Source: Dietzia sp. JS16-p6b (GTDB lineage: Bacteria > Actinomycetota > Actinomycetes > Mycobacteriales > Mycobacteriaceae). From it: a stretch of DNA of 64,000 nt. Location of the stretch: assembly GCF_003052165.1 (NCBI RefSeq), contig NZ_CP024869.1, positions 2,266,001 through 2,330,000 of the forward strand, given 5' to 3'. Under the pieces are notes generated by a model that saw nothing but the letters and a program-made list of their open reading frames with translations, did no database searches and was not told the DNA's origin. Of the stretch, positions 1 to 64,000 are shown in pieces (position 1 is the first letter of the stretch; every line of letters begins with the position of its first letter). Position numbers and translations under genes: made by a program.

Positions 1-867
1 CTCGACTCCCGCGTAATTGATCATCCACCCGTTGCGGACCTGCCCCGCATCGGCGACGCCTCGTCTCACCATCGCGAACCCGCGCGCCACCGCGTCGTCA
101 AGTGCGAACCGGGGCATCTCGGCCCCGAGGCGTTCGCCAGGCCGCCAGCCCACCTCGGCGAGGAGGTCTCTCACGTCGGGGTCCACCGCCTCGACGCTCA
201 GATCGTCCATGACCCGCGACAGCTGCTCGAAGAAGTGCCGTCCCGGGCCTGACTCGCTCGCGACGGGGGACTGGGACGCATCGGGCTCGGCGTCCGGTAC
301 CCGAGCGTGCGTCCCCGGTGAGCTCAGGCGGATCTCCTCCTGGAGCGCATGCACCTCGTGGAGATCCCGCGGGTTCGATGAGTCGACCATGATCCGCCCG
401 GCGATCATGAGGAACCTGCAGGTGCAGTCGAGTTCCATCCCGAGCTGGCCGGAGGTCAGGGCCGGTTCCGCGAGCGATGGCGCCCAACGGATCGTCACGG
501 GCCCGAGGACGCCGCCGTGCGTTCGCTTTCCGACGGTGTGGCAGGTGGTGTCGGCGTAACCGAACTGGAACGCGTAGTACCGTTCGCCGAAATCGGGCAG
601 GTCCAGCCGGAGGTCTCCCTCGAGCAGGTCAACCCAGGCCACGCTGTAGAGGGTGTCCACGTTGGGAGCCACACCTACCCGGTAGCCGGGGTCGGACAGA
701 AGCTTCTGGTGCCCGAACTCGCCGAGGGGCGCGGCTGCCGACCGGCCGGAGTCCCGCTCGCGGCCCGGTTCCGACCGCGTCATCGTCTCCCTCAACTGGA
801 GCGACCGCACGAGCGGATATCCCCACACATACAGCTGCTCGTACCTGTCGATCGAGTCGGAACTCAA
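1..867 (-). CDS. DUF1254 family protein, 3' end cut by window edge
   Basis: The reverse strand is open from position 867 to the window edge (289 codons). The reading begins with RYEQLYVWGYPLVRS, followed by APNVDTLYS and KRTHGG, the conserved N-terminal blocks of DUF1254 proteins; the neighbour upstream has PNVDTLYSNGW and RTHGG at matching places. I chose the TTG at 867-865 because it overlaps the TGA of the upstream gene (TTGA), which suggests translational coupling; no ATG lies before the conserved block. The family's biochemical role is not established. The two tandem copies look like paralogues closing a redox/catabolic operon. The C-terminal DUF1214 part lies outside the window. Confidence 0.75.
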   Translation of the reverse strand, partial: MSSDSIDRYEQLYVWGYPLVRSLQLRETMTRSEPGRERDSGRSAAAPLGEFGHQKLLSDPGYRVGVAPNVDTLYSVAWVDLLEGDLRLDLPDFGERYYAFQFGYADTTCHTVGKRTHGGVLGPVTIRWAPSLAEPALTSGQLGMELDCTCRFLMIAGRIMVDSSNPRDLHEVHALQEEIRLSSPGTHARVPDAEPDASQSPVASESGPGRHFFEQLSRVMDDLSVEAVDPDVRDLLAEVGWRPGERLGAEMPRFALDDAVARGFAMVRRGVADAGQVRNGWMINYAGVE

Positions 868-2249
868 CGGCCTGTCTCCTCGCAGTGTTCGAGGGTGTCC
901 ACCGGCCCCGGGGACCATCGACCCTCCAGCAGCTCCTCCGTCGGCCCGTAGGTACGCAGGACGAGGAAGAACGGGGACCGGGGTGCCGGCAACACACCGG
1001 GGTTAGGGTCACGCTCGGCGGCCCCCGGGTCGATCCTGATCCGCACCCGACCGGAGCCGTCCGGCGTCAGGCCCGAGGCGCTGCCCACGGAGTAGCGATC
1101 CCACGGGTTGCCGTACACGCGACCGCTGTCAGCCAGGTACAAGGTGACCGACCAGAAGTAGTCGACCGGCGGGGCCGTGTCCATGACCAGGCAGTACGCA
1201 CCGTTGCTGCCGTCCAGTGGGACTCCGTTCGACGACACGTAGGTGTTGAACGAGGTGTTCTCCTCGACCACGTTGGCGCCCAGGCCGACGTTGTTCATCA
1301 CGGCCCTGGCGAGGAAGTTGGTCCCGTGCCGACCTTTGTCCCGCACCCGGGTCCAGCCGCTGCCCAGCGGTTCCCCGAGCTGGGACCGGCTTGCGCGGAT
1401 CATGTCCATTGCGGAGTCGAACCCTCGCTGCGCGACATCGGGCACCCAGTCGCACCCCGACGGGGACACCTCCCCCGGGCCGGCACCGATCCCGATCGCC
1501 CGGTAGCGCGCGACCATCACTTCTTCGCGGGCCGGGACACCACACAACCCGATGACCGCTGTGAGGGCCGTGGCGAACTCCGTCCACCTGCTCTCCACCA
1601 GAGAACTGTCCACCTCGGTGTACCGCTGGAGACTGGCCTGCGGATGCGGGGTGCGGATTCGGAACCGTTTTCTCATCGCGTCGGCCTCGCCGGTGCCACC
1701 GGTCGCGGTCACCTGCACCCGCAGCAGCGCCCAGACGACAGGCGTGGCCACCACCATCACGTCCTTGCCGGTCCCCCTCGCCTCCGCGGCCTGTTCGGAC
1801 GTGCACAGGACCATCGTCACCGGGCCGCCCCCGTGGGTCCGGTTGCTGATGTTCGACGCGTTCCCGTGAGCGTCGAACAGGTTCACGGTGTAGTAGCTGT
1901 CGCCGACCGCCGGGACCTCCAGCTCCACCGGTCCCTGCTCCACCGAGATCCACCCGTTCGAGTACAGGGTGTCCACATTGGGGACGCGGAATTCCGCGAA
2001 ATCGGGCCCGGCCAGGCCCCGTCGGTGGTCGAAGACGTTGAGTCGCTCGTCGTCCCCGGCCGGGCGCTTCCACACGAAGTCGCTGAACTGCGCGTACTGC
2101 AGGACCGCGGTCAGACCCCACACCGTGGCGTCGAAAGCGAGGTGTTCCACCAGCTTCTCCGCCTGGTGTCGGTCGTCCGGGAACAGGTCGGGCGACGCCG
2201 ACTCCTGGTATTGGCTGACATCGGCGAAGTCATACGATCGGCGGTCCAC
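864..2249 (-). CDS. DUF1254/DUF1214 domain-containing protein
   Basis: A 461-residue protein with the DUF1254 signature near the N-terminus (VWGLTAVLQ, VPNVDTLYSNGWISVEQGP, SYYTVNLFDAHGN, NRTHGG). The C-terminal half carries DUF1214-like blocks (NTSFNTYVSSNGVPLDGSN, VDYFWSVTLY, RYSVGS). The GTG start at 2249 is preceded by AGGAGG at about 6 nt, so the start is well supported. No signal peptide is apparent. The stop overlaps the next DUF1254 gene by 4 nt. The family is widespread in soil actinobacteria and proteobacteria, but its reaction is unknown; the redox genes around it suggest a part in breaking down or modifying an organic substrate. Confidence 0.85.
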   Translation of the reverse strand: MDRRSYDFADVSQYQESASPDLFPDDRHQAEKLVEHLAFDATVWGLTAVLQYAQFSDFVWKRPAGDDERLNVFDHRRGLAGPDFAEFRVPNVDTLYSNGWISVEQGPVELEVPAVGDSYYTVNLFDAHGNASNISNRTHGGGPVTMVLCTSEQAAEARGTGKDVMVVATPVVWALLRVQVTATGGTGEADAMRKRFRIRTPHPQASLQRYTEVDSSLVESRWTEFATALTAVIGLCGVPAREEVMVARYRAIGIGAGPGEVSPSGCDWVPDVAQRGFDSAMDMIRASRSQLGEPLGSGWTRVRDKGRHGTNFLARAVMNNVGLGANVVEENTSFNTYVSSNGVPLDGSNGAYCLVMDTAPPVDYFWSVTLYLADSGRVYGNPWDRYSVGSASGLTPDGSGRVRIRIDPGAAERDPNPGVLPAPRSPFFLVLRTYGPTEELLEGRWSPGPVDTLEHCEETGR

Positions 2250-2261
2250 AGTTGTCCTCCT

Positions 2262-2318
2262 GGTCTCGGGTCCTGTTGCTGGTCTCGGGTCCTACTGTTG
2301 TTCTCGGGTCCCTGCTGC
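2262..2318. repeat. 19-bp tandem repeat, about 3 copies
   Basis: Three consecutive copies of a 19-bp unit with core TCTCGGGTCC begin at 2262, 2281 and 2300 and decay in the third copy. They fill most of the gap between the SDR stop (2359) and the DUF1254 start (2249). They could space the ribosome-binding site of the DUF1254 gene or simply be a slippage-prone array. No promoter is evident. Confidence 0.7.
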
Positions 2319-2358
2319 CGGGTCGCGCCGTGCGCGCGGTGCGAGCGCTGTCGGGTCG

Positions 2359-3153
2359 TCAGACCGTGAAGCGACCCCCGTTGCTCAGCAGCACCGCGCC
2401 GACGACGTTCGACGCCTGATCGGAGGCCAGGTAACAGATGCTCTCGGAGAGCTGCTCCGCGGTGGCGTAGCCGAAGGCGCTGCCCTCGTTCATCCGCGCG
2501 CGGACCGACTCGGGGGTTCGCGCGGCCATGGCGGTGTCCACCGGGCCGGGGGCGACGGTGTTGACCCGGATGCCGAAGTGGACGGCCTCTTTGGCCACGG
2601 ACTGACTCAGTGCGTGGACGGCCGCCTTGGAGGAGGCGTAGTGCGGGTAACCCACGAGGGTGTCGAACGCCGCCGAGGACCCCACGGTGACGATCGCCCC
2701 TCCCCCGCCGGGGCGCATCGCCCGCACGGATTCGCGCAGGACGTGGAAGGTGCCGTCCAGATTGACGGCGTGGATCCGGCGCCACGTCGAGTCGTCGAGC
2801 CGGCTCAGGACGTCGACCGGTTCGCCGGTCTCGGCCGCCTCGTAGATGTGGGCTTTGGCCACGGGGTCATCGATGCCGGCCGCGTGGACGACCACGTCCA
2901 CCCGTCCGTCTTCGGCCGAGATCTCCTCGAAGAGCGCGCGGACCGCGTCCGGGTCGGCCACGTCCACCCCGTGTGCGACGCCGCCGATCTCCGAGGCGAC
3001 GCGCTGCGCTGACTCCCGCGCCAGGTCCACCAGGTGGATCCGGCGCGCGCCCTCCGCGGCGAGCTGCCTCGCCACGGCCGCCCCGATCCCCGAGGCCGCC
3101 CCGGTGACCAGTGCGACCCTGCCCTCGAACCGGGTGTTCTGTGGCGCCGTCAT
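2359..3153 (-). CDS. SDR-family oxidoreductase
   Basis: A 264-residue classical short-chain dehydrogenase/reductase. It has the cofactor motif TGAASGIG (residues 17-24), an NAD(P)-adenine region at D64VAD, an HAAG motif at about 90-93, N131, and the catalytic set Ser159/160, Tyr172 and Lys176 (YASSK). PGPVDTAMA near residue 207 is the usual substrate-lid region. Length and layout are normal for the family. It is expected to oxidise or reduce an alcohol/ketone in the cytoplasm with NAD(P). It lies in a same-strand run with an alcohol dehydrogenase upstream and DUF1254 genes downstream. The substrate cannot be read from the sequence. Confidence 0.9.
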   Translation of the reverse strand: MTAPQNTRFEGRVALVTGAASGIGAAVARQLAAEGARRIHLVDLARESAQRVASEIGGVAHGVDVADPDAVRALFEEISAEDGRVDVVVHAAGIDDPVAKAHIYEAAETGEPVDVLSRLDDSTWRRIHAVNLDGTFHVLRESVRAMRPGGGGAIVTVGSSAAFDTLVGYPHYASSKAAVHALSQSVAKEAVHFGIRVNTVAPGPVDTAMAARTPESVRARMNEGSAFGYATAEQLSESICYLASDQASNVVGAVLLSNGGRFTV

Positions 3154-3214
3154 GATGTCCGTCCTCTTCTCGTCGGTGTGGTGTGGTGGAGCAGGTCACC
3201 GCGTTGCGCGGGGG

Positions 3215-4183
3215 TCACATGGTCACCACGAGACGGCCGGTGACCCTGCCGTCGCGGAGCCTGTCGATCCCGTCGGGCACCTGCTCGAAGTCCAGGTGCT
3301 CGACGACCGGGGCGATGTCGCCGGCGCGCAGGTAGCGGTAGACGGACTCGATGTCGGATGTGGTGCCCCCCGAGGATCCCCGGATGACGGCCTTCTGGTG
3401 GATGACGTCCGCGGTGACGAGTTCCGAGGTGTGTGCCCCCATGCCGATCATCACGATGGTCCCGCCCACGCGGATCGCCCGCACCGCGGCCTGGGCGGTC
3501 GTGGCGAAGCCGGCGAAGTCGATGACGGAGTCCAGACCCGCCCCGGCCAGCTCGGCGGCGTCGGCGACCACGGCGGTGACGCCCAGGTGCTCTCCCAGCC
3601 GCCGTGCGTCGGCGCTGGGGTCGGCGGCGTGCACCTCGGCACCCAGGAGCACCGCGATGCGCGCGCCGATCTGCCCGAGACCACCAAGACCGATGATCCC
3701 GACCCGGTCTCCGGGACCGACCCCCGCGACGCCGACCACAGCCTGGTGTGAGGTCATGCCCGCGTCTGTTCCCAGGGCGCCGAGTTCGTAGGAGAGCCCC
3801 TCCGGCAGTGGGACCAGATCAGCCGCGGGCGCCACGTGGTACGCCGCGTAACCGCCGTCTCGCCCGTATCCGGGCACGGTGGCGCCGAGCGGGTGGACAC
3901 CGCAGCGGGTGCCGACGACGACGTCGTGCACTCCCTCACCGAGCGCCACCACCTCGCCGGCAATCTCGTGCCCGAGGGTGATCGGGCACCGGTGGATGTT
4001 CTCCGCCCAGGACGGCTCGTCGAGCTCACCCACATCCGAGTGGCACATCCCGGCCGCACGGACCCGGATGAGGACCTCCCCTGGGCCCGGCTCGGGGACC
4101 GGGACCACCGCCAGGGTCAGGGGGTTGCCCGTCCCGGTCCACTGCCAGGCCCGCATCTCGGCGGGGATGGTGTTGATGTTCAT
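3215..4183 (-). CDS. Zinc-dependent alcohol dehydrogenase (MDR family)
   Basis: A 322-residue medium-chain dehydrogenase. Catalytic zinc ligands are visible as Cys47 (GMCHSDV) and His72-Glu73 (GHEIAGE), with a GLGGLGQ dinucleotide-binding loop around residue 170. The four-cysteine structural-zinc lobe typical of liver-type enzymes is absent: the region reads CGVHPLGATVPGYG with one cysteine. The ATG at 4183 is preferred over the in-frame ATG 15 nt upstream because GGAGG sits 5 nt before it. Likely converts an alcohol to an aldehyde or ketone with NAD(P). Its place between the flavoenzymes and the SDR suggests successive oxidation steps of one pathway. Confidence 0.9.
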   Translation of the reverse strand: MNINTIPAEMRAWQWTGTGNPLTLAVVPVPEPGPGEVLIRVRAAGMCHSDVGELDEPSWAENIHRCPITLGHEIAGEVVALGEGVHDVVVGTRCGVHPLGATVPGYGRDGGYAAYHVAPAADLVPLPEGLSYELGALGTDAGMTSHQAVVGVAGVGPGDRVGIIGLGGLGQIGARIAVLLGAEVHAADPSADARRLGEHLGVTAVVADAAELAGAGLDSVIDFAGFATTAQAAVRAIRVGGTIVMIGMGAHTSELVTADVIHQKAVIRGSSGGTTSDIESVYRYLRAGDIAPVVEHLDFEQVPDGIDRLRDGRVTGRLVVTM

Positions 4184-4242
4184 GTGTCCTCCGTTCATAT
4201 GACCACCGTGTGCTGGTTTGCCGACGGTCGTCGCCGCGGGTG

Positions 4243-6183
4243 TCAGATCTCCGCGCCGACCCGGTAGCCCTCGGCGATCGCGTGGCTGATCCGCCGCGGG
4301 GCCAGGGCGTCCCCGATCACGCTGACGTCGTCGCGCCGGCCGAGGGCGCGGGCGATCCCGTCGACGGCGGTGCGGGGCCGGTGCCACACCACGAGATCCG
4401 CGTCGAGCGGCAGGTCCCCGCCGCCGAACACGGGCACGAGGCGGCCCACCTCGTCGTCGGACCCGGGCAGGTCCAGCCCCGTGGCCACGTGGAACCGCGC
4501 GCCCCCGGAGCCCAGTCGGCCGAGGAGCGGCCCCACGCTCTCGGCAGGTACCCGCGAGGCCAGCGCCGTGAGCGGCGTGACGACGCGCGTGTCCCACCCA
4601 CGCCCCACGAGGGCCTCGGCGGCGCTGTAGGCCGGCCAGAAGCCGTCGCTCTCGTCGTAGACGACCGCCCGGCCCGCCGCGGCGGGGATCCGGCCGGCGA
4701 GGACGTCGTCGACCGTGACGACGGCGGGGCCTCGACCGGTGGACGGCACGGGTCCGGGCCGGGAGCCGGTGGCGACGACGACGTGGTCGGCCGCCTCCAC
4801 GAGCTCGGCGAGATCGTCCTGCGAGATCTCCGCGCCGAGGTTGACGTCCACCCGCAGGCGGCGCATCTCCGCGGAGAGGTAGTCGATCACGTCGATGAGG
4901 GTGGCCCGGTGCGGTGACCGGGCGGCCACGCGGAGGGCGCCCCCCAGCTCAGTTGCGGTCTCGAACACGGTCACGCGGTGGCCGCGGCCGGCGGCGACGC
5001 GCGCGGCCTCGAGTCCGGCCGGACCTGCGCCGATCACGTAGATGTCCTTCGTCTCCGCCGCACGGACGCCCACATTCCGGTGGCGGCCCCGACCGATCTC
5101 GGCGTTGACCGCGCAGTGCAGGTGCGGGTCGAAGGCGCGGCAGTCCTGGTTGATACCCAGGCAGCCGCGGATCTCGCCCAGTCGCCCCTGAGCGGACTTG
5201 GCCGGCAGGTCCGGGTCGGCCAACAGTGCCCGGGCCATGCCCACCAGGTCGGCCTTGCCGGTCTTGATGATGTGGTCGGCGGTCGCGGCGTCGCGGATGC
5301 GTTGACCCACGAGGACGGGGATCCCGGTCTCGGCGCGGATGCGCGCGGCGGAGTCGACGGCGACGGCGTCGGGATGCGTGGCGTCCTTGACGTACGTGCC
5401 GCGGGTGCCGTGCGTGATGCTGAAGTAGTCGACCGCCCCCGAGTCGGCGAGGTGCCGCGCGATCCTCACGCAGTTCTCCATCCCCATCCCGCCGGGGATA
5501 TCCTCCTCCCCACTGAGCCGCACGCCCAGGACCATTTTCTCGGGCATCGCCTCCCGCATGGCGGCGACCACCTCGTCGAGGAATCTCATGCGGCCGACGA
5601 GGTCACCGCCGTACCCGTCGGTCCGCCTGTTGGTGAGCGCGGACATGAACTGGGCCGGCAGGTAGCCGTGGGCGGCGTGGATCTCGGCGCCGTCGTACCC
5701 CGCGCGGGCCAGATTCGCGGCGGAGACCCGCCACCCCTCGACGATGTCCGCGATCTCCTCGACCGTCAGCTCGTGGGGAGGGTAGGCGTCGCGGGCCGTC
5801 TTGACGGCCGAGGGCGCGGAGGGCGGCGAGTCCGATTCGCCCCCGATGAACTCACGCCCCAGGTGGACCAGCTGACCGATGATCTTGGCGCCGTGCCGGT
5901 GAACAGCCGCCGCCTTGTCCGTGAGGGCGGGGAGCACCTCGTCGTTGTAGGCCTCGACCAGCTTGCGGGACCGCAGGGTAGTCGAGGGGTGCACCACGGT
6001 CGCGCCCCCGATGATCAACCCGACACCGCCGGCGGCCAGGCGCTCGAAGTGCTCCTGGTCGCCGTGGGTGGGCACACCGTCGGTGGCCATGCTCGTTCCG
6101 GCCGGCAGGGCGACCAGACGGTTCCGCAGGGTGAGTGCGCCGAGCGTGAACGGGGAGAAAGCGTGGGGGAACTCTGTGATCAC
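4243..6183 (-). CDS. FadH/OYE-type NADH:flavin oxidoreductase, one Fe-S cysteine replaced
   Basis: About 646 residues, the size of 2,4-dienoyl-CoA reductase FadH. Layout: N-terminal old-yellow-enzyme FMN barrel (AEIHAAHGYLPAQFMS, GGMGMENC), a short cysteine segment, then a C-terminal FAD/NAD(P) domain beginning IYVIGAGPAGLEAAR. The usual cluster motif is C-x2-C-x3-C-x11-C. Here it reads Cys341, Ile344 in place of the second Cys, Cys348 and Cys357, so the 4Fe-4S cluster may be absent or altered. The GTG at 6183 is chosen because GGAAGGA lies 6 nt upstream; an ATG at 6207 has no ribosome site. Expected to reduce an activated C=C bond. Confidence 0.88.
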   Translation of the reverse strand: MITEFPHAFSPFTLGALTLRNRLVALPAGTSMATDGVPTHGDQEHFERLAAGGVGLIIGGATVVHPSTTLRSRKLVEAYNDEVLPALTDKAAAVHRHGAKIIGQLVHLGREFIGGESDSPPSAPSAVKTARDAYPPHELTVEEIADIVEGWRVSAANLARAGYDGAEIHAAHGYLPAQFMSALTNRRTDGYGGDLVGRMRFLDEVVAAMREAMPEKMVLGVRLSGEEDIPGGMGMENCVRIARHLADSGAVDYFSITHGTRGTYVKDATHPDAVAVDSAARIRAETGIPVLVGQRIRDAATADHIIKTGKADLVGMARALLADPDLPAKSAQGRLGEIRGCLGINQDCRAFDPHLHCAVNAEIGRGRHRNVGVRAAETKDIYVIGAGPAGLEAARVAAGRGHRVTVFETATELGGALRVAARSPHRATLIDVIDYLSAEMRRLRVDVNLGAEISQDDLAELVEAADHVVVATGSRPGPVPSTGRGPAVVTVDDVLAGRIPAAAGRAVVYDESDGFWPAYSAAEALVGRGWDTRVVTPLTALASRVPAESVGPLLGRLGSGGARFHVATGLDLPGSDDEVGRLVPVFGGGDLPLDADLVVWHRPRTAVDGIARALGRRDDVSVIGDALAPRRISHAIAEGYRVGAEI

Positions 6184-6227
6184 CTGGGGTCCTTCCGGGG
6201 CGGGCATCGGGCGGGGACGGGGCGGTG

Positions 6228-7544
6228 TCAGACCACGGTGGCCGCGTCGCCGGCCCGCAGCCCGAACACCAGCGCGGTGGCCAGGCCGCCCGCGTAGGCG
6301 CGGCGGTACACCCCGCCTGTGTCCGACCCGGCGGCGAGCAGGCCCGGGATCACCGTGCCGTCGGCGCGCAGGACCGACGTGTCGGCCCCGATCCTGATCC
6401 CCACGAACGGGAACGTCACGGCCGGGGTCGTCTCGACGATGTAATACGGCCCGCGGTCGAGCGGGGCGAAGTCGTACTCCCGCGGCGGCACGACCTTCTG
6501 GCCCGACTCGTTGACCCGGCGGATCCCCTCGGCGATCCTCGCCCCGTCGTAACCCCACTCCTCGGGCAGGTACTCGAACTCCTCGAGCGTCTCCGCCAGA
6601 CCGCACCGGCCGCCGCGCCTGGAGGCCTCGGTGTACTTGTCGATCGCGACCGCACCCTCGACGTAGGAACCGCAGATCCAGTCGCGGTAGACCCGTTCGT
6701 CCGCGACCACCAGGCCGCGGGCCTCGGGTTGCTCCATGAGCGCCATCGCCGTGAGGTGATCCCCCTGGGTCTCGTCCACGAAGCGCTCGCCGTGGAGGTT
6801 GAACAGCAGCGCGTGCTCGGAGTAGTAGAGGGAGAGTCCCACGAAGTCGCCGGAGTCCCGGAAGGGCAGACCCGCGGGGATCAGGTGGCCGTAGAAGCCC
6901 GCGTCGTCGAAGCCGATGCCGGCCTCCACCGATTCCGCCAGCCTCAGTCCCCCGCCGTCGCTGTGCGGGTTGGACCGGAGCGGGAATCGTGAGGCCAGCG
7001 GGTGCAGGTGGCGCTCCACCAGCTCCGCGTCGGCCTGGAACCCCCCGGTGGCCAGGAGAACTCGTCGCGCCCGGATCTCGTGGACCTCGCCGTCGGCCAA
7101 CCGGACCGTCGCCCCTGCCACGCCGTCGCCCTCGGTGATGAGTCCCTGCACGTGGGCGGCAGTGTGGATCGCGTTCCCGGCGGCCCTGATCTCGCGGGCG
7201 CAGGCGTCGAGATACTGGTTGGTGTCGAACGCGTGACCGACACCGTAGCGCAGCACGGGGACTCCCTCGGCGCAGTCGACGCCCCGGCCTCGGATCCAGT
7301 CGAGCCCGGCGGCGAAGTCGTCGACGACCGCGTTGCGGAGCTCCTCATCCCCATGGGGGTTGATCTCCGCCATGATCTGCCGCGTGGGTGCGGTCCAGGC
7401 ATATCCTGCGAACCTCGCGGAGCCTCCGACGTCGTCGGCCTTCTCCACCACCATGACGGTTGCCCCGCGTTCGGTGGCGCGGGCGGCGGCGGTGAGGCCG
7501 GCCATGCCGGCACCGATGACGAGTAGGTCGACGGCGTTCTGCAT
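6228..7544 (-). CDS. FAD-dependent dehydrogenase of the fumarate reductase/ketosteroid dehydrogenase family
   Basis: A 438-residue FAD_binding_2 flavoprotein. It opens with the dinucleotide motif GAGMAGL (about residues 10-16), has ATGGFQAD in the middle of the chain, and ends with the FAD-contact block AAGSDTGGVYRRAYAGGLATALVFG. The ATG at 7544 is preferred to an upstream in-frame start because GGGAGA precedes it by 5 nt. Relatives introduce or remove C=C bonds next to carbonyls (3-ketosteroid dehydrogenase, fumarate reductase). I infer such a step here but cannot name the substrate. It follows the MFS gene after a 73-bp gap that holds a palindrome, so it may have its own promoter. Confidence 0.88.
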   Translation of the reverse strand: MQNAVDLLVIGAGMAGLTAAARATERGATVMVVEKADDVGGSARFAGYAWTAPTRQIMAEINPHGDEELRNAVVDDFAAGLDWIRGRGVDCAEGVPVLRYGVGHAFDTNQYLDACAREIRAAGNAIHTAAHVQGLITEGDGVAGATVRLADGEVHEIRARRVLLATGGFQADAELVERHLHPLASRFPLRSNPHSDGGGLRLAESVEAGIGFDDAGFYGHLIPAGLPFRDSGDFVGLSLYYSEHALLFNLHGERFVDETQGDHLTAMALMEQPEARGLVVADERVYRDWICGSYVEGAVAIDKYTEASRRGGRCGLAETLEEFEYLPEEWGYDGARIAEGIRRVNESGQKVVPPREYDFAPLDRGPYYIVETTPAVTFPFVGIRIGADTSVLRADGTVIPGLLAAGSDTGGVYRRAYAGGLATALVFGLRAGDAATVV

Positions 7545-7600
7545 TCGGGTCTCCCGGAAAGGTAGTGCTGCTGTGATGTGGACCACCCTAGCATCTTAAT

Positions 7601-7613
7601 TGAACTCAGTTCA
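7601..7613. promoter_or_regulatory. Palindromic operator candidate TGAACTCAGTTCA
   Basis: A perfect 6+1+6 palindrome in the 73-bp gap between the MFS gene and the FAD dehydrogenase gene, 57 bp before the latter's start. The core AACTNAGTT recurs at 11180-11188 before the NTF2 genes, and a half-conserved copy lies at 11107-11123, so one regulator may control both blocks. TetR-type binding is plausible; no TetR gene lies nearby. Confidence 0.5.
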
Positions 7614-7617
7614 TCTA

Positions 7618-9231
7618 TTAGGGCCGGTCGCTCACCTTCGGCCCCTCGACCGCCCCGGCCACCAGCGACTCCACCCGGTGCCGCAGCCGGGTCTCCGGGA
7701 CGGTGAGGCGCCGGTGTTCCTGTTCGACGAACTCCTCGGCGCTGCCCACCCGGTATGTCTCGACGAACAGGCCGGGCTCCGCGGTCGGGCGCTCGAGCCG
7801 CCAGCGCCGGCCCCCCAACCGGAGCCGGGAGCGACGCAGATCGCGCATCGCGGTGAGGAATTCCCGCGTGCGACCCTCCGGCACCCGGTACACGTAGCGG
7901 ACCACCACCGGTCCCGATCGGTCGCCCCGAGGCGTGCCCGGGTCGGTGACCTCACCGGACGGCCCCGCCGGCCCACCGAGTTCGGAGACGAGGACCGGTT
8001 CGATCCCCTTCTCGGCGCCCAACCCGACGAGCAGGAGCGACACGCAGCTGATCACCATCAACCCGGCTGCCACGAGGAGGGCGGCCTGCAGTCCGGCGGC
8101 GTCGGCCACGACCCCCCACAGGAGCGATCCCGCCGCCTGCGTCCCCTGGACCATCAGCAGGATGACCGCGATCAGCCTGGGCCGGATCCAGTCCGGGAAG
8201 AACTGGTGCCCCATCGACATCCACGAACTCTGCACACTCACCCAGGCCGCGCCGGCGAAGAGCATGGCGATCCCGACCACGACCGGCGACGTCGAGACCG
8301 CCAGCACCGCCAGGGCCGCGGCGTAGACGAGGGCGCCACACGCGGCGAACACCGTGACCCTCAACCGCCTCCGCAGCCCACCGAACCCCATGACCGCCAC
8401 GACGGCGCCGGCGCCGATCAGCGCCATGAGCACCCCGAATCCGTCCGCGCCCATCCCGAGACCGTCGTAGACGGCGAGGGAGATGAGCGCCCAGAGTGCG
8501 CTGGACGGGATCCCGAAGAGGAAGAGCTGGCACAATAGCCGTGTGGTCCACGCCGAGTTGACCACGAACCGGACCGCGCCGGAGATCTCCGGCATGATCG
8601 CCCGACGCGGAGCGGTCCGGTCGGGCGACCGCCGCTCCATCCGCCACAGCGCGAGCGCACAGCCCACGGAGAGGACGGCGACCACCGCGAACGCCCATTC
8701 CGCGCCGGCGAGTCCCAGTCCCAGGCCCGCCAGGAGCGGCCCGAGCGAGCGGGCGAGATTGAACACCGCTCCGTCGACCAGTGCCGCGGTGGGGATCATC
8801 CCGCGGTCCACGGTCTCCGGAAGAAGCGATTGCCAGGAGACCCCTACCACCACTAGCGCGGTGCCGACGAGGAGAACGGAGCAGATCATCGGGAGTGCCG
8901 TGTCGGCCCCCGTCACCGTGAGCACGGTCGCCGCCACCGCGGACCCCGCCGACGCCACGGTGGCCAGCGCCATCATCTTCTTGCGCGAGGCATACCCGGC
9001 GATCACCCCGACCGGTAGCGCGAGCACCAGGAACGGCACGGCCATGGCCGCCGGCGCGAGAGAGATCACCGACGCGGGCTCACCTCGCTCGGTGAGGACC
9101 CACTGCACCGAGACGACGTGGATCCACACGGCCACCGCGTTGGTGAGTTGGACGGCCTCGAGGGCCCGGAACGCGCGCTCGTGCCGGAGCGGGCGCGCCG
9201 TCGATCGGTGGGCGCCCGCCCCGTCGCTCAC
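7618..9231 (-). CDS. MFS transporter (MFS_3/EntS-like) with C-terminal soluble tail
   Basis: A 537-residue membrane protein with about 12 hydrophobic segments over residues 20-420. The cytoplasmic tail of some 110 residues (RYVYRVPEGRTREFLTAMRDL...) is typical of the MFS_3 branch, whose members are usually 520-560 residues long. The GTG start at 9231 overlaps the stop of the nitroreductase gene (GTGA), which fits translational coupling. It should export or import a small molecule; placement inside the catabolic operon suggests uptake of the substrate or efflux of an intermediate. Direction and ligand are unknown. Confidence 0.85.
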   Translation of the reverse strand: MSDGAGAHRSTARPLRHERAFRALEAVQLTNAVAVWIHVVSVQWVLTERGEPASVISLAPAAMAVPFLVLALPVGVIAGYASRKKMMALATVASAGSAVAATVLTVTGADTALPMICSVLLVGTALVVVGVSWQSLLPETVDRGMIPTAALVDGAVFNLARSLGPLLAGLGLGLAGAEWAFAVVAVLSVGCALALWRMERRSPDRTAPRRAIMPEISGAVRFVVNSAWTTRLLCQLFLFGIPSSALWALISLAVYDGLGMGADGFGVLMALIGAGAVVAVMGFGGLRRRLRVTVFAACGALVYAAALAVLAVSTSPVVVGIAMLFAGAAWVSVQSSWMSMGHQFFPDWIRPRLIAVILLMVQGTQAAGSLLWGVVADAAGLQAALLVAAGLMVISCVSLLLVGLGAEKGIEPVLVSELGGPAGPSGEVTDPGTPRGDRSGPVVVRYVYRVPEGRTREFLTAMRDLRRSRLRLGGRRWRLERPTAEPGLFVETYRVGSAEEFVEQEHRRLTVPETRLRHRVESLVAGAVEGPKVSDRP

Positions 9232-9905
9232 CACTGGTCCCAGTGGATGAACTCCTCCGCCGGTGGCCGCCAGGCGGGGCGGAAGGTGGTACCGGTGTAG
9301 TGGGCGACCGGGATCATGCAGACCTGTTCCACCTCGGCGGGATCGATCCCCACGATCTCGGCGACCTCGTCCTCGCGGCCGAGGGTCATCCCCGTCCAAC
9401 AGGTGCCCAGTCCGCGAAGCCGCGCGGCGAGCATGAAGTTCCACACGGTCGGATACACCGTCGCGAGCCTGTGTTTGGCCGCCAGCACATCACCCTCGGC
9501 CAGCCGGGGCGTCAGACACGGGATGACGATCACCGGCACCCGGGACATCACCGCCGCGAGGTGCTCGGCCGAGTCCCTGGTGCGTCTGCTCTGGGCCGCG
9601 TGCGTGGGGTCGGCGTCGACACGGTGGAACAGCCCCACGTCGCTCGCGCGATAGAACCCGTCGAACTCCTCCCGGTAGATCCGGCCGAGGCGGTCGATGC
9701 GCGCGGGATCGCGGACGATCACGAACTCGGTGCGCATGAGATTGGAGCCCTGGGGCGCCTGGAGGGCGTCGGCCACGCACTCCTCCAGCGTTCGCGGGTC
9801 CACCTCGCGCCCCAGATCGAGTCGCCGGCGCACCGCGCGGGTGGTGGTGATCAGATCGTGCGCACCGAGGGGCTCGGGCGGGGTCACGGCCGCGGGATCA
9901 GTCAT
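9228..9905 (-). CDS. Nitroreductase family protein
   Basis: A 225-residue FMN-dependent nitroreductase-fold protein. TTRAVRRRLD near the N-terminus is the FMN phosphate-binding arginine motif. ALQAPQGSNLMRTEFVIV and LAARLRGLGTCWTGM are the other conserved FMN/dimer regions, and C-terminal IPVAHYTGTTFRPAWRPP fits the family. The ATG at 9905 is taken, with a weak GGGGTG upstream; a GTG two codons earlier is an alternative. Members reduce nitro groups, quinones or enones, and some act as dehydrogenases. It follows the acyl-CoA dehydrogenase by 8 bp, clearly in the same transcript. Confidence 0.88.
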   Translation of the reverse strand: MTDPAAVTPPEPLGAHDLITTTRAVRRRLDLGREVDPRTLEECVADALQAPQGSNLMRTEFVIVRDPARIDRLGRIYREEFDGFYRASDVGLFHRVDADPTHAAQSRRTRDSAEHLAAVMSRVPVIVIPCLTPRLAEGDVLAAKHRLATVYPTVWNFMLAARLRGLGTCWTGMTLGREDEVAEIVGIDPAEVEQVCMIPVAHYTGTTFRPAWRPPAEEFIHWDQW

Positions 9906-9913
9906 GGTCACCC

Positions 9914-11053
9914 CTACACCCCGACGAGATCCGCGATCGACCGGCGGGCTTTCCGGCCGCCCCCGAAGGCACCCTCGTCCCCGAGAGCGCGACGAAGGTA
10001 GAAGTGGGCGGAGTGCTCCCACGTGAAGCCGATCCCACCGTGCAATTGGATCGCCTCGTAGGCGCTCCTCGTGGCGGCATCCGCACACACCGCCGATGCG
10101 ACCGCCACGGCCAGCTCGGCGTCGCGGGCGTCGTCCTCGTCGAGAACCGCGAGGGCGTACATCGCGGCGGACCGGGCCCGCTCGCGGTCGACCAGCATAT
10201 CGGCCAGGCGATGCTTGATGGCCTGGAAAGACCCGATCGCACGTCCGAACTGATGACGCTGTTGGACGTAGGCGACCGTGTCATCCAACAGCCGGGCGGC
10301 GATCCCCGCGTGTTCGGCGGCGAGCGCCGCACCGGTGATGAGCGTCAACTCACGGACCACGTCCAGGAACCGTGCGGCACCGACGAGGATCCTCGTGGGC
10401 GCGTCCACCAACTGCACGTCGGCGCGGCGCCTGGTCAGGTCGACGACCTCTCGCGGGCGACGTTCTGCTCCGGTGAGGTCCACCACCACGAGCGCCTTCT
10501 CCGCTCCGGAGGACGCCACGACCACGAGCGAGTCGACCGCCTCCCCCCAGAGCACGCCCGGGACGAGCCCGTTGACGACGGAACCCGCCTCGCCCGTCGC
10601 CCCGGCACCCGCCGAGAGGGTGACCTCGCCGTCGAGCGACACCCCGATCGTGCGGCGTCCCTCCATGACCGCTCCGAGGAGATCGTCCAGCGATGCCGGG
10701 TCATCCGCTCGGACCAGCGCCTGCCCGGCAATTACGGCACTGACCAGGAGCGGCTCCGGGAGCAGCGCGGCTCCGGTCTCCTCGAGGACCACGCCCAGGT
10801 CCGCGAAACCGAAACCGTGCCCACCGAGTTCCTCGGGCACGGCGAGGGCGGCGACCTGCAGTTCATCGTTGAGTCTGCGCCACCGGGATTCCGAGTAGCC
10901 CGAGTCGGAGTCGATCGACTCGCGGACCGCCTCGTGGGTGCCGTGCCGGGCCACGAACCGGGCCACCACCGCGCGCAACTCGTCACGCTCCGGGGTCGGA
11001 AGGATGATCGACGGGTCGGCCTCGGGTCGCGCCGTTCGTGTCACTTGTGTCAC
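9914..11053 (-). CDS. Acyl-CoA dehydrogenase family protein
   Basis: A 379-residue flavoprotein with the family architecture: helical N-terminal domain (VPEELGGHGFGFADLGVVLEETG), central beta domain, and C-terminal helical domain containing RHQFGRAIGSFQAIKHRLADM and YEAIQLHGGIGFTWEHSAHFYLRRA. These are the FAD and dimer contacts of FadE enzymes; short actinobacterial FadE proteins of this type often serve sterol side-chain or cyclic acid degradation. The GTG start at 11053 has an AGGA ribosome site. It is the first gene of the minus-strand cluster and faces divergent NTF2-like genes, so the 142-bp gap is the likely control region. No CoA ligase is present in the window. Confidence 0.88.
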   Translation of the reverse strand: MTQVTRTARPEADPSIILPTPERDELRAVVARFVARHGTHEAVRESIDSDSGYSESRWRRLNDELQVAALAVPEELGGHGFGFADLGVVLEETGAALLPEPLLVSAVIAGQALVRADDPASLDDLLGAVMEGRRTIGVSLDGEVTLSAGAGATGEAGSVVNGLVPGVLWGEAVDSLVVVASSGAEKALVVVDLTGAERRPREVVDLTRRRADVQLVDAPTRILVGAARFLDVVRELTLITGAALAAEHAGIAARLLDDTVAYVQQRHQFGRAIGSFQAIKHRLADMLVDRERARSAAMYALAVLDEDDARDAELAVAVASAVCADAATRSAYEAIQLHGGIGFTWEHSAHFYLRRALGDEGAFGGGRKARRSIADLVGV

Positions 11054-11106
11054 GGGAAGTCCTCTCCTACGCCGTGGAGGTGGGGTGCCCCGCGTCGTGT
11101 AATTGA

Positions 11107-11188
11107 GTTGAGTTCACTTCAACCCATGACAACATAGTGAGGCGCATCACGCAAGCTCTTGAGGTCGGGCCCGATCCTAAACTAAGTT
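11107..11188. promoter_or_regulatory. Divergent control region with operator-like repeats
   Basis: Between the acyl-CoA dehydrogenase and the first NTF2-like gene lie an inverted repeat GTTGA-N7-TCAAC (11107-11123), whose minus strand contains TGAACTCA, and AACTAAGTT (11180-11188) six bases before the NTF2 ATG. Both share sequence with the palindrome at 7601-7613. TAAACT at 11178-11183 could be a -10 element for a nearly leaderless NTF2 transcript. A repressor there would control both directions. Confidence 0.45.
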
Positions 11189-11194
11189 CGATTC

Positions 11195-11590
11195 ATGACC
11201 TCGCCCGATTCCGCCCTGCCCGATTCCACCCTCGTCACCTACTACGCCCACGTGGACTCGGGAGACCTTGAGTCCGGTCTCGCCCTCCTGTCGCCGGACG
11301 TCTCCTTCGCCATCCTCCTCCCGGGCACTGCCGTGCGCGGCACGGACCGCGACGGCGTCCGCCGGTACCTCGAGGGGCGCGGTCCCATCGACCGGCGTCA
11401 CGTCCCCACCCACGCCACCCGCACCGGTGAGCTCGAGTTCGTCTACGGCGCCGTGGTCGAGGACGGCGTCACGATCACCGGCCATTTCCTCGCATCCGCC
11501 CGAATCGACGAGGACGGGCTCATCTCCGGGTACCAGGTGGCCTTCGACCCGGAGCTCGGGCTCGTCTCCCCCACCCTCGACCGCTCCTGA
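11195..11590 (+). CDS. NTF2-like/SnoaL-type protein
   Basis: A 131-residue protein with the compact NTF2/SnoaL layout: an N-terminal helix with TYYAHVDSGDLESGLALLSPDVSF, then RGTDRDGVRRYLEGR and alternating beta strands. The family includes isomerases, hydrolyases and polyketide cyclases as well as non-catalytic ligand binders. It lies divergent from the catabolic operon and 41 bp before a second protein of similar design. It could act on a pathway intermediate; a ketosteroid-isomerase-like role is only one option. The ATG at 11195 lacks a clear ribosome site and may be translated from a near-leaderless transcript. Confidence 0.8.
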   Translation: MTSPDSALPDSTLVTYYAHVDSGDLESGLALLSPDVSFAILLPGTAVRGTDRDGVRRYLEGRGPIDRRHVPTHATRTGELEFVYGAVVEDGVTITGHFLASARIDEDGLISGYQVAFDPELGLVSPTLDRS

Positions 11591-11631
11591 TCCGACCCCG
11601 CCCACACCGACCCCCCGAACGGAGAACCACC

Positions 11632-12000
11632 ATGTCCACCGACACCCCCCTGCTGCACGCCTGGTTCGAGATCATGGACTCCGACGATCCGGACCGGGTC
11701 CTCAACCACATCACCGAGGACTTCCGGCTGTCCATCCTGTTCTCCACGGGCGAGTCCGCCGCAGAGTTCGAGGGGGACAGAGCCGGTCTGGTGGTCTACC
11801 TCGAACAGCGCGAGAAGAGCGTCCTGACCCACCACATCCTCAGCGGCACGCGGGTCGGGGACACCGAGCTGTGTCTCGGGGAGACCCGGCGTGACGGGGA
11901 GTTCGAGGCCAGCTTCAACGCCACCGCGCAACTCACCGGGCAGGACAAGGTTCGGCGCCTGCTCATCTGCCGGACCCCGAGGGTCCGCTTCACCGACTGA
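11632..12000 (+). CDS. NTF2-like protein
   Basis: A 122-residue protein of the same fold type as its upstream neighbour: LLHAWFEIMDSDDPDRVLNHITEDFRLSILFST matches the N-terminal helix and first strands, and EFEGDRAGLVVYLEQRE is the equivalent loop. The sequences have diverged enough that they probably do different jobs or form a heteromer. The ATG at 11632 follows GGAGAACCACC, a good ribosome site. A strong hairpin terminator follows after 76 bp, so these two genes form a complete plus-strand unit. Confidence 0.75.
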   Translation: MSTDTPLLHAWFEIMDSDDPDRVLNHITEDFRLSILFSTGESAAEFEGDRAGLVVYLEQREKSVLTHHILSGTRVGDTELCLGETRRDGEFEASFNATAQLTGQDKVRRLLICRTPRVRFTD

Positions 12001-12076
12001 CCTCGCGCGGACCCCCGCCACCATGGACCCCGCCGGCGGGCCACGCCGCGGGCCAGGCCACCGTTCCCTGAGACGA

Positions 12077-12109
12077 CAGACCCCCGCAGCCGGGCACTGC
12101 GGGGGTCTG
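12077..12109. terminator. Bidirectional hairpin terminator
   Basis: A perfect 13-bp stem (CAGACCCCCGCAG at 12077-12089 with its complement at 12097-12109) around a 7-nt loop. It lies between the converging NTF2-like gene and glyA and can serve both. No long T run follows, as is common in actinobacteria. Confidence 0.85.
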
Positions 12110-12131
12110 CTGCGCTACGCGGCCCGGAGCC

Positions 12132-13436
12132 TCAGCCCAGGATCGTCCAGTCCTCCAGGCCCTCGTACAGCGGCTTCGCCGCGGCCAGCGCGGACACCCG
12201 CTCACGCAGGGCGGCGATGTCGGCCGACGCGCCCGCCGCGAGGGCGGTGCCGATGATGTCCGCGACCTCGCGGAAGTCCTCGGCCCCGAAACCTCGGGTG
12301 GCCAGCGCGGGCGTACCGATCCGCAGGCCGGAGGTCACCATCGGCGGACGGGGGTCGAACGGCACGGCGTTGCGGTTGACGGTGATCCCGACCTCGTGGA
12401 GGAGGTCCTCGGCCTGCTGGCCGTCGAGCTCCGACTCGCGGAGATCCACCAGCACGAGGTGGACGTCGGTCCCCCCGGTGAGCACCGACACCCCGGCGTC
12501 CCGGCAGTCCTGCTCTGTCAGGCGCTCGGCGAGGATCCTGGCGCCCTCGATCGTGCGTTGCTGCCGCTCGCGGAACTGCTCGGTGCCGGCGATCTTCATG
12601 GCGGTGGCCTTGGCGGCGATCGCGTGCATGAGCGGGCCGCCCTGCTGACCCGGGAACACCGACGAGTTGAGCTTCTTGAACAGGTCGAGGTCGTTGGTGA
12701 GGATCATGCCGGAACGCGGCCCGCCCAGGGTCTTGTGGACCGTGGTGGACACGACGTCGGCATGGGGCACGGGGCTCGGGTGCAGACCCGCGGCCACCAG
12801 TCCCGCGAAGTGGGCCATGTCCACCCAGAGCTTGGCGCCGACCTCATCGGCGATCTCGCGGAACCTCGCGAAATCAAGCGTGCGCGGGTACGCCGACCAC
12901 CCTGCGATGATCACATCGGGCCGCTCCTCCAACGCCATCTCGCGGACGGTGTCCATGTTGATCTGCATGGTCTCCGGGTCCACCTCGTAGGCGGCGACCT
13001 CGTACAGCTGACCGGAGAAGTTGAGCTTCATGCCGTGGGTGAGGTGACCACCGTGTGCCAGGGACAGGCCCATGATCTTGGAGCCCGGCGTCGCGAGCGC
13101 CATGAGCACCGCGGCGTTGGCCTGGGCGCCGGCGTGCGGCTGGACGTTGGCGTACGTGGCGCCGAACACCTCCTTGGCGCGATCGCGGGCCAGGTTCTCC
13201 ACCACGTCGACGTGCTCACACCCGCCGTAGTATCGACGACCCGGGTAGCCCTCGGCGTACTTGTTGGTGAGCACGGACCCCTGTGCCTGCAGCACCGAGC
13301 GCGGGACGAAGTTCTCCGACGCGATCATCTCGAGCGTGTCCCGCTGACGGGCCAGCTCGCCGGCCATCGCCTCGGCGACCTCCGGATCGAGATCGGACAG
13401 GGAGGCGGTGAACACGTCGGTGTTCGGGTCGGTCAT
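12132..13436 (-). CDS. glyA: Serine hydroxymethyltransferase
   Basis: A 434-residue PLP enzyme that interconverts serine and glycine with tetrahydrofolate, feeding one-carbon metabolism. Recognisable blocks: [35 protein letters not shown], the active-site lysine Lys235 in [13 protein letters not shown], and [18 protein letters not shown]. Length matches bacterial GlyA. The ATG at 13436 has GAGGAG at a good distance. It is divergent from coaA, the same pairing as glyA1/coaA in M. tuberculosis (Rv1093/Rv1092c from memory). A strong hairpin ends the transcript. Confidence 0.97.
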
Positions 13437-13568
13437 CGTTGCTCCTCGCGCGTGGGCTTCTCACTTCGTACGAATCGTGTGCGGCCACGGCTCGTCTCGT
13501 CGTCGTCAGTCTAGTGGCAGGGCACCTGGAGGCCTCTTCCCCGTGGGCACCTGACACAATCAGCAATC

Positions 13569-14501
13569 GTGAGCAGACATGCCGGCGACTACACGCCGTA
13601 CGTGGAGTTCGACCGCCGGAGCTGGCGCCGACTGCGGCGAGCCATGCCGATGGTGCTCACCGAGCAGGACCTCGAGGGATTGCGTGGTCTGGGTGAACAC
13701 CTGGACCTGGACGAGATCGCGGAGATCTACCTGCCGCTCAGCCGGCTCATCCACCTCCAGGTGTCGGCCCGGCAGCGCCTCTTCCAGTCCACCAACCTGT
13801 TCCTCGGCGAGACCGTGGACGCTCCCATGCCGTTCGTGATCGGGGTGGCCGGGTCGGTGGCCGTGGGCAAGTCCACCTCGGCGCGTGTGCTGCGCGCTCT
13901 GCTGACCCGCTGGGACTCCCACCCCCGGGTCGACCTCATCACGACCGACGGCTTCCTGTACCCCAACCGTGAGCTCCAGCGGCGCGGATTGATGCACCGC
14001 AAGGGCTACCCCGAGTCCTATGACCGTCGCGCGCTGCTGCGGTTCGTCACGGAGGTCAAGTCCGGCGCCCCGGTCGTGCGCGCGCCGGTGTACTCGCACA
14101 CCAAGTACGACATCGTCCCCCACGAGTTCATCGAGGTCGAGCGCCCGGACATCCTCATCGTCGAGGGACTGAACGTCCTGCAGACGGGCCCCCGGCTGAT
14201 GGTCTCGGACCTGTTCGACTTCTCGCTCTACGTGGACGCGCGGATCGAGGACATCGAGACGTGGTACGTCGAGCGGTTCCTGGAACTGCGCCGCACGTCG
14301 TTCTCCAACCCCAACTCACACTTCGCGCACTACGCCGACCTGTCCGACCAGGCGGCCCGGTTGGCAGCGCGTGAGATCTGGAACTCGATCAACCGACCCA
14401 ACCTGGTGGAGAACATCCTGCCCACCCGACCCCGGGCCACACTGGTACTGCGGAAGAACTCCGACCACTCCATTCAGCGTCTGCGTCTGCGCAAGATCTG
14501 A
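13569..14501 (+). CDS. coaA: Pantothenate kinase (type I)
   Basis: A 310-residue P-loop kinase for the first step of coenzyme A synthesis, phosphorylating pantothenate. The Walker A motif GSVAVGKS is at residues 95-102 in [18 protein letters not shown]. Conserved CoaA blocks follow: [38 protein letters not shown], and [10 protein letters not shown] at the C-terminus. Length is standard for type I. The GTG at 13569 gives the usual N-terminus ([15 protein letters not shown]). It converges on the next gene with only 3 bp between stops. In E. coli the enzyme is feedback-inhibited by CoA; regulation is not visible here. Confidence 0.96.
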
Positions 14502-14504
14502 CGG

Positions 14505-15584
14505 TCACTCCGGCGCGGCGCCCGTCTCCCCCACCGGAACCCCTCGGCGCCGCAGCTCGGCCTCCGCGCGGTCCAGCCCCCCGTGCTCCAGCGCGGCCTG
14601 CGGACTGTAGTCGGTCCACACATGGCGACCGAAGCGGCTCACCTCCACCTCGAGCTCACCCGACAGGTGCTCGATCGCGCCGGCCGAGTTCCGCTTCTCC
14701 GAGGGCAACGGCACGGGCAGCACGTGGGCCCGACCGAGCGGCGCCCGACCGGTCACCCGGATCCGCCAGCCGTACCCGCGCCCCTCGAGCGCCCAGACGT
14801 CGTCGCCGACCACCGCGCGGACCGGCGAGACCACGGGGTTGCCCAACCGGATCACCCGACCATCGGGCAGGCGCACCACCAGGGCGGTGACCTCGGTGCG
14901 CAATGGGCCCGAATGAATCTGCCCGCCGGCGAAGGCCACGCAGGCGTCCGGTTCGGAGAATCCCTGCGCCTGCCCCCACCACCACGAGTCCGGAAAGCCC
15001 TCGGCGCCCCAGTTCTTCTCCCCGTAGACATCGGCGCCGTCGAACTCCCAGCGCCTACCGTCCAGCTCGGCCCAGCCCCGCGCCCGACCGCCGAGCAGCC
15101 ACGGGTGCCAGTACTGGTTGAGGGCGGGAACAGCCTGGAAGACGCTCGACCCACCGACGGCCCGGTGCGGCCACTCCACGGGATCGGTGATCTCCACGTG
15201 CAGGCGGGCCCCCTCGCCCATGTCCGCCGTCACGCCGTCCGGCCGGTACTCGAACAGGTCGCCGGAGCGCGCGCCCAGGCGGTCGGGGGCGGCCCACCCC
15301 TCGGGTGCGGCCGCCAGGCGGAGGGACGACGACGTCGCGCCGTCACCCGGCCGGGGATCCCGGGTCGCGCCGGACCGGGGTGGCACCTCGTCGGATGCCA
15401 GGCCGAGAGTCGCCCAGTGCCCGTCCGGCCCCCGGTTGATCCCGATGAGCGCGATCAGGGCGCGGCCTCGGTCGCGGTCGGTCACGCGGAGGAAGTATCC
15501 CTCCATCGCCACTCCGTGTGCGCGGAGCGGGTCGCCGAAGGGCAGGTCAGCGCCGGTTGCCCGGTAGCGTCGGAGAAGACTCAT
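14505..15584 (-). CDS. Tocopherol cyclase-like protein
   Basis: A 359-residue protein carrying tocopherol-cyclase family features: SSVFQAVPALNQYWHPWLLGGRARG, then WEFDGADVYGEKNWGAEGFPDSWWWGQAQGF, and C-terminal beta-rich segments. In plants and cyanobacteria the family closes the chromanol ring of vitamin E, but mycolata are not known to make tocopherol and no other tocopherol gene is present here. The actinobacterial members therefore probably act on, or bind, another prenylated or lipid quinone-like molecule. It lies next to two PH-domain membrane proteins, divergent by 26 bp. I am confident in the family and unsure of the reaction. Confidence 0.75.
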   Translation of the reverse strand: MSLLRRYRATGADLPFGDPLRAHGVAMEGYFLRVTDRDRGRALIALIGINRGPDGHWATLGLASDEVPPRSGATRDPRPGDGATSSSLRLAAAPEGWAAPDRLGARSGDLFEYRPDGVTADMGEGARLHVEITDPVEWPHRAVGGSSVFQAVPALNQYWHPWLLGGRARGWAELDGRRWEFDGADVYGEKNWGAEGFPDSWWWGQAQGFSEPDACVAFAGGQIHSGPLRTEVTALVVRLPDGRVIRLGNPVVSPVRAVVGDDVWALEGRGYGWRIRVTGRAPLGRAHVLPVPLPSEKRNSAGAIEHLSGELEVEVSRFGRHVWTDYSPQAALEHGGLDRAEAELRRRGVPVGETGAAPE

Positions 15585-15610
15585 GTCGGCCAGCGTTTCA
15601 CAGGGGCCCT

Positions 15611-16111
15611 ATGTTGGACACCGTGAACTCGTCAGCGATCGGACTCAGACCGCCACGACACAGAGTCGACCCCCGGTGTCGTCGCTGGTGGACCGCCCAG
15701 GTCGGACTGTGGATGGCCGGGCCGCTCGTGGTGGCCGTCATCCTCGGACTGGTCCTGTCTCCGTGGGTCCTCCTCGCGGCTGCGGGCTGGGCGGTCGCGA
15801 TGGCCGTGGCGCTGGTCGCGGTGCCGAGGGTGCGTTGGGCGATCCATCGATGGGAGGCCACGGACACGGCCGTCTACAGCCGTAGTGGCCTCTTCTGGGA
15901 GGAATGGCGGGCCGCGCCGCTGTCGCGTGTGCAGACCGTCGACAAGACCCGCGGACCCCTGCAACGACAGTTCGGGTTGGCCACCGTCGTGGTCACCACC
16001 GCCTCCTCGTCGGGAGCGGTCCGCATCAGTGCGCTGGACGCCGCGCAGGCCGAGGAGATGGCTGACAGGTTGACGCTGCTGGCGCAGGACGACCAGCGGG
16101 ACGCCACATGA
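15611..16111 (+). CDS. Membrane protein with bacterial PH domain (YdbS-like)
   Basis: A 166-residue protein with two adjacent transmembrane helices (WTAQVGLWMAGPLVVAVILGLVLSPWVLLAAAGWAVAMAVALVAVP) followed by a bPH_2 domain. Diagnostic features are AVYSRSGLFWEEWRAAPLSRVQTVDKTRGPLQRQFGLATVVVTTA. This matches YdbS-type proteins. The ATG at 15611 gives a compact N-terminus; a GTG at 15623 is possible. The stop overlaps the start of the next PH-domain gene by 4 nt, the classic ydbS-ydbT pair arrangement. In Bacillus, such pairs relate to antimicrobial-compound tolerance; the role here is unknown. Confidence 0.8.
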   Translation: MLDTVNSSAIGLRPPRHRVDPRCRRWWTAQVGLWMAGPLVVAVILGLVLSPWVLLAAAGWAVAMAVALVAVPRVRWAIHRWEATDTAVYSRSGLFWEEWRAAPLSRVQTVDKTRGPLQRQFGLATVVVTTASSSGAVRISALDAAQAEEMADRLTLLAQDDQRDAT

Positions 16112-17568
16112 CCGCACCGGAGTGGCGTCGCCTCGATCGTCGGACCGTCGCCGCCAGCACCATCGTGGCCGCGGGGGCCCTGGCCGTCACCGCGGTTCCC
16201 GCCGGTTCCGCGCTCCTGCTCGCCGGGGTGGGCCCGGCATGGGTGGTGCTGTGGACCATCGGCGGCATGATCCTCGGCGCTGCGGCCACCGCGGTCATCG
16301 AGACCGCCCGGCTCGCCGTGACCAGCTATCGCGTGGACGCGCACCGGATCGAACGCCGCGTCCGATTCCTCTCCACCTCCACCACCAGCCTGTCGACCGG
16401 TCGGGTGCGAAACGTGGAGATCTCGGCGGACCTGGTGCAACGCCGGATGGGTATCGCGACGGTGCGACTGGCCAGTGGCGAGACCGACGGGTCCAGACTC
16501 ATCCTCGGCGCACTGGACCGCGAGGTCGCCGAGGAGTTGCGACGTCGGCTTCTCGCCGAGCGCGCCGCCACCGACACCACCGAGCTCGTGCGCCTGGACC
16601 CGGGGTGGGTCCGCTACGCGCCCGCGAGCGTCATGACTCCCCTGTTCGGCCTCCTGGGCATCGGTGTGGTGTTCCAGGTCGCTGACTGGTTCAGGGCCGT
16701 GCCCGAGATGCTCGACTGGATCTGGTCCCGGATCGGCGACCTGCCGATCCCGGTGATCGCCGCCGGGGTGGTGCTTCTCGCCTTGGTGGTGGGCACCGTC
16801 GCATCGGTGGCCCTTTTCGTGGAGAACTGGTGGAACCTGCGACTCGAGCGCCATGAGGACGGTTCGCTCGAGCTGCGGCGGGGACTGCTCGTGGGCCGGC
16901 ACACCTCCTTCGACGGCCGCCGCATACGCGGGGTCACGCTCCACGAGCCCCCGGGGTTCAGAGTTCTCGGAGCTGCTCGGCTCGACGTGATCGCGTCGGG
17001 GGTAGGCACCGGGAAGGACGACGAGGGGAAGAAGAAGCAGAGTCCGGCGTTGGTTCCCCCCTCGCCACGGGCGGTGTCCGCCGGTGTGGCCGGGACGATT
17101 CTCGGTGAGCCGGTGCCCACCGCGCTCCTGGCCCACCCGTCCGCCGCACGTCGACGGAGGCTCGTCCGGGCGGGCGCGGTCGTCGTCGCGATCACGGGGG
17201 TGTCGCTCGTCCCTGCGGTGCTCTGGCCGTGGCTCTGGTGGGTCCCGCTGGTTTCGCTCGGACTGTCCGCCGCCGTCGCGATCTGGGCCGCGTTCGACAA
17301 CGCCCGAGGCCTCGGGCACGCCGTCACCGACGGGGTGGTGGCGCTGCGCAAGGGTTCGCTGACCCGGCGGACCGACGTTCTCGATCGGGGCGGGATCCTC
17401 GGCTGGAACATCCGGCGCTCGCCTCTGCAACGCCGCGCCGGTCTGGCTACGCTCGTCGCCACCACGGCCGGCGGTAGCGGGGCATTCCGGTTACCGGACG
17501 TGGGCCGCGAGCAGGCGCCCGCGCTGTGGCGCACCGCCGGGCCGGTGTGGGACCACCTCGCCGAGTGA
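16108..17568 (+). CDS. Large PH-domain membrane protein (YdbT-like)
   Basis: A 486-residue membrane protein with repeated units of two transmembrane helices followed by a bPH_2 domain. The first is near residues 25-150 (YRVDAHRIERRVRFLSTSTTSLSTGRVRNVEISADLVQRRMG), and similar blocks lie in the middle (LELRRGLLVGRHTSFDGRRIRGVTLHEPP) and at the C-terminus (ALRKGSLTRRTDVLDRGGILGWNIRRSPLQRRAGLATLVATTAGG). It is translationally coupled to the smaller PH-domain gene (ATGA overlap). The two proteins probably form a membrane complex. Function unknown; no catalytic motif is visible. Confidence 0.82.
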   Translation: MTAPEWRRLDRRTVAASTIVAAGALAVTAVPAGSALLLAGVGPAWVVLWTIGGMILGAAATAVIETARLAVTSYRVDAHRIERRVRFLSTSTTSLSTGRVRNVEISADLVQRRMGIATVRLASGETDGSRLILGALDREVAEELRRRLLAERAATDTTELVRLDPGWVRYAPASVMTPLFGLLGIGVVFQVADWFRAVPEMLDWIWSRIGDLPIPVIAAGVVLLALVVGTVASVALFVENWWNLRLERHEDGSLELRRGLLVGRHTSFDGRRIRGVTLHEPPGFRVLGAARLDVIASGVGTGKDDEGKKKQSPALVPPSPRAVSAGVAGTILGEPVPTALLAHPSAARRRRLVRAGAVVVAITGVSLVPAVLWPWLWWVPLVSLGLSAAVAIWAAFDNARGLGHAVTDGVVALRKGSLTRRTDVLDRGGILGWNIRRSPLQRRAGLATLVATTAGGSGAFRLPDVGREQAPALWRTAGPVWDHLAE

Positions 17569-17682
17569 GCACCGCCGGGCCATCACCGCCGAGTGGTCGC
17601 AAATGACGCGAAACGCAGCAGGCGACCTGGGAGAACGTGAGTGAAATCGACCGCGCGATGAGGGCAGCGGACGGAGCCCGGC

Positions 17683-18402
17683 TCAGCCGGCGTCCGTGTC
17701 GGCGGGCCGGACGTCCGTCGCGGGGTCGAGCTTGCGCACCAGACTGGGCGCGAGGTCGGCCAGCGCGTACTCGTCGAGAAGGCGGCGGGCCTCGTCGTCG
17801 TCGACCCCCTCGAACACCCTCCCGATGGTCACACCGTGCGTGGGCACCGACACCAGCCGGATCTCGTCGCCCGCCTCGACAGGACCCGGGCGCAGGACGC
17901 GGGCGTAGGCGCCCGGCCTACCCGCCTCGGTGAACCGGCGCACCCACCTGGGCTTGCCGACGCGGTCGCCGAACGTCTGGCACGGGATGCGTGGCGTGGT
18001 GATCTCGAGGCGCAACGGACCGCGACGACCGCTGCCCGCGCCTACCTCGAGCACCGTACCGATCTGGAGCTGCGAGGTGTCCACGCCGGTCACGCGCAGG
18101 TTCTCGCCGAAGAACCCGGGCGGGATCGGCCCGCCGAACTCGGGCTCCCAGGGCGCGACATCGGAGTCGGAGAGCAGGTAGACGGCCTTCCATACTCCGC
18201 CGTGGTGTTCGCGATCGGCCTGCACGTCGCCGTGGAGGCCGTACTCGCGGACCTGCACAGGGCCGTCGACCGGCCGCTTGTCGATCGCCGTCACCCCGAC
18301 GCGGCCCGGCACGGTGAGGAGCTGGTCCACCACGCAGACGGAGCGAACGGTGAACGACTCCGGGACGGCCACCCCGGACTCGGGAGCGTTCGCGGCCGGC
18401 AT
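17683..18402 (-). CDS. MOSC domain-containing protein
   Basis: A 239-residue MOSC protein. The fold is indicated by REYGLHGDVQADREHHGG, WEPEFGGPIPPGFFGENLRVTGVD, and the conserved cysteine in ITTPRIPCQTFGDR, followed by a YiiM-like C-terminal helical tail (HGVTIGRVFEG...). MOSC domains bind molybdenum cofactor sulfur; YiiM relatives reduce N-hydroxylated compounds. Its ATG shares one base with the stop of the upstream synthase gene (TGATG), so the two are coupled. No Moco biosynthesis gene lies in the window. Confidence 0.85.
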   Translation of the reverse strand: MPAANAPESGVAVPESFTVRSVCVVDQLLTVPGRVGVTAIDKRPVDGPVQVREYGLHGDVQADREHHGGVWKAVYLLSDSDVAPWEPEFGGPIPPGFFGENLRVTGVDTSQLQIGTVLEVGAGSGRRGPLRLEITTPRIPCQTFGDRVGKPRWVRRFTEAGRPGAYARVLRPGPVEAGDEIRLVSVPTHGVTIGRVFEGVDDDEARRLLDEYALADLAPSLVRKLDPATDVRPADTDAG

Positions 18403-19169
18403 CAGTGGCCGAACCTGCGGTTGCGGGCGCCGTAGTCGCGCAGGGCACGGAGGAAGTCCACGCGGCGGAACGCGGGCCAGTACGCCTCGGTGAACCAGAT
18501 CTCCGAGTACGCGCTCTGCCAGAGCAGGAACCCCGACAGCCGCTGCTCGCCGGAGGTCCGGATCACCAGGTCGGGATCGGGTTGACCGGAGGTGTAGAGG
18601 TGCTCCCCGATGGCCTCGACGGTGATGCCGTCGACCAGGTCCTGCCCGGTCCGACCGTCCTCGATCAGCTGCGCGACGAGCTCGCGGGCCGCGTCGGCGA
18701 TCTCCTGCCGGCCGCCGTAGCCCACCGCGACGTTCACCTTGACCCCCCGTCGCCCGGTGCTCGCGCGCTCGGCGTGCCGCAGCCGCTCGGCCAGCCATTC
18801 GGGCAACACTTCGAGCCGGCCGACTATGCGGACATCCCAGTTCTTGTCCGGGCCCGTGATCTCGTCCACCACGTCGGCGATGATCTGCAGCAACTCGTCG
18901 AGCTCATCGGCATCACGACCGAGGTTCTCGGTGCTGAGCAGGTAGATGGTGGCGACGTCCACGCCCAGCTCGTCACACCAGCCGAGCATCTCGGCGATCT
19001 TGACCGCCCCGGCCCGGTGACCGTGCGCGACGTCCGCGAACCCCGCCTCTTTGGCCCAGCGGCGGTTGCCGTCGGCCATCACGGCGATATGTCGTGGGAG
19101 CCGGGCACCCTCGAGTGACGACCGGAGTCGCGACTCGTACAGCGAGTACAACGGGGAGGAGGCGTCCAC
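18402..19169 (-). CDS. uppS: Z-isoprenyl diphosphate synthase, Rv1086-like
   Basis: A 255-residue cis-prenyltransferase. The catalytic region LPRHIAVMADGNRRWAK contains Asp33 for the magnesium site; HGHRAGAVKIAEMLGWCDELG, YLLSTENLGRD, VAVGYGGRQEI and LVIRTSGEQRLSGFLLWQSA are all family signatures. The sequence resembles M. tuberculosis Rv1086, which makes omega,E,Z-farnesyl diphosphate, more than the decaprenyl synthase; so the product is probably the short chain that primes decaprenyl phosphate for cell-wall arabinogalactan and peptidoglycan. The GTG at 19169 gives the normal N-terminus; its ribosome site is weak. It lies 59 bp after aroG and may be co-transcribed from the aroG leader. Confidence 0.93.
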   Translation of the reverse strand: MDASSPLYSLYESRLRSSLEGARLPRHIAVMADGNRRWAKEAGFADVAHGHRAGAVKIAEMLGWCDELGVDVATIYLLSTENLGRDADELDELLQIIADVVDEITGPDKNWDVRIVGRLEVLPEWLAERLRHAERASTGRRGVKVNVAVGYGGRQEIADAARELVAQLIEDGRTGQDLVDGITVEAIGEHLYTSGQPDPDLVIRTSGEQRLSGFLLWQSAYSEIWFTEAYWPAFRRVDFLRALRDYGARNRRFGH

Positions 19170-19228
19170 CCGGAAGAGGTTACCGCGCGACGCCCCCTCC
19201 ACAGGGGTCCCCCTGACCCGTGGGGGTT

Positions 19229-20302
19229 CTAGCCGCGTCGGCCGGCGCGCACCCCCGCGGCGAGCGCGCGCACTCCGTCCTCGGTGGTGTCCCAGCCGAT
19301 GCAGGCGTCGGTGACGGACTTGCCGTAGACGAGGTCGGCGGCGTCGACGGACTGGGACCCGGCTTCGAGGAAGCTCTCGATCATCAGGCCGGAGATGCCC
19401 TGCTCCCCCGCCCCGATGCGCTCGGCGAGCTCGGCCACCACCTCGGCCTGGCGCTCGTGGGACTTGCCCGAGTTGGCGTGGCTCGCGTCGACCATCACCA
19501 GGCCGGGAAGTCCCACCTTGGCGACCGAGGCCACCGCGGAGGCCACCGACTCGGCGTCGTGGTTCGGACCGCGGGTCCCACCGCGCAGGATCACGTGGCA
19601 GTCGGTGTTGCCGGCCGTCTCCACCACGGCTGCCCGGCCCTCGGCGTCGGTGCCGAAGAACACGTGGCGCGATGCCGAGGACCGGCATCCGTCCACCGCG
19701 ACCTGCACCTCGCCGTCGGTGCCGTTCTTGAACCCCACCGGCATGGACAGACCGGAGACCAACTGGCGATGCACCTGGCTCTCGGTCGTCCGCGCCCCGA
19801 TGGCGCCCCAGGAGACGGCGTCGGCGATGTACTGCGGGCTGGTCGGTTCCAGGAACTCGCAACCGACGGGAAGTCCAAGGTCCAGCACGTCCAACAGGAG
19901 CCTGCGGGCGGTGCGCAGACCGCGCGGGATGTCGTAGCTGCCGTCGAGTGCGGGGTCGTTGATCAGGCCCTTCCACCCGACCGTCGTGCGCGGCTTCTCG
20001 AAGTAGACGCGCATGACGATCAGCAGGTCCTCCGAGACCTCCCGGGCGAGGGTCGCCAGGCGCTCCGCGTAGTCGAGTGCGGCGTCCGGGTCGTGGACGG
20101 AACAGGGACCCACCACCACGAGCAGGCGGTCGTCACGCCCGGCGAGGATGTCGGCGATCTCACCGCGGCTGCGGTCGACCAGTGCCTCGCGGGCCTCCCC
20201 CAGCGGGAGTTCTCCGAGGATCTCGGTCGGCGTCGGCAACGGGGAGTACGACAGGACGCGTCGGTCGGCGGTCTGGGTGGGGTTCTCGGCGGTGATGGTC
20301 AC
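19229..20302 (-). CDS. aroG: 3-deoxy-7-phosphoheptulonate synthase (DAHP synthase, AroF/G/H type)
   Basis: A 357-residue class I DAHP synthase, condensing phosphoenolpyruvate and erythrose-4-phosphate at the entry to aromatic amino-acid synthesis. Family blocks: LLVVVGPCSVHDPDAALDYA, VYFEKPRTTVGWKGLINDP, GCEFLEPTSPQYIADAVSWGAIGARTTESQ, GFKNGTDGEVQVAVDG, ILRGGTRGPNHD and DASHANSGK. The GTG at 20302 is taken because AGGAG lies about 9 nt upstream and it gives the normal N-terminus; an in-frame ATG at about 20415 would sit in a hairpin loop. The 230-nt leader upstream encodes an aromatic-rich peptide and alternative hairpins, so ribosome-mediated attenuation is likely. Confidence 0.95.
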   Translation of the reverse strand: MTITAENPTQTADRRVLSYSPLPTPTEILGELPLGEAREALVDRSRGEIADILAGRDDRLLVVVGPCSVHDPDAALDYAERLATLAREVSEDLLIVMRVYFEKPRTTVGWKGLINDPALDGSYDIPRGLRTARRLLLDVLDLGLPVGCEFLEPTSPQYIADAVSWGAIGARTTESQVHRQLVSGLSMPVGFKNGTDGEVQVAVDGCRSSASRHVFFGTDAEGRAAVVETAGNTDCHVILRGGTRGPNHDAESVASAVASVAKVGLPGLVMVDASHANSGKSHERQAEVVAELAERIGAGEQGISGLMIESFLEAGSQSVDAADLVYGKSVTDACIGWDTTEDGVRALAAGVRAGRRG

Positions 20303-20399
20303 GGCGGTGCGCTCCTGATGCGGTGGTGGTGGCGGGCCGGGTGCCGTGATCCTGGTCGGTGCCCTGTGTCGCACCCGGATCCGCCGTGGGAAATGGCGG

Positions 20400-20428
20400 G
20401 AGGCGGCGACCATGGTGGTCACCGCCTC
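20400..20428 (-). promoter_or_regulatory. Hairpin in aroG leader (attenuator candidate)
   Basis: A 12-bp stem with one G-U pair (arms 20400-20411 and 20417-20428) and a 5-nt loop, immediately downstream of the antisense segment of the leader and about 100 nt before the aroG start. No U-tract follows, so it may act by Rho-dependent or translational control rather than as a classic terminator. Confidence 0.6.
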
Positions 20429-20499
20429 TGGGCTCCGGGTGTCGGGACGTCCGGTTAGCGGACGTGTGCGCTCGCGGCGCGGGCTCCACCCGGAGCCCA
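20429..20499 (-). promoter_or_regulatory. Mutually exclusive RNA pairings in the aroG leader
   Basis: On the transcript, segment 20499-20487 begins exactly at the Trp12 codon of the leader peptide. It can pair over 13 perfect bases with 20441-20429, just after the leader stop, or locally (20498-20492 with 20487-20481, a 7-bp hairpin with 4-nt loop). A ribosome stalled on the aromatic codons would mask this segment and free the distal arm, which is the logic of an attenuator switch. Confidence 0.65.
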
Positions 20500-20532
20500 C
20501 ATAAAGCGCCAATATGCGCGAGCGATCGACAT
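20455..20532 (-). CDS. aroG leader peptide, 25 residues, aromatic-rich
   Basis: A 25-codon reading frame opens with ATG at 20532 and begins MSIARAYWRFMW, so four aromatic residues (Tyr7, Trp8, Phe10, Trp12) fall within six codons. Aromatic codons are rare in random high-GC sequence, and the end product of the downstream enzyme feeds all three aromatic amino acids. A TACGGT element about 7 nt before the ATG could be a -10 box for a leaderless transcript. Known ribosome-mediated attenuators in corynebacteria use the same design before trp and aro genes. The peptide itself need have no function. Confidence 0.7.
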   Translation of the reverse strand: MSIARAYWRFMWAPGGARAASAHVR

Positions 20533-20604
20533 GCGGGACACCGTAGCAGAGGCCGCGGGAATCAGGCCACTCGCGTCCCGCGCTCCGGCTGGCACCCTGG
20601 ACTC

Positions 20605-21003
20605 ATGGGTTACCGACTCGTCGCCGACACCGCGATGATCCTCCACGCAGCCTTCCTCGTGTACATGGTGGTGGGCGGCTTCCTCGCGTGGCGATGGCGG
20701 TGGACGTTCTGGCCCCACCTGGCGACGGCGGCGTACGGACTGGGGATCGCGACGGTGGGGTGGGTCTGTCCGCTCACCCACGTCGAGAACTGGGGACGCG
20801 CCCGCGCGGGCGAGGAGACGCTGCCCTCCTCAGGGTTCATCGACCACTACCTCACCGACGTCATCTACCCCGCGGAGCATCTGTGGACGGCCCACGTCGC
20901 CGTCGCGACCGCCGTGCTCGTCTCGTGGGCGGGTCTGGCGTACCTGCAGTGGCGAGCGCGGGCACGGTCTGACAGCCCCGCGTCCGAGGTGCGCCAGACC
21001 TGA
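20605..21003 (+). CDS. DUF2784 family membrane protein
   Basis: A 132-residue protein with three to four hydrophobic helices (MILHAAFLVYMVVGGFLAW, FWPHLATAAYGLGIATVGWV, AHVAVATAVLVSWAGLAYL) and the family hallmark WVCPLTHVENWGR between helices 2 and 3. DUF2784 proteins are small inner-membrane proteins of unknown role. The ATG at 20605 has no obvious ribosome site. It diverges from the aroG leader, with the two starts 73 bp apart. Confidence 0.8.
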   Translation: MGYRLVADTAMILHAAFLVYMVVGGFLAWRWRWTFWPHLATAAYGLGIATVGWVCPLTHVENWGRARAGEETLPSSGFIDHYLTDVIYPAEHLWTAHVAVATAVLVSWAGLAYLQWRARARSDSPASEVRQT

Positions 21004-21029
21004 GGGAGACCGGACCGGCCGACCAGTAT

Positions 21030-21081
21030 TCGAATGCTTGTGCGATCCCACCGGCCACGGTAGAATCGCACCTAGGTTCGA
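21030..21081 (+). promoter_or_regulatory. Promoter with two LexA (SOS)-like boxes
   Basis: Two matches to the mycobacterial/actinobacterial SOS box TCGAAC-N4-GTTCGA: TCGAATGCTTGTGCGA at 21030-21045 (10 of 12 fixed bases) and TCGCACCTAGGTTCGA at 21066-21081 (11 of 12). Between and overlapping them is a promoter: TTGTGC (21038-21043), 17-bp spacer, TAGAAT (21061-21066). LexA bound at either box would block it. 13E12-type genes in M. tuberculosis are known DNA-damage-induced LexA targets. Confidence 0.7.
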
Positions 21082-21096
21082 TCAGCGACTGGGGGT

Positions 21097-22671
21097 GTGG
21101 TGGTAGTGGTTCCGATGGTGACGACGACGAGCTCGGCGGCGTTCGGGGCGCTGCGCGCCGTGCCGGAGGCTCTGGACACGCTGGGCGCCGAGGCGCTCAG
21201 TGAGGTGGCGCGGTCGGCGACGCTGGCGCAGAACCTCGCGGCGGCGACCCGGTTGCGGGCCGCCCATCACCTCGTCGAGGCGATGGCGCGGCTGGATGAG
21301 GCAGCGCACGATGACGGGGCGAGCCCGCGGCCGGCGTTCGCCCGCCTGGACCCGGCCGACCGGGCCCGTGACCACCTGGCCGCGGCGATGTCCCTGACCT
21401 GCTGGCACGCCGCACGCCTGGTCACCGCCGGCACCCAGATCCACACCCGCCTGCCCCTGCTGCGCAAGGCCGTCGACCGGGGCCTGCTGCCCGAACAGCT
21501 GGCCATCGACACCGCCTGCCGGCTGGCCGAGATCCCCGACCAGATGATCGCGGCAGTGGAATCGGAGGTCGTCGGCGCCCTGGCCCGGGACCTGGACGGG
21601 GGCCACCGACCCAGCCGCGCCGCCCTGGACACCGCGGTCGACACAGCGAGAGAACGCCACGATCCCCGGGCCGCCGACGACGCGGTCGACGCCGCGGTCG
21701 AGCAGCGCACCGTCCGGTTTCGCCCCGGCCGCAACGGCATGACCAGCATGTGGGCCCACCTGCCCAGCAGTGACGCCGAGAAGTTGCGCCGCCGCATCGA
21801 GGCCGCCGCCCGCACCGCCTGGCAGGCAGGCCATCCCCGCACCCGCAACCAACTACGCGCCGACGCCCTGTGCGCCCTCGGGGATCCGAACACCGACGAC
21901 ATCTGCACCCCCCTACGCCATACCGACGACTCCGCCACCAGCACTGACACCGCTGGCACAGGCGCCGCCGCCAGCACTGACACCGGCGCCACCGACAGGG
22001 CTGCCGACGGTGCCGCCGGTGCCGCCGGTACGGGTGGGCCGCGGCCCGGGGCGTCCTGGGGCACCGACCACCCCATCCGGATCTCGATCATCGACAGCAT
22101 CGCCCAGGGCCTGCCCAACCGCGTGCAGTTCGTCACCGGCGCCTACGCCAGCGTCGACTGGCTGTGCGAGGAACTCCTCTCCGGCGGCGACGCCACAGTG
22201 CGATTCGAACTGATCGACCCCCAACCCGGAGTGCTCGACCTGCCCGACGCGGTGCTCAAGTACTTCATCACTCCCGCCCTGGCCGAACGGATCCGGCTAC
22301 GCGACGGAACCTGCCGCCACCCCGGGTGCACGGTCGACGCCCACGACTGCGAGATCGACCACGTCATCGCCTTCGACCACCAGCGTCCCGAACTCGGCGG
22401 ACCCACCGCCGAATGGAACCTGATCTGCTTGTGCCGCACGCATCACCGCGAGAAGACCTTCGGCCACTGCGCCTACCGGTCCGGACCCCTGGGCGAACTG
22501 ACCATCATCACCGAAACCGGACACGAACACCGCGCCACCCCACACGGCCCCCTGGCCCAGGCCCGCGACCGGATCCTCGACCACCGATGGCGCCACCACC
22601 TCGACCGCCTCATCACCGACGACGGACACCTCACCAACCCACCCGGCGCCCACCGCCCCCACCCCGCCTGA
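21097..22671 (+). CDS. DUF222/HNH endonuclease, 13E12 repeat family
   Basis: A 524-residue protein with an N-terminal DUF222 region (residues about 10-300), a Thr/Ala/Gly-rich linker (about 280-320), and a C-terminal HNH module: LRDGTCRHPGCTVDAHDCEIDHVIAFDHQRPELGG, then NLICLCRTHHREKTFG. The zinc cysteines and the catalytic DH pair are intact. The GTG at 21097 follows GGGGG; the ATG at 21115 is an alternative start. Members are abundant in mycobacteria and relatives, often in several copies and sometimes as phage integration targets. The SOS-type promoter suggests production on DNA damage. Its substrate is unknown. Confidence 0.88.
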   Translation: MVVVVPMVTTTSSAAFGALRAVPEALDTLGAEALSEVARSATLAQNLAAATRLRAAHHLVEAMARLDEAAHDDGASPRPAFARLDPADRARDHLAAAMSLTCWHAARLVTAGTQIHTRLPLLRKAVDRGLLPEQLAIDTACRLAEIPDQMIAAVESEVVGALARDLDGGHRPSRAALDTAVDTARERHDPRAADDAVDAAVEQRTVRFRPGRNGMTSMWAHLPSSDAEKLRRRIEAAARTAWQAGHPRTRNQLRADALCALGDPNTDDICTPLRHTDDSATSTDTAGTGAAASTDTGATDRAADGAAGAAGTGGPRPGASWGTDHPIRISIIDSIAQGLPNRVQFVTGAYASVDWLCEELLSGGDATVRFELIDPQPGVLDLPDAVLKYFITPALAERIRLRDGTCRHPGCTVDAHDCEIDHVIAFDHQRPELGGPTAEWNLICLCRTHHREKTFGHCAYRSGPLGELTIITETGHEHRATPHGPLAQARDRILDHRWRHHLDRLITDDGHLTNPPGAHRPHPA

Positions 22672-22688
22672 CAGGGTCCTGCTCGGGT

Positions 22689-23714
22689 TCAGCGATGCCA
22701 TGTCGTGGATCGTCTGGCGACCTCGTGGATCGCGTCGATCTCGCGCAATCCCAGTCGCTGCGGCTGCGATGTGAGATATCGCCTGATGCCGCGCCTGGTC
22801 ACCACCGTCACAGCGCCATCTATCGGCTGGTTCTTCACGGTGAATCCCCGGCGCGCTCCCACCACCGCGATCACCCCGGTGACCGGCACCGGGAAGCCGA
22901 CATGCTCCGCCAGCAGACGGGATGCGCGCCTCGCCTCATGCCGACTGTTGCGGATGTACGGAACCCGACTGCCATTGACCATGAAGGTGTCGCCGCCCAC
23001 CCAGATCGAGGCTTTGGGGTGATTCTTGGAGTTCACGGTGAACACGCCGCCCGGTCCGATCACCACGTGTTCGATATCGGCACCCCGCTCCCCCACGCGC
23101 ACGGCGTGCAGGATTCTCCACCGAGCATCCAGTGCGGCCAGCTGATCACCGACCGCCTGCTCACCATCCGCACCGATGCGCCACGCGCGCTCGTCCGTCT
23201 TCGCATCGAGGACCCGGGCGAACATGTGGCGCACCATCCCCTGCGCCTCCCGTTCGGCGAGTGCCCGCTCGCGGGCGGCCGCCCCCGCACGAGTGTCCGA
23301 AAGATCGTGCCACCTCAGCCCGGATCGGGTTGACGGCGCTGTGGTCAGGGGCGGCGCTGTGGCCGGAGGCGGAACCGGGGCAGTCGCCGCGACCGGCCCC
23401 GGCGACTGTGCCAGCGGTGTCGGGGAAAGCGGTGTCGGGAGCGTCGGTGGCGCCACCGGGGTCCCGGCTGGAGACGCCGTCGGCGAAGCGTTCCCCTGAG
23501 GTTGCCGGTTCGGCTCTCGTACCGACCCGCCGTGCCGCCGGGCGCCCATGTGGTCCTCGATCGCCTTGCGCAACAGCGGCAGGTTGCTGAGGTCGTCGGA
23601 GTGGTAGCGGCCGGTGGCGAGATCGAGGTATCCCAGGTCGGTTCCGCCCGGGGTCGCGGCGTAGAGCCTGTCGTGGCCGAAACGGACCCACCTTCGAACG
23701 ATCCACTCGGTCAC
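22689..23714 (-). CDS. NERD (nuclease-related) domain protein
   Basis: A 341-residue protein in three parts: a small N-terminal region (VRFGHDRLYAATPGGTDLGYLDLATGRYHSD), a Pro/Ala/Thr-rich disordered linker (about residues 75-145), and a NERD domain with GADGEQAVGDQLAAL, ADIEHVVIGPGGVFTVNSKNHP and VPYIRNSRHEA. NERD belongs to the PD-(D/E)xK nuclease class; here the acidic residue before the lysine is Asn (NSK), as I recall for many actinobacterial relatives, so activity is doubtful. The GTG at 23714 is chosen for the AGGAGG 4 nt upstream. Confidence 0.82.
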   Translation of the reverse strand: MTEWIVRRWVRFGHDRLYAATPGGTDLGYLDLATGRYHSDDLSNLPLLRKAIEDHMGARRHGGSVREPNRQPQGNASPTASPAGTPVAPPTLPTPLSPTPLAQSPGPVAATAPVPPPATAPPLTTAPSTRSGLRWHDLSDTRAGAAARERALAEREAQGMVRHMFARVLDAKTDERAWRIGADGEQAVGDQLAALDARWRILHAVRVGERGADIEHVVIGPGGVFTVNSKNHPKASIWVGGDTFMVNGSRVPYIRNSRHEARRASRLLAEHVGFPVPVTGVIAVVGARRGFTVKNQPIDGAVTVVTRRGIRRYLTSQPQRLGLREIDAIHEVARRSTTWHR

Positions 23715-23831
23715 GGCGCCTCCTGTTGACAGTCGTCGAATCCTCACACCCCGACGCCCCACCTCGTGGCGGAACGCGCGATTCGTCAAGCCCCGCGAGT
23801 GATACGGAATACTCGGCACCCCCCTGTTGTT

Positions 23832-23841
23832 TGACATGTCA
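23832..23841. promoter_or_regulatory. Perfect palindrome TGACATGTCA upstream of LLM gene
   Basis: A 10-bp perfect palindrome 64 bp before the flavin monooxygenase start, next to TAGGAT, which could be a -10 element. It may be the operator for the two-gene flavin unit; no regulator gene is adjacent. Confidence 0.35.
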
Positions 23842-23904
23842 GCAAGTTAGGATGGAACTCATCAACCAGAGGGAACGCCCCAACAGACTGAAAGGCTCGC
23901 GATC

Positions 23905-25155
23905 ATGCAGTTCGGGATCTTCTCCATCGCCGACATCACCCCTGACCCGCACACCGGGCAGGTGGCCACCGAGCACGAGCGCCTCGAAGCGATAGTCGAG
24001 TACGCGATTCAGGCCGAGCAGGTGGGCCTGGACGTCTTCGCGCTGGGAGAGCACCACAACCCGCCCTTCGTAACGTCCTCCCCCACCACCACCCTCGGCT
24101 ACATCGCGGGGCAGACCTCGGACATCATCCTGTCCACCGCCACGACGCTCATCACCACCAATGACCCGGTGAAGATCGCCGAGGATTACGCCATGCTCCA
24201 GCACCTGGCCGGGGGCCGGGTCGACCTGACGATGGGGCGTGGCAACACCGGACCGGTCTACCCGTGGTTCGGCCAGGACATCCGGCAGGGACTGCCGCTG
24301 GCGATAGAGAACTACGAGTTGCTCCACCGCCTGTGGCACGAGGACGTGGTGGAGTGGGAGGGCAAGTTCCGGACCGCCCTCCAGCAGTTCACCTCCACCC
24401 CGCGCCCCCTCGACGGGGTCGCACCCTTCGTCTGGCACGGGTCGATACGCTCGCCGCAGATCGCGGAGCAGGCCGCCTACTACGGTGACGGGTTCTTCCA
24501 CAACAACATCTTCTGGCCGATCAGCCACACCAAGCAGATGGTCGAGCTCTACCGCCGCCGCTACGAGCACTATGGCCACGGTTCCGCGGATCAGGCGATC
24601 GTGGGCCTGGGCGGTCAGTTCTTCGCACGCCCCAACAGCCAGGACGCCGTGGACGAGTTCCGCCCCTACTTCGACAACGCACCGGTGTACGGCCACGGCC
24701 CGTCGCTCGAGGACTTCACCGCCCAGACCCCGCTGACCGTGGGCTCCCCGCAGCAGGTCATCGACCGCTACCTGACCATGCGCGAGCACGTCGGCGACTA
24801 CCAACGCCAGATGTTCCTCATCGATCACGCCGGACTGCCCCGCAAGACCGTCATGGAGCAGATCGAGATCCTCGGCACCGAGATCGTGCCGGTCCTGCGC
24901 CGGGAACTCGACGCGAAGCGGCCGGCCCACGTGCCGGACGGACCGACCCACGCAGCCCGGGTCGCAGCACGCGACGCCGCACTGGCCGCCGAGGGCGAGC
25001 CCGCCTACTCGGACGCCTACCGGTTCGGCACCGGGGACAACTGGACCGGCCTGACGGTCGAGGGCGGACAGCGCGCGCAAGAGCAGTCCCTGGCGCGCGC
25101 CCGTCGCACCGAGTCCCGTCTCGCGCAGGCACCGGCCGGAAGGAGCAGCAAGTGA
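23905..25155 (+). CDS. LLM-class flavin-dependent oxidoreductase
   Basis: A 416-residue luciferase-like monooxygenase. The N-terminus MQFGIFSIADIT starts the TIM-barrel; ALGEHHNPPFVTSSPTTTLGYIAGQT and LQHLAGGRVDLTMGRGNTGPVYPWFGQD are the flavin-binding regions typical of the CE1758-type branch. The last 60 residues are a charged tail rich in Ala and Arg. It needs reduced FMN, and the next gene, which overlaps by 4 nt, encodes an FMN reductase, so the pair is a two-component monooxygenase. Substrate unknown. Confidence 0.93.
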   Translation: MQFGIFSIADITPDPHTGQVATEHERLEAIVEYAIQAEQVGLDVFALGEHHNPPFVTSSPTTTLGYIAGQTSDIILSTATTLITTNDPVKIAEDYAMLQHLAGGRVDLTMGRGNTGPVYPWFGQDIRQGLPLAIENYELLHRLWHEDVVEWEGKFRTALQQFTSTPRPLDGVAPFVWHGSIRSPQIAEQAAYYGDGFFHNNIFWPISHTKQMVELYRRRYEHYGHGSADQAIVGLGGQFFARPNSQDAVDEFRPYFDNAPVYGHGPSLEDFTAQTPLTVGSPQQVIDRYLTMREHVGDYQRQMFLIDHAGLPRKTVMEQIEILGTEIVPVLRRELDAKRPAHVPDGPTHAARVAARDAALAAEGEPAYSDAYRFGTGDNWTGLTVEGGQRAQEQSLARARRTESRLAQAPAGRSSK

Positions 25156-25853
25156 CCCCCACTCACTCGCCCGACGCCCGCCCGCTGCGGCTGGTCGTGG
25201 TCTCGGCTGGCACCTCGGTGCCGTCGAGTACCAGGATGCTGGCCGACCGGCTGACCTCGGCCACCCGTGAGGCCCTGACGCGTCACGGTCAGGACGTCGA
25301 CGTGGCGGTTCTTGAGGTCCGGGGGCTCGCCCACGAGGTCGTCGACGCCACGCTCACCCGGTTCCCCGGTGACACCTTGCGCGCGGCCCTCGAGGAGATC
25401 GGCCGAGCGGACGGGGTGATCGCGGTGACGCCTACCTACAACCAGTCGTTCTCGGGCCTTTTCAAGTCCTTCTTCGACGTCATCGACCCCGGAACGCTGG
25501 CGGGCGTCCCGGTGGCGTTGGGGGCGACCGGTGGCACCGTCCGGCACTCGCTGGCGATCGACTTCGCACTGCGACCGATGTTCGCCTATCTCAAGGCCGA
25601 CGTGGTGCCGACCTCGGTGTTCGCGGCGTCCGAGGATTTCGGGGCGGTCGCCCCGGGTGGCGAGGGCGAGTCGCTGTCCACGCGCGCGCAGCGCGTCGGC
25701 ACGGAACTGGCCGACTACATGCTGCGGTTCGCCGGTGTCGCCCCCGGTGCGGTGGCGCCGACCCGTTCGGATGCGGGCCGGGGCCGGAGGAACGACGACG
25801 ACGAGTTCGGCGACTTCGTCCCGATGGGCGATCTGCTCGGTGGGGCGACCTGA
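25152..25853 (+). CDS. NAD(P)H-dependent FMN reductase (CE1759-type)
   Basis: A 233-residue flavodoxin-fold reductase. RLVVVSAGTSVPSSTRMLADRLTSA is the phosphate-binding loop for FMN, and GVIAVTPTYNQSFSGLFKSFFDVIDPGTLAGVPVALGATGG contains the second FMN loop and the dimer region. It begins with GTG overlapping the stop of the monooxygenase gene (GTGA) and should supply it with FMNH2. Length and pairing match the CE1758/CE1759 couple known in Corynebacterium genomes. The Gly/Arg-rich C-terminal tail has no evident function. Confidence 0.92.
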   Translation: MTPTHSPDARPLRLVVVSAGTSVPSSTRMLADRLTSATREALTRHGQDVDVAVLEVRGLAHEVVDATLTRFPGDTLRAALEEIGRADGVIAVTPTYNQSFSGLFKSFFDVIDPGTLAGVPVALGATGGTVRHSLAIDFALRPMFAYLKADVVPTSVFAASEDFGAVAPGGEGESLSTRAQRVGTELADYMLRFAGVAPGAVAPTRSDAGRGRRNDDDEFGDFVPMGDLLGGAT

Positions 25854-25868
25854 CCCGGGGCGGACGAG

Positions 25869-26921
25869 CTAGTTCCGCGCGATCTGGGGCAGCGCCCTGA
25901 TGGGGTCCTCCGGGCCGATGTCGTACGTGCACTCGCCCGGCCTGGGGTCCGGGACGAACGCCCACAGCATGGCCCCTGCCGCACCCATTGCCTCGTAGTC
26001 GTCGATGCGCTCCCCGATGAGGACCGCACGATCCTCGAGGGCCAGGCAGGACCCCGCGGCGATCCCGAGCTCGGTGACCACCAGCGGCTTGTCGGTCTGC
26101 GCGAGGCGCAGTGGCAAGAATCCCGCGTTGTCGTAGTCGTGATACTGGAGCACGTCGACGTACGGGGATTCGGCGATGAGTCTGTACCCATCGGCCACCA
26201 GCCCGCACTGGTCCCCGCCCAGGAGGCCGGCGGTGATGAGTCGGCCGGGGTCGCGGTCCCGGATCAGCTGCCCGACCTCGTCGGTCCACTCACGCAGAAC
26301 CTGCGCGGAGTCCGCCGGGCAGGTCCGGTACTGCCAGTGGCAGTCGGCCGTTCCGCATACCGCGGTCTCGGGCTCGCCGATCGGCTCCCAGGCCGCGATC
26401 ACCGGCGAGCCCGACCACCGTTCGACCGCGGTCGTGACCCAGTCTCGGTAGCTCAGTGGCATCGCCGTGGGTTGTTCCCAGCCGTCCAGGTACCAGTCGC
26501 GGTCCTTGTACTGCTCGTCCTCGCAGGCGCCGTCCTGGCCCACGAGAACTGGGATCACCATCTGATCGTGGCGCTCCGCGGCGGCGAAGACCGCGTCGAT
26601 CGGGGCGAAGTCCAGGGCCCCGGTGAACTTGTTCACGGCGAGCTGTTGAAAGACGTTGAATCGCGTGGCGGCACCGTCCGGAAGTGAACCGAAGTACGCG
26701 TCGAGGTCGACCATCGCGCCGCATCCCCGGTTGACGCTCCAGTCCGTGGCCAGCTGGTAGGCGTTGAGCCCTGTCGGCCACCAGGGTTGGCCGTCGAGGT
26801 GGAGTTCTCCTCCGGAGACCGTCGCGCGATGCGGCTGCGCCTGCGATCGTGAATCCGGCGGCGCCGCGCAGGCCAGCGTCAAGACGAGCACCAGCACCCC
26901 GACGATGGCAGAGTTCTTCAT
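25869..26921 (-). CDS. Secreted GH5-like glycoside hydrolase, possible lipoprotein
   Basis: A 350-residue protein with an N-terminal signal peptide (hydrophobic stretch IVGVLVLVLTLACAA; Cys18 could be lipidated, although the lipobox is imperfect). The rest fits a GH5/GH-A beta-barrel: substrate-entry motif GLNAYQLA, an acid/base region AAWEPIGEPET and a nucleophile region PLVVTELGIAAG. Several cysteines suggest extracellular disulfides. It lies 113 bp behind the membrane glycosyltransferase gene on the same strand and probably trims or releases the polysaccharide made by that locus, as BcsZ does for cellulose. Linkage specificity cannot be told. Confidence 0.75.
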   Translation of the reverse strand: MKNSAIVGVLVLVLTLACAAPPDSRSQAQPHRATVSGGELHLDGQPWWPTGLNAYQLATDWSVNRGCGAMVDLDAYFGSLPDGAATRFNVFQQLAVNKFTGALDFAPIDAVFAAAERHDQMVIPVLVGQDGACEDEQYKDRDWYLDGWEQPTAMPLSYRDWVTTAVERWSGSPVIAAWEPIGEPETAVCGTADCHWQYRTCPADSAQVLREWTDEVGQLIRDRDPGRLITAGLLGGDQCGLVADGYRLIAESPYVDVLQYHDYDNAGFLPLRLAQTDKPLVVTELGIAAGSCLALEDRAVLIGERIDDYEAMGAAGAMLWAFVPDPRPGECTYDIGPEDPIRALPQIARN

Positions 26922-27034
26922 GAGCTGACAATAGTCGACGGTTCCCGGACCACCACCGGATCCCGGCGACGGTGTCCGGCGCGGTTCCGGCCGTCCGCGC
27001 GGCCCTTTCCAGCCGGTGCGCGGCGCGCCGCGGA

Positions 27035-28663
27035 CTACTCGTACACCCGCCACAGCCGCCAGGTCGGGCGGTCACTACCGGAGTTGACCACCTCGAACTC
27101 CAGGCTGCCCAGCTGGGCCCCGTTCTCGTGGACGGTCGGATAGCGGAGGTTGAGCGCGTCGGAGGTGCCACGCCCCTCGGCGGGCACCGTCAGCAGGAAC
27201 TGGACACCGTTGGCCGCCGGGTCGTTGAGGATCTCGACGAAGTCGCGATCCGAGGGGATGACGAACTGTTCGGGCCTGGTGGTGGAGGCGATGATCGGGA
27301 AGCCGTGGACCGTGTCCATGATGACCGCCCCCTCGGGCAGGTCGAGGGAGTCCAGGTAGTCGGCGAGTCGTCGTTCGGTGTCGAACGATGCGACGATCGC
27401 CTCCTGCTGCATCCTGAGCTCCGGGGGCCTGTTCCCCGACTCGGGCAGGATCACCGCGTGTAGCGCGTGCTGCTCCTGGGACAGTGTCGGGGAGGCCATG
27501 GCCACTGCACTGAACGGGACTCCCGCCGCGAGGAGGATGAGCATTCCCGTCGGGACGAGGCGCCCGCCCGCGAGCCGGTCCTGTGTTCTCGCGGTCGCCC
27601 GGGGGCCGGGCCGCCGGGTGGTCATGACACCCCCGCGCGGGACGCAGAACACCGCCAGCACGACGATCAGGGGTATCGCGCTGATATAGAACCGCAGGAA
27701 CGGGAACGTCATGCCGCGCAGGTAGGTGAACACCGCGAAGCCCAGCACCGCCACGAGGACCACCGCGGCCAGCGGTTCAGGATCCCGGCGGCGCACCGAC
27801 AGCACCACGCACACCAGCAGGACCACACCGAGTGCCGGGGCGAGCGCGACGATCTCGGCCGCCGAGAACCCGAGGGCCGAGAGCCCCCCGGTGGAACCCC
27901 CTCCGGACTGCTCGAGGATCGCGGCGTTGCCGTAGCGCGAGGAGAACTGCGCGAGCGCACTGCCGGTCACCAGCCAGCTGGTCGCCGCCCACACGAGGAA
28001 CGCCAGTGCGGTGGGCGCGGCGAGGATCACGCCGTCGAGGATCGCCGTCTCGGTCCTGCGGCTGCGCCGGTATGACACCACCACGACGACGAGGGTTGCA
28101 GCGCCCGAGGCGGCCAGTGCGTCGTAGCGGGCCAGGTAGGACATCCCCAGCGCGAAGCCGGCCACCATCAGATCGTGGACGTCGTCCGTGGTCATCCACC
28201 GGACGAGGCGGCGCACGGCCCACACCACGAAGAAGACGAACAGGGCCTCGCTCATGCCGTTCGCCCCGTAGTACACGATCATCGGATGCAATCCGAAGAC
28301 CAGGGTGACCCCCCAGGTGAACCAGGCCGGGCACTGGCGTTCCCCCGCGAGTGCGTGGATCTGGGTGACCGCGGCCGCCATCGCCGGCGCGCTCACCGCC
28401 ACCGCGGTCAGGCTCCATCTGGTGAGACCCGGGAACCACCCGGACAGACTGACGAGCGGGAGCTGGGCGAGCGCGGTGAGCGGGGTGAAGATGAAGCCGA
28501 TGGCCGCCAGATGCGGGTCTCTGGACAGCAGCGCGGCCCGCGTGTCGGCCACGCGACTCAACGCGTCGCCCTGCAGGTAGTTGGCACCGAGGGAGAGGTA
28601 GAGCCCCACCGCCAGGTACAGCAGCGTGAACGCGCAGAAGACGGCGACGGGACGGGATCTCAC
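27035..28663 (-). CDS. Polytopic membrane glycosyltransferase (GT-C, GT39/ArnT-like)
   Basis: A 542-residue membrane protein with about ten transmembrane helices in residues 5-400 and a soluble C-terminal domain of about 140 residues, probably outside the membrane. The layout, with the short acidic motif GDALSRVADTRA after helix 1, the segment HPMIVYYGANGMSEALFVFF and the loop DALAASGAATL, is that of GT-C enzymes using polyprenyl-phosphate sugars. The GTG start at 28663 has a modest ribosome site. Together with the GT2 protein upstream it likely builds or decorates an exported glycan. Confidence 0.72.
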   Translation of the reverse strand: MRSRPVAVFCAFTLLYLAVGLYLSLGANYLQGDALSRVADTRAALLSRDPHLAAIGFIFTPLTALAQLPLVSLSGWFPGLTRWSLTAVAVSAPAMAAAVTQIHALAGERQCPAWFTWGVTLVFGLHPMIVYYGANGMSEALFVFFVVWAVRRLVRWMTTDDVHDLMVAGFALGMSYLARYDALAASGAATLVVVVVSYRRSRRTETAILDGVILAAPTALAFLVWAATSWLVTGSALAQFSSRYGNAAILEQSGGGSTGGLSALGFSAAEIVALAPALGVVLLVCVVLSVRRRDPEPLAAVVLVAVLGFAVFTYLRGMTFPFLRFYISAIPLIVVLAVFCVPRGGVMTTRRPGPRATARTQDRLAGGRLVPTGMLILLAAGVPFSAVAMASPTLSQEQHALHAVILPESGNRPPELRMQQEAIVASFDTERRLADYLDSLDLPEGAVIMDTVHGFPIIASTTRPEQFVIPSDRDFVEILNDPAANGVQFLLTVPAEGRGTSDALNLRYPTVHENGAQLGSLEFEVVNSGSDRPTWRLWRVYE

Positions 28664-28700
28664 GAGGCCGGTCCCAGCGTGATGCCGACCAGCGGTCGAT

Positions 28701-28736
28701 TCATGACGCCGACCCGCGTCATGACGCCAACCCGTG
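28701..28736. repeat. 18-bp direct repeat at the end of the GT2 gene
   Basis: Two tandem copies (28701-28718 and 28719-28736) with core TCATGACGCC. The downstream copy on the minus strand lies just after the GT2 stop codon and duplicates the gene's last bases, including a second in-line stop. It looks like a small local duplication. Confidence 0.7.
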
Positions 28737-30185
28737 CACGGTCTTCTCCCAGTAGGAGGGGTTGGCGAAGAGCTGATAGGTCCCCTTGATCGCGGCGATC
28801 GACATGAGCACCCAGTAGAGCGGGACGGTCAGGCACGCCCACCACAGCGCCGCGTTGCCGGTCTCCCGGCAGGCGATGAAGTTCGAGTAGAGGATGGTCG
28901 AGTTGCCGAGCACCAGGCAGATCAACGCGGGGAAGTACACGTAGGCGGGGAAGACCTGCTCGATGACGGCCGGTTGGCCGAGTATCCAGGACAGGGTCAC
29001 GAGCCAGAACACCATGTTGAGGCAGGCGATCACGGGGGTCCCGGCCAGCAGGGTCGTGAAGCGGAACATGCTCACCGTGCCGAGGGTGCGCCACAGCGTG
29101 ACCGGATGACGCATGTGCACCAGCCAGGTCTGCAGGTACCCCTTGTACCAGCGAGAACGCTGCCTTATCCAGTTGATCGGGTCAGGGTTGGCCTCCTCCA
29201 GGGTGGTGGAGTCCAGCACGGCCGTCCGGTGTCCGCGGGCGGCGATCCGCACACCCAGGTCGGCGTCCTCGGTGACGTTGTACGGATCCCACGCGCCGAT
29301 CTCGGACAGCACGTCGGCCTTGATGTGGTTCGACGTGCCCCCCAGCGGGATGGGCGAGCTGGACTTCATCAGACCGGGTAGGAGGAAGTTAAACCACAGC
29401 GCGTAGTCGGCGGTGAACCACGCCGTGAGCATGTTCTGCGACCCGTTGTGGAATGCGAGCTTGGCCTGGACGCACACCACCTCGTCGTCGAGATCGGCGA
29501 AGGCCACCGCCACGCGCCGGAGTTGGAGGGGATCGGGGCGGTCCTCGGCGTCGAAGATCGTGATGATCTCCCCGGTGGCGTAGTGCAACGCGTAGTTGCA
29601 CGCCTTGGGCTTGGTGCGGGGATCGGCCGGGGGGATCCGCAGGATCCGGCACACCTCGCCCAGACCGGCGGCCTCCGCCGCGTCGATCGTCACGTCGTCG
29701 TCGGCCTCGAGCAGCAACAACACCTCCAGCTTGTCGGCCGGGTAGTCGATGGAGCTCACGGCGTCGATGAGGTCGCCGATCACCTCCGGCTCGTTGTAGG
29801 CGGGCACCAGCACCGAGTACGTGGGCAGGTCGGAGTCCGGCACGGCCAGGGCGCGGTCGTCCTCCACGTGCAGGATCGACTCCCGCGCCAACCCGCGGCC
29901 GAGGAGGAGGAGCCGGTCGGCGAGCGTGATGAGGTAGACGGCGGTGCTCACCGCCGTCAACGCGATGAGGGTCGGGGTGGTGGCCACGACCAGGGCGAGG
30001 ACCACCACGGCGACCCCGGTGAGTCCTGCCCACTTCTGCCACGGCACGAACGGCACCGCCGCCGAGGCGGACGGGTCGCGTTCGAACAATCCGTGCACGG
30101 CGTCGTGGAGGGCCGCCTCGCTGCGAATGTCGTCCGGGTCGGCGGTCTCGGGGGTCGCCGGCTCCGGATCTACCCGTCCGTCCAC
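28719..30185 (-). CDS. Processive membrane glycosyltransferase, GT2 (BcsA/XagB-like)
   Basis: A 488-residue synthase with two N-terminal helices (about 52-95), a cytoplasmic GT-A domain (about 120-350), and four or so C-terminal helices. All processive GT2 motifs are present: VPAYNEP at 127-133, D212xxD215, T305-E-D and Q342RSRW346. It lacks a PilZ c-di-GMP domain and ends YWEKTVHG, resembling XagB-type enzymes rather than BcsA. It should polymerise a sugar nucleotide and push the chain across the membrane. The GTG start overlaps the upstream gene by 16 nt; the BcsB-like protein in the operon is the likely partner. Confidence 0.88.
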   Translation of the reverse strand: MDGRVDPEPATPETADPDDIRSEAALHDAVHGLFERDPSASAAVPFVPWQKWAGLTGVAVVVLALVVATTPTLIALTAVSTAVYLITLADRLLLLGRGLARESILHVEDDRALAVPDSDLPTYSVLVPAYNEPEVIGDLIDAVSSIDYPADKLEVLLLLEADDDVTIDAAEAAGLGEVCRILRIPPADPRTKPKACNYALHYATGEIITIFDAEDRPDPLQLRRVAVAFADLDDEVVCVQAKLAFHNGSQNMLTAWFTADYALWFNFLLPGLMKSSSPIPLGGTSNHIKADVLSEIGAWDPYNVTEDADLGVRIAARGHRTAVLDSTTLEEANPDPINWIRQRSRWYKGYLQTWLVHMRHPVTLWRTLGTVSMFRFTTLLAGTPVIACLNMVFWLVTLSWILGQPAVIEQVFPAYVYFPALICLVLGNSTILYSNFIACRETGNAALWWACLTVPLYWVLMSIAAIKGTYQLFANPSYWEKTVHGLAS

Positions 30186-31510
30186 TGCGCCTCCACGAGG
30201 TCGGTCGCGAGCTCGGTCAGCATATCGAGATCCTTCTCCTGCGAATTGGTGTCGGTGACCGCACCCGCTCCGCGCAGCGACAGGCTGAGCAGGCGCGAGA
30301 ACGACCGCGAGCCGGGAACGGCCGGCGGGAACTCGGCGTCGAACTCGTGGTTGTCCACGGTGATGAGCGTGACACGTTGGATCCTGTCCCCCGCCCGTGT
30401 CCAGACGAACGACATCACGCTCCAGGTGAGGAGGTTCTCGTCGTCGATCACCGTCCGGTACCGCGCGGAGACGCCCCGGTTGAGTGGTACCGGCCGGGGC
30501 GGACTGATCCGTGCCGAACTGAGATCGAACATCATCTCCAACGGGAACACCTCGAGAACCCCCGGATCACCGACGGTCAACGTCTGCACCGCCGCCACCC
30601 TGGGGCGCAGGAGCTCGTCCCAGTCGGCCCGGACGCGCGTCGCCCTGATCATCTGACGCTCCAGAGTGGCTGACGGCCCGAACATCCGCTCGGCCCACGG
30701 GTAGTCGATCCTGTCGACCTCCTCCCATCCCGCGGGGAGGATCTGACCTGCCCCGTTCAGGGCACCGGGCCCCGGGGACAGTCGTTCATCGATCCCCGCC
30801 GGCAGCGGCGCGAGGGAGAGGAGCACGGCCACGACGATCACCAGAGGTGCGCTGCGCCAGGCCTCACGTGGAGAGACCACCAACGAGGGCAGGGGTGAAC
30901 CACCCGACCGCCGGTCCTCCGCCGCACCGGCCCCGCGGAGGCGGCGGAGTGCCGGCGGCCCGAGGATCGCCAGCGGCCCCACGGACACCACCAGCACCAT
31001 GACCACCGCCTCCGCCCCCCAGCCTCCACCCAAGGCGAACACCGCCAGGCGCAACGCACCCGGAGTCGCGACGGTGAGGAGCAGCCAGGACGGCCAGTAC
31101 CGGAAGGTGCGGCGCGTCCCGAAGAAGAACACCGATCCACCCAGGAGGAACATCCAGGCGGCGATGAAGTCCAGGTGCAACAGCACATAGGTCTCCGTGT
31201 ACCGGGGCAGCACGAGCCACTCGATCATCAGCGCGATGGCCAGGACGATCGTCCCCGCGATCTTGTCGCTCTGCCGGTCGTGGATCGGCAACTCCGGGCG
31301 CCGCCTCAGGTGCAAGGCCACGGCGGTGAGCACGGCGCCGACGGGGGCGGCGAGGAACACCTCGCTTCCGGAGCCTGCCGTCACCTCCCCTGCGATCCTC
31401 GCCCACGTCCGCCAGAACCCGGCGGCGGCGAGCACGACGAGCAGCGCCCACCTCGCGACGTGATCCGCTCCCTCGCCGAGAGCCCCGGGGAGAGCCTGGG
31501 CGGGCTTCAC
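30170..31510 (-). CDS. Polytopic membrane protein of the polysaccharide locus, exosortase-like layout
   Basis: A 446-residue protein with about eight hydrophobic helices (residues 20-240) and a C-terminal extracytoplasmic domain (about 250-446). The helical part, with YVLLHLDFIAAWMFLLGGSVFFFGTRRTFRYWPSWLLLTVATPG, recalls the core of exosortases, and the C-terminal domain recalls their attached domains. However, there is no cysteine anywhere in the chain, so it cannot be an active Cys exosortase. The GTG at 31510 overlaps the stop of the BcsB-like gene (GTGA). Tight coupling to both neighbours suggests it belongs to the synthase or export complex. Function not known. Confidence 0.65.
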   Translation of the reverse strand: MKPAQALPGALGEGADHVARWALLVVLAAAGFWRTWARIAGEVTAGSGSEVFLAAPVGAVLTAVALHLRRRPELPIHDRQSDKIAGTIVLAIALMIEWLVLPRYTETYVLLHLDFIAAWMFLLGGSVFFFGTRRTFRYWPSWLLLTVATPGALRLAVFALGGGWGAEAVVMVLVVSVGPLAILGPPALRRLRGAGAAEDRRSGGSPLPSLVVSPREAWRSAPLVIVVAVLLSLAPLPAGIDERLSPGPGALNGAGQILPAGWEEVDRIDYPWAERMFGPSATLERQMIRATRVRADWDELLRPRVAAVQTLTVGDPGVLEVFPLEMMFDLSSARISPPRPVPLNRGVSARYRTVIDDENLLTWSVMSFVWTRAGDRIQRVTLITVDNHEFDAEFPPAVPGSRSFSRLLSLSLRGAGAVTDTNSQEKDLDMLTELATDLVEAQWTDG

Positions 31511-33426
31511 CGCCGCGGGCGGACCCGACGGCGACGAGAGGCCGCCCAGACGAGCCCGGCGACCGCCGCCCCCGCCAGCGTGATCACCAGACCGACGAGC
31601 AGGGCGGTGCGGACACCGTCGGTTCCCTCCTCCTCCTGACTCGCGTCCCCATCGATCGCCTCGACCGTGGACAGTTCGATCGGCTCCCTGTCCGGCGCGG
31701 TGAACAGGACGTTGCCGGCCAACATCGACCATCGACCCGGCTCGTCGTCCAACCACTCCAGCGTGCGGTCGAGCTCCGCCGAACCCGAACTGGACGAGGC
31801 CACCAGGAGCGCTCGGTCACCGTCCTGGACCACCTGCATCGACGCGAAGTCGACGTCCTCGTAGAACCGCAACGTCGCGGGCTGATCGTCCTGTGCTCCC
31901 ACCACCTCCAGTGTGCGACCGCCGGTCAGAGTCAGGGGCAGGTCGACATCGGACGGGGCGGACCCGGACGTCACCAGTAATCCGGGGACGTTGCCGTCCA
32001 GGAGGGTCTCCGGGCTCACCCATTCGGGCAGCAGCGGCGTGGCGGACAGCGCCTGTAGTTCGGCGAGGATCCGCACGGCCCGCGCGGTGTCCTCCAGCGA
32101 TCCGCTGCCGGTGGCCACCTGCAGACGGGGTAGGAGCGCCTGCGGGAGGGACCCGAACCCAGCCGGCGCCGGTGAGGCGGGTTCGGACAGACGGACCCGG
32201 GTCGCTCCGTCGATGATCAGGGTCAACGGTTGCAGGACTCCACAGGCCGCGCCCGCGCCGGAGGTCTGGAGGGAGACGGTGATGTCGGTGTACCGGTTCA
32301 GCGCACCGGCGGGAACGGTCACCGTGCGGTCGATGATCCCGGACTGATCGGCGGTCCACGACTCCAGCACGGTCTGACCGGCCGACACCACGATCAGCCC
32401 GCTGCGGTCGGACGGTGGCGGCGAATAGGACCCGACCAGATCTACGGTCACGTCCCCGGTCACCTGCCCGAGGCTGGTCTGGTCGAGCCCGAAGCTGGCC
32501 GAGACCGACCCCACCGACCGCGCGGACCGCGAACCCGGTCCGAGCTCGTCGAGGGTCGCCTCGGTCACCAGGGCGCGGGGCGCCGGGAGAGGCGTATCGA
32601 GGGTGGCCGAACCCGCGACGGCCAGCGACCACAGGTCGCTCGTCACCGACCGCATCTGGCGCCCCAGGGCGGCGGAGTCGCCTGTGACCACCACGGTGGG
32701 GACGGCGTCGTCGGTCAGGTCGATCAGGGAATCGTCGGCTTCACGGATCTCCGCCCGACGGGTGAAGGGCGAGGCATCCGGAGCCCTGGACCCCGACGCA
32801 GGGAGCACCTCGATCTCCAGACCCGTCCGCCCGAACCTCGACGACGCGAGGAGCGCCAACTGGGCAGCGGCCTCCGACTCGGCGCGGGTCGGCTCGTCCG
32901 GGAGGTAGATCTCCACGCGTTCCAGGACCGGGGGGACGAAGTCGGCCAGCACCCGGGGCGCCTCGGGCTCGCCGGCGAAGTCCACCTCGGTGTCACGCAG
33001 CTCCAGAGACCGGTCGCCCCAGTCCGGACAGGCCTCCCCGCGGGAGTGCAGGACGGTCCGCAGGGTGAGGTTCAGTACGCCGTTGCGCACCCGCCCGCGA
33101 TCGAGCGGAATGGTGAGACGCTCGAACTCGGCGTCCGATCTCAGTTCCTCCCGGGCCAGTAGCAGGCCACCTGACCACGCCTCGAGATGCCCCCGGTCGA
33201 GGTCCACCGGGAGCTGCACCGTCGTGCTCATCGTCCTGGGACTCAGACCCTCGGGGACCGGGATCGGGACCGCGACCTCGGCGCTCCGATCAGGAAACCG
33301 GAGCACCTGCGCGACCCCGAGTCTGGGTCCGTCTATGACGGTCTGGGCACCGGCCGGGGTCGGGGCGGCGAGGGCGACGGCGAGCAGGAGGCAGGCGGAA
33401 ACACGAAGTGCGGGGGGCGCGGACAC
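31507..33426 (-). CDS. BcsB-like periplasmic/extracytoplasmic synthase subunit
   Basis: A 639-residue exported protein: signal peptide (about residues 1-28, ending PAGAQ), a long beta-rich region, and one C-terminal transmembrane helix (ALLVGLVITLAGAAVAGLVWAA) followed by a basic tail. This is the topology of BcsB, which guides nascent cellulose out of BcsA and contributes a membrane anchor. Blocks such as LPVDLDRGHLEAWSGG and PRVLADFVPPVLERVEIYLPDEPT fit carbohydrate-binding/flavodoxin-like alternation in BcsB. The GTG start at 33426 is the first gene of the polysaccharide operon. Distant homology only; assignment rests on topology and the neighbouring GT2 gene. Confidence 0.68.
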   Translation of the reverse strand: MSAPPALRVSACLLLAVALAAPTPAGAQTVIDGPRLGVAQVLRFPDRSAEVAVPIPVPEGLSPRTMSTTVQLPVDLDRGHLEAWSGGLLLAREELRSDAEFERLTIPLDRGRVRNGVLNLTLRTVLHSRGEACPDWGDRSLELRDTEVDFAGEPEAPRVLADFVPPVLERVEIYLPDEPTRAESEAAAQLALLASSRFGRTGLEIEVLPASGSRAPDASPFTRRAEIREADDSLIDLTDDAVPTVVVTGDSAALGRQMRSVTSDLWSLAVAGSATLDTPLPAPRALVTEATLDELGPGSRSARSVGSVSASFGLDQTSLGQVTGDVTVDLVGSYSPPPSDRSGLIVVSAGQTVLESWTADQSGIIDRTVTVPAGALNRYTDITVSLQTSGAGAACGVLQPLTLIIDGATRVRLSEPASPAPAGFGSLPQALLPRLQVATGSGSLEDTARAVRILAELQALSATPLLPEWVSPETLLDGNVPGLLVTSGSAPSDVDLPLTLTGGRTLEVVGAQDDQPATLRFYEDVDFASMQVVQDGDRALLVASSSSGSAELDRTLEWLDDEPGRWSMLAGNVLFTAPDREPIELSTVEAIDGDASQEEEGTDGVRTALLVGLVITLAGAAVAGLVWAASRRRRVRPRR

Positions 33427-33524
33427 GGCTCATGACCCTACCGGGCGCCCGGGCTCGTGACCTGGGATCCGGCCGAGCCGTACACCCACTCTCTGCTCTC
33501 AGAGGCGGTAGGCCGCAGGGACGA

Positions 33525-33839
33525 TCAGCGAGGGTCGGCGGGTGCGCCCCCCTCGACGCCCGCACGGTCCGTGCCCTCGTCGGCCAGCTGGTCGGGCTCG
33601 GGATGATCGGTGTCGAAGGTCTCGGGCAGGTTCTTGATGTGCTTGTTCATGTTGCGGATCAGCAGCACGGTGGCCACCAGCAGCAGCAGGACCACCGGGA
33701 TCCCGATCGGCGAGGCCTTGCCGAACTCCGGCCCCATCGGGTGGTCGTTGTACCCCGGGGTGCCCGGCGACTGGTGCTGTGCGAAGACCATCACCGCCTG
33801 GTGCGCCAGGATCTGGACGTCCGGTCCCAGAGTGATCAT
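33525..33839 (-). CDS. Small membrane protein, Rv1083-like
   Basis: A 104-residue protein with one transmembrane helix ([22 protein letters not shown]) preceded by [17 protein letters not shown] and followed by [12 protein letters not shown] and an acidic tail. A gene of this kind follows mca in M. tuberculosis and relatives (Rv1083 from memory). Its ATG overlaps the mca stop (ATGA), so the two are co-translated. The conservation with mca suggests a link to mycothiol-dependent detoxification or its membrane location, but the function is unknown. Confidence 0.85.
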
Positions 33840-34759
33840 CGCGGGTCCTTCGCTGTGCTCGGTCCGACCGGCAGCGGGACGTACGGGTCGACGCCCTCGA
33901 ACAGGTCTGACTCGTATTCTCCCTCAGCTCGCGCCGGTATGGCCACCCGGCTTGCCGCGAGTTCGAACTCCTCGGTGGGCCAGACACGCTGCTGCATCTC
34001 CACCGGGGCGGCGAAGAACCAGCCGTTGGGGTCGATCTGCGTGGCGTGGGCCAGCAGCGCGGAGTTGCGTTGCTCGAAGTAGTCGGCGCATTCCACCCGG
34101 GTGGTCACCCGTTCCATGATGTCGGGTCGGTCGCCCCAGCGGGAGAGGAACTCGGCGAAGTGCCGGACGCCGTCGCGCGCGAACAACTCCTCGTCGAGCA
34201 GTTCCAGGCGGCTCTTGGGGAAACCGTGGGTGTAATAGACCTTGGCGATCGCCCACGGTTCGCCGGTCCCCGGATAGCGGGCGGGGTCCGCGGCGGCCTC
34301 GTAGGCGGCCATCGACGCCGAGTGCACCTTGAGGTGATCTGGATGCGGGTACCCGCCGTTCTCGTCGTAGGTGATCATCACGTGCGGGCGGAACTCCCGG
34401 ATCCGGGCGACCAGGGAGCGGGTGACCTCGTCGTCGTCGGCAAGGGCGAAACATCCGGGAGGCAACGGCGGCAACGGGTCACCCTCGGGCAGACCCGAGT
34501 CCTCGTAGCCCAGCCAGTGGTGCTCGACGCCGAGGATGTCGGCCGCGCGGGCCATCTCCCGGCGTCGCACTCGAACGAGGTCGGCCACGACGTCGGGGCG
34601 GTCCATCGCAGGGTTGAGGATGCTGCCCCGTTCCCCGCCGGTGCACGTCTCCACCAGCACGGTGACGCCCTGGGCCACGTACTTGGCCATGGTCGCGGAG
34701 CCCTTGGACGCCTCGTCGTCGGGGTGGGCGTGCACCGCCATCAGCCGGAGACCGGCCAT
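33836..34759 (-). CDS. mca: Mycothiol S-conjugate amidase
   Basis: A 307-residue zinc amidase of the LmbE/PIG-L fold that cleaves mycothiol-toxin adducts into a mercapturic acid, which is exported, and GlcN-Ins, which is recycled. Metal ligands are visible as His12 and Asp15 (HAHPDDE) and His142 (HPDH). [27 protein letters not shown] and [23 protein letters not shown] are typical of Mca rather than MshB. The protein places the organism among mycothiol producers. It is divergent from the DUF4307 gene and coupled to the Rv1083-like gene. Confidence 0.95.
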
Positions 34760-34894
34760 CGTCGCACCTGCCGTTCTTCAGAGCTCGGGGATCGGGGATG
34801 ACCCATTCTGATCGTGAGGGGCCATTCTATGGACACACCGGGCACCGGTGCCCCCGGGGAGGCCGGTCGCCCGCCCCCGGATACCCTGGGGACC

Positions 34895-35347
34895 ATGAGT
34901 GAGCCGAGGTCGGACGTGGCGCCGCAGGCGGCAGGGACCCCGCCGGCCGGGCGGTACGACGACTCCGGATCCGGCGTGACGGGCAAGGTGGTCGCGGGAT
35001 TCCTGGTCCTGCTCGTGGGAGCCCTCGTGGTGGCCGGCGCCGTCGCCGGGTACCGGCTCAGCTCCACCCCCACGATCTCCGCCGAGGTGATCGGCGTGAC
35101 GGTCGTCGACGACGGTCGGACCGACGTGGTGATGACCGTCACCCGCGACGACCCCAGGACGGCCGCGTACTGCATCGTCCGCGCCCAGGACCAGACCAAG
35201 GGCGAGGTCGGCCGGCGGGAGGTCTACGTGCCCCCGTCCGCGAACAGCGTGATCCAGGTCGACATGTCCATCGCGACCTCGGCCCGCGCGTTCGTGGCCG
35301 ACGCCTACGGCTGCGGCGACGACATCCCGGACTACCTGCGCAGGTAG
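34895..35347 (+). CDS. DUF4307 membrane protein, Rv1081c-like
   Basis: A 150-residue protein: a polar N-terminus, one transmembrane helix (VVAGFLVLLVGALVVAGAVAGY), and an exported domain with VTRDDPRTAAYCIVRAQDQTKGEVGRREVYVPP and a second cysteine in YGCGDDIP, which may form a disulfide. This matches DUF4307 proteins found between mca and greA in mycobacteria. The ATG at 34895 is preferred to an earlier in-frame start because the family starts near here and an ATACCCT element 10-16 nt upstream looks like a -10 box of a leaderless transcript. Function unknown. Confidence 0.82.
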   Translation: MSEPRSDVAPQAAGTPPAGRYDDSGSGVTGKVVAGFLVLLVGALVVAGAVAGYRLSSTPTISAEVIGVTVVDDGRTDVVMTVTRDDPRTAAYCIVRAQDQTKGEVGRREVYVPPSANSVIQVDMSIATSARAFVADAYGCGDDIPDYLRR

Positions 35348-35399
35348 GGCTTCTCCGGCCCCGCAGCAGGTCACCGCTGTGTTAGCATCGTCCTATCAG

Positions 35400-35428
35400 C
35401 ACGGCTCCTTTCGCGGGGCCGTGTTTTT
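35400..35428 (+). terminator. Intrinsic terminator between DUF4307 gene and greA
   Basis: Stem CACGGCTCC (35400-35408) with GGGGCCGTG (35415-35423), a short loop and TTTTT at 35424-35428, the classic intrinsic shape and one of the few with a U-tract in this window. It is 52 bp after the DUF4307 stop and 42 bp before greA. It may end the DUF4307 transcript, or act as an early terminator in the greA leader if the promoter lies upstream. Confidence 0.8.
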
Positions 35429-35469
35429 CGTACAGCAGCACACACACGAACAGATTGGAGTGCGCTCTC

Positions 35470-35967
35470 ATGGCGAACGACACCCAGGGCTACTGGTTGA
35501 CCCAGGATTCGTACGACCGCCTCATGGCCGAGAAGGAGGCGCTGATCGCCAACCGCCCGGTCATCGCCGCCGAGATCAACGAGCGGCGGGAGGAGGGCGA
35601 CCTCAAGGAGAACGCCGGGTACCACGCCGCACGCGAGCAGCAGGGCCAGGAGGAGGCCCGGATCCGGCAGCTCGACGATCTGCTGGCCACCGCCCAGGTC
35701 GGCGAGACCCCCACGGAGACCGGCGTCGCGCTGGTGGGCTCCGTCGTCCGCGCGTACTACAACGGGGACGAGGACACCAAGGAGACGTTCCTCGTGGGCA
35801 CCCGCGGTGAGGGCTCGGGCAAGGACGACCTCGAGATCTACTCCCCCGACTCCCCCCTGGGCCGCGCGATCCTGGGCGCGAAGGTCGGCGAGAGCCGCGA
35901 GTACACGACCCCCAACGGCAAGTCCGTCTCCGTGACGATCGTGACCGCGGAGCCGTACCAGAGCTGA
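35470..35967 (+). CDS. greA: Transcription elongation factor GreA
   Basis: A 165-residue factor that rescues backtracked RNA polymerase by stimulating transcript cleavage. The N-terminal coiled coil (about residues 12-78) carries the acidic tip ([31 protein letters not shown]), and the C-terminal FKBP-like domain includes [18 protein letters not shown]. The length equals mycobacterial GreA. The ATG at 35470 follows GGAG; an earlier in-frame start is not needed. It occupies the same place relative to the DUF4307 gene and mca as in M. tuberculosis. Confidence 0.96.
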
Positions 35968-36058
35968 CCGGCCACGACGGGCCCGGTGGTAGGTTCTTGA
36001 CGTCCATCGGGCCCGGGTCGACCAGCCCGTTCCCGCGCCGGCGTAGCAGGAGTCCCAC

Positions 36059-38299
36059 GTGACAGACGGTTCCCATGACAGGCCTCTGGGCCCCGCACCG
36101 AAGATCGAGGCGGCGGCCGAGCAGGTCCTGGGACCGGCGCTGCGCACCGGGCAGTCACCGTTCGACGACGAGCTCTACACCTGGACGCCCGAGGTCGCGG
36201 AGGAGCTGGTCCGGCGCCTGGACGGTGACGCCGACGAGCACACCGACGAGGACTCCGGGGGCTCCACCCGCTCCCCCGTGATGCAGGCGCTCCACGACCA
36301 GTTGGAGGGCGCCCCGCGTCCGGTGGTGCTGCTGGCCGCCGAGCTCCTGTACATCCAGCAGCTGCCCCTGTCCACGGTCACCGCGCGCCTCAAGCGGGGG
36401 CGGATCCGGGACGTCCTGTCCTGGGTGGACGACGCTCCGGAGATCCCCAGGGCCCTCGACGAGGCGCTCGGCGAGAAGGGCCCGCTCACCGGTGGCCTGG
36501 GGTTCAACGTCCAGATGCGCGAACATCTGCGGTGGTTGTGCACGTTCATCATTCACTGGGCCGAGTTGGAGTCGGCCGAGCGGGACGCGGCGCTCACGGA
36601 CCCGTGGGAGTTCCAGCGCGCCGCCCGCTCGACGCCCGGGGACTGGCGGGCCATCCGCTACAGCCTGCAGTATCTCGCCTGGCCCGGGTACTTCCAGCCG
36701 GTCGTCAAGCACGAGCACAAGACCCGGATCCGCGACGCCTTCGCCGAGCTGATCGGCGGGCCGTCCGGGATCGACGAGCTCGACATCGACCAGGACCTGC
36801 ACCGCATCGCCGAGACCCTCACCGCCCAACTCGGGCAACCCGTCGACTGGTACCGCGGCGCGATCGCCAACCAGTGGCAGCGCCACCGCGACGACCACTC
36901 CCGCCGCGCGTGGCTGGTCCGGCCCGGACGTGGCGGCGTCGGCCAGGCCGGGCAGTGGGTCGCGCAGAACCGGATCGCGCTGCCCGCCTCACACCTGCCC
37001 CGCATCCCCGCGCACGCCAGTCGGCTCGAGGTGTCCCAGGCCGTCGAGCAGGGCTATCCGCACCTGGACTACCAGGCGCGGTTCCAGCTCACGGCCGAGC
37101 TGCACACCTTCCTGTCCCGGATGAGCCCCCAGGACGTGGTGGCCACGGTCGCCGACGCCAAACTGCACCTGGGCACCCTCACCGACGACCTGGGCTACGT
37201 CGACGACGGTGGCCAGCAACTCGAGCGCTCGGTGAGGTGGCACTCGGTCACGCTCGACCTGGACACCCTCCCCAGCCCGCTCTCCGAGTTGATCGGGGAG
37301 CCCGGCACGGTCGTGGACCTCACCGACGGCCTGGACGCCCTGCTCGCCGCCATGCACCCCGGCCGGCACTCCGCCGAGTCCCAGGTGGCCGAGGCCCCGG
37401 GCGCGGGAACGGTTCCCACCCTCCCCGACATCACCGACGAGCTCGCCGACAGCCTGCACATGCCGCGCAGGGAGCTGCAGGAGATCGTGGACACCCTGCA
37501 GGAGCGGCAACAGATCGTCTTCTACGGGCCCCCCGGCACCGGCAAGACCTACCTCGCGCAGGAACTCGCCCGCTTCCTCGCCGGCGCCGACGACCCGAGC
37601 CGCGTGCAGCTCGTCCAGTTCCACCCCAGCTACGCCTACGAGGACTTCTTCGAGGGCTACCGTCCCACCCTCACCGAATCGGGCCAGCCCGGCTTCGCCC
37701 TTCAGGCCGGCCCGCTGCGCCGCCAGGCCGCGCGCGCGACGTCGGATTCCGGCCGGGAGCACCCGAGTTTCCTCATCATCGACGAGATGAACCGGGCCGA
37801 CCTGGCGCGGGTGTTCGGCGAGATGTACTTCCTGCTCGAGTACCGCGACCGCACGGTCCTGCCCCAGTACAGTCCCGACACCTCGTTCCGGCTGCCGCGC
37901 AACCTGTTCATCATCGGCACCATGAACACCGCCGACCGGTCGATCGCCATGGTCGACGCGGCGATCCGGCGGCGGTTCGCGTTCATGGAACTCCACCCGG
38001 ACACCCCGCCCGTCGCGGGGGTGCTGCGGCGGCACCTCGAGGCCCGCGGCGAGACCACCGAGCCCGCCGACCTGCTGGAGGCGCTCAACTCGGAGATCGA
38101 CGACTCGGACCGCGACCTGCGCATCGGTCCGTCGTACTTCATGAAGGACCGGGCCACCGACCCAGGCGGGCTCGAGGCGATCTGGCGGTACGACCTGCTC
38201 CCGCTGCTCGAGGAGCACTACTACGGGCGCCTGTCGCGAGCCGAGGTCCACGAGCGCTTCGGGCTCGCCACACTGCGTCGGAAGATCGGCCGGGCGTGA
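36059..38299 (+). CDS. mcrB: McrB-like AAA+ GTPase subunit
   Basis: A 746-residue protein. The first 450 residues are a variable domain with no family I recognise, probably sensing the target. A C-terminal AAA+ motor follows, with Walker A GPPGTGKT at about 490-497, a Walker B region IIDEMNRADLARVFGEMYFLLE, and the McrB signature MNTADRSIAMVDAAIRRRF from 622. The N-terminus lacks an evident DUF3578 methylcytosine reader. It starts with GTG at 36059 and its stop overlaps the McrC-like gene (GTGA). McrBC systems cut modified foreign DNA, but the partner here seems to lack nuclease residues, so the system may act another way. Confidence 0.88.
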   Translation: MTDGSHDRPLGPAPKIEAAAEQVLGPALRTGQSPFDDELYTWTPEVAEELVRRLDGDADEHTDEDSGGSTRSPVMQALHDQLEGAPRPVVLLAAELLYIQQLPLSTVTARLKRGRIRDVLSWVDDAPEIPRALDEALGEKGPLTGGLGFNVQMREHLRWLCTFIIHWAELESAERDAALTDPWEFQRAARSTPGDWRAIRYSLQYLAWPGYFQPVVKHEHKTRIRDAFAELIGGPSGIDELDIDQDLHRIAETLTAQLGQPVDWYRGAIANQWQRHRDDHSRRAWLVRPGRGGVGQAGQWVAQNRIALPASHLPRIPAHASRLEVSQAVEQGYPHLDYQARFQLTAELHTFLSRMSPQDVVATVADAKLHLGTLTDDLGYVDDGGQQLERSVRWHSVTLDLDTLPSPLSELIGEPGTVVDLTDGLDALLAAMHPGRHSAESQVAEAPGAGTVPTLPDITDELADSLHMPRRELQEIVDTLQERQQIVFYGPPGTGKTYLAQELARFLAGADDPSRVQLVQFHPSYAYEDFFEGYRPTLTESGQPGFALQAGPLRRQAARATSDSGREHPSFLIIDEMNRADLARVFGEMYFLLEYRDRTVLPQYSPDTSFRLPRNLFIIGTMNTADRSIAMVDAAIRRRFAFMELHPDTPPVAGVLRRHLEARGETTEPADLLEALNSEIDDSDRDLRIGPSYFMKDRATDPGGLEAIWRYDLLPLLEEHYYGRLSRAEVHERFGLATLRRKIGRA

Positions 38300-39654
38300 C
38301 CTCCCCCTCGGCGGGCTCCGCGGCGTCGGAGACCATCGAGTTCGACGAGTTCGACAGACGCGGCCGGCTCGTCACCCTGAGCTGGGAGGGCGCTCAGCAC
38401 CTGTCGCAGACCGGGTTGGTCGAGGTACTGCCCGCCGGCCGCGACACCTGGCGGCTGATCCCGTGCGGCAGCGTCGGCTCGGTCCGCGTCGAGGGCCTGG
38501 CCGTGAGAGTCCTGCCCGCGGCCAACCTCGGCCTGACGCAGTTGTTCTTCCTGCTCGACCACGCGGCCGAGTCGGCGTTCCTCCCGTCCGCCGTCCAGGC
38601 GAGGGACGACGACGAGCTGTGGGTCTCCGTGGCCGAATCCATGGCCGCGTTGGCGCATCAGGCCCTGTCGTCGGGGCTGCTGCGCGGGTACCGCAGGGTC
38701 GACGAGGCACTGACCACCGTGCGCGGACGGATCCGCCTTGGGGACCAGATCCGCCGCCACCCGGGAATGACCATCCCCCTGGAGGTCACCTACTCGGAGT
38801 TCACCCCGGACATCGCCGAGAACCGCATCCTGCGCACGGCCGCGCACCGTCTGCAGTTCCTGCCCGACCTGCCCGACGCCACCCGGCGACGGTTGGCGAT
38901 GGTGGACGCGCGGCTCGCGGACGCCACGCTCATCGGCCAGGGCGCCCCGGTCCCCGCCTGGACGCGGACCCGTCTCAACGCCCGGTTCCAGAACGCGCTC
39001 GCCCTGGCCGACCGGATCGTGCGCCGCATCTCCGTCGAGGTGGAGGACGGTCACGCGGCGTCGGCCGCGTTCGTCACCGAGATGCCGGAGCTGTTCGAGC
39101 GTTTCGTCGAGGCCGAACTGACCGCGGCCCTCGACGGCTGTGGGGGCCGGGTGCTGCACAACCCGGTCGTCCACCTCGACTCCGGGATCGAGGAGAGCAC
39201 GCCGGAGGGGCGCTCCGGGGTCGAGGGCGGATCCGGAGAGGACTCCGCCGATGGGCGCGGTCGCCACAGCGCTCCCGAGTCGGAAGGCGACCACATCTCG
39301 GTGCGGACCGGGCTGGTGTACGAGGTCGAGGGCCGACCCGTCACCACCTTCGTCCCCACGTATCCCACCGACCGCCGGGCCCGCGCCGCCGAGCACTACC
39401 GCCTGCTCGCGGCCTGCACCGCACTCGGGGTGGACCGTGCCTTCCTCGTCTATCCGGCCCAGCGCCGCGACGACGCACCGCAACCGCGGCGGATAGTGCA
39501 CACCGATATCTCGATCGTCGAGTACCCGGTCGATCTCTCGATGGGGCCCGCCGAGGCGCGCAGGACTATCGTCGAACTGTCACAGCAGGCCCGCGAGCTC
39601 GCGGCACGCGGCACCGCACGCCACCGCACCGGAGGGAGACGCCACGCCAGATGA
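38296..39654 (+). CDS. mcrC: McrC-like protein with degenerate nuclease site
   Basis: A 452-residue McrC-family protein. The N-terminal part with LGLTQLFFLLDHAAESAF, LLRGYRRVDEALTTVRGRIRLGDQIRRHPGMTIPLEVTYSEFTPDIAENRILRTA (shown in pieces) is normal for McrC and contacts the McrB motor. The PD-(D/E)xK part should contain an Asp in R-P-D and then D-x-K. Here residues 337-339 read Arg-Thr-Gly and 353-356 read Val-Pro-Thr-Tyr, so the catalytic acids and lysine are missing, although HYRLLAACTALGVDRAFLVYP after them is conserved. A 40-residue Gly/Ser/Glu-rich insert precedes the site. Its stop overlaps the esterase gene (ATGA). Confidence 0.85.
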   Translation: MTSPSAGSAASETIEFDEFDRRGRLVTLSWEGAQHLSQTGLVEVLPAGRDTWRLIPCGSVGSVRVEGLAVRVLPAANLGLTQLFFLLDHAAESAFLPSAVQARDDDELWVSVAESMAALAHQALSSGLLRGYRRVDEALTTVRGRIRLGDQIRRHPGMTIPLEVTYSEFTPDIAENRILRTAAHRLQFLPDLPDATRRRLAMVDARLADATLIGQGAPVPAWTRTRLNARFQNALALADRIVRRISVEVEDGHAASAAFVTEMPELFERFVEAELTAALDGCGGRVLHNPVVHLDSGIEESTPEGRSGVEGGSGEDSADGRGRHSAPESEGDHISVRTGLVYEVEGRPVTTFVPTYPTDRRARAAEHYRLLAACTALGVDRAFLVYPAQRRDDAPQPRRIVHTDISIVEYPVDLSMGPAEARRTIVELSQQARELAARGTARHRTGGRRHAR

Positions 39655-40847
39655 CCGACGCAGATGATCCGGCGCGCAAGATCGTCGTCAACCTCGCTCT
39701 GGTGGCCGTGGGCACGGTCGGCGCCTACCGGGGCGCGTACGAACTCCTGGCCCAGCAGGCCAGAACCGCCCGGCGGGTGATCCCCAAACCCACCTCCCGC
39801 CCCTTCGACGGCGACGGCCTCTATCGCCCCGGGGCCGTCACCGCCGAGCCGTGGCGCCCCGGCATGACGTGCGATGTCCACATGGTGATCTTCGGCGACT
39901 CGCTCGCGGCCGGCCTGGGCGCGGATTCCCCCGGCGAGCTGCCCGGCGTCCTCCTCGCCCGCGGCTTGGCGGAGGAGGCGGGGTGGAACGTGCGGTTGAG
40001 CATCAAGGCGATCGTCGGTGCCACCTCCAAAGGTCTCGCGGGCCAGGTCGAGGCCATGCAGATCGCACACGGCGATCCCGACATCTCGGTGATCCTCATC
40101 GGCGGCAACGACATCACGGCCCGCAACGCGATCGGCCCGTCGGCGCGACGGGTGGGTGAGGCCGTCGAGGCGCTGCGAGGGGGCGGGTCCCACGTGGTGG
40201 TGGGCACCTGCCCCGACCTCGGGACCATCAAGCCCGTCCCGCAACCATTGCGATCGGTCATGGCCACCCTCAGCCGGCGCCTGGCCGCGGCTCAGGCGGT
40301 CCAGGTCCGCCGGGCGGGCGGGGTGCCGGTCTCGCTGGCCGAGGCGCTGGCCCCGGAGTTTCACAAACGCGGTGAGAGCCTGTTCTCGCCCGACCGCTTC
40401 CACCCCAACTCCGCCGGCTACGAACTCGCCGCCGGGCTGCTGCTGCCCGCCGTGTGCGTGGCGCTCGGGGTGTGGGACGAGGTCCCGGAGGAGCAGGTAC
40501 CCCACGACGCCGACGAGGCCGCCGAGTCGCTGGAGGCCGCGGAGAGCGCCGCCGACGACGCGGAGACCGCCGCCGCGTCGGACGCACTCGACCCGGACCA
40601 CACACAGCGCGAGTCGGTCGTGGCCAGGCTGACCAAGCGCCTGACCGACTTCGTCCGGACCCACGAGGACGCGGACGACGCCGACGAGAACACGTACCTG
40701 CATAATGAGGACGTGGACGGCGACCCAGAGAGCACTGGCGATGCCCGCGAGGCTGCGGACACCCTCCGCCGCCGGAGCCGGATCCTGCGCCTGGCCCGCC
40801 CCTCGCGGGACCAGTCGGACCCCGGTCACCCGACCGACCACACATAG
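39651..40847 (+). CDS. SGNH/GDSL-type esterase, Rv1075c-like
   Basis: A 398-residue protein with an N-terminal hydrophobic segment (IVVNLALVAVGTVGAY) that anchors or exports it, an SGNH hydrolase domain, and a long acidic C-terminal tail (about 285-398, rich in Asp, Glu and Ala). Catalytic residues: Ser84 in FGDSLAAG, block III GGNDI, and Asp248/His251 in DRFHPN. The M. tuberculosis homologue Rv1075c is a GDSL esterase next to fadA3, as here. It starts inside the McrC-like stop codon (ATGA), though the coupling is probably accidental. It may act on cell-envelope lipids or glycans. Confidence 0.88.
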   Translation: MTDADDPARKIVVNLALVAVGTVGAYRGAYELLAQQARTARRVIPKPTSRPFDGDGLYRPGAVTAEPWRPGMTCDVHMVIFGDSLAAGLGADSPGELPGVLLARGLAEEAGWNVRLSIKAIVGATSKGLAGQVEAMQIAHGDPDISVILIGGNDITARNAIGPSARRVGEAVEALRGGGSHVVVGTCPDLGTIKPVPQPLRSVMATLSRRLAAAQAVQVRRAGGVPVSLAEALAPEFHKRGESLFSPDRFHPNSAGYELAAGLLLPAVCVALGVWDEVPEEQVPHDADEAAESLEAAESAADDAETAAASDALDPDHTQRESVVARLTKRLTDFVRTHEDADDADENTYLHNEDVDGDPESTGDAREAADTLRRRSRILRLARPSRDQSDPGHPTDHT

Positions 40848-40874
40848 CACTCAACTGCAACGAAGGAGCTTTCC

Positions 40875-42095
40875 ATGCCGGAAGCCGTGATCGTCTCGTA
40901 CGCCCGCTCCCCCATCGGGCGCGCCAACAAGGGGTCCCTCGTGGGCATCCGCTCCGATGACCTCACCGCCCAGATGGTCAAGGCCGCGCTGGACAAGGTG
41001 CCGTCGCTCGATCCCACCCAGATCGACGATCTCATGCTGGGCTGTGGCCTGCCGGGCGGTGAGCAGGGCTTCAACATGGGCCGCGTCGTCTCCGTGCTCG
41101 CCGGCCTGGACACCGTCCCCGGCACCACGGTCAACCGCTACTGCTCCTCCTCGCTGCAGACCACCCGCATGGCGCTGCACGCGATCAAGGCCGGCGAGGG
41201 CGACGTGTTCATCTCCGCCGGTGTCGAGACCGTGACCAACTTCGCCAAGGGCACCTCCGACCACTGGCCGGACACCCACAACCCGATCTTCGCCGACGCC
41301 GAGGCCCTGACCGGCACCCGCGCCGAGGGCGGCGCCCCCACGTGGACCGATCCGCGTGAGAACAACCAGTTGCCCGACGTCTACATCCCCATGGGCCAGA
41401 CGGCGGAGAACGTCGCGCAGATCACCGGCATCACCCGCGAGGAGCAGGACCACTGGGGCGTGCGGTCGCAGAACCGCGCGGTCGCCGCCGTCGAGAACGG
41501 CCACTTCGCCAACGAGATCACCCCGGTCACCATGCCCGACGGCACCGTGGTCTCCACCGACGACGGCCCGCGGCCCGGCACCACCTACGAGAAGATCTCG
41601 CAGCTCAAGCCGGTGTTCCGCCCCGACGGCACCATCGCCGCCGGCAACTGCTGCCCGCTCAACGACGGCGCCGCCGCACTCGTCATCATGAGCGACACCA
41701 AGGCCAAGGAGCTCGGCCTCACCCCGCTCGCGCGCGTGGTGTCCACCGGCGTCTCGGGCCTGTCCCCCGAGATCATGGGCCTGGGCCCGGTCGAGGCCGT
41801 CAAGAACGCGCTGCGGATCGCAGGCAAGTCGATCTCCGACATCGACCTGTTCGAGATCAACGAGGCCTTCGCCGTTCAGGTGCTCGGCTCCGCCCGTGAG
41901 CTCGGCATCGAGGAGGACAAGCTGAACATCAACGGTGGCGCGATCGCGCTGGGCCACCCGTTCGGCATGACCGGCGCCCGCATCACCGCCTCGCTCATCA
42001 ACAACCTGCAGGCGGCGGACAAGCAGTTCGGCGTGGAGACCATGTGCGTCGGCGGTGGCCAGGGCATGGCGATGGTGCTCGAGCGCCTCAGCTGA
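40875..42095 (+). CDS. fadA: Acetyl-CoA C-acyltransferase (thiolase), FadA3-like
   Basis: A 406-residue thiolase that cleaves 3-ketoacyl-CoA in beta-oxidation or condenses acetyl-CoA. Nucleophile Cys90 (NRYCSSSLQTTRMA), His in NEAFAVQVLG and GHPFGMTGARI, and the second cysteine in MCVGGGQGMAMV are all present. The ATG at 40875 has GAAGGAG at optimal spacing. It is followed by an unusually long hairpin terminator. As in M. tuberculosis, it is next to the GDSL esterase gene. Degradative (FadA) function is likely; the acyl range is unknown. Confidence 0.95.
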   Translation: MPEAVIVSYARSPIGRANKGSLVGIRSDDLTAQMVKAALDKVPSLDPTQIDDLMLGCGLPGGEQGFNMGRVVSVLAGLDTVPGTTVNRYCSSSLQTTRMALHAIKAGEGDVFISAGVETVTNFAKGTSDHWPDTHNPIFADAEALTGTRAEGGAPTWTDPRENNQLPDVYIPMGQTAENVAQITGITREEQDHWGVRSQNRAVAAVENGHFANEITPVTMPDGTVVSTDDGPRPGTTYEKISQLKPVFRPDGTIAAGNCCPLNDGAAALVIMSDTKAKELGLTPLARVVSTGVSGLSPEIMGLGPVEAVKNALRIAGKSISDIDLFEINEAFAVQVLGSARELGIEEDKLNINGGAIALGHPFGMTGARITASLINNLQAADKQFGVETMCVGGGQGMAMVLERLS

Positions 42096-42157
42096 TCCTC
42101 GGCCGCGCCGCCTGAGCTCGCGCGCCCCGGGCCCACCCGGCCCGGCCTGGTATCGAC

Positions 42158-42207
42158 AAGAGCGTTCCGGACACGTTTCCCTGGGGGTACGTGTCCGGAA
42201 CGCTCTT
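42158..42207 (+). terminator. 19-bp perfect hairpin after thiolase gene
   Basis: Arms 42158-42176 and 42189-42207 (AAGAGCGTTCCGGACACGT and its exact complement) with a 12-nt loop, 62 bp after the thiolase stop. Perfect stems of this length are strong terminators in high-GC bacteria even without a U-tract. Confidence 0.85.
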
Positions 42208-42303
42208 CTCGTCGGGTGGGCCCCCCCGCGCGTCGTTAGGTGGGCGCGCCTCCTCGGGTTCCGCGTTCTCTCTGCCCGCCTCGGACCCACTTGCGAGTCG
42301 TGA

Positions 42304-42335
42304 TTGGTCCATTCCGGACGCGTAACCCGGACCAA
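42304..42335. repeat. Inverted repeat in the gap before IS30
   Basis: TTGGTCC (42304-42310) and its complement GGACCAA (42329-42335) flank 18 bases. The 408-bp region from 42096 to 42503 holds the thiolase terminator, this repeat and the tandem array at 42370, but no convincing gene. Confidence 0.4.
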
Positions 42336-42369
42336 GGGGCCGCCGCCCGCCCCGCTCCGCGCTGTTCGC

Positions 42370-42432
42370 CAGCGCCTCATCACCTCAGCGCCACATCACC
42401 TCAGCGCCTCATCACCTCAGCGCCACATCCCT
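42370..42432. repeat. 16-bp tandem array, 4 units
   Basis: Units at 42370, 42386, 42402 and 42418 alternate between CAGCGCCTCATCACCT and CAGCGCCACATCACCT; the last is degenerate. It sits just before the IS30 element in gene-free DNA. The alternating variants suggest duplication of a 32-bp pair. Confidence 0.8.
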
Positions 42433-42503
42433 CACCGCCGCCCCGCTCCAGCACCCTGCGCCCGAAACGCCGACGCCACCCAGATGCCCACCTCGGGTTC
42501 TAG

Positions 42504-44160
42504 GGATCGTTGCAACACGATGGATTCCTAGGTTGAGGCTAGTAGGTCTCGCATCCGTTCGGCGGGGGTCTCGAAGTTGAGGGTCTTGCGGGGGCGGGCG
42601 TTGAGCTCCTGGGCGACGTGCTCGAGATCCTCGGGGCCGAAGACGCTCAGGTCGGTTCCCTTGGGGAAGTACTGGCGCAGCAGCCCGTTGGTGTTCTCGT
42701 TCGATCCCCGCTGCCAGGGGCTGGCCGGGTCGCAGAAGTACACCGGGCAGCCGGTGGCGATCGAGAACGACTTGTGACCGGCCATCTCGCAGCCCTGGTC
42801 CCAGGTCAGCGATCCGCGCAGGTGCTCGGGCAGGGTCGAGATGACCTTGACGAGCTGGTCTCGGACGGCCTCGGCGGTGTGGCCATCTGGCAGGTGCACG
42901 AGCATGACGTAGCGGGTGCTGCGCTCGACCAGGGTGCCGATCGCCGAGGCGTTCCCGGCGCCCAGGATTAGATCTCCCTCCCAGTGGCCGGGCACCGCCC
43001 GGTCCTCGACCTCGGCGGGCCGGTCGGAGATCATCACCATCTCATCGACGAACCTGCTGCGCCGCTGATCAGGGCGCTTGCGAGGGATCCGCCTGGCACG
43101 ACCGGTCCGGAGAGCTGCCTGGACCTGCCGCTTGAGGCCACCGCGGGATTGCAGGTACAGGGCTTGGTAGATCGTCTCGACGCACACCCATATAGCCTGA
43201 TCGTCGGGGAACTGCCGGCGCAACGCTCCGGCAATCTGCTCGGGCGAGTGCCGTAGCGACAACCGCTCCTGGATGAACGCCGCCAGAGCCGGGTTGGCGG
43301 CGATCTTGGCGACCTTGGGCCGGAACCGTCGCAGCACGCTGCGCCGGTGGGCCTGATGTGGCTCGTAGCGGCCCTCATTGCTGCTGTTACGTGCGATCTC
43401 GCGAGAGACCGTACCGGGACTGCGGCCTACCTGGCGGGCGATCTCGCGGATGCCCTTGCCCGCCCGGCGCAGGTCGGCGATCTTCTCCCGCTCGAGTACT
43501 GACAGGTAACGGCTCGAGATGACCTTCTCGACCCGCTCGACAGGCACGATTTCCACCGGCACCGCCTGGCGGCCCGGGACGCACTCCAAGACACTCATCA
43601 GACGGTTATAGAGGCCGACGTCCGGGCCGGCGGGGACAAACGCCGATCGTGGCTGACCATTGCGTTTGGTCACGCCCTTATCCCAGTCCAGCGCCGTTTC
43701 GACGCTGATCCCCACCGCCTTGGCCGCCCCACGACGATCCATCGACCGGGCCCGCAAGAGCAGGTACTCGCACCGCCTGGTCGTCGACTTGCGGGTAACG
43801 CCATCGCAGTGGCGAACCCACAACCCGGCGGCCATCCCGACCCGGTACACCACCGACGAGCCGACCCCGACGGCACGAGCGACGTCCATCGGCTCCATCC
43901 CCGACGCCAACGCCGCCCTGATCGTCGCTCGCTCGTCACCAGTTGAATGCCGCTTCGTCGACACCGGCCACTTGCGCGAGTGCGCCAACGCAAGCGCCCG
44001 CCCGTAATGCACCCCGACCCGGCCGGCCGCCGCACGAACCGAAAGCCCGCCACAAACCAGCGACTCCAGCTCCGACTCCTGCACCGGCGAGATCTCCCAC
44101 ACAGAGCCCTCAGCAGCCACAACGCAACACCTCGATCACACTCAGGTGTTGCAACGACTC
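42504..44160 (-). mobile_element. IS30-family insertion sequence, about 1.66 kb
   Basis: The ends are imperfect inverted repeats: GGATCGTTGCAACAC at 42504-42518 and, read inward on the other strand, GAGTCGTTGCAACAC from 44160 to 44146 (13 of 15 identical). Each end is flanked by CTAG (42500-42503 and 44161-44164), which may be a 4-bp target duplication. One intact transposase gene fills the element. It inserted between the thiolase and Bax-inhibitor genes, which are close in related genomes. Intact ends and gene suggest a recent arrival. Confidence 0.85.
42528..44120 (-). CDS. IS30-family transposase
   Basis: A 530-residue transposase, longer than classic IS30 (about 380), with N-terminal helix-turn-helix regions (SVRAAAGRVGVHYGRAL, ARAVGVGSSVVYRVG and LRRAGKGIREIARQVGRSPGTVSREIARNSS) that bind the ends, then the DDE core. 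Catalytic residues: Asp in VPGHWEGDLILG, Asp in LTWDQGCEMAGH, and Glu in GSNENTNGLLRQYFPKG. No frameshift or stop interrupts it. GTG start at 44120. It catalyses cut-and-paste or circle-mediated movement of the element. The long N-terminal extension is usual for actinobacterial IS30 relatives. Confidence 0.95.
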   Translation of the reverse strand: MAAEGSVWEISPVQESELESLVCGGLSVRAAAGRVGVHYGRALALAHSRKWPVSTKRHSTGDERATIRAALASGMEPMDVARAVGVGSSVVYRVGMAAGLWVRHCDGVTRKSTTRRCEYLLLRARSMDRRGAAKAVGISVETALDWDKGVTKRNGQPRSAFVPAGPDVGLYNRLMSVLECVPGRQAVPVEIVPVERVEKVISSRYLSVLEREKIADLRRAGKGIREIARQVGRSPGTVSREIARNSSNEGRYEPHQAHRRSVLRRFRPKVAKIAANPALAAFIQERLSLRHSPEQIAGALRRQFPDDQAIWVCVETIYQALYLQSRGGLKRQVQAALRTGRARRIPRKRPDQRRSRFVDEMVMISDRPAEVEDRAVPGHWEGDLILGAGNASAIGTLVERSTRYVMLVHLPDGHTAEAVRDQLVKVISTLPEHLRGSLTWDQGCEMAGHKSFSIATGCPVYFCDPASPWQRGSNENTNGLLRQYFPKGTDLSVFGPEDLEHVAQELNARPRKTLNFETPAERMRDLLAST

Positions 44161-44189
44161 CTAGAATTCGCCCACACCCCGGAAATGAC

Positions 44190-44226
44190 TGCGGCCCCGG
44201 CTCCCGTGTCAGGAGCCGGGGCCGCA
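44190..44226 (-). terminator. Terminator of the Bax-inhibitor gene
   Basis: A 15-bp perfect stem (44190-44204 with 44212-44226, core GCGGCCCCGGCTCC) and a 7-nt loop, 20 bp after the stop at 44247 on the minus strand and next to the right end of the IS30 element. Confidence 0.85.
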
Positions 44227-44246
44227 GGCGCTACCGCTCGCGCTGA

Positions 44247-45110
44247 TCAGTCGCGGAAGTAGCTCATCAGGCGCAGGATCTCGATGTACAGCCAGACCAG
44301 GGTGACGGTCAGGCCGAGCGCGACGCCCCACGCCATCTTGTTGGGGGCACCCGCACGAACGAGGCGGTCGGCGTTGTCGAAGTCGAGCAGGAAGCTGAAC
44401 GCGGCGAGGCCGATGCACAGGAGACAGAAGGCGATCGCGATCGGGCCACCGTTGTAGAGCGGGTTCGAGCCGCCGGTGAAGAAGCTGAGCACGATGCTGC
44501 CGAGCGCCGCGAACAGCACGCCCACGATGGCGGCAGTGAGGAAGCGCGTGAACTTGGGGGTCACGCGAACGGCGCCGGTCTTGTAGACGAACAGCATGCC
44601 CACGAACACACCGATGGTGCCGAGGATCGCGGCGCCGACCGCACCGAGGACGCCACCGCCCTGGATGTCGGCGGTGAACAGGTACGTGGCCGCGCCGACG
44701 AACAACCCCTCGAGCGCACCGTAGGTCAGGGTGATCGGAGCGGAGTCCATCTTCCGGCCGAAGGTGGCGATGAGCACCACGACGAGGCCACCGATACCGC
44801 CGACGAGCAGCAACGGGAAGAGCAGACCGGGGTTGACGCTGATCATGTAGAACGCGATCACGCCCACGATGCTGAGCAGACCCAGCGTCATGGCGGTCTT
44901 GGTGACGACGTCGTCGATCGTCATGGGCCGCGTGTCCGCCTCGAACTGCGGATGGGCCTGGGGCGCACCGTACCCGGCCTGGGCACCGAAGCCCTGGTGG
45001 CCGTACTGGCCCTGCTGGAAGGTGGCACGGCCCGCGCCACCGAGGTGGGTGGCGCCACGCGCGCTGTCCTGGGACAGAGAGCTGAAGACCGGATTGCTAC
45101 TGCTGCGCAT
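44247..45110 (-). CDS. Bax inhibitor-1/YccA family membrane protein
   Basis: A 287-residue protein with a polar, Gln/Gly-rich N-terminus (about 1-60: FQQGQYGHQGFGAQAGYG) and seven transmembrane helices from about residue 70, ending EILRLMSYFRD. MTIDDVVTKTAMTLG, YGALEGLFVGAATYLF and LLDFDNADRLVRAGAPNKMAWG are characteristic of the actinobacterial YccA branch, with the paired Asp residues that sense pH and gate calcium leak in studied homologues. The ATG at 45110 has AAGGGA at good spacing. It matches the position of Rv1072 beside fadA3 in M. tuberculosis (from memory). Confidence 0.92.
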   Translation of the reverse strand: MRSSSNPVFSSLSQDSARGATHLGGAGRATFQQGQYGHQGFGAQAGYGAPQAHPQFEADTRPMTIDDVVTKTAMTLGLLSIVGVIAFYMISVNPGLLFPLLLVGGIGGLVVVLIATFGRKMDSAPITLTYGALEGLFVGAATYLFTADIQGGGVLGAVGAAILGTIGVFVGMLFVYKTGAVRVTPKFTRFLTAAIVGVLFAALGSIVLSFFTGGSNPLYNGGPIAIAFCLLCIGLAAFSFLLDFDNADRLVRAGAPNKMAWGVALGLTVTLVWLYIEILRLMSYFRD

Positions 45111-45270
45111 CGAGGTCCCTTCGGATTGTCGGGGAAGGTCGTGTAGCGAGAGTCCCCGCCGGGTCACCGACGAATCACTCGTACTGGGTCAACGCGTGGG
45201 CGCACCTGAGTGTTCCCCGCATTGATTCTTATCTTGCCTGACCGGTGGACCACTCGACGCAACCGTCAGT

Positions 45271-45312
45271 TATCGATATGTCGTTGACATTCTTGAGAAT
45301 GGCGCGGATACT
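45271..45312 (+). promoter_or_regulatory. padR promoter with overlapping operator
   Basis: TTGACA (45284-45289), a 17-bp spacer and GATACT (45307-45312) form a near-consensus promoter. Palindrome ATGTC-GTT-GACAT (45278-45290) overlaps the -35 box and adjoins TATCGATA (45271-45278), so the PadR protein probably represses its own gene here. Confidence 0.7.
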
Positions 45313-45361
45313 TCAAGACAGACGGGGGCCAACCAGGCACCCCAGATCGGAAGGAGTCGCG

Positions 45362-46114
45362 ATGAACATCGACGACACATACGGGCCGGGCGACTTCGGC
45401 CCGTCGGCGACACCGGGCCGGGGCGGACATCCCCGGCGAGGCGGCCGCCCCGGCCGTCAGCACGGACACCACAGGGGCCGTCGTCACGAGCACGGTGGCG
45501 GCGCGGCGCCGTTCGGCCCGGGAGGGCCCGGCACGCCGTTCGGTCCTGGTGGCCCGTTCGGTCCGGGCGGACCGTTCGGACCCGGTGGTCCCTTCGGCCC
45601 GGGAGGGGCCTTCGGCGCGTTCGATGACGGTCCCGGGATGCGGCGCGGGCACCAGCGGCGACGCCGGCGAGGTGATGTCCGGCACGGCGTGCTCCTGCTC
45701 CTGGCGGAGGGGCCCCAGAACGGATACGGGATCATCCGCGAACTGGCCGAGCGCAGCGGGGGCACCTGGCGGCCGAGCTCGGGTGCGGTCTACCCGGCAC
45801 TCTCGCTGTTGGAGGACGAGGGCCTCATCGGTCCCGCCGAGGACGCCGGGCCCAAGCACTACCAGCTCACCGACGCCGGGCGGGCGGAGGTCGAACAGCT
45901 CGCGGACCGCCCGGCCCCGTGGGACGACGCCACCGAGGAGGCCGCTTCCCGCCTGGGCGGGGACGCCGACCTCTGGAAGGCCTTCGGCGAGGCCGCCATG
46001 GCCGTGCGGGCGGTCGTCCAGACCGGCGACCCGGCCGCCGCAGAGGCGGCCACCCGGGAACTGGTCGCCCTGCGTAAACGCCTCTACGGGCTCCTCGCCG
46101 AGGCCGGGGACTGA
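45362..46114 (+). CDS. PadR-family transcriptional regulator with Gly/Pro repeat
   Basis: A 250-residue regulator. The N-terminal 95 residues are a low-complexity basic/Gly/Pro/Phe region with five copies of PFGPGG and many His and Arg. A winged helix of the PadR type follows (about 100-190): GVLLLLAEGPQNGYGIIRELAERSGGTWRPSSGAVYPALSLLEDEGLIG (in sections), then a C-terminal dimer helix. The ATG at 45362 follows GGAAGGAG. Such Gly-rich PadR proteins are common in actinobacteria. The ligand is unknown; a drug exporter is a frequent target, but none is adjacent. The overlapping operator suggests autorepression. Confidence 0.88.
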   Translation: MNIDDTYGPGDFGPSATPGRGGHPRRGGRPGRQHGHHRGRRHEHGGGAAPFGPGGPGTPFGPGGPFGPGGPFGPGGPFGPGGAFGAFDDGPGMRRGHQRRRRRGDVRHGVLLLLAEGPQNGYGIIRELAERSGGTWRPSSGAVYPALSLLEDEGLIGPAEDAGPKHYQLTDAGRAEVEQLADRPAPWDDATEEAASRLGGDADLWKAFGEAAMAVRAVVQTGDPAAAEAATRELVALRKRLYGLLAEAGD

Positions 46115-46121
46115 CGCGGGT

Positions 46122-46155
46122 GTCGGGCCCCGGGCGTCCGAACCCGGGGCCCGAC
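46122..46155. terminator. Bidirectional terminator, padR/ABC permease
   Basis: A perfect 13-bp stem GTCGGGCCCCGGG (46122-46134) with its complement at 46143-46155 and an 8-nt loop, exactly between the converging padR and permease stops. Confidence 0.85.
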
Positions 46156-46160
46156 CGGTA

Positions 46161-46988
46161 TCAGACCAGGGCGACCTTGTGATCCCACGAGCGGGCGGTG
46201 CGCCACAGGCAGTACACCGCCAGCACTGCCGACGCGGCCAGGAAGCCGACGGGCATGACGTCGTTCTGGGCGGCCGCGCCCGCGGCCAGCTCGCCGAGAA
46301 CGTCGACGCGCACGAACTCGAGGGTGTTGCCGGCGCCCATCGCGACGCCGAACGGCAGCGCGATCATCGCCAGCAGCGACAGCACCTGAGTGGCCACGTA
46401 GATCACGACGAACACCACGACCGGCCCACCGGCGCCCAGAGCCGCCAGTCGCCGCTCGTGCCCCACCGAGACCGCGAAGTAGTAGTAGACCGGCCAGATC
46501 AGGAACGAGGAGAGGCCCACGATGAGCCCGGCGGCGATCATCCAGGGCGGCGCGGCCGTGGTCACCGTGGTCCAGGTGTCGGACAGGACTGACGACGACG
46601 GCGAGGTGATCCCCGAATGCAACGCGGCCGCCCACCAGGCGAGCAGCGCGAGCCCGGCGGTGAGGACGAGCGCGGCCAGCGAGGCGATCATCGCCCACGC
46701 CAACCTGACCCAGAAAATGGTCGAGCCGCGGACGGGGATGGAGTGGGTGAAGTACCCGGTGCGGCCGTACCCGGTACGCCAGTAATCGGCGGCGAGGGTC
46801 AACTGGACAGCCGGGACCGCCACGATCGCGGCCAACACGCCCAGGGCCATCCCGAACTGGGAGAGAAGGGGCCATCCGGCGGCCCCGAGCAGACTGCCCA
46901 GGACTCCGATCAGGGTGATCATGCCGAGAGTCGTCCCGAGCGCCCCACGCGTACGCAACCATTCGTGCTTGAGCAGTGTCGTCGTCAT
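46161..46988 (-). CDS. ABC transporter permease
   Basis: A 275-residue membrane protein with six or so helices (TTLGMITLIGVLGSLLGAAGW, MALGVLAAIVAVPAVQLTL, MIASLAALVLTAGLALLAWW, WMIAAGLIVGLSSFLIWPVYYYFAV, VVVFVVIYVATQVLSLLAMIAL and a last one near residue 255). No solute-binding domain. It starts inside the ATPase gene's stop (ATGA), so the two make one transporter. The layout (GntR-ATPase-permease) resembles YtrA-YtrB-type modules involved in antibiotic or cell-wall stress responses. Substrate unknown. Confidence 0.88.
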   Translation of the reverse strand: MTTTLLKHEWLRTRGALGTTLGMITLIGVLGSLLGAAGWPLLSQFGMALGVLAAIVAVPAVQLTLAADYWRTGYGRTGYFTHSIPVRGSTIFWVRLAWAMIASLAALVLTAGLALLAWWAAALHSGITSPSSSVLSDTWTTVTTAAPPWMIAAGLIVGLSSFLIWPVYYYFAVSVGHERRLAALGAGGPVVVFVVIYVATQVLSLLAMIALPFGVAMGAGNTLEFVRVDVLGELAAGAAAQNDVMPVGFLAASAVLAVYCLWRTARSWDHKVALV

Positions 46989-47743
46989 CGGTAGGTCTCC
47001 CTGAAGATCTGATCGAGGCTGGCGGAGTGCTGGCCGCGGAGGTCGTCGGCGTCGCCCTGCAGCAGGACGCGGCCGTGGCGCATCATCACCGCGGCGTCGA
47101 GGATGGGCTCCAGGTCGTGCACCAGGTGCGTGGAGATCAGGAGCAGTGAGTCCTCGGAGAGGTTGCGGAGGATTCCGTCGAGGATGAGCTGACGTGCGGC
47201 CGGGTCGACGCCGGAGATGGGTTCGTCCAGCAGGAACACCTTCGCGTCACGGGACATGGCCAGCGCGATCTGGACCTTCTCGCGCATGCCCTTGCTCATC
47301 TCCTTGAGCCGGGCGGTTTCGCTCAGACCGAAGAACCCGATCAGGTCTCGGGCCTTCTCGGTGCGGAAATCGGAGAAGAAGTCGGCGTAGAGCTCCAGGC
47401 AGTAGGTCACCCGTGCGGAATCGGGGAGGAAGCTGGTGTCGGGCAGGAAGGAGACGATCGCTTTGGACTCGGGTCCGGGGGCGTGGCCGTCGATCCGCAC
47501 GCTGCCGGAGTATCCCGAGAGCACGCCGGCGAGGATCTTGAGGAGGGTCGTCTTACCGCAGCCGTTCTCCCCGAGCAGTCCCACGATCCGGCCCGGAGCC
47601 AGGCGGAGGTCGAGCGCGTCCAACGCGGTCGTGGAGCCGTAACTCATGCGCAGCCCCGAGGCCTCGACGAGGGGAGGCGCGGCGTTCCCGGCGATGCTCA
47701 CGTCAGGCACCTCCGTCGTGCGCATGGGCAGTGGTGTGGTCAT
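46985..47743 (-). CDS. ABC transporter ATP-binding protein
   Basis: A 252-residue ATPase. Walker A is GENGCGKTT (58-66), the signature is the divergent SKGMREK, Walker B is VFLLDEPISG, and the switch histidine is in ISTHLVHDLE. The sequence belongs to the group of exporters with GntR regulators (YtrB-like). The GTG/ATG at 47743 overlaps the regulator gene by about 41 nt; an ATG at 47725 (MRTTEVPD) is a possible shorter start. It energises the downstream permease. Confidence 0.92.
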   Translation of the reverse strand: MTTPLPMRTTEVPDVSIAGNAAPPLVEASGLRMSYGSTTALDALDLRLAPGRIVGLLGENGCGKTTLLKILAGVLSGYSGSVRIDGHAPGPESKAIVSFLPDTSFLPDSARVTYCLELYADFFSDFRTEKARDLIGFFGLSETARLKEMSKGMREKVQIALAMSRDAKVFLLDEPISGVDPAARQLILDGILRNLSEDSLLLISTHLVHDLEPILDAAVMMRHGRVLLQGDADDLRGQHSASLDQIFRETYR

Positions 47744-48098
47744 GGTCGTCCCATCTGTTGTCCAGTAGTGCTCGGGCCTTGTCCTGCGTCATCCCCAGGC
47801 CGCGGACCCGACGGATGAACTCGTGGGCGGCGCCGGAGGCGAGGTCGGCACGGACCTCGTCGATGCGGGCGTCGTCGGAGGTGACGTATCGCCCGCTGGC
47901 CCTCTCGGATCGGCACAGCTCGAGCCGTTCCAACTCGGCCAGTGCCCGCTGTGCGGTGTTGGGGTTGACGCCCAGGTCGGACGCCAGTTCGCGGACCCCG
48001 GGCATCCTCGCGCCCGCCGCCCACTCCCCGGTCACGATGCGCCGCGAGAACTCCTCGACGAGCTGCACCCAGATCGGAGAGGCGGTGTCGAACTGCAT
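47703..48098 (-). CDS. GntR-family regulator, YtrA subfamily
   Basis: A 131-residue repressor with an N-terminal winged helix (SPIWVQLVEEFSRRIVTGEWAAGARMPGVRELASDLGVNPNTAQRALAELERLELC, in parts) and the short C-terminal two-helix dimer domain typical of YtrA (about residues 75-110, FIRRVRGLGMTQDKARALL), then a His/Asp-rich tail. It is the first gene of the transporter operon. The 34-bp palindrome 14 bp upstream of its start is the likely autoregulatory operator. YtrA proteins respond to antibiotics or cell-wall stress in other Gram-positive bacteria; the inducer here is unknown. Confidence 0.92.
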   Translation of the reverse strand: MQFDTASPIWVQLVEEFSRRIVTGEWAAGARMPGVRELASDLGVNPNTAQRALAELERLELCRSERASGRYVTSDDARIDEVRADLASGAAHEFIRRVRGLGMTQDKARALLDNRWDDHDHTTAHAHDGGA

Positions 48099-48111
48099 CG
48101 AGCCCCCGTCC

Positions 48112-48145
48112 GTGTCGCTGTATTAGGTGCTTAATACAGTGACAC
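48112..48145. promoter_or_regulatory. Operator palindrome for the GntR/YtrA regulator
   Basis: CTGTATTA (48118-48125), spacer GGTGCT, TAATACAG (48132-48139): an exact 8-bp inverted repeat, extended by GTGTC and GACAC on the outside (14 pairs with one mismatch). It lies 14 bp before the gntR start on the minus strand. A TTGACT -35-like element (48159-48164 on the complementary strand) precedes it. Confidence 0.8.
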
Positions 48146-48186
48146 TCATCGACGAGGGAGTCAAGACAAGGCTGGTCGCGCGTTCA

Positions 48187-48215
48187 TTGTCTATACCCCC
48201 TAGGGTATGTATGCT
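48187..48215 (+). promoter_or_regulatory. Copper-type promoter with spacer-filling palindrome
   Basis: TTGTCT (48187-48192), exactly 17 bp, TATGCT (48210-48215). The spacer contains ATACCC-CCTA-GGGTAT (48193-48208), the palindrome recognised by CsoR/RicR copper repressors in mycobacteria and relatives. A repressor there would block polymerase until Cu(I) is bound. Confidence 0.7.
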
Positions 48216-48313
48216 GGCTGTCGAGGCCCGAGCGAGCCGACCGTTCGCCTGGAGACCTCGCGACGATCCCGCGGCCCTTGACCCCGCACTCTGTGACCTT
48301 GAGGAGAACGACC

Positions 48314-48475
48314 ATGTGCAGACCCGCCACCTGTAAGACCTGTGGAAAGACGACGTGGGCCGGGTGCGGCATGCACGTCGACCAGGTGATGTCCGCCGTG
48401 CCCAGGTCCCAGCGGTGCCCCGGTCACGCCAAGGCCCCCGCGGAGGGGTTCCTGGCGAGGCTGTTCGGGAGGTGA
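48314..48475 (+). CDS. Small Cys-rich protein, probable copper-responsive
   Basis: A 53-residue protein, MCRPATCKTC then GKTTWAGCGMHVDQVM, ending in RCPGHAK and a basic tail. Five cysteines and two histidines in pairs (CxxxxCxxC, CGMH, CPGH) suggest metal binding. Similar small proteins with the CKTCGKTTWAGCGxH pattern occur in actinobacteria and fungi. The ATG at 48314 follows GAGGAG at 8 nt, and the promoter upstream carries a copper-repressor palindrome, so it may be a copper chaperone or buffer. Too short for a firm family call. Confidence 0.75.
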   Translation: MCRPATCKTCGKTTWAGCGMHVDQVMSAVPRSQRCPGHAKAPAEGFLARLFGR

Positions 48476-48523
48476 CCGGTCGGCCGGAACGGCCGGTGCG
48501 GATGATCGACCGGTGACGCCGGC

Positions 48524-49060
48524 TCAGTGCGTCAGAGCGACCTTGAGCGCCACGACGGCCACGGCGACAACCGTGAGTGCCGCCGCGCCGAGGAGCCACC
48601 TCCGATCGGGCCGTTCGCCGTTGAGTCGGCCGATCACAAAGACGACGCCGCCGATCCGCACCAGCACGGTGATCTCCGCGAGCAGGATGGCGGTACCGTG
48701 CTCGATCACCCCGATCCACCCGACCGCGAGGATGAGCGACGGCAGGACCGCCGAGCTCAGGATCGGCACCGAGTTCCGCAGTTCGGCGAGCCGCTCGGCG
48801 CGGCTCAGCGGCTCGCCCTCACGCACGCCGTGGCCCACCGCCTCGGCGAAGACGTGCGCGATGAACGTCGACAGGGCGGTGCCCAGCACTATCGCGATCC
48901 CGACGTACTTCTCGCTCTGGACGATCGGCACGAGCGCCGCGAGCACCAGGATGTTGCCGTAGATGTAAGCGCTGATCCTGCTCGCCGCGTCGTCACGATC
49001 GAGCGGCTCGCCCCGGGAGAGCCACGAGTTGCGCGGCAGGGATCGCCTGTCCGTGTCCAT
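48524..49060 (-). CDS. Hypothetical membrane protein
   Basis: A 178-residue protein with four hydrophobic helices: ISAYIYGNILVLAALVPIV, YVGIAIVLGTALSTFIAHVFAEAVGHGV, VPILSSAVLPSLILAVGWIGVI, and AILLAEITVLVRIGGVVFVIGRL, plus a last one at LLGAAALTVVAVAVVALKVAL. I do not recognise the family. HxFxEAVGHG is a possible conserved loop. It stands alone between the small Cys-rich gene and the monoamine oxidase gene. The ATG at 49060 is the natural start. Confidence 0.7.
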   Translation of the reverse strand: MDTDRRSLPRNSWLSRGEPLDRDDAASRISAYIYGNILVLAALVPIVQSEKYVGIAIVLGTALSTFIAHVFAEAVGHGVREGEPLSRAERLAELRNSVPILSSAVLPSLILAVGWIGVIEHGTAILLAEITVLVRIGGVVFVIGRLNGERPDRRWLLGAAALTVVAVAVVALKVALTH

Positions 49061-49182
49061 GCCGACAAGGGTGGCAGACGGCAGGGGTCCGTCGCGTCGA
49101 GTTCACTGTCCTGACCCGGGCCGGCGGGGGCTCGGAATACTGTGGGAATGTCTGCGATTCGAGGGCGTGGAGAGGCTCGACA

Positions 49183-50541
49183 ATGGACTCATCGGTGGAC
49201 GTGGTGGTCGTGGGGGCGGGGATCGCCGGCCTGGTCACCGCGCGTGAGCTGACCCGGGTGGGCCACGAGGTGATGGTTCTGGAGGCCCGGGACCGTGTGG
49301 GCGGCAGGCTACTGGGCGCCACGCTCGCCGGTGGCCAGCCCATCGAGGTCGGGGGGCAGTGGGTCGGCCCCACTCAACACCACGTCCTCGCACTGATCCG
49401 CGAACTGGGACTGCAGACCTTCCCCACCCACGTCGAGGGCCGGCACATCGCCGAACTCGGCGGCGCCAGGGCGGAGTACACCGGCCGGATCCCCAGGTTC
49501 GACCCGGTCACCCTGGCCGATATCGCCCAGACCCAGTGGCGGCTCGACCGGATGGCCGCCCGCATCCCGCTCGACGACCCGTGGAACGCCTCCGGCGCCG
49601 ACCGCCTGGACTCGCAGACGTTCGACACCTGGCTCAGACGCACCGCCCGCACCCCGCGGGCCCGCGGGTTCTACCGACTCCTCACCGAGGCTGTGTTCTC
49701 GACCGGCCCCGAGGACCTCTCCGCGCTGTGGGCGGCGTTCTACATCGGCTCGGCCGGCGGACTGGACGCGATGATCGACACCGCCGGTGGAGCGCAGCAG
49801 GACCGCGTGGTAGGCGGGGCGCAGACGATCGCGATCGAGATGGCGCGGCAACTCGGCGAACGGGTGGTGCTGGACAGCCCGGTCACCGCGGTCGAGTGGG
49901 ACGTCGGTTCCGTCCGCGTCCGTACCGGCCACCGCACCGTGAGCGCGCGCCACGTGGTCGTCGCCGTTCCTCCGCCGCTCGCGTCGAGGATCCGCTACTC
50001 CCCCGGCCTGCCCGGGGACCGCGACCAGCTCGTCCAACGGTTGCCCATGGGACGGGTGATCAAGGTCAACGTCGCCTACCCGGAGCCGTTCTGGCGCGCC
50101 GACGGCTGGAGCGGTCAGGCGAACAGCGACACCCGCCCGCTGGGCACGGTCTTCGACAACACCCCCCACGGCGCCGCGGGCGGTGGCCCCGGGGTGCTGG
50201 TCGGATTCCTCGAAGGCCGACACGCGGACCGGTGCTCGCGCATGACGCCCGCCGACCGTCGGGCGCAGGTGCTCGAGGATCTCGCCGGATACTTCGGGCC
50301 CCGGGCCCGCGAACCCGTCGACTACATCGAGCGCGACTGGGCGGAGGAGGAGTACAGCCGCGGGTGCTACGGCGCGTTCGCCGCGCCCGGGACCCTGACC
50401 CGCTTCGGACCCCACCTGCGCCGCGCGGTCGGCCCGATCCACTGGGCGGGCACGGAGACCGCCACCCGCTGGGCCGGGTACATGGACGGGGCTGTCGAGT
50501 CGGGCCGTCGGGTGGCCGGGGAGATCGGTGTGCCCGGGTGA
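49183..50541 (+). CDS. Flavin monoamine oxidase family protein
   Basis: A 452-residue amine oxidase. FAD-binding motif VVVVGAGIAGLVTARELTRVGHEVMVLEARDRVGGR at the N-terminus, RPVGGQW-like region GGQPIEVGGQWVGPTQHHV, and a C-terminal IHWAGTETATRWAGYMDGAVESGRR. Cys395 in EYSRGCYGAFAAPG aligns with the cysteine that binds FAD covalently in human MAO, so the flavin is probably covalent. It oxidises a primary or secondary amine to an imine with release of H2O2. The ATG at 49183 is short of a clear ribosome site. An AraC gene follows 52 bp later. Confidence 0.92.
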   Translation: MDSSVDVVVVGAGIAGLVTARELTRVGHEVMVLEARDRVGGRLLGATLAGGQPIEVGGQWVGPTQHHVLALIRELGLQTFPTHVEGRHIAELGGARAEYTGRIPRFDPVTLADIAQTQWRLDRMAARIPLDDPWNASGADRLDSQTFDTWLRRTARTPRARGFYRLLTEAVFSTGPEDLSALWAAFYIGSAGGLDAMIDTAGGAQQDRVVGGAQTIAIEMARQLGERVVLDSPVTAVEWDVGSVRVRTGHRTVSARHVVVAVPPPLASRIRYSPGLPGDRDQLVQRLPMGRVIKVNVAYPEPFWRADGWSGQANSDTRPLGTVFDNTPHGAAGGGPGVLVGFLEGRHADRCSRMTPADRRAQVLEDLAGYFGPRAREPVDYIERDWAEEEYSRGCYGAFAAPGTLTRFGPHLRRAVGPIHWAGTETATRWAGYMDGAVESGRRVAGEIGVPG

Positions 50542-50593
50542 GCAGCCCGGAGTCCGTGGTCACCTGGCGGAACGGTAGCGCCCGGGTGGTGGC

Positions 50594-51613
50594 GTGCAGC
50601 CGCTGATCCGCACCGCCAGCCTTCGCGGCTTCGCCCCGCTCGTGAGCGAACTCGGAGGGGACCCCGAGCACCTGCTCGACCAGTACGGCATCGCGGCCGA
50701 GGCCCTCGCCGGCGACGACGGCCTGATCTCGATCACCGCGCACGACCAGATGCTAGACGCCGCCGCTGCCGCGCTCGAGTGCCCGGATTTCGGGCTGCGG
50801 CTGGCCGACCGACAGGACATCTCCATCCTCGGTCCCGTGGCCCGGGCGATCCGCCCCAGCTCCACCGCCACCGAGGCGCTCGAGTGCGCGGCGCGTTTCC
50901 TGTTCGTCCACAGCCCCGCGCTGACGATCGGCGTCGACGACGACCCGTGGAACCGGCGCGGAGTGATCGCGCTGACCTACCGCAAGCAGCTGTCCGAGTC
51001 GCCGTACTCCCCTCAGGCCATCGAGCTGGGGCTCGGCCTGTTCCACCGGATGGCGGTGCAGTTGCTCGGGCGCAGTCCCGGTCTCCGATCCGTCGAGCTG
51101 ACCCACGGGCCGCTCTCGCCCGTGGACCGCTACCTGGACTTCTTCGGTGCCGACATCAAGTTCGACCGCCCCGTGGCCGCGCTGTGCGTCGAGCGCAGGA
51201 TCCTGGACGCCTCGTTCGCCACCGCCGACGAGGAGATCCGACAGGCCGCCCTCGACCACCTGGCGGGCACCTACTCCGACCCCGCCCGCTCGATGGCGGG
51301 TCGGGTCCGCCGGGCTGTGGGCGAGCGCCTTCCCGGGCGGGTCCCGGCACTCGCCGAGGTGGCGGCGTCGCTCGCGATCCACCCGCGAACCCTGCAGCGC
51401 CACCTCGTCGTGGAGGACACCACCTACGGCCGGGTCGTCGACGACCTGCGGCGGGACCGGGCACACCGGTTCATCACGACCACCGACCTGTCCTTCACGC
51501 AGATCGCCGACCTGGTCGGGTTCTCCGAACAGTCCACGCTCAGCCACGCCGTGCGGCGGTGGTTCGGCGTCTCCCCCGGCGAGCTCCGACGCCGGGGGAG
51601 AGTGTCGCGCTGA
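50594..51613 (+). CDS. AraC-family transcriptional regulator
   Basis: A 339-residue regulator with an N-terminal Arabinose_bd-type domain (about residues 20-200) of the OruR/ArgR-like branch and a C-terminal pair of helix-turn-helix motifs: PALAEVAASLAIHPRTLQRHLVVEDTTYGRVVDDLRRDRA and LSFTQIADLVGFSEQSTLSHAVRRWFGVSPGELRRR (both quoted by position, from about 255 and 292). GTG start at 50594. It probably activates the downstream MBL-fold and SDR genes or the upstream oxidase in response to a small molecule. Confidence 0.92.
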   Translation: MQPLIRTASLRGFAPLVSELGGDPEHLLDQYGIAAEALAGDDGLISITAHDQMLDAAAAALECPDFGLRLADRQDISILGPVARAIRPSSTATEALECAARFLFVHSPALTIGVDDDPWNRRGVIALTYRKQLSESPYSPQAIELGLGLFHRMAVQLLGRSPGLRSVELTHGPLSPVDRYLDFFGADIKFDRPVAALCVERRILDASFATADEEIRQAALDHLAGTYSDPARSMAGRVRRAVGERLPGRVPALAEVAASLAIHPRTLQRHLVVEDTTYGRVVDDLRRDRAHRFITTTDLSFTQIADLVGFSEQSTLSHAVRRWFGVSPGELRRRGRVSR

Positions 51614-51710
51614 GACAAGTGGGGCGGCGACGGACACCGGATCCTGGAAGTACCCGTCAGGAGCACGGCGCCGGGAGAGCCACGGCGCCCCGAGGAGAAC
51701 AGGAGCGGTG

Positions 51711-52898
51711 ATGCTGCGCGAACACGAGTTGGGCGACCGGGAACTGCAGGAGCAGACCCTGCGGGAACAGTCCACCGAGGAGATGCTCGAGCAGATCGGC
51801 GCGCGCTCGATCCCCGAGTTCGACGGTGTCCACGACGTGTGGCCCCGGGGTGAACGCCTGCGGGCGGTGCGCGCGGCGGCCGCCGAGTACAAGACGCGGT
51901 TCGTGCAGCAGGGGCAGGTGCGGGCGGTGCAGTCCGTGGACGTGGCGGCGGCGCCGTACCCGGTCAAGTACGCGTTCAACAACGCGGTCTCGGTCCCCAG
52001 CCTGCCGCTGATCACCATGATCAACCGGATGATCGTGGTGCAGTACGACGACTGGAACGGCCGCCCCCGCACCCTGGTGTTCGAGCCGACCGTCCCCGCG
52101 GGGTCCGCCGAGGCGCCCTTCTACGACAACCTCCAGGCGCTCGTCGACAAGGTCCCCGGCGGCAACCTGGCCGTGAAGCTGATCCTCAAGTACTTCAACG
52201 AGCCGGGTCAGGCGCTCGCCAGGGTCGGGCTCACGCCGCAGGACGTGGACTTCTGCACCTTCGACCACCTGCACGTGCAGGACCCGCGCATGATCCTCGG
52301 TTCGACGGAGGTCATCCCCGGGGAGACCGCGCCCCGCGACCCACTGTTCGGAGACGCGCGGCTGCTGGTCCACCGACGTGAGCTGGCCACGCTCGAGGAC
52401 CTGCACCCCATGCAGTGGGCGTGGTACGTCGCCGACGGTCTCGGCGGGGTCGACCGCTCGAAGTTCGCGGTGTTCGACGGGGACATCGAGCTCGGCCCCG
52501 GCATCGCCCTGCTGTGGACCCCCGGACACACCGACGGCAACCACTCGCTGGTCGTCAACACCCCGGACGGCGTGTGGGTGTCCTCGGAGAACGGCATCTC
52601 GCTGGACAACTGGCAGCCGGAGCTGTCCCGGATCCCGGGCGTGCGGCGGTACCACGAGCAGTTCGGCCGGGAGATCTGTCCCAACGCCAACACCCTCGAG
52701 GACTCCCTGGATCAGTACGACTCCATGATCAAGGAGAAGACCATGGCGGACCCGTGCCCCGGCGACCCGCGCTGGCTCCAGATCCTGCCCTCCACCGAGC
52801 TCGTCCCCTGGAAGCGCTTCTGGCCGGTCGTGCCCACCTACTGCCACGGTGGCATCTCCTACGGCCGGATCCGCTCCGGACTGGGAAGCGAGAAGTGA
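51711..52898 (+). CDS. MBL-fold metallo-hydrolase-like protein with altered metal motif
   Basis: A 395-residue protein with the metallo-beta-lactamase fold. The expected HxHxDH motif reads His-Leu-His-Val-Gln-Asp, in TFDHLHVQDPR, losing the second Asp-His pair; later ligands such as LLWTPGHTDGNHSLVV are present. It may bind one metal or none. The N-terminus is a charged helical segment (LREHELGDRELQEQTLREQSTEEM) and the protein has no signal peptide. The ATG at 51711 follows AGGAG at 5-6 nt. Its stop overlaps the SDR gene by 4 nt, so the two probably act together. Confidence 0.8.
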   Translation: MLREHELGDRELQEQTLREQSTEEMLEQIGARSIPEFDGVHDVWPRGERLRAVRAAAAEYKTRFVQQGQVRAVQSVDVAAAPYPVKYAFNNAVSVPSLPLITMINRMIVVQYDDWNGRPRTLVFEPTVPAGSAEAPFYDNLQALVDKVPGGNLAVKLILKYFNEPGQALARVGLTPQDVDFCTFDHLHVQDPRMILGSTEVIPGETAPRDPLFGDARLLVHRRELATLEDLHPMQWAWYVADGLGGVDRSKFAVFDGDIELGPGIALLWTPGHTDGNHSLVVNTPDGVWVSSENGISLDNWQPELSRIPGVRRYHEQFGREICPNANTLEDSLDQYDSMIKEKTMADPCPGDPRWLQILPSTELVPWKRFWPVVPTYCHGGISYGRIRSGLGSEK

Positions 52899-53803
52899 CG
52901 ACGACGAGGCCGCGCAGCGCGCTCGTGACCGGTGCCGGTCGCGGGGTGGGCAGGGAGATCGCCGAGATGCTCGCCGGACGCGGATACCGGGTGATGGTCA
53001 CCGACGTCGACGCCGACACCGCCGCCGCGGCCGCCGCCGACCTCGGGGCGAACGCCAGCTGGGCGGCCGTCGATGTCCGCGATCACCGGCAGATCGAGAT
53101 GGCTCGGGATGCGCTCGTCGAGCAGACGGGGGGCCTGGACGTGTGGGTCAACAACGCCGGCGTGCTCCTCACGGGCCCGGCGTGGGAGCAGAGCGAGGAG
53201 CAACGGCGACTGCTCATCGAGGTCAACACCCTCGGGGCGATCAACGGCACCGTCGCCGCGATCGACGCGATGCGCGGCCGGGGCCATGGTTGTGGCGCCG
53301 GCCACGGTGGCGGACACACGGGCGGTCACCGCGGCGGCGGGCACATCATCACCATCGCCTCTCTCGCCGGGATCTCCGCCGTGCCGGGTGAGGCCGTCTA
53401 CGCCGCCTCCAAGCACGCCGTGATGGGGTTCAGCACCAGCACGGCCATCGACCTGCGGCTGGCGGGGATCCACGACATCGCGATCTCCTGCATCTGCCCT
53501 GACGGGATCTGGACCCCGATGCTCCACGACAAGCTGACCGACCCGCAGGCCGCCCTGTCGTTCTCCGGATCACTGCTCACGCCCGGCGACGTGGTGCGCG
53601 CCGTCGGCGCGGTGCTGGACTCCCCCCGCCCGGTGACGTCCGTGCCGGCGTGGCGCGGAGGTCTCGCGCACCTGGGCGCGACCTTTCCGCGGCTGGCAGT
53701 GGCGGGCCTACCCCTCATGGCGGCCCTGGGGCGCCAGGCGCAGCGCCGACTCCTGGAGAACCCAGAGGGTCAGGACCCCGCGCCGAACCGGGCTGCGAGG
53801 TAG
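52895..53803 (+). CDS. SDR-family oxidoreductase with His/Gly-rich insertion
   Basis: A 302-residue short-chain dehydrogenase. Cofactor motif TGAGRGVG near residues 13-20, DVDADT specificity region, NNAG, and catalytic Ser-Tyr-Lys in IASLAG and YAASKHAV. Between the helix after NNAG and the Ser strand lies an insertion (about residues 129-150) with five or six histidines, one cysteine and many glycines (RGHGCGAGHGGGHTGGHRGG), which could bind metal or result from repeat expansion. The C-terminal extension resembles that of long-chain SDRs. GTG start overlaps the MBL-fold stop (GTGA). Confidence 0.87.
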   Translation: MTTTRPRSALVTGAGRGVGREIAEMLAGRGYRVMVTDVDADTAAAAAADLGANASWAAVDVRDHRQIEMARDALVEQTGGLDVWVNNAGVLLTGPAWEQSEEQRRLLIEVNTLGAINGTVAAIDAMRGRGHGCGAGHGGGHTGGHRGGGHIITIASLAGISAVPGEAVYAASKHAVMGFSTSTAIDLRLAGIHDIAISCICPDGIWTPMLHDKLTDPQAALSFSGSLLTPGDVVRAVGAVLDSPRPVTSVPAWRGGLAHLGATFPRLAVAGLPLMAALGRQAQRRLLENPEGQDPAPNRAAR

Positions 53804-53910
53804 GGGATGAGGCCCATGCACTCGGGCGTCAGCGCCAGGCAGGACGCCTCACCCGGACCGGGGCCGAAGAGATAGCGCAGCGGGTTGTCGATCGATCCGA
53901 ATGGAAACAC
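53770..53910 (-). CDS. Small hypothetical protein, 46 residues
   Basis: A short reading frame on the minus strand with a strong AAGGAG 7 nt before the GTG at 53910. The product starts VFPFGSIDNPLRYLFG and contains a Gly/Pro turn and two cysteines. It overlaps the 3' end of the SDR gene on the other strand by 34 bp. No family recognised; the ribosome site is the main support. The region from 53911 to 54141 holds no other gene I can support. Confidence 0.4.
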   Translation of the reverse strand: MFPFGSIDNPLRYLFGPGPGEASCLALTPECMGLIPYLAARFGAGS

Positions 53911-54141
53911 GACGTCACTCCTTGTGAATTCGGGTGCGGTGCCTTGCTCGTGAAATCGGACCTTACCGGGCACCCGTTACCGTGCGGCGGCCTTCCAGTC
54001 TGTCAAGCAGTTCGTCTGCAGCGAACTCGTGAGACGGGTGAGCCCGGGACCGGAAGAGGTCAACGCGAAGGTTCTTCGACTGGTTCACGAACCGGTGAAT
54101 CGCGCACGTGAGCACCCACCATCCGACGACCGCGGACACCC

Positions 54142-54188
54142 CTGACCTGCGGTGCCCTGAACGGCCCGCGCAGGGCACCCCAGGTCAG
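54142..54188 (-). terminator. Terminator of the sterol desaturase-like gene
   Basis: Arms CTGACCTGCGGTGCCCTG (54142-54159) and 54171-54188 pair over 18 positions with two central mismatches and an 11-nt loop, 6 bp after the minus-strand stop at 54195. Confidence 0.8.
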
Positions 54189-54194
54189 CGCCCT

Positions 54195-55403
54195 CTACGC
54201 CCGTCGCGCCCCCGCCCATCCCGGCCCGCGCACCAGGTACCCGACCCGGTCGGCCCAGGTCTCGGAGCGGAAGACATCGCGGGCGATCGCGATCCATTCG
54301 TGCGTGGCGATCCGCAACGGGTTGAACGTGTCGATGTTGGTGGTCAGCCCGTAGACCACCTCCTCCCCCTCGCGTTCGTGGGTGCCGAACAGGCGGTCCC
54401 ACACGATGAGGATGCTGCCGTGGTTCCGGTCCAGGTACTCGCGGTTGCTGCCGTGGTGCACGCGGTGGTGGGAGGGCGAGTTGAACACCTTCTCCAGCGG
54501 CCCGATGGACCGGATCACCGCTGTGTGGATCCAGAACTGGTAGATCAGGTTGATCGCGCGCGCGTCCTGCACCAGCGTCGGCCGCACACCCAGCAGCGAG
54601 AGCAGCCCGTACGGCACATAGATGGTCAACGCCTCGGCCACCGGCTGGCGCAGGGCCGTGGAGAGGTTGTAGCGCTCGCTGGAGTGATGCACCACGTGCA
54701 TGGCCCACAGCCAGCGGCTCTCATGGTCAAAGCGGTGGTTCCAGTAGTAGATGAAGTCCCACCCCAGGATCGCCACCATGTAGGCGAGCGGCCCCGAGCC
54801 GAGGTCGAGCGGAGAGAACCGGAAGAGCTTCCTGGCGGCCGTCTCCGCGCTCCACAACGTCGAGACCGTGACGACCGCCGAGGCCAGTGCCGTGACCGCC
54901 GACCCGCCGGTGATGCGTCGTAGCGCGGGCGGCACCTGAAGAGCCTGATCCGTGGGCACCTGCGCGCTTCCTGCGGCGGGCACGGGCGCGGACCCCGCGA
55001 CGGGCGACGCGTGGGTGGTGGGGACCTCGTCGTCGTCGTTGCCCGGTCTCCGGCCCACACCTGATGCCACCCTCGACGGCACCGCGCCCGCGTCGAGCAA
55101 CCCCGTGGTCCGGGTGCGCCGCCACACGTCTCCCGCCGTGGCCACCGCCGCGGCCGCGAGCGACAGACCCATCAGCGCCTTGGCGTACTTACCGGTCCGG
55201 GGCGTGACCGGGGCGAGCAACCTGCCCGCGACGTACGGGGCCACGAGGCTGCCCACGCCCATCGAGAGGCTGGCCATGGTGTCGGCGAACTCGTAGTCGC
55301 CGGCCCGCTCCCCCTCCGCCGGATTGCGGGACTGCCACGCGTACTCGGCCGCCATCGCCGCGACGAAACCGGGGATCGCCAGGACCGTCAGATCGATCTT
55401 CAC
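54195..55403 (-). CDS. Sterol desaturase/fatty acid hydroxylase family protein
   Basis: A 402-residue membrane di-iron enzyme. Histidine clusters HRFDH, HVVHHSS and HHRVHHG are the eight-histidine metal set of the family; several hydrophobic helices surround them. A low-complexity linker (Gly/Ala/Val/Pro, about residues 95-145) sits between the N-terminal membrane region and the catalytic part. It should hydroxylate or desaturate a lipid, for example an alkylglycerol or carotenoid-like chain. The GTG at 55403 gives the natural N-terminus; its ribosome site is unclear. It is divergent from the HelR-like gene by 138 bp. Confidence 0.88.
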   Translation of the reverse strand: MKIDLTVLAIPGFVAAMAAEYAWQSRNPAEGERAGDYEFADTMASLSMGVGSLVAPYVAGRLLAPVTPRTGKYAKALMGLSLAAAAVATAGDVWRRTRTTGLLDAGAVPSRVASGVGRRPGNDDDEVPTTHASPVAGSAPVPAAGSAQVPTDQALQVPPALRRITGGSAVTALASAVVTVSTLWSAETAARKLFRFSPLDLGSGPLAYMVAILGWDFIYYWNHRFDHESRWLWAMHVVHHSSERYNLSTALRQPVAEALTIYVPYGLLSLLGVRPTLVQDARAINLIYQFWIHTAVIRSIGPLEKVFNSPSHHRVHHGSNREYLDRNHGSILIVWDRLFGTHEREGEEVVYGLTTNIDTFNPLRIATHEWIAIARDVFRSETWADRVGYLVRGPGWAGARRA

Positions 55404-55498
55404 GTCGCTAAGGATATGACGTGGATCACCTTCGTGCGAGATCGGGACCTCGCTCGCACTGTGGATTCTCTGTCCCTCTTCCAAGTTATAGCTGGTAG

Positions 55499-55519
55499 GG
55501 GGCCTTGCCGCAAGGCCCC
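55499..55519 (+). promoter_or_regulatory. Rifamycin-associated element (RAE)
   Basis: A 21-bp palindrome with 9-bp arms GGGGCCTTG and CAAGGCCCC around CCG, 22 bp before the ATG of the HelR-like gene. It matches the RAE found upstream of rifamycin-inactivating enzymes and helR in actinobacteria (core CTTGC-GCAAG). It is required for rifamycin induction in the studied cases. Confidence 0.85.
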
Positions 55520-55541
55520 GGTACGGGTGCACACTTGCGCG

Positions 55542-57827
55542 ATGCCACCCGTCACCACCAGCATTTTCTCTCTCCCCGACCGCCTTCGGGCCAAGGCCGA
55601 TCCGGCGCTGATCGCGGCCGACGAACAGCGGTTCTCGGCGATCGCGGACTGCCTTGCGCAGCGGGTCACCGACCAGTCCGCCCGCCTCGCCGCCCGCCGC
55701 CGCGACCCCGCCGGCACGGGAGCCCAGACCATCACCCGCGACGCGGACATCCGCCGCCTGGTCGCCGAACTCGCCACCCTGCGCCGGTTCGGACTGGACC
55801 TGTGCATCGGGCACGTCGCCCTCGCCGGGGACGTCGAGCCCCTCTACGTGGGCCGCATTGGGTTGACCGACCCGACCGGCACCTCCCTGCTGGTGGACTG
55901 GCGCTCACCGGCCGCCGAGCCGTTCTTCGCCGCGACGCTCGCCCGACCGATGGGGGTGAGATACCGGCGGAGGTACAGGTGGTCGGGCGGGCGCATCGTC
56001 GACTACTGGGACGAGGTTCTTGACGACGACGAGGTGGGCACCCACACCGCCCTGGACGACCACTCGGCGTTCGTCGCGAGCCTCGGCCGGGCACGGACCG
56101 GCCGGATGCACGACGTACTCACCACGATCCAGGCCGACCAGGACGCGATCATCCGCGCGGACTCGTCGGGCGCACTCGTGGTGGACGGCGGTCCGGGGAC
56201 GGGCAAGACGGTGGCGGCGCTGCACCGGGCGGCATACCTGCTGCACTCGGAATCTCGCCTCGGACTGCGGCGCGGACACCTACTACTGGTGGGCCCGCAC
56301 CGCCCGTACCTGGACTACGTCGCGGATGTCCTTCCGGCCCTCGGTGAGCACAGTGTGCAGACGGCCACGCTCGCCGACCTGGTTCCCGACATCCCCGCTC
56401 CGGGCGTCGGCGAGGAACCCGATCCCGAGGCCGCCCGCCTCAAGTCGGGGATGCCGATGGTCCGGGCGATCGAGGCGGCCGTGCGCTTCTACGAGCAGCC
56501 TCCCGAGCAGCCGATTCGGGTCCAGACAGAGTGGATCGACCTCGAGCTGACACCGGGCGACTGGGCCGAGGCCTTCGCCTCCCCCGAGGACGGCACGCCC
56601 CACAACGAGGCCCGGCACGAGATCCTCCAGACCCTGGTCGAGATTCTCCTGGAGAAGTCCGACGCCGGCGTTCCCGAGGCGGTTCTGCGGGCGGAGCTAC
56701 TGGCGAACGCCGACCTGCGCCGCGAGCTCCACCGCGCGTGGCCGATGATCGACGCGGCGGAGCTGGTGGGTGATCTGTGGACCGTTCCGGCCTACCTGCG
56801 CCTGTGCGCGCCCTGGCTCAGCTCAGAGCAGGCCCGCGTGCTCCGCCGGGACGAGCCCGCTGCCTGGACGCGATCGGACCTCCCCCTTCTCGATGCGGCG
56901 CGGCACCAGCTGGGGGATGCCGACCGGGACACGAGACGACGGCGCCGGCATGCCGAGCGCGCGGCCGAACTGCAGCGGCGGAGGTCGGTGATCGACGAGG
57001 TGATCGCGGCCGATGACGATCCCGAGGGGGTGGCGCCCATGCTGCGTCACCGCGACCTGCAGGAAGCCCTGCTGGACCCGGCCTCCGGCGACGACGCGAC
57101 GACCACCGACGCCGCCCGCCTGGGTGGGCCGTTCGCGCACATCATCGTGGATGAAGCGCAGGAGCTCTCGGACGCCGAGTGGCAGATGATCCTGCGCCGC
57201 TGCCCGTCCGGGCACCTCACGGTGGTCGGCGATCGCGCCCAGGCGAGGCACGACTTCGCGGAGTCCTGGCCCGAGCGGCTGGAGCGGGTCGGCCTGTCCC
57301 CCGGCCGGGTCGACACGGTCCACCTGACCATCAACTACCGCACCCCGTCTGAGGTGATGGAGGCCGCCGCCCCGGTGATCAGGGCGGTGCGCCCCGACGC
57401 GAACGTGCCGGTCTCGGTCCGCAGCAGCGGCGAGCCGGTCGCGTACGGCCGCGTCGGCGATCTGCGGAACGTGCTCGAGGCGTGGCTCGAGTCGAACCCG
57501 GAGGGCGTGGCCTGCGTGATCACCGCGACCGGCGCTCACGGCGACGACTTCCCGGCGAGCGGGGTGCCAGCGAGCGAGGTGCCGGCGAGCGACCGCGTCC
57601 GATCACTGACCGCGGCCACCGCCAAGGGGCTCGAGTTCGACCTGGTCGTACTGGTCGATCCGGGCGCCGCCGGTACCGGCGAGATCGGCGCCGGCGCGAT
57701 CGGAGTGGGCACGACCGGTGCGGGCACCACCGGTGCGGGTGCGACCGACGCGGGCGTGATCGACGCGGTCGACCGCTACGTCGCGATGACCCGGGCGACG
57801 CGGTCGCTCACGGTCCTCACCCGATAG
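55542..57827 (+). CDS. helR: HelR-like RNA polymerase-recycling motor ATPase
   Basis: A 761-residue UvrD/Rep-like ATPase of the HelD/HelR group. Walker A is GGPGTGKT at 216-223; the Walker B/DEAQE box is in IIVDEAQELSDAEW, and TINYRTPSEVMEAA, ATAKGLEFDLVVLVDPG and YVAMTRATRSLTVL are motifs IV-VI. The N-terminal region with a Lys-poor coiled coil, and absence of DNA-strand-separating domains, fits HelR. HelR displaces rifamycin from stalled RNA polymerase and gives tolerance to it. The C-terminal region has an unusual Gly/Thr/Ala repeat. An RAE precedes the gene, so rifamycin is the probable inducer. It converges on the MFS gene. Confidence 0.9.
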   Translation: MPPVTTSIFSLPDRLRAKADPALIAADEQRFSAIADCLAQRVTDQSARLAARRRDPAGTGAQTITRDADIRRLVAELATLRRFGLDLCIGHVALAGDVEPLYVGRIGLTDPTGTSLLVDWRSPAAEPFFAATLARPMGVRYRRRYRWSGGRIVDYWDEVLDDDEVGTHTALDDHSAFVASLGRARTGRMHDVLTTIQADQDAIIRADSSGALVVDGGPGTGKTVAALHRAAYLLHSESRLGLRRGHLLLVGPHRPYLDYVADVLPALGEHSVQTATLADLVPDIPAPGVGEEPDPEAARLKSGMPMVRAIEAAVRFYEQPPEQPIRVQTEWIDLELTPGDWAEAFASPEDGTPHNEARHEILQTLVEILLEKSDAGVPEAVLRAELLANADLRRELHRAWPMIDAAELVGDLWTVPAYLRLCAPWLSSEQARVLRRDEPAAWTRSDLPLLDAARHQLGDADRDTRRRRRHAERAAELQRRRSVIDEVIAADDDPEGVAPMLRHRDLQEALLDPASGDDATTTDAARLGGPFAHIIVDEAQELSDAEWQMILRRCPSGHLTVVGDRAQARHDFAESWPERLERVGLSPGRVDTVHLTINYRTPSEVMEAAAPVIRAVRPDANVPVSVRSSGEPVAYGRVGDLRNVLEAWLESNPEGVACVITATGAHGDDFPASGVPASEVPASDRVRSLTAATAKGLEFDLVVLVDPGAAGTGEIGAGAIGVGTTGAGTTGAGATDAGVIDAVDRYVAMTRATRSLTVLTR

Positions 57828-57840
57828 CGGACCCGGCCGG

Positions 57841-59394
57841 TCACGGCGAGACCTGCTCCTCCTCCACGGCCGTCACCGCCAGCCCCTCGGTCTGCGCGGT
57901 GTTGCGGACGAACCACGCGCCCACCACGGTGATGAGCGAGATGATCGCGCCCACCACCAGCGCGTTGTGGACGCCGGTCATCTGCGCGGCCACGTCGCCC
58001 TGTCCGGACTCGGCGCCGGCCACGATGCCCAGCGTCATGACGGTGATGAACAGCGCCGTGCCCGCGGCCGCGGCCACCTGCTGCAGCGTGTTGAGCAGAG
58101 CGGAGCCGTGCGGGTACAGGTGCGGCGGCAGGGACCCCAACGCCGAGGTGAGAAGCGGCGAGAACAGCAGCGCCAGGCCCACGCTGAGCACCATGTGCCA
58201 CACGACGACGATGACCAGCGACGACTCCGCCGAGAAGAAGAGGTACATGCCCCACAAGCCGGCGGCCGCCAGGATCGAGCCCGGGATGATCAGCGGGCGC
58301 GGTCCGATGCGGTCGAAGAGTCGCCCGACGAACCACCCGAGCACACCCATGAGCAAACCGCCGGGCAGCAGCGCGAGGCCGGACTCGAGGGTGGTGGTGC
58401 CCAGGATCTGCTGCATGTACAGCGGCAGCAGGATGAGGGTGCCGAACAGCGCCATCATGGACAGCAACATGAGCGTGAGGCTGACGGTGAAGGTGCGGAA
58501 GGCGAAGGCGCGCACGTCGAGGAGCGCGTAGTCCTTGAGCGAGAGCTGCCGCCAGACGAACACCGCCAGTGCGGCCACGCCCACGAGGACGGGCACCCAC
58601 GGGGACACCAGCGCGTTGTCGTTGGCGGCTTCACCGAAGGAGCTCAGGCCGAAGATCAGGCCCGCGAAGCCGACGGCCGAGAGCACGCCGGAGAGGATGT
58701 CGAGCGGGATCGGGCGGGTGGCGGTGACGTTCCGGATCAGCGTGGCTCCGGCCACCAGTGCGAGCAGGCCGATGGGCAGGACGAACCAGAACATCCAGCG
58801 CCAGCTCAGCACGTCGAGCACCAGGCCACCGACGGTGGGGCCGATGGCCGGGGCCACCGCGATCACGATGGAGATCACGCCCATGGTGCGGCCGCGACGG
58901 TCCGCGGGCACCACGTTGAGCACGGTGGTCATGAGCAGCGGGATCATGATCGCGGTACCCACGGCCTGCACCACCCGGCCGGCGACCAGGACCACGAACA
59001 CCGGGGCCAGCGACGCCAGCAGGGTGCCGAGGGTGAAGGTCGTCATGGCGATGACGAACACCGTCCGCAGCGGTAGCCGCATGAGCATCCACCCAGTGAA
59101 CGGGATGACCACGGCCATGGTGAGCATGAACGCGGTGGTGAGCCACTGGGCGGTGGCCGCGGCGACCGCGAACTCCCCCATCAGCTCGGGGATCGCGACC
59201 GACATGATGGTCTCGTTGAGGATCACCACGAACGCCGCGGCCACGAGCAGTGCGATCAGCCTCGTGGTGGCGGCCGGCAGCGGCGGGGAGCCCAGCGCCG
59301 GGCCGAGCTGGGCAGGATCGGGCTGCGGGAGATCGGGGTGGCCCGGGTCAGGCTGGGCCCGGGAAAAGGCAGTGGAGGATGACTCAGTCGTCAC
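57841..59394 (-). CDS. MFS multidrug exporter, DHA2 (EmrB/QacA) family
   Basis: A 517-residue membrane protein with 14 predicted helices and the DHA2 landmarks: LNETIMSVAIPELMGEF (motif D1), GRVVQAVGTAIMIPLL (motif C-like), and PAIGPTVGGLVLD. A Pro-rich N-terminus precedes helix 1. It should export drugs or toxic compounds with proton exchange. GTG start at 59394. It lies divergent from an AraC gene (182 bp apart), whose product may regulate it, though that product may instead belong to the iron operon. Confidence 0.93.
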   Translation of the reverse strand: MTTESSSTAFSRAQPDPGHPDLPQPDPAQLGPALGSPPLPAATTRLIALLVAAAFVVILNETIMSVAIPELMGEFAVAAATAQWLTTAFMLTMAVVIPFTGWMLMRLPLRTVFVIAMTTFTLGTLLASLAPVFVVLVAGRVVQAVGTAIMIPLLMTTVLNVVPADRRGRTMGVISIVIAVAPAIGPTVGGLVLDVLSWRWMFWFVLPIGLLALVAGATLIRNVTATRPIPLDILSGVLSAVGFAGLIFGLSSFGEAANDNALVSPWVPVLVGVAALAVFVWRQLSLKDYALLDVRAFAFRTFTVSLTLMLLSMMALFGTLILLPLYMQQILGTTTLESGLALLPGGLLMGVLGWFVGRLFDRIGPRPLIIPGSILAAAGLWGMYLFFSAESSLVIVVVWHMVLSVGLALLFSPLLTSALGSLPPHLYPHGSALLNTLQQVAAAAGTALFITVMTLGIVAGAESGQGDVAAQMTGVHNALVVGAIISLITVVGAWFVRNTAQTEGLAVTAVEEEQVSP

Positions 59395-59576
59395 GGGAAT
59401 CCTTAGACATTACGGGTCGAGACAAAGGTAAACCCGGCGAGGCCTCACGGCGCGCACGGGGAACTCTCGCACTGTACGCCAGGATCTCCGACAGGCTTGC
59501 TGATGTGACCACCATTACGGCGGCGCGTGCGCGAGCGGGTCGGTGGGCCGACGAGCGGGTGGGGCAGAATCGACAC

Positions 59577-60464
59577 ATGACCGGGACCAGCAGCGCGCGA
59601 CGGGGCGAGGTGGAGACGCGCGCCCTGCCGATCTACGCGGCGGGCGACGCGGTGATGCCGTTCGCGATCACCGGCATGGACGAGCTCGTGGCCCGCGACA
59701 TCGAATGGGAGCCGCACTCCCACCCCACCCACGAGCTGCTGTGGAACCGGTCGGGGGCGTCCACCGTGACCATCGGGGCGCGTACGTGGTCCATCACCCC
59801 CTCGGTCGGACTGTGGATCCCCGCGGGCGTCCTGCACTCCGCGGCCACCCCGGCGGGCACCTGGTACCGGACCGCGCACGTCGACGTCCGCACCGACTCG
59901 CCACTGCCGACCGAGCCCGTCGCGGTGGAGGTGACCCCGCTGCTCACCCTGCTGCTCGAGCGCCTGGTGGACCAGACCCTGGAGGCCCGGTCGCGGGAGC
60001 TCACGGAGCAGATGGTGTTCGACCTCCTCGAACCCTCACCTCACGCGCTGTTGGTGCAGCGGCCGGACTCCGAGCTGCTGCGCCCGATCGTCACGGCCCT
60101 CGAGTCGCACCCCGGTGACGACCGGTCGCTCACCGAGTGGGCGGCCCGGCTCGGGGTGAGCGAACGGACCGTGACGCGCGCGTTCCGGGCCGAGACCGGA
60201 CTGAGCTTCGGCGCGTGGCAGGCGGCCTTCCGCGCCCAGCACGCGTCGGTCCTGCTGGGCAGTGGCGTTCCGGTCGACGAAGTGGCGGTGCGCGTGGGCT
60301 ACAGCTCGGCGAGCGCGTTCGGGGCGGCCTTCCGGCGGACCACCGGCCTCACCCCGGGGCAGTTCCGCCCGGCGATCGGCCACGCCACCGGCCACGCCAC
60401 CTTCCCCGGCCCCGGCCCGGCCACCAGCGCGAGCCTGTCCGATTCGCTACACCAGGCGTCCTGA
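59577..60464 (+). CDS. AraC-family transcriptional regulator
   Basis: A 295-residue regulator with an N-terminal cupin domain (WEPHSHPTHELLWNRSGASTVTIG, GLWIPAGVLHSA) and a C-terminal AraC helix-turn-helix pair (DRSLTEWAARLGVSERTVTRAFRAETGLSFG and VPVDEVAVRVGYSSASAFGAAFRRTTGLTPGQFR, from about residue 180). The ATG at 59577 is not preceded by a ribosome site and may be leaderless. It is directly upstream of a siderophore transporter operon and divergent from the DHA2 exporter, so it could control either. Confidence 0.9.
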   Translation: MTGTSSARRGEVETRALPIYAAGDAVMPFAITGMDELVARDIEWEPHSHPTHELLWNRSGASTVTIGARTWSITPSVGLWIPAGVLHSAATPAGTWYRTAHVDVRTDSPLPTEPVAVEVTPLLTLLLERLVDQTLEARSRELTEQMVFDLLEPSPHALLVQRPDSELLRPIVTALESHPGDDRSLTEWAARLGVSERTVTRAFRAETGLSFGAWQAAFRAQHASVLLGSGVPVDEVAVRVGYSSASAFGAAFRRTTGLTPGQFRPAIGHATGHATFPGPGPATSASLSDSLHQAS

Positions 60465-60472
60465 TCGAGCGA

Positions 60473-60522
60473 TTGCGCCGTACGGTGGTGCGGTCGTAAG
60501 GTCTTAGGCCAGCCTCACCTAA
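60473..60522 (+). promoter_or_regulatory. Iron-regulated promoter with DtxR/IdeR box
   Basis: TTGCGC (60473-60478), an 18-bp spacer and TAAGGT (60497-60502) form a promoter. TTAGGCCAGCCTCACCTAA at 60504-60522 matches the DtxR/IdeR iron-box consensus at 15 of 19 positions, including the TTAGG and CCTAA ends, and covers the expected start site. Iron-loaded repressor would shut off the downstream siderophore transporter. Confidence 0.8.
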
Positions 60523-60607
60523 TGGTCAGCCCGCGCCGGATACGTCGGCGCGGCGCCCGGGTGGGTCCTGCCCTGTTCATCGTCTCCAGAATGAGAGAGC
60601 CGCCCTG

Positions 60608-61642
60608 ATGCGTTCTCGCGGTGTTGTCCCCTTCCTGATCGCCACCACGGCCGCCCTCGTGCTGTCCGCGTGTGGCTCTCCCGCCGACTCCGACGAGTCC
60701 ACGGGCGCGACCGCCGCCGGCGGGTCCGGGTCGTTTCCCGTAGTGATCGAGCACGCGCTCGGCACCACCACCATCGACCAGGCGCCCGAGCGGGTGGCCA
60801 CCGTCGCGTGGGCCAACCACGAGGTGCCGCTCGCCCTGGGTGTCGTCCCGGTGGGCATGGCCGCGGCGACCTTCGGTGACGACGACGGCAACGGCATGCT
60901 CCCGTGGGTGGAGGAGCGACTCGAGGAACTCGACGCCGAGCCCCCCGTGCTGTTCGACGAGACCGACGGGATCGACTTCGAGGCCGTCGCCGACACCGAC
61001 CCGGACGTCATCCTGGCCGCCTACTCCGGTCTGACGCAGGAGGACTACGACACCCTGAGCGAGATCGCCCCCGTCGTGGCGTACCCCGAGGAGGCGTGGG
61101 CCACCTCGTGGCGGGACACGATCCGCTTCAACTCCATGGGGATGGGCATGGCGGCCGAGGGCGACGCGCTGGTCGACGAGCTCGACGCCGAGATCGCCGA
61201 GGCCGCAGCCGCGCACCCGGAACTCGAGGGCACGCGGACCATGTTCCTCACCCACCTCGACCCGTCCGACCTGAGCACGGTGAACTTCTACACCGCCGCC
61301 GACACCCGGGCCGCGTTCTTCGAGGACCTGGGTCTGGCCACGCCGGCCGCCGTGACCGAGGCCTCGGCGAGCGGCAAGTACTCCGGCAGCATCAGCGCCG
61401 AGCAGCTGGACCAGTTCGACGACGTCGAGCTGATCGTCACCTACGGCGACCAGAGCCTCGTCGACACCCTGAAGTCCGACCCGCTGCTGTCCCAGATGCC
61501 GGCGGTCAAGAACGACGCCATCGTGTTCCTCGACGGCAGCGGCCCGATGGGCACCGCCGCCAACCCCACCCCGCTGGCCATCTCGTGGGTGCTCGACGAC
61601 TACGTGGCGCAGCTGGCGGAGGCCGTCGGCACCCGCGAGTGA
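60608..61642 (+). CDS. Siderophore ABC transporter substrate-binding lipoprotein
   Basis: A 344-residue FepB/FhuD-type binding protein. The signal peptide ends in LSAC with the lipid-anchored Cys22; a Ser/Thr/Gly linker follows. FPVVIEHALGTTTIDQAPERVATVAWANHEVPLALGVVPVG (first lobe, from about residue 44) and DPDVILAAYSGLTQEDYDTLSEIAPVVAYP mark the periplasmic-binding fold type III. It captures Fe3+-siderophore outside the membrane for the FecCD permeases encoded next. The ATG at 60608 is near the iron-box promoter. Its stop overlaps the first permease gene. Confidence 0.93.
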   Translation: MRSRGVVPFLIATTAALVLSACGSPADSDESTGATAAGGSGSFPVVIEHALGTTTIDQAPERVATVAWANHEVPLALGVVPVGMAAATFGDDDGNGMLPWVEERLEELDAEPPVLFDETDGIDFEAVADTDPDVILAAYSGLTQEDYDTLSEIAPVVAYPEEAWATSWRDTIRFNSMGMGMAAEGDALVDELDAEIAEAAAAHPELEGTRTMFLTHLDPSDLSTVNFYTAADTRAAFFEDLGLATPAAVTEASASGKYSGSISAEQLDQFDDVELIVTYGDQSLVDTLKSDPLLSQMPAVKNDAIVFLDGSGPMGTAANPTPLAISWVLDDYVAQLAEAVGTRE

Positions 61643-62700
61643 GTCCCCACACCACCGCCCCGTCCGCGCCGGGTGCCGCCACGTCCGCTGTCAGGACGCT
61701 GCGGCGCCCGGCGCGGGTCCGCGTGGCGTGGCTCCTGGTGACGATCGCCGTCCTCGTCGTCGTCGTCATCGCCTCGGTGTCCATCGGCTCCCGCACGGTC
61801 TCCCTCGACGAGATCCTCGCCGCGCTGGGCGGCTCCACCGACGGCCTCGGCGAGGCGTCGGTGGTCAAGCGCATCTCCCGCACCATCATGGCGATGCTCG
61901 TCGGCGCGGCGCTGGGCCTGGCCGGCGCGGTGATGCAGGGCGTGACCCGCAACCCGCTCGCGGATCCGAGCATCCTGGGCGTGACCATGGGTGCCTCGCT
62001 GGCCGTCGTGGTGGGGATCGCGTACTTCGGGCTGTGGACCTATACCGGGTACATCTGGGCCGCGATCGTCGGCGCCGGGATCGCGGCGGTGTTCGTCTAC
62101 ACGGTCGGCTCCCTCGGGCGCGGCGGGGCCACCCCGCTCAAACTCGTCCTGGCCGGCGCGGCCACCTCGGCGGCGGCCACCTCCTTCATCAGCGCGGTCG
62201 TGCTGCCGCGCGGGGACATCGCCGGCGGCGTGCGCGCGTGGCAGGTCGGCGGCGTCGGCGGGGCGAGCACCGAGGCGATCGAGCAGGTGCTGCCGTTCCT
62301 CGTGGTGGGCGCGCTGATCTGCTTTCTCGCCGCCCGTCCGCTCAACTCACTGGCCCTCGGTGACGACCTGGCCGCGGGACTCGGCGAGCGCGTGGTCCTC
62401 ACCAGGGCCGTGGGCGCTCTCGGCTCGGTACTGCTGTGCGGCGCCGCGACCGCCGTGGCCGGGCCCATCGCCTTCGTGGGACTCATCGTCCCCCACACCT
62501 GCCGCCTGCTCGTGGGCGTGGACCACCGCTGGCTGCTGCCGTTCACCGCGCTCGTCGGGGCCGTCCTCGTCACCGCCTCCGACGTCCTCGGGCGCGTGGT
62601 GGCCCGGCCGGCGGAGATCGACGTGGGCATCATCACCGCGCTGGTGGGCGCCCCGATCTTCATCGCGATCGTCCGCCGCCAGAAGATCCGGGAGGTGTGA
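61639..62700 (+). CDS. FecCD-family siderophore permease, first subunit
   Basis: A 353-residue membrane protein with about nine helices. GLAGAVMQGVTRNPLADPSILGVTMGAS and GPIAFVGLIVPHTCRLLVGVDHRWLLPFTALVGA are the conserved FecCD blocks, and PHTCR is the ATPase-contact loop. GTG start overlapping the lipoprotein stop (GTGA); stop shares one base with the next ATG. The two permease genes form the heterodimeric channel for ferric siderophore uptake. Confidence 0.93.
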   Translation: MSPHTTAPSAPGAATSAVRTLRRPARVRVAWLLVTIAVLVVVVIASVSIGSRTVSLDEILAALGGSTDGLGEASVVKRISRTIMAMLVGAALGLAGAVMQGVTRNPLADPSILGVTMGASLAVVVGIAYFGLWTYTGYIWAAIVGAGIAAVFVYTVGSLGRGGATPLKLVLAGAATSAAATSFISAVVLPRGDIAGGVRAWQVGGVGGASTEAIEQVLPFLVVGALICFLAARPLNSLALGDDLAAGLGERVVLTRAVGALGSVLLCGAATAVAGPIAFVGLIVPHTCRLLVGVDHRWLLPFTALVGAVLVTASDVLGRVVARPAEIDVGIITALVGAPIFIAIVRRQKIREV

Positions 62701-63839
62701 TGACGACGACGAGCAACGCCGCGACCTCGAACTCTCCGGCCACCACTGCTCCGGACCCCGACGCCCCGGCCCCGGATGCCCCGACCACCGGCGCTGTGAC
62801 CACCGCCCGCCCGGCGTCCGTCGCCCTGATCACCCGCGGTCGCCGGAGCCGGAGACGTCGGCGGCTACTCGTCATGACCGCGCTCGCCCTGGGCGCCGCG
62901 GCGCTGTTCGCCGCCAGCCTCATGGTCGGCAGGACGTTCTATCCCCCGGCCGACGTGCTGGGCGTGATCCTGGGCCATGACGTGGCCGGCGCCTCGTTCA
63001 CCGTCGGGCGGCTGCGCCTGCCCCGCGCGGTGCTCGCGGTACTCACCGGCATCTGCTTCGGCATCGGCGGCGTGACCTTCCAGACCATGCTGCGCAACCC
63101 ACTGGCCTCGCCGGACATCATCGGCATCAGCACGGGCGCCAGCGCGGCGGCGGCGTTCGCGATCGTCATCCTGGGTCTGGGCGGCGCGCAGGTCTCGGTG
63201 TTCGCGATCGTCACCGGCATCGCCGTGGCCCTGGCCATCTACCTGCTGGCCTACCGCGGCGGGGTGGTGGGCACGCGGCTCGTGCTGATCGGCATCGGCA
63301 CCGCCGCCATGCTCAACGCGGCCACCAACTACATCCTCAAGACCGCGCCGCAGTGGGAGCTGCAGGAGGCCATGCGCTGGATCACCGGCAGCCTCAACGG
63401 TGCCTCGTGGCCCCAGGTGCAGCCGGTGCTGGTGGCGTGCCTCGTGTTCGCCCCGGTGCTGCTGCTCACGTCCCGCGACCTGTCCATGCTGCGGCTGGGC
63501 GACGACACCGCCTCCGCCCTGGGGGTGCGCACCGAGCTCACCCGGATCATGCTCATCGTGGCCGCGGTCGGCCTGATCGCCTTCGCCACCGCGGCCGCCG
63601 GGCCCATCGCGTTCGTGGCGTTCCTGTCCGGGCCCATCGCCGCGCGGCTCGTGGGTCCGCACGGCTCGCCGCTCGTGCCGGCGGCGCTGGTGGGCGTGAT
63701 CCTGGTGCTCGGCGCGGACCTGGTGGGCCAGTACGCCTTCGGCTCCCGCTACCCGGTGGGCGTCATCACCGGGGTGCTCGGCGCGCCCTACCTCATCTAC
63801 CTGATCGCCCGCAGCAATCGCACCGGAGGCGCACTGTGA
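62700..63839 (+). CDS. FecCD-family siderophore permease, second subunit
   Basis: A 379-residue membrane protein with a Thr/Ala/Pro-rich cytoplasmic N-terminus (about 1-45) before the helices. GIGGVTFQTMLRNPLASPDIIGISTGAS and GPIAFVAFLSGPIAARLVGPHGSPLVPAALVGV are the same family blocks as in its partner. The ATG at 62700 overlaps the previous stop by 1 nt and the next ATPase gene starts inside its stop, so all components are made from one transcript. Confidence 0.93.
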   Translation: MTTTSNAATSNSPATTAPDPDAPAPDAPTTGAVTTARPASVALITRGRRSRRRRRLLVMTALALGAAALFAASLMVGRTFYPPADVLGVILGHDVAGASFTVGRLRLPRAVLAVLTGICFGIGGVTFQTMLRNPLASPDIIGISTGASAAAAFAIVILGLGGAQVSVFAIVTGIAVALAIYLLAYRGGVVGTRLVLIGIGTAAMLNAATNYILKTAPQWELQEAMRWITGSLNGASWPQVQPVLVACLVFAPVLLLTSRDLSMLRLGDDTASALGVRTELTRIMLIVAAVGLIAFATAAAGPIAFVAFLSGPIAARLVGPHGSPLVPAALVGVILVLGADLVGQYAFGSRYPVGVITGVLGAPYLIYLIARSNRTGGAL

Positions 63840-64000
63840 CCACCGACCACACCCTCCACGCGACCGGCCTCGACCTGGGGTACCGCGACCGCACCGTCAT
63901 CCAGGACCTGGACCTGCAGGTGCCGCCGGGGCGGATCACCGCGATCGTCGGGGCCAACGCCTGCGGCAAATCCACTCTGCTCAGGTCGATGTCCCGGCTG
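63836..64000 (+). CDS. Siderophore ABC transporter ATP-binding protein, 3' end beyond the window
   Basis: The first 55 residues of an FepC-type ATPase: HATGLDLGYRDRTVIQDLDLQVPPGRITAIVGANACGKSTLL, with Walker A GANACGKST at 39-47. The GTG start overlaps the permease stop (GTGA). The rest, including the signature and Walker B, lies past position 64000. Confidence 0.9.
   Translation, partial: MTTDHTLHATGLDLGYRDRTVIQDLDLQVPPGRITAIVGANACGKSTLLRSMSRL

Follow-up and report, generated by a model that had tools for sequence, protein, structure and literature searches.

In the BcsA-BcsB-BcsZ system of E. coli and Rhodobacter, the polymer made is cellulose, and BcsZ, a GH8 enzyme, trims it. A Gram-positive counterpart is the pssA-E operon of Listeria, which contains a GT2 and a BcsB-type gene and makes an exopolysaccharide, the composition of which is left open by the authors in the excerpts available (PMC4125290). 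According to excerpts of two further reports, M. tuberculosis is devoid of BcsA and BcsB, whereas components of a cellulose synthase are present in M. neoaurum and M. cosmeticum (PMC7952908, PMC6364259). A search of the open-licence PMC literature yielded no report of an exosortase occurring with BcsB, nor of a pseudo-exosortase or an exosortase lacking the catalytic cysteine.

In the present study we analysed a five-gene block of Dietzia sp. JS16-p6b, located in a window of 64,000 nucleotides (the whole stretch of DNA analysed, whose numbering is used throughout). Judging from the predicted proteins, the block probably encodes a synthase-dependent exopolysaccharide system, possibly for a mannan-like polymer, in which a dead exosortase has been kept as a membrane subunit.

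Organization and distribution of the gene block

The five open reading frames given in the preliminary description were confirmed, including their common direction (Table 1).

Table 1. Features of the five-gene block of Dietzia sp. JS16-p6b (positions in the window)
Feature	Length (aa)	Coordinates	Strand	Basis
Five-gene block (BcsB-like, polytopic, GT2, GT-C, hydrolase)		25869-33426	-	ORFs
BcsB-like exported protein	639	31507..33426	-	Profile match, hydropathy, Foldseek on pLDDT-36 model
Pseudo-exosortase	446	30170..31510	-	hhalign, catalytic-column alignment; GTG start
Processive GT2	488	28719..30185	-	Motifs (FDAED, VTED, QRSRW), Pfam/NCBIfam, hydropathy
GT-C type polytopic glycosyltransferase	542	27035..28663	-	PMT_2 below cut-off, hydropathy, neighbourhood
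Exported, possibly lipid-anchored GH5 mannanase-like hydrolase	350	25869..26921	-	Profile vs PDB, conserved Glu

The block is present in 8 of 23 Dietzia genomes and is flanked there by the gene of an FMN reductase and by mca, with a small ORF beside the latter. In seven of the eight block-less Dietzia genomes inspected, the gap between FMN reductase and mca measured 0.35-0.45 kb. The block is thus inserted beside mca, as had been proposed, but the insertion is narrower than the aroG-mca interval originally named, the remaining genes of which vary independently of the five-gene block.

The genes of the BcsB-like protein, the polytopic protein and the GT2 were jointly present or jointly absent in all 23 Dietzia genomes. 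Within the order (Mycobacteriales), a BcsB-type gene was detected in 42 of 397 genomes. Outside Dietzia, 22 BcsB-bearing regions were inspected, i.e. one from each of 21 genomes, hand-picked across the BcsB score range from the 41 further genomes in which BcsB was matched, plus G023 (G045, with matches in pieces, was left out). The three genes occurred together in 17 of the 22 regions, a linkage which excludes a chance association, and the GT-C gene was also present in 16 of these 17. The search for the gene order in relatives, named beforehand as a check, therefore revealed linked genes both in Dietzia and beyond it. The pseudo-exosortase gene precedes that of BcsB in L111, L115 has two copies, and L119 ends inside the GT2 gene.

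The BcsB-like protein

The 639-aa protein matched no Pfam or NCBIfam model and stayed below the curated cut-off of PF03170, a family detected in none of 149 Actinomycetota genomes, with positive E. coli and B. subtilis controls. Its alignment to a six-sequence BcsB profile covered 549 columns (hhalign 88.8%, E 2.4e-6). In a one-sequence hmmsearch, the BcsB of Geobacillus was matched (E 4e-21), and this protein itself exceeds the PF03170 cut-off, forming a bridge to known BcsB. The family HMM was significant for two of six canonical BcsB sequences, E. coli BcsB not being among these, and comparison half by half gave a weak match, yet in register. Hydropathy analysis placed a signal peptide at residues 1-25 and a C-terminal TM anchor at about 604-631. 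Plasmid relatives of the protein were searched for with no match. Its profile match thus identifies this protein as a homologue of BcsB, though a divergent one, in agreement with its first assignment.

The BcsB fold expected for this protein is favoured by the ranking of Foldseek matches but not by the quality of the comparison: all entries at ranks 1-20 were of cellulose synthases, 16 of them titled BcsB (E values to 1.1e-7), with TM-scores of only 0.11-0.15 and an AF2 query of pLDDT 36, unusable as a model. As the tool itself warns, Foldseek matches from low-confidence models can be meaningless, which applies to both AF2 queries used in this study.

Loss of the catalytic core in an exosortase homologue

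The second protein of the block is polytopic and its gene overlaps that of BcsB, as had been noted, but the overlap amounts to 4 bp (GTGA, formed by the GTG start at 31508-31510 and the BcsB stop). The 250-bp overlap reported previously was a start-codon artefact; stops interrupt the longer frame upstream of the GTG start in G002 and G015.

Profile comparison identified the polytopic protein as an exosortase homologue (hhalign 99.9%, E 2.7e-33), and a model built from Dietzia sequences alone retrieved the intact exosortases L044 (4.4e-11) and L127 (4e-8). Homology to the exosortase family PF09721 was found over the N-terminal TM half: the pseudo-exosortase of G312 exceeds the family cut-off, at profile positions 2-141 of 254 only, and the JS16-p6b protein gave no PF09721 match in the Pfam scan. 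The N-terminal TM half, with an IHDRQ motif, and the C-terminal domain have been retained, and the Cys-Arg-His core has gone.

The catalytic triad of exosortases consists of Cys, Arg and His, and the corresponding columns were located in intact homologues. The alignment comprised 30 rows, including seven of the eight Dietzia copies (the split copy of G013 was left out). None of the three aligned residues is left in any of the 25 BcsB-linked homologues, and all three are kept in each of the five BcsB-less ones, which represent four genomes, three of these being 86-88% complete. A truncated sixth BcsB-less homologue (L131, left out of the alignment and examined apart), from a genome without BcsB, has kept R and H and lost Cys, which counts against the model proposed below. 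In two BcsB-linked rows, a His lies no more than five columns from the catalytic position, and some carry a Cys elsewhere in the region. Among the intact exosortases, only L127 and L128 have a GT2 and a GT-C alongside. When compared with PDB sequences, the intact-exosortase profile gave just five matches, all with E 0.06 or worse. From these alignments, the polytopic protein seems to descend from an exosortase and to have lost the catalytic core. The comparison with exosortase G loci, initially drawn as an analogy, has gained a basis in so far as the polytopic protein is itself an exosortase homologue, but it fails with regard to the lost core and to the GT2, whose score against the XrtG-associated family TIGR03111 (34.5 bits) is far below the cut-off (363.95), so that membership of this family, or of an XrtG locus, was rejected.

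A homologue of this kind might still have enzymatic activity rather than serve as a scaffold: a new active site, e.g. in the C-terminal domain, would then act on the glycan chain, and the other components would work as in the model outlined below. We consider this unlikely, although it deserves serious attention: in the BcsB-linked proteins R304, R334, D386, R413 and D427 are conserved in 25/25 rows and D298, D356, D357 and H388 in 24/25 (JS16-p6b numbering), polar C-terminal residues mostly missing from the intact exosortases. Also conserved throughout the 25 rows are D78, R103, D114 and R133 of the membrane half, and L108 gave an Acyl_transf_3 match below threshold (20.1 bits, cut-off 31). 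On the other hand, the C-terminal domain resembles no known enzyme in Pfam, Foldseek returned nothing at E <= 0.001 with the pseudo-exosortase model (pLDDT 37, unusable as a model), and in Dietzia only 41-55 residues are left of the membrane core. The newly conserved C-terminal residues are as compatible with a new enzymatic activity as with a scaffold.

The hydrolase and the glycosyltransferases

The hydrolase, for which no Pfam family was found, had been described as secreted and GH5-like, and this is supported by its similarity to solved GH5 mannanases. A profile of 10 relatives matched 14 PDB sequences at E <= 0.001 (4awe with E 9.4e-16), of which 13 bear the name mannanase or mannosidase and the last that of Man5A / mannosyl-oligosaccharide glucosidase. 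The presumed catalytic residues E183 and E284 are invariant in all 10 relatives, and [GN]EPE plus a second Glu before x-G occurs in 18/18 rows. Translation probably starts at ATG 26921, giving 350 aa, since the open frame of L036 begins one codon before; in L041, similarity extends further upstream. The sequence matches mannanases, and mannanase-like activity is predicted, which suggests that the polymer has a beta-mannan or glucomannan backbone. Outside Dietzia, a GH5 gene was found near the block in only 6 of the 17 linked regions, in five of them on the opposite strand, and was not found in the other 11, including one region cut short by a contig edge. A mannan-like polymer may thus not be common to all of these loci.

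TM segments are predicted at both ends of the GT2, one or two at the N terminus and about four at the C terminus. Its designation as a processive enzyme with D-D-TED-QxxRW motifs was well founded: FDAED or YDAED is present in all 34 GT2 rows, VTED in 31, and QRSRW or QRTRW in 33 (the remaining row being a gap). The Pfam scan detected no PilZ domain, as stated initially, and no MshEN match either. All 25 BcsB-linked GT2s from actinobacteria fall into a single clade (100/99).

An ordinary BcsA-BcsB cellulose synthase would agree with the presence of a BcsB homologue, with the closest solved structure to the GT2 family profile, which is BcsA (5ej1_A, E 9.6e-16), and with the match of the GT2 to the CelA model TIGR03030 (E 4.4e-21). 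In the excerpts available, mycobacterial biofilms are also reported to contain cellulose, and M. neoaurum and M. cosmeticum to have cellulose-synthase-like genes (PMC7952908, PMC6364259). Nevertheless, we regard this interpretation as improbable, because the CelA score reaches 74.6 bits against a cut-off of 699.1, the GT2 has no PilZ, and a GT-C and an exosortase homologue are added. Moreover, the hydrolase is mannanase-like where BcsZ would be GH8, and no GGDEF gene was found in the JS16-p6b genome, which makes c-di-GMP control in this strain unlikely. The same search was negative in six of the seven Dietzia cassette genomes covered, JS16-p6b included; G012 has one such gene.

The GT-C assignment was retained for the predicted ORF, whose sole Pfam signal is a sub-threshold PMT_2 match (20.9 bits, E 4.6e-4; cut-off 26.1) and whose profile had no match among PDB sequences at E <= 1. 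The position of its gene beside that of the GT2 is conserved. Pairs of a donor-making GT2 and a GT-C that it serves do exist, and the GT2 of the block could likewise make a polyprenyl-phosphate sugar donor, with which the GT-C would glycosylate proteins or lipids, no polymer being formed. Such a function is highly improbable in view of the conserved processive-type TED and QxxRW motifs, of BcsA as the nearest solved relative, and of the BcsB homologue and mannanase-like hydrolase in the cassette.

Finally, a working exosortase protein-sorting system, which homology to PF09721 exosortases might bring to mind, can be practically dismissed, as the 446-aa protein contains no Cys at all, the aligned C, R and H are lost in every BcsB-linked row, and a PF09721 protein is absent from all seven Dietzia cassette genomes searched (G013 being outside this set).

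Proposed mechanism and significance

The BcsB-type protein, processive GT2, GT-C, mannanase-like GH5 and conserved linkage strongly support the original suggestion of a hybrid-type locus that makes and secretes a polysaccharide. In the exopolysaccharide system that we favour, the GT2 would polymerise a beta-linked chain from a cytoplasmic nucleotide sugar, and its own TM segments would form the channel for extrusion. The BcsB-like protein, held by its C-terminal TM helix, would dock on the outer face and guide the emerging chain, to which the GT-C may add side-chain sugars from polyprenyl-phosphate donors, also at the outer face. Outside the cell, the chain would be trimmed by the GH5 enzyme, as cellulose is by BcsZ. 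The former exosortase, without its Cys-Arg-His core, would be a subunit of this complex in the membrane, and we infer that it most likely holds the GT2, GT-C and BcsB together or presents the chain. A Geobacillus plasmid locus with consecutive BcsB, GT2 and GT39 genes counts in favour of this model, as does the exopolysaccharide operon of Listeria with its GT2 and BcsB-type genes.

Tentatively, and with some doubt, we propose a wider scenario for the Mycobacteriales, in which an exosortase-linked glycan system would have been converted once into a BcsB-dependent exporter. BcsB would have been gained and the protease/transpeptidase core lost, and the dead protein, its C-terminal domain re-modelled, kept as an essential synthase-translocation subunit for a mannan-like polymer, in a machine of a type undescribed before.

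The BcsB-type genes of the 42 genomes, situated mostly within the conserved cassette where inspected (17/22), are concrete candidate genes, and the cassette may give a lead on the synthesis of surface glycans in related bacteria. If the model is true, the dead exosortase of such a polysaccharide machine would clearly exemplify the repurposing of an enzyme and would hint at an exosortase role beside glycosyltransferases.

Comparison with known systems

With BcsA-BcsB-BcsZ the Dietzia cassette shares a processive GT2 (TED, QxxRW), a BcsB homologue with a C-terminal TM anchor and an exported hydrolase. It differs in having no PilZ and, in 6/7 cassette genomes searched, no detected GGDEF gene, in GH5 replacing GH8, in the additional GT-C and exosortase homologue, in a GT2 far under the CelA cut-off and in a BcsB-like protein without a PF03170 match. 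The Listeria operon similarly combines a GT2 (PssC) with a BcsB orthologue (PssD) in a Gram-positive bacterium, but it uses a c-di-GMP receptor (PssE), and an exosortase homologue is not mentioned in the excerpts available (PMC4125290). The XrtG system of Lactiplantibacillus plantarum, as far as excerpts of its description go, resembles the cassette in uniting an exosortase-family membrane protein with two glycosyltransferases and differs in including a CTERM-domain protein (PMC12854382). The Dietzia cassette further departs from the XrtG system in its lost exosortase core, in the presence of BcsB and in a GT2 scoring far under TIGR03111.

Plasmid pEF60063-1 of Geobacillus stearothermophilus (CP128455) carries BcsB, GT2 and GT39 genes consecutively, the GT2 being 42.8% identical, with a sugar-phosphate nucleotidyltransferase upstream. 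No exosortase homologue or GH5 is annotated within the 15.4 kb seen, and the GT2, for which an MshEN match below threshold was obtained, is not part of the actinobacterial BcsB clade. The actinobacterial loci L127 and L128 differ from Dietzia in their intact exosortase core, with no BcsB-like gene found in those genomes, but they have GT2, GT-C and GH5 homologues near by and the same N- and C-terminal regions of the exosortase.

Organization of the five-gene block

The genome under study is complete (a single contig of 3.72 Mb), and the named close relatives of the locus belong to Dietzia. Inspection of the ORFs bore out the five-gene block of the preliminary description, with all genes in one orientation (see table). 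The overlap of the polytopic gene with BcsB, also noted there, amounts to 4 bp shared with the BcsB stop, the likely start being the GTG at 31508-31510; a longer frame was not upheld. Upstream of this GTG, stops interrupt the longer frame in genomes G002 and G015, and the similarity that this stretch shows in other Dietzia is expected, because the last part of BcsB is encoded there in a different frame. For the hydrolase, ATG 26921 is the probable start.

Location of the block and of other features (L numbers, regions of the compared genomes)
Feature	Location	Strand	Remarks
BcsB-like protein, polytopic membrane protein, processive GT2, GT-C membrane protein, GH5-like hydrolase	window 33426 to 25869	-	ORFs in window
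Polytopic protein	window 30170-31510	-	446 aa
Small membrane-protein-like ORF	window 33525-33839	-	ca. 104 aa, read by eye; between mca and BcsB, overlaps mca stop; presumably resembles the gene adjoining mca in M. tuberculosis
Two genes between aroG and LLM gene	window 21097-23837		present in some Dietzia and absent from others, both with and without the cassette; taken to be an HNH gene of 13E12-type look and a NERD-type gene
G002 BcsB-like gene	L039:10261-12251		divided between two frames
G002 additional gene	L039:4707-5729		between GT-C and GH5; by eye, presumably a choloylglycine-hydrolase-type Ntn hydrolase
G035 relative of GT2	L045:8306-10192		MshEN-type c-di-GMP-binding domain fused at N-terminus
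G050 exosortase homologue	L131:9361-10524		truncated
Geobacillus BcsB-GT2-GT39	L142:3150-9887		plasmid typed as conjugative; sugar-phosphate nucleotidyltransferase upstream

The polytopic protein is an exosortase homologue lacking the core residues

Genome G029 encodes a true exosortase (PF09721, E 5.2e-18) homologous to the window's polytopic protein; in pairwise comparison the two matched over the IHDRQ region and a second time over the C-terminal domain. A profile of 25 homologues encoded beside BcsB (BcsB-linked forms) aligned at 99.9% (E 2.7e-33) with five exosortases that keep their core in genomes without BcsB (intact forms); a model built from Dietzia sequences alone found two of these five. 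The core Cys, Arg and His were kept in all intact forms (5/5, from four genomes), and none of the 25 BcsB-linked forms had any of the three in these columns. In two of the latter a His lies at most 5 columns from the core position, and several carry a Cys elsewhere in the core region, whose length is 113-115 residues in intact forms, 41-55 in Dietzia and 64-70 in the other BcsB-linked forms. A PF09721 search of 17 BcsB-type genomes gave no match in 16; in the sole positive (G312), the match covered just the N-terminal half of that genome's pseudo-exosortase.

The BcsB-like profile, positive in 42 genomes, gave no match in the four genomes with intact exosortases (three of them only 86-88% complete), in G050 or in G035. 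The G050 region also carries GT2, GT-C and GH5, and its exosortase homologue, which lacks a C-terminal domain, has lost the Cys while retaining the Arg and His. This protein is a possible intermediate form; since its Cys is gone although the genome gave no BcsB-like match, core loss can begin without BcsB.

In the C-terminal domain of the BcsB-linked forms, polar residues mostly absent from the intact forms (including R304, R334, D386, H388 and D427) are kept in 24 or 25 of the 25 sequences. Judged from this conservation, the domain is not decayed, being under a constraint of its own. A Foldseek search with a poor model of it leaned to PsbP, Mog1, DcrB and LpqN domains, none significantly. We found no account of a core-less exosortase or of its association with BcsB in the literature searched (open-licence PMC set), and consider these the more interesting part of the finding.

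Identity of the BcsB-like protein

Pfam and NCBIfam scans of the 639-aa protein gave no match, and a PF03170 search was negative in all 149 Actinomycetota genomes (E. coli and B. subtilis controls were positive). Comparison of the family profile with six canonical BcsB sequences nevertheless aligned 549 columns (88.8%, E 2.4e-6); in a plain HMM search two of the six were significant, and E. coli BcsB was not. The Geobacillus plasmid BcsB bridges the two groups, because it is matched by the BcsB-like HMM (E 4e-21, one-sequence search) and exceeds the PF03170 cut-off. We regard the protein as a divergent BcsB homologue. An AlphaFold2 model from three sequences only had a pLDDT of 36; the best 20 of its 807 Foldseek matches were all cellulose-synthase entries (E down to 1.1e-7, 392-505 columns, TM-scores 0.11-0.15); 16 of them name BcsB in their titles, the remaining four are presumably BcsB chains, and ranks 21-23 were carbohydrate esterases. 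These matches lend weak support to a BcsB fold, short of demonstrating it.

Distribution of the block

The BcsB-like gene was detected, together with the polytopic gene and GT2, in eight of 23 Dietzia genomes (the window's own included), seven of the other 15 being only 64-88% complete. Seven of these eight carry the five genes as one block flanked by FMN reductase and mca; in the eighth, G013, the block is spread over two contigs, each of which breaks off within the polytopic gene. Among eight block-less genomes inspected at this site, FMN reductase and mca matches were 346-453 bp apart in seven, and in G011 the luciferase-like/FMN-reductase pair was not matched. A tree built on mca, greA and McrB from 15 genomes requires five changes to account for the block. 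Genome G014 groups there with block-less G007 and G010 (100/99), whereas the G014 GT2 clusters with GT2s from the window's lineage (100/99), which suggests exchange at a fixed site. In G002 the cassette may be decaying, because its BcsB-like gene is split between two frames.

Within the order, the BcsB-like profile matched 42 of 397 genomes (the genus with most matches, going by genus size only, is probably Mycobacterium) and the polytopic-protein profile 18 of 298. Outside Dietzia, 22 BcsB regions were examined: 21 came from the 397-genome search and one (G023) from a separate search. The polytopic gene and GT2 adjoin BcsB in 17; GT-C is also present in 16 of these, the other (L119) ending inside GT2, and GH5 is nearby in six, on the opposite strand in five. 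In the remaining five (L118, L120, L123, L124, L042) BcsB occurs with no other block gene nearby. Nine Dietzia flanking genes were sought in the 21 regions from the 397-genome search, and none was found nearby.

Order of events

On an unrooted GT2 tree, some of whose outer branches are long, all 25 GT2s from actinobacterial BcsB-type loci fall in a single clade (100/99), and the exosortase-type loci lie outside it. The simplest reading of these sequences is a single conversion from exosortase-type to BcsB-type within the order. The ancestor might instead have carried BcsB, to which the Geobacillus locus might point, its GT2 lying beside a BcsB and outside this clade.

Proposed function and comparison with known systems

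The GT2 retains processive motifs, and BcsA is the nearest solved structure to its family. No MshEN match was obtained for the Dietzia GT2 in Pfam and NCBIfam scans, that of the Geobacillus GT2 was below threshold, and a GGDEF gene was not found in six of seven Dietzia cassette genomes searched. The GT-C protein showed weak PMT_2 similarity only. The hydrolase, with both presumed catalytic Glu conserved, matched 14 PDB sequences by profile; the names of 13 refer to a mannanase or mannosidase, that of the other to Man5A.

The preliminary interpretation as a hybrid glycan secretion locus was right in outline. By homology to a well-studied system, we propose that the GT2 would drive polymer synthesis and extrusion and the BcsB-like protein guide the chain. 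We further infer that GT-C may add side chains and that the polymer, which GH5 would trim, may be mannan-like; the dead exosortase could be a membrane subunit, acting as scaffold or new enzyme. A precedent comes from Listeria, in which a BcsB orthologue accompanies a GT2; the authors left the product of that GT2 open (PMC4125290).
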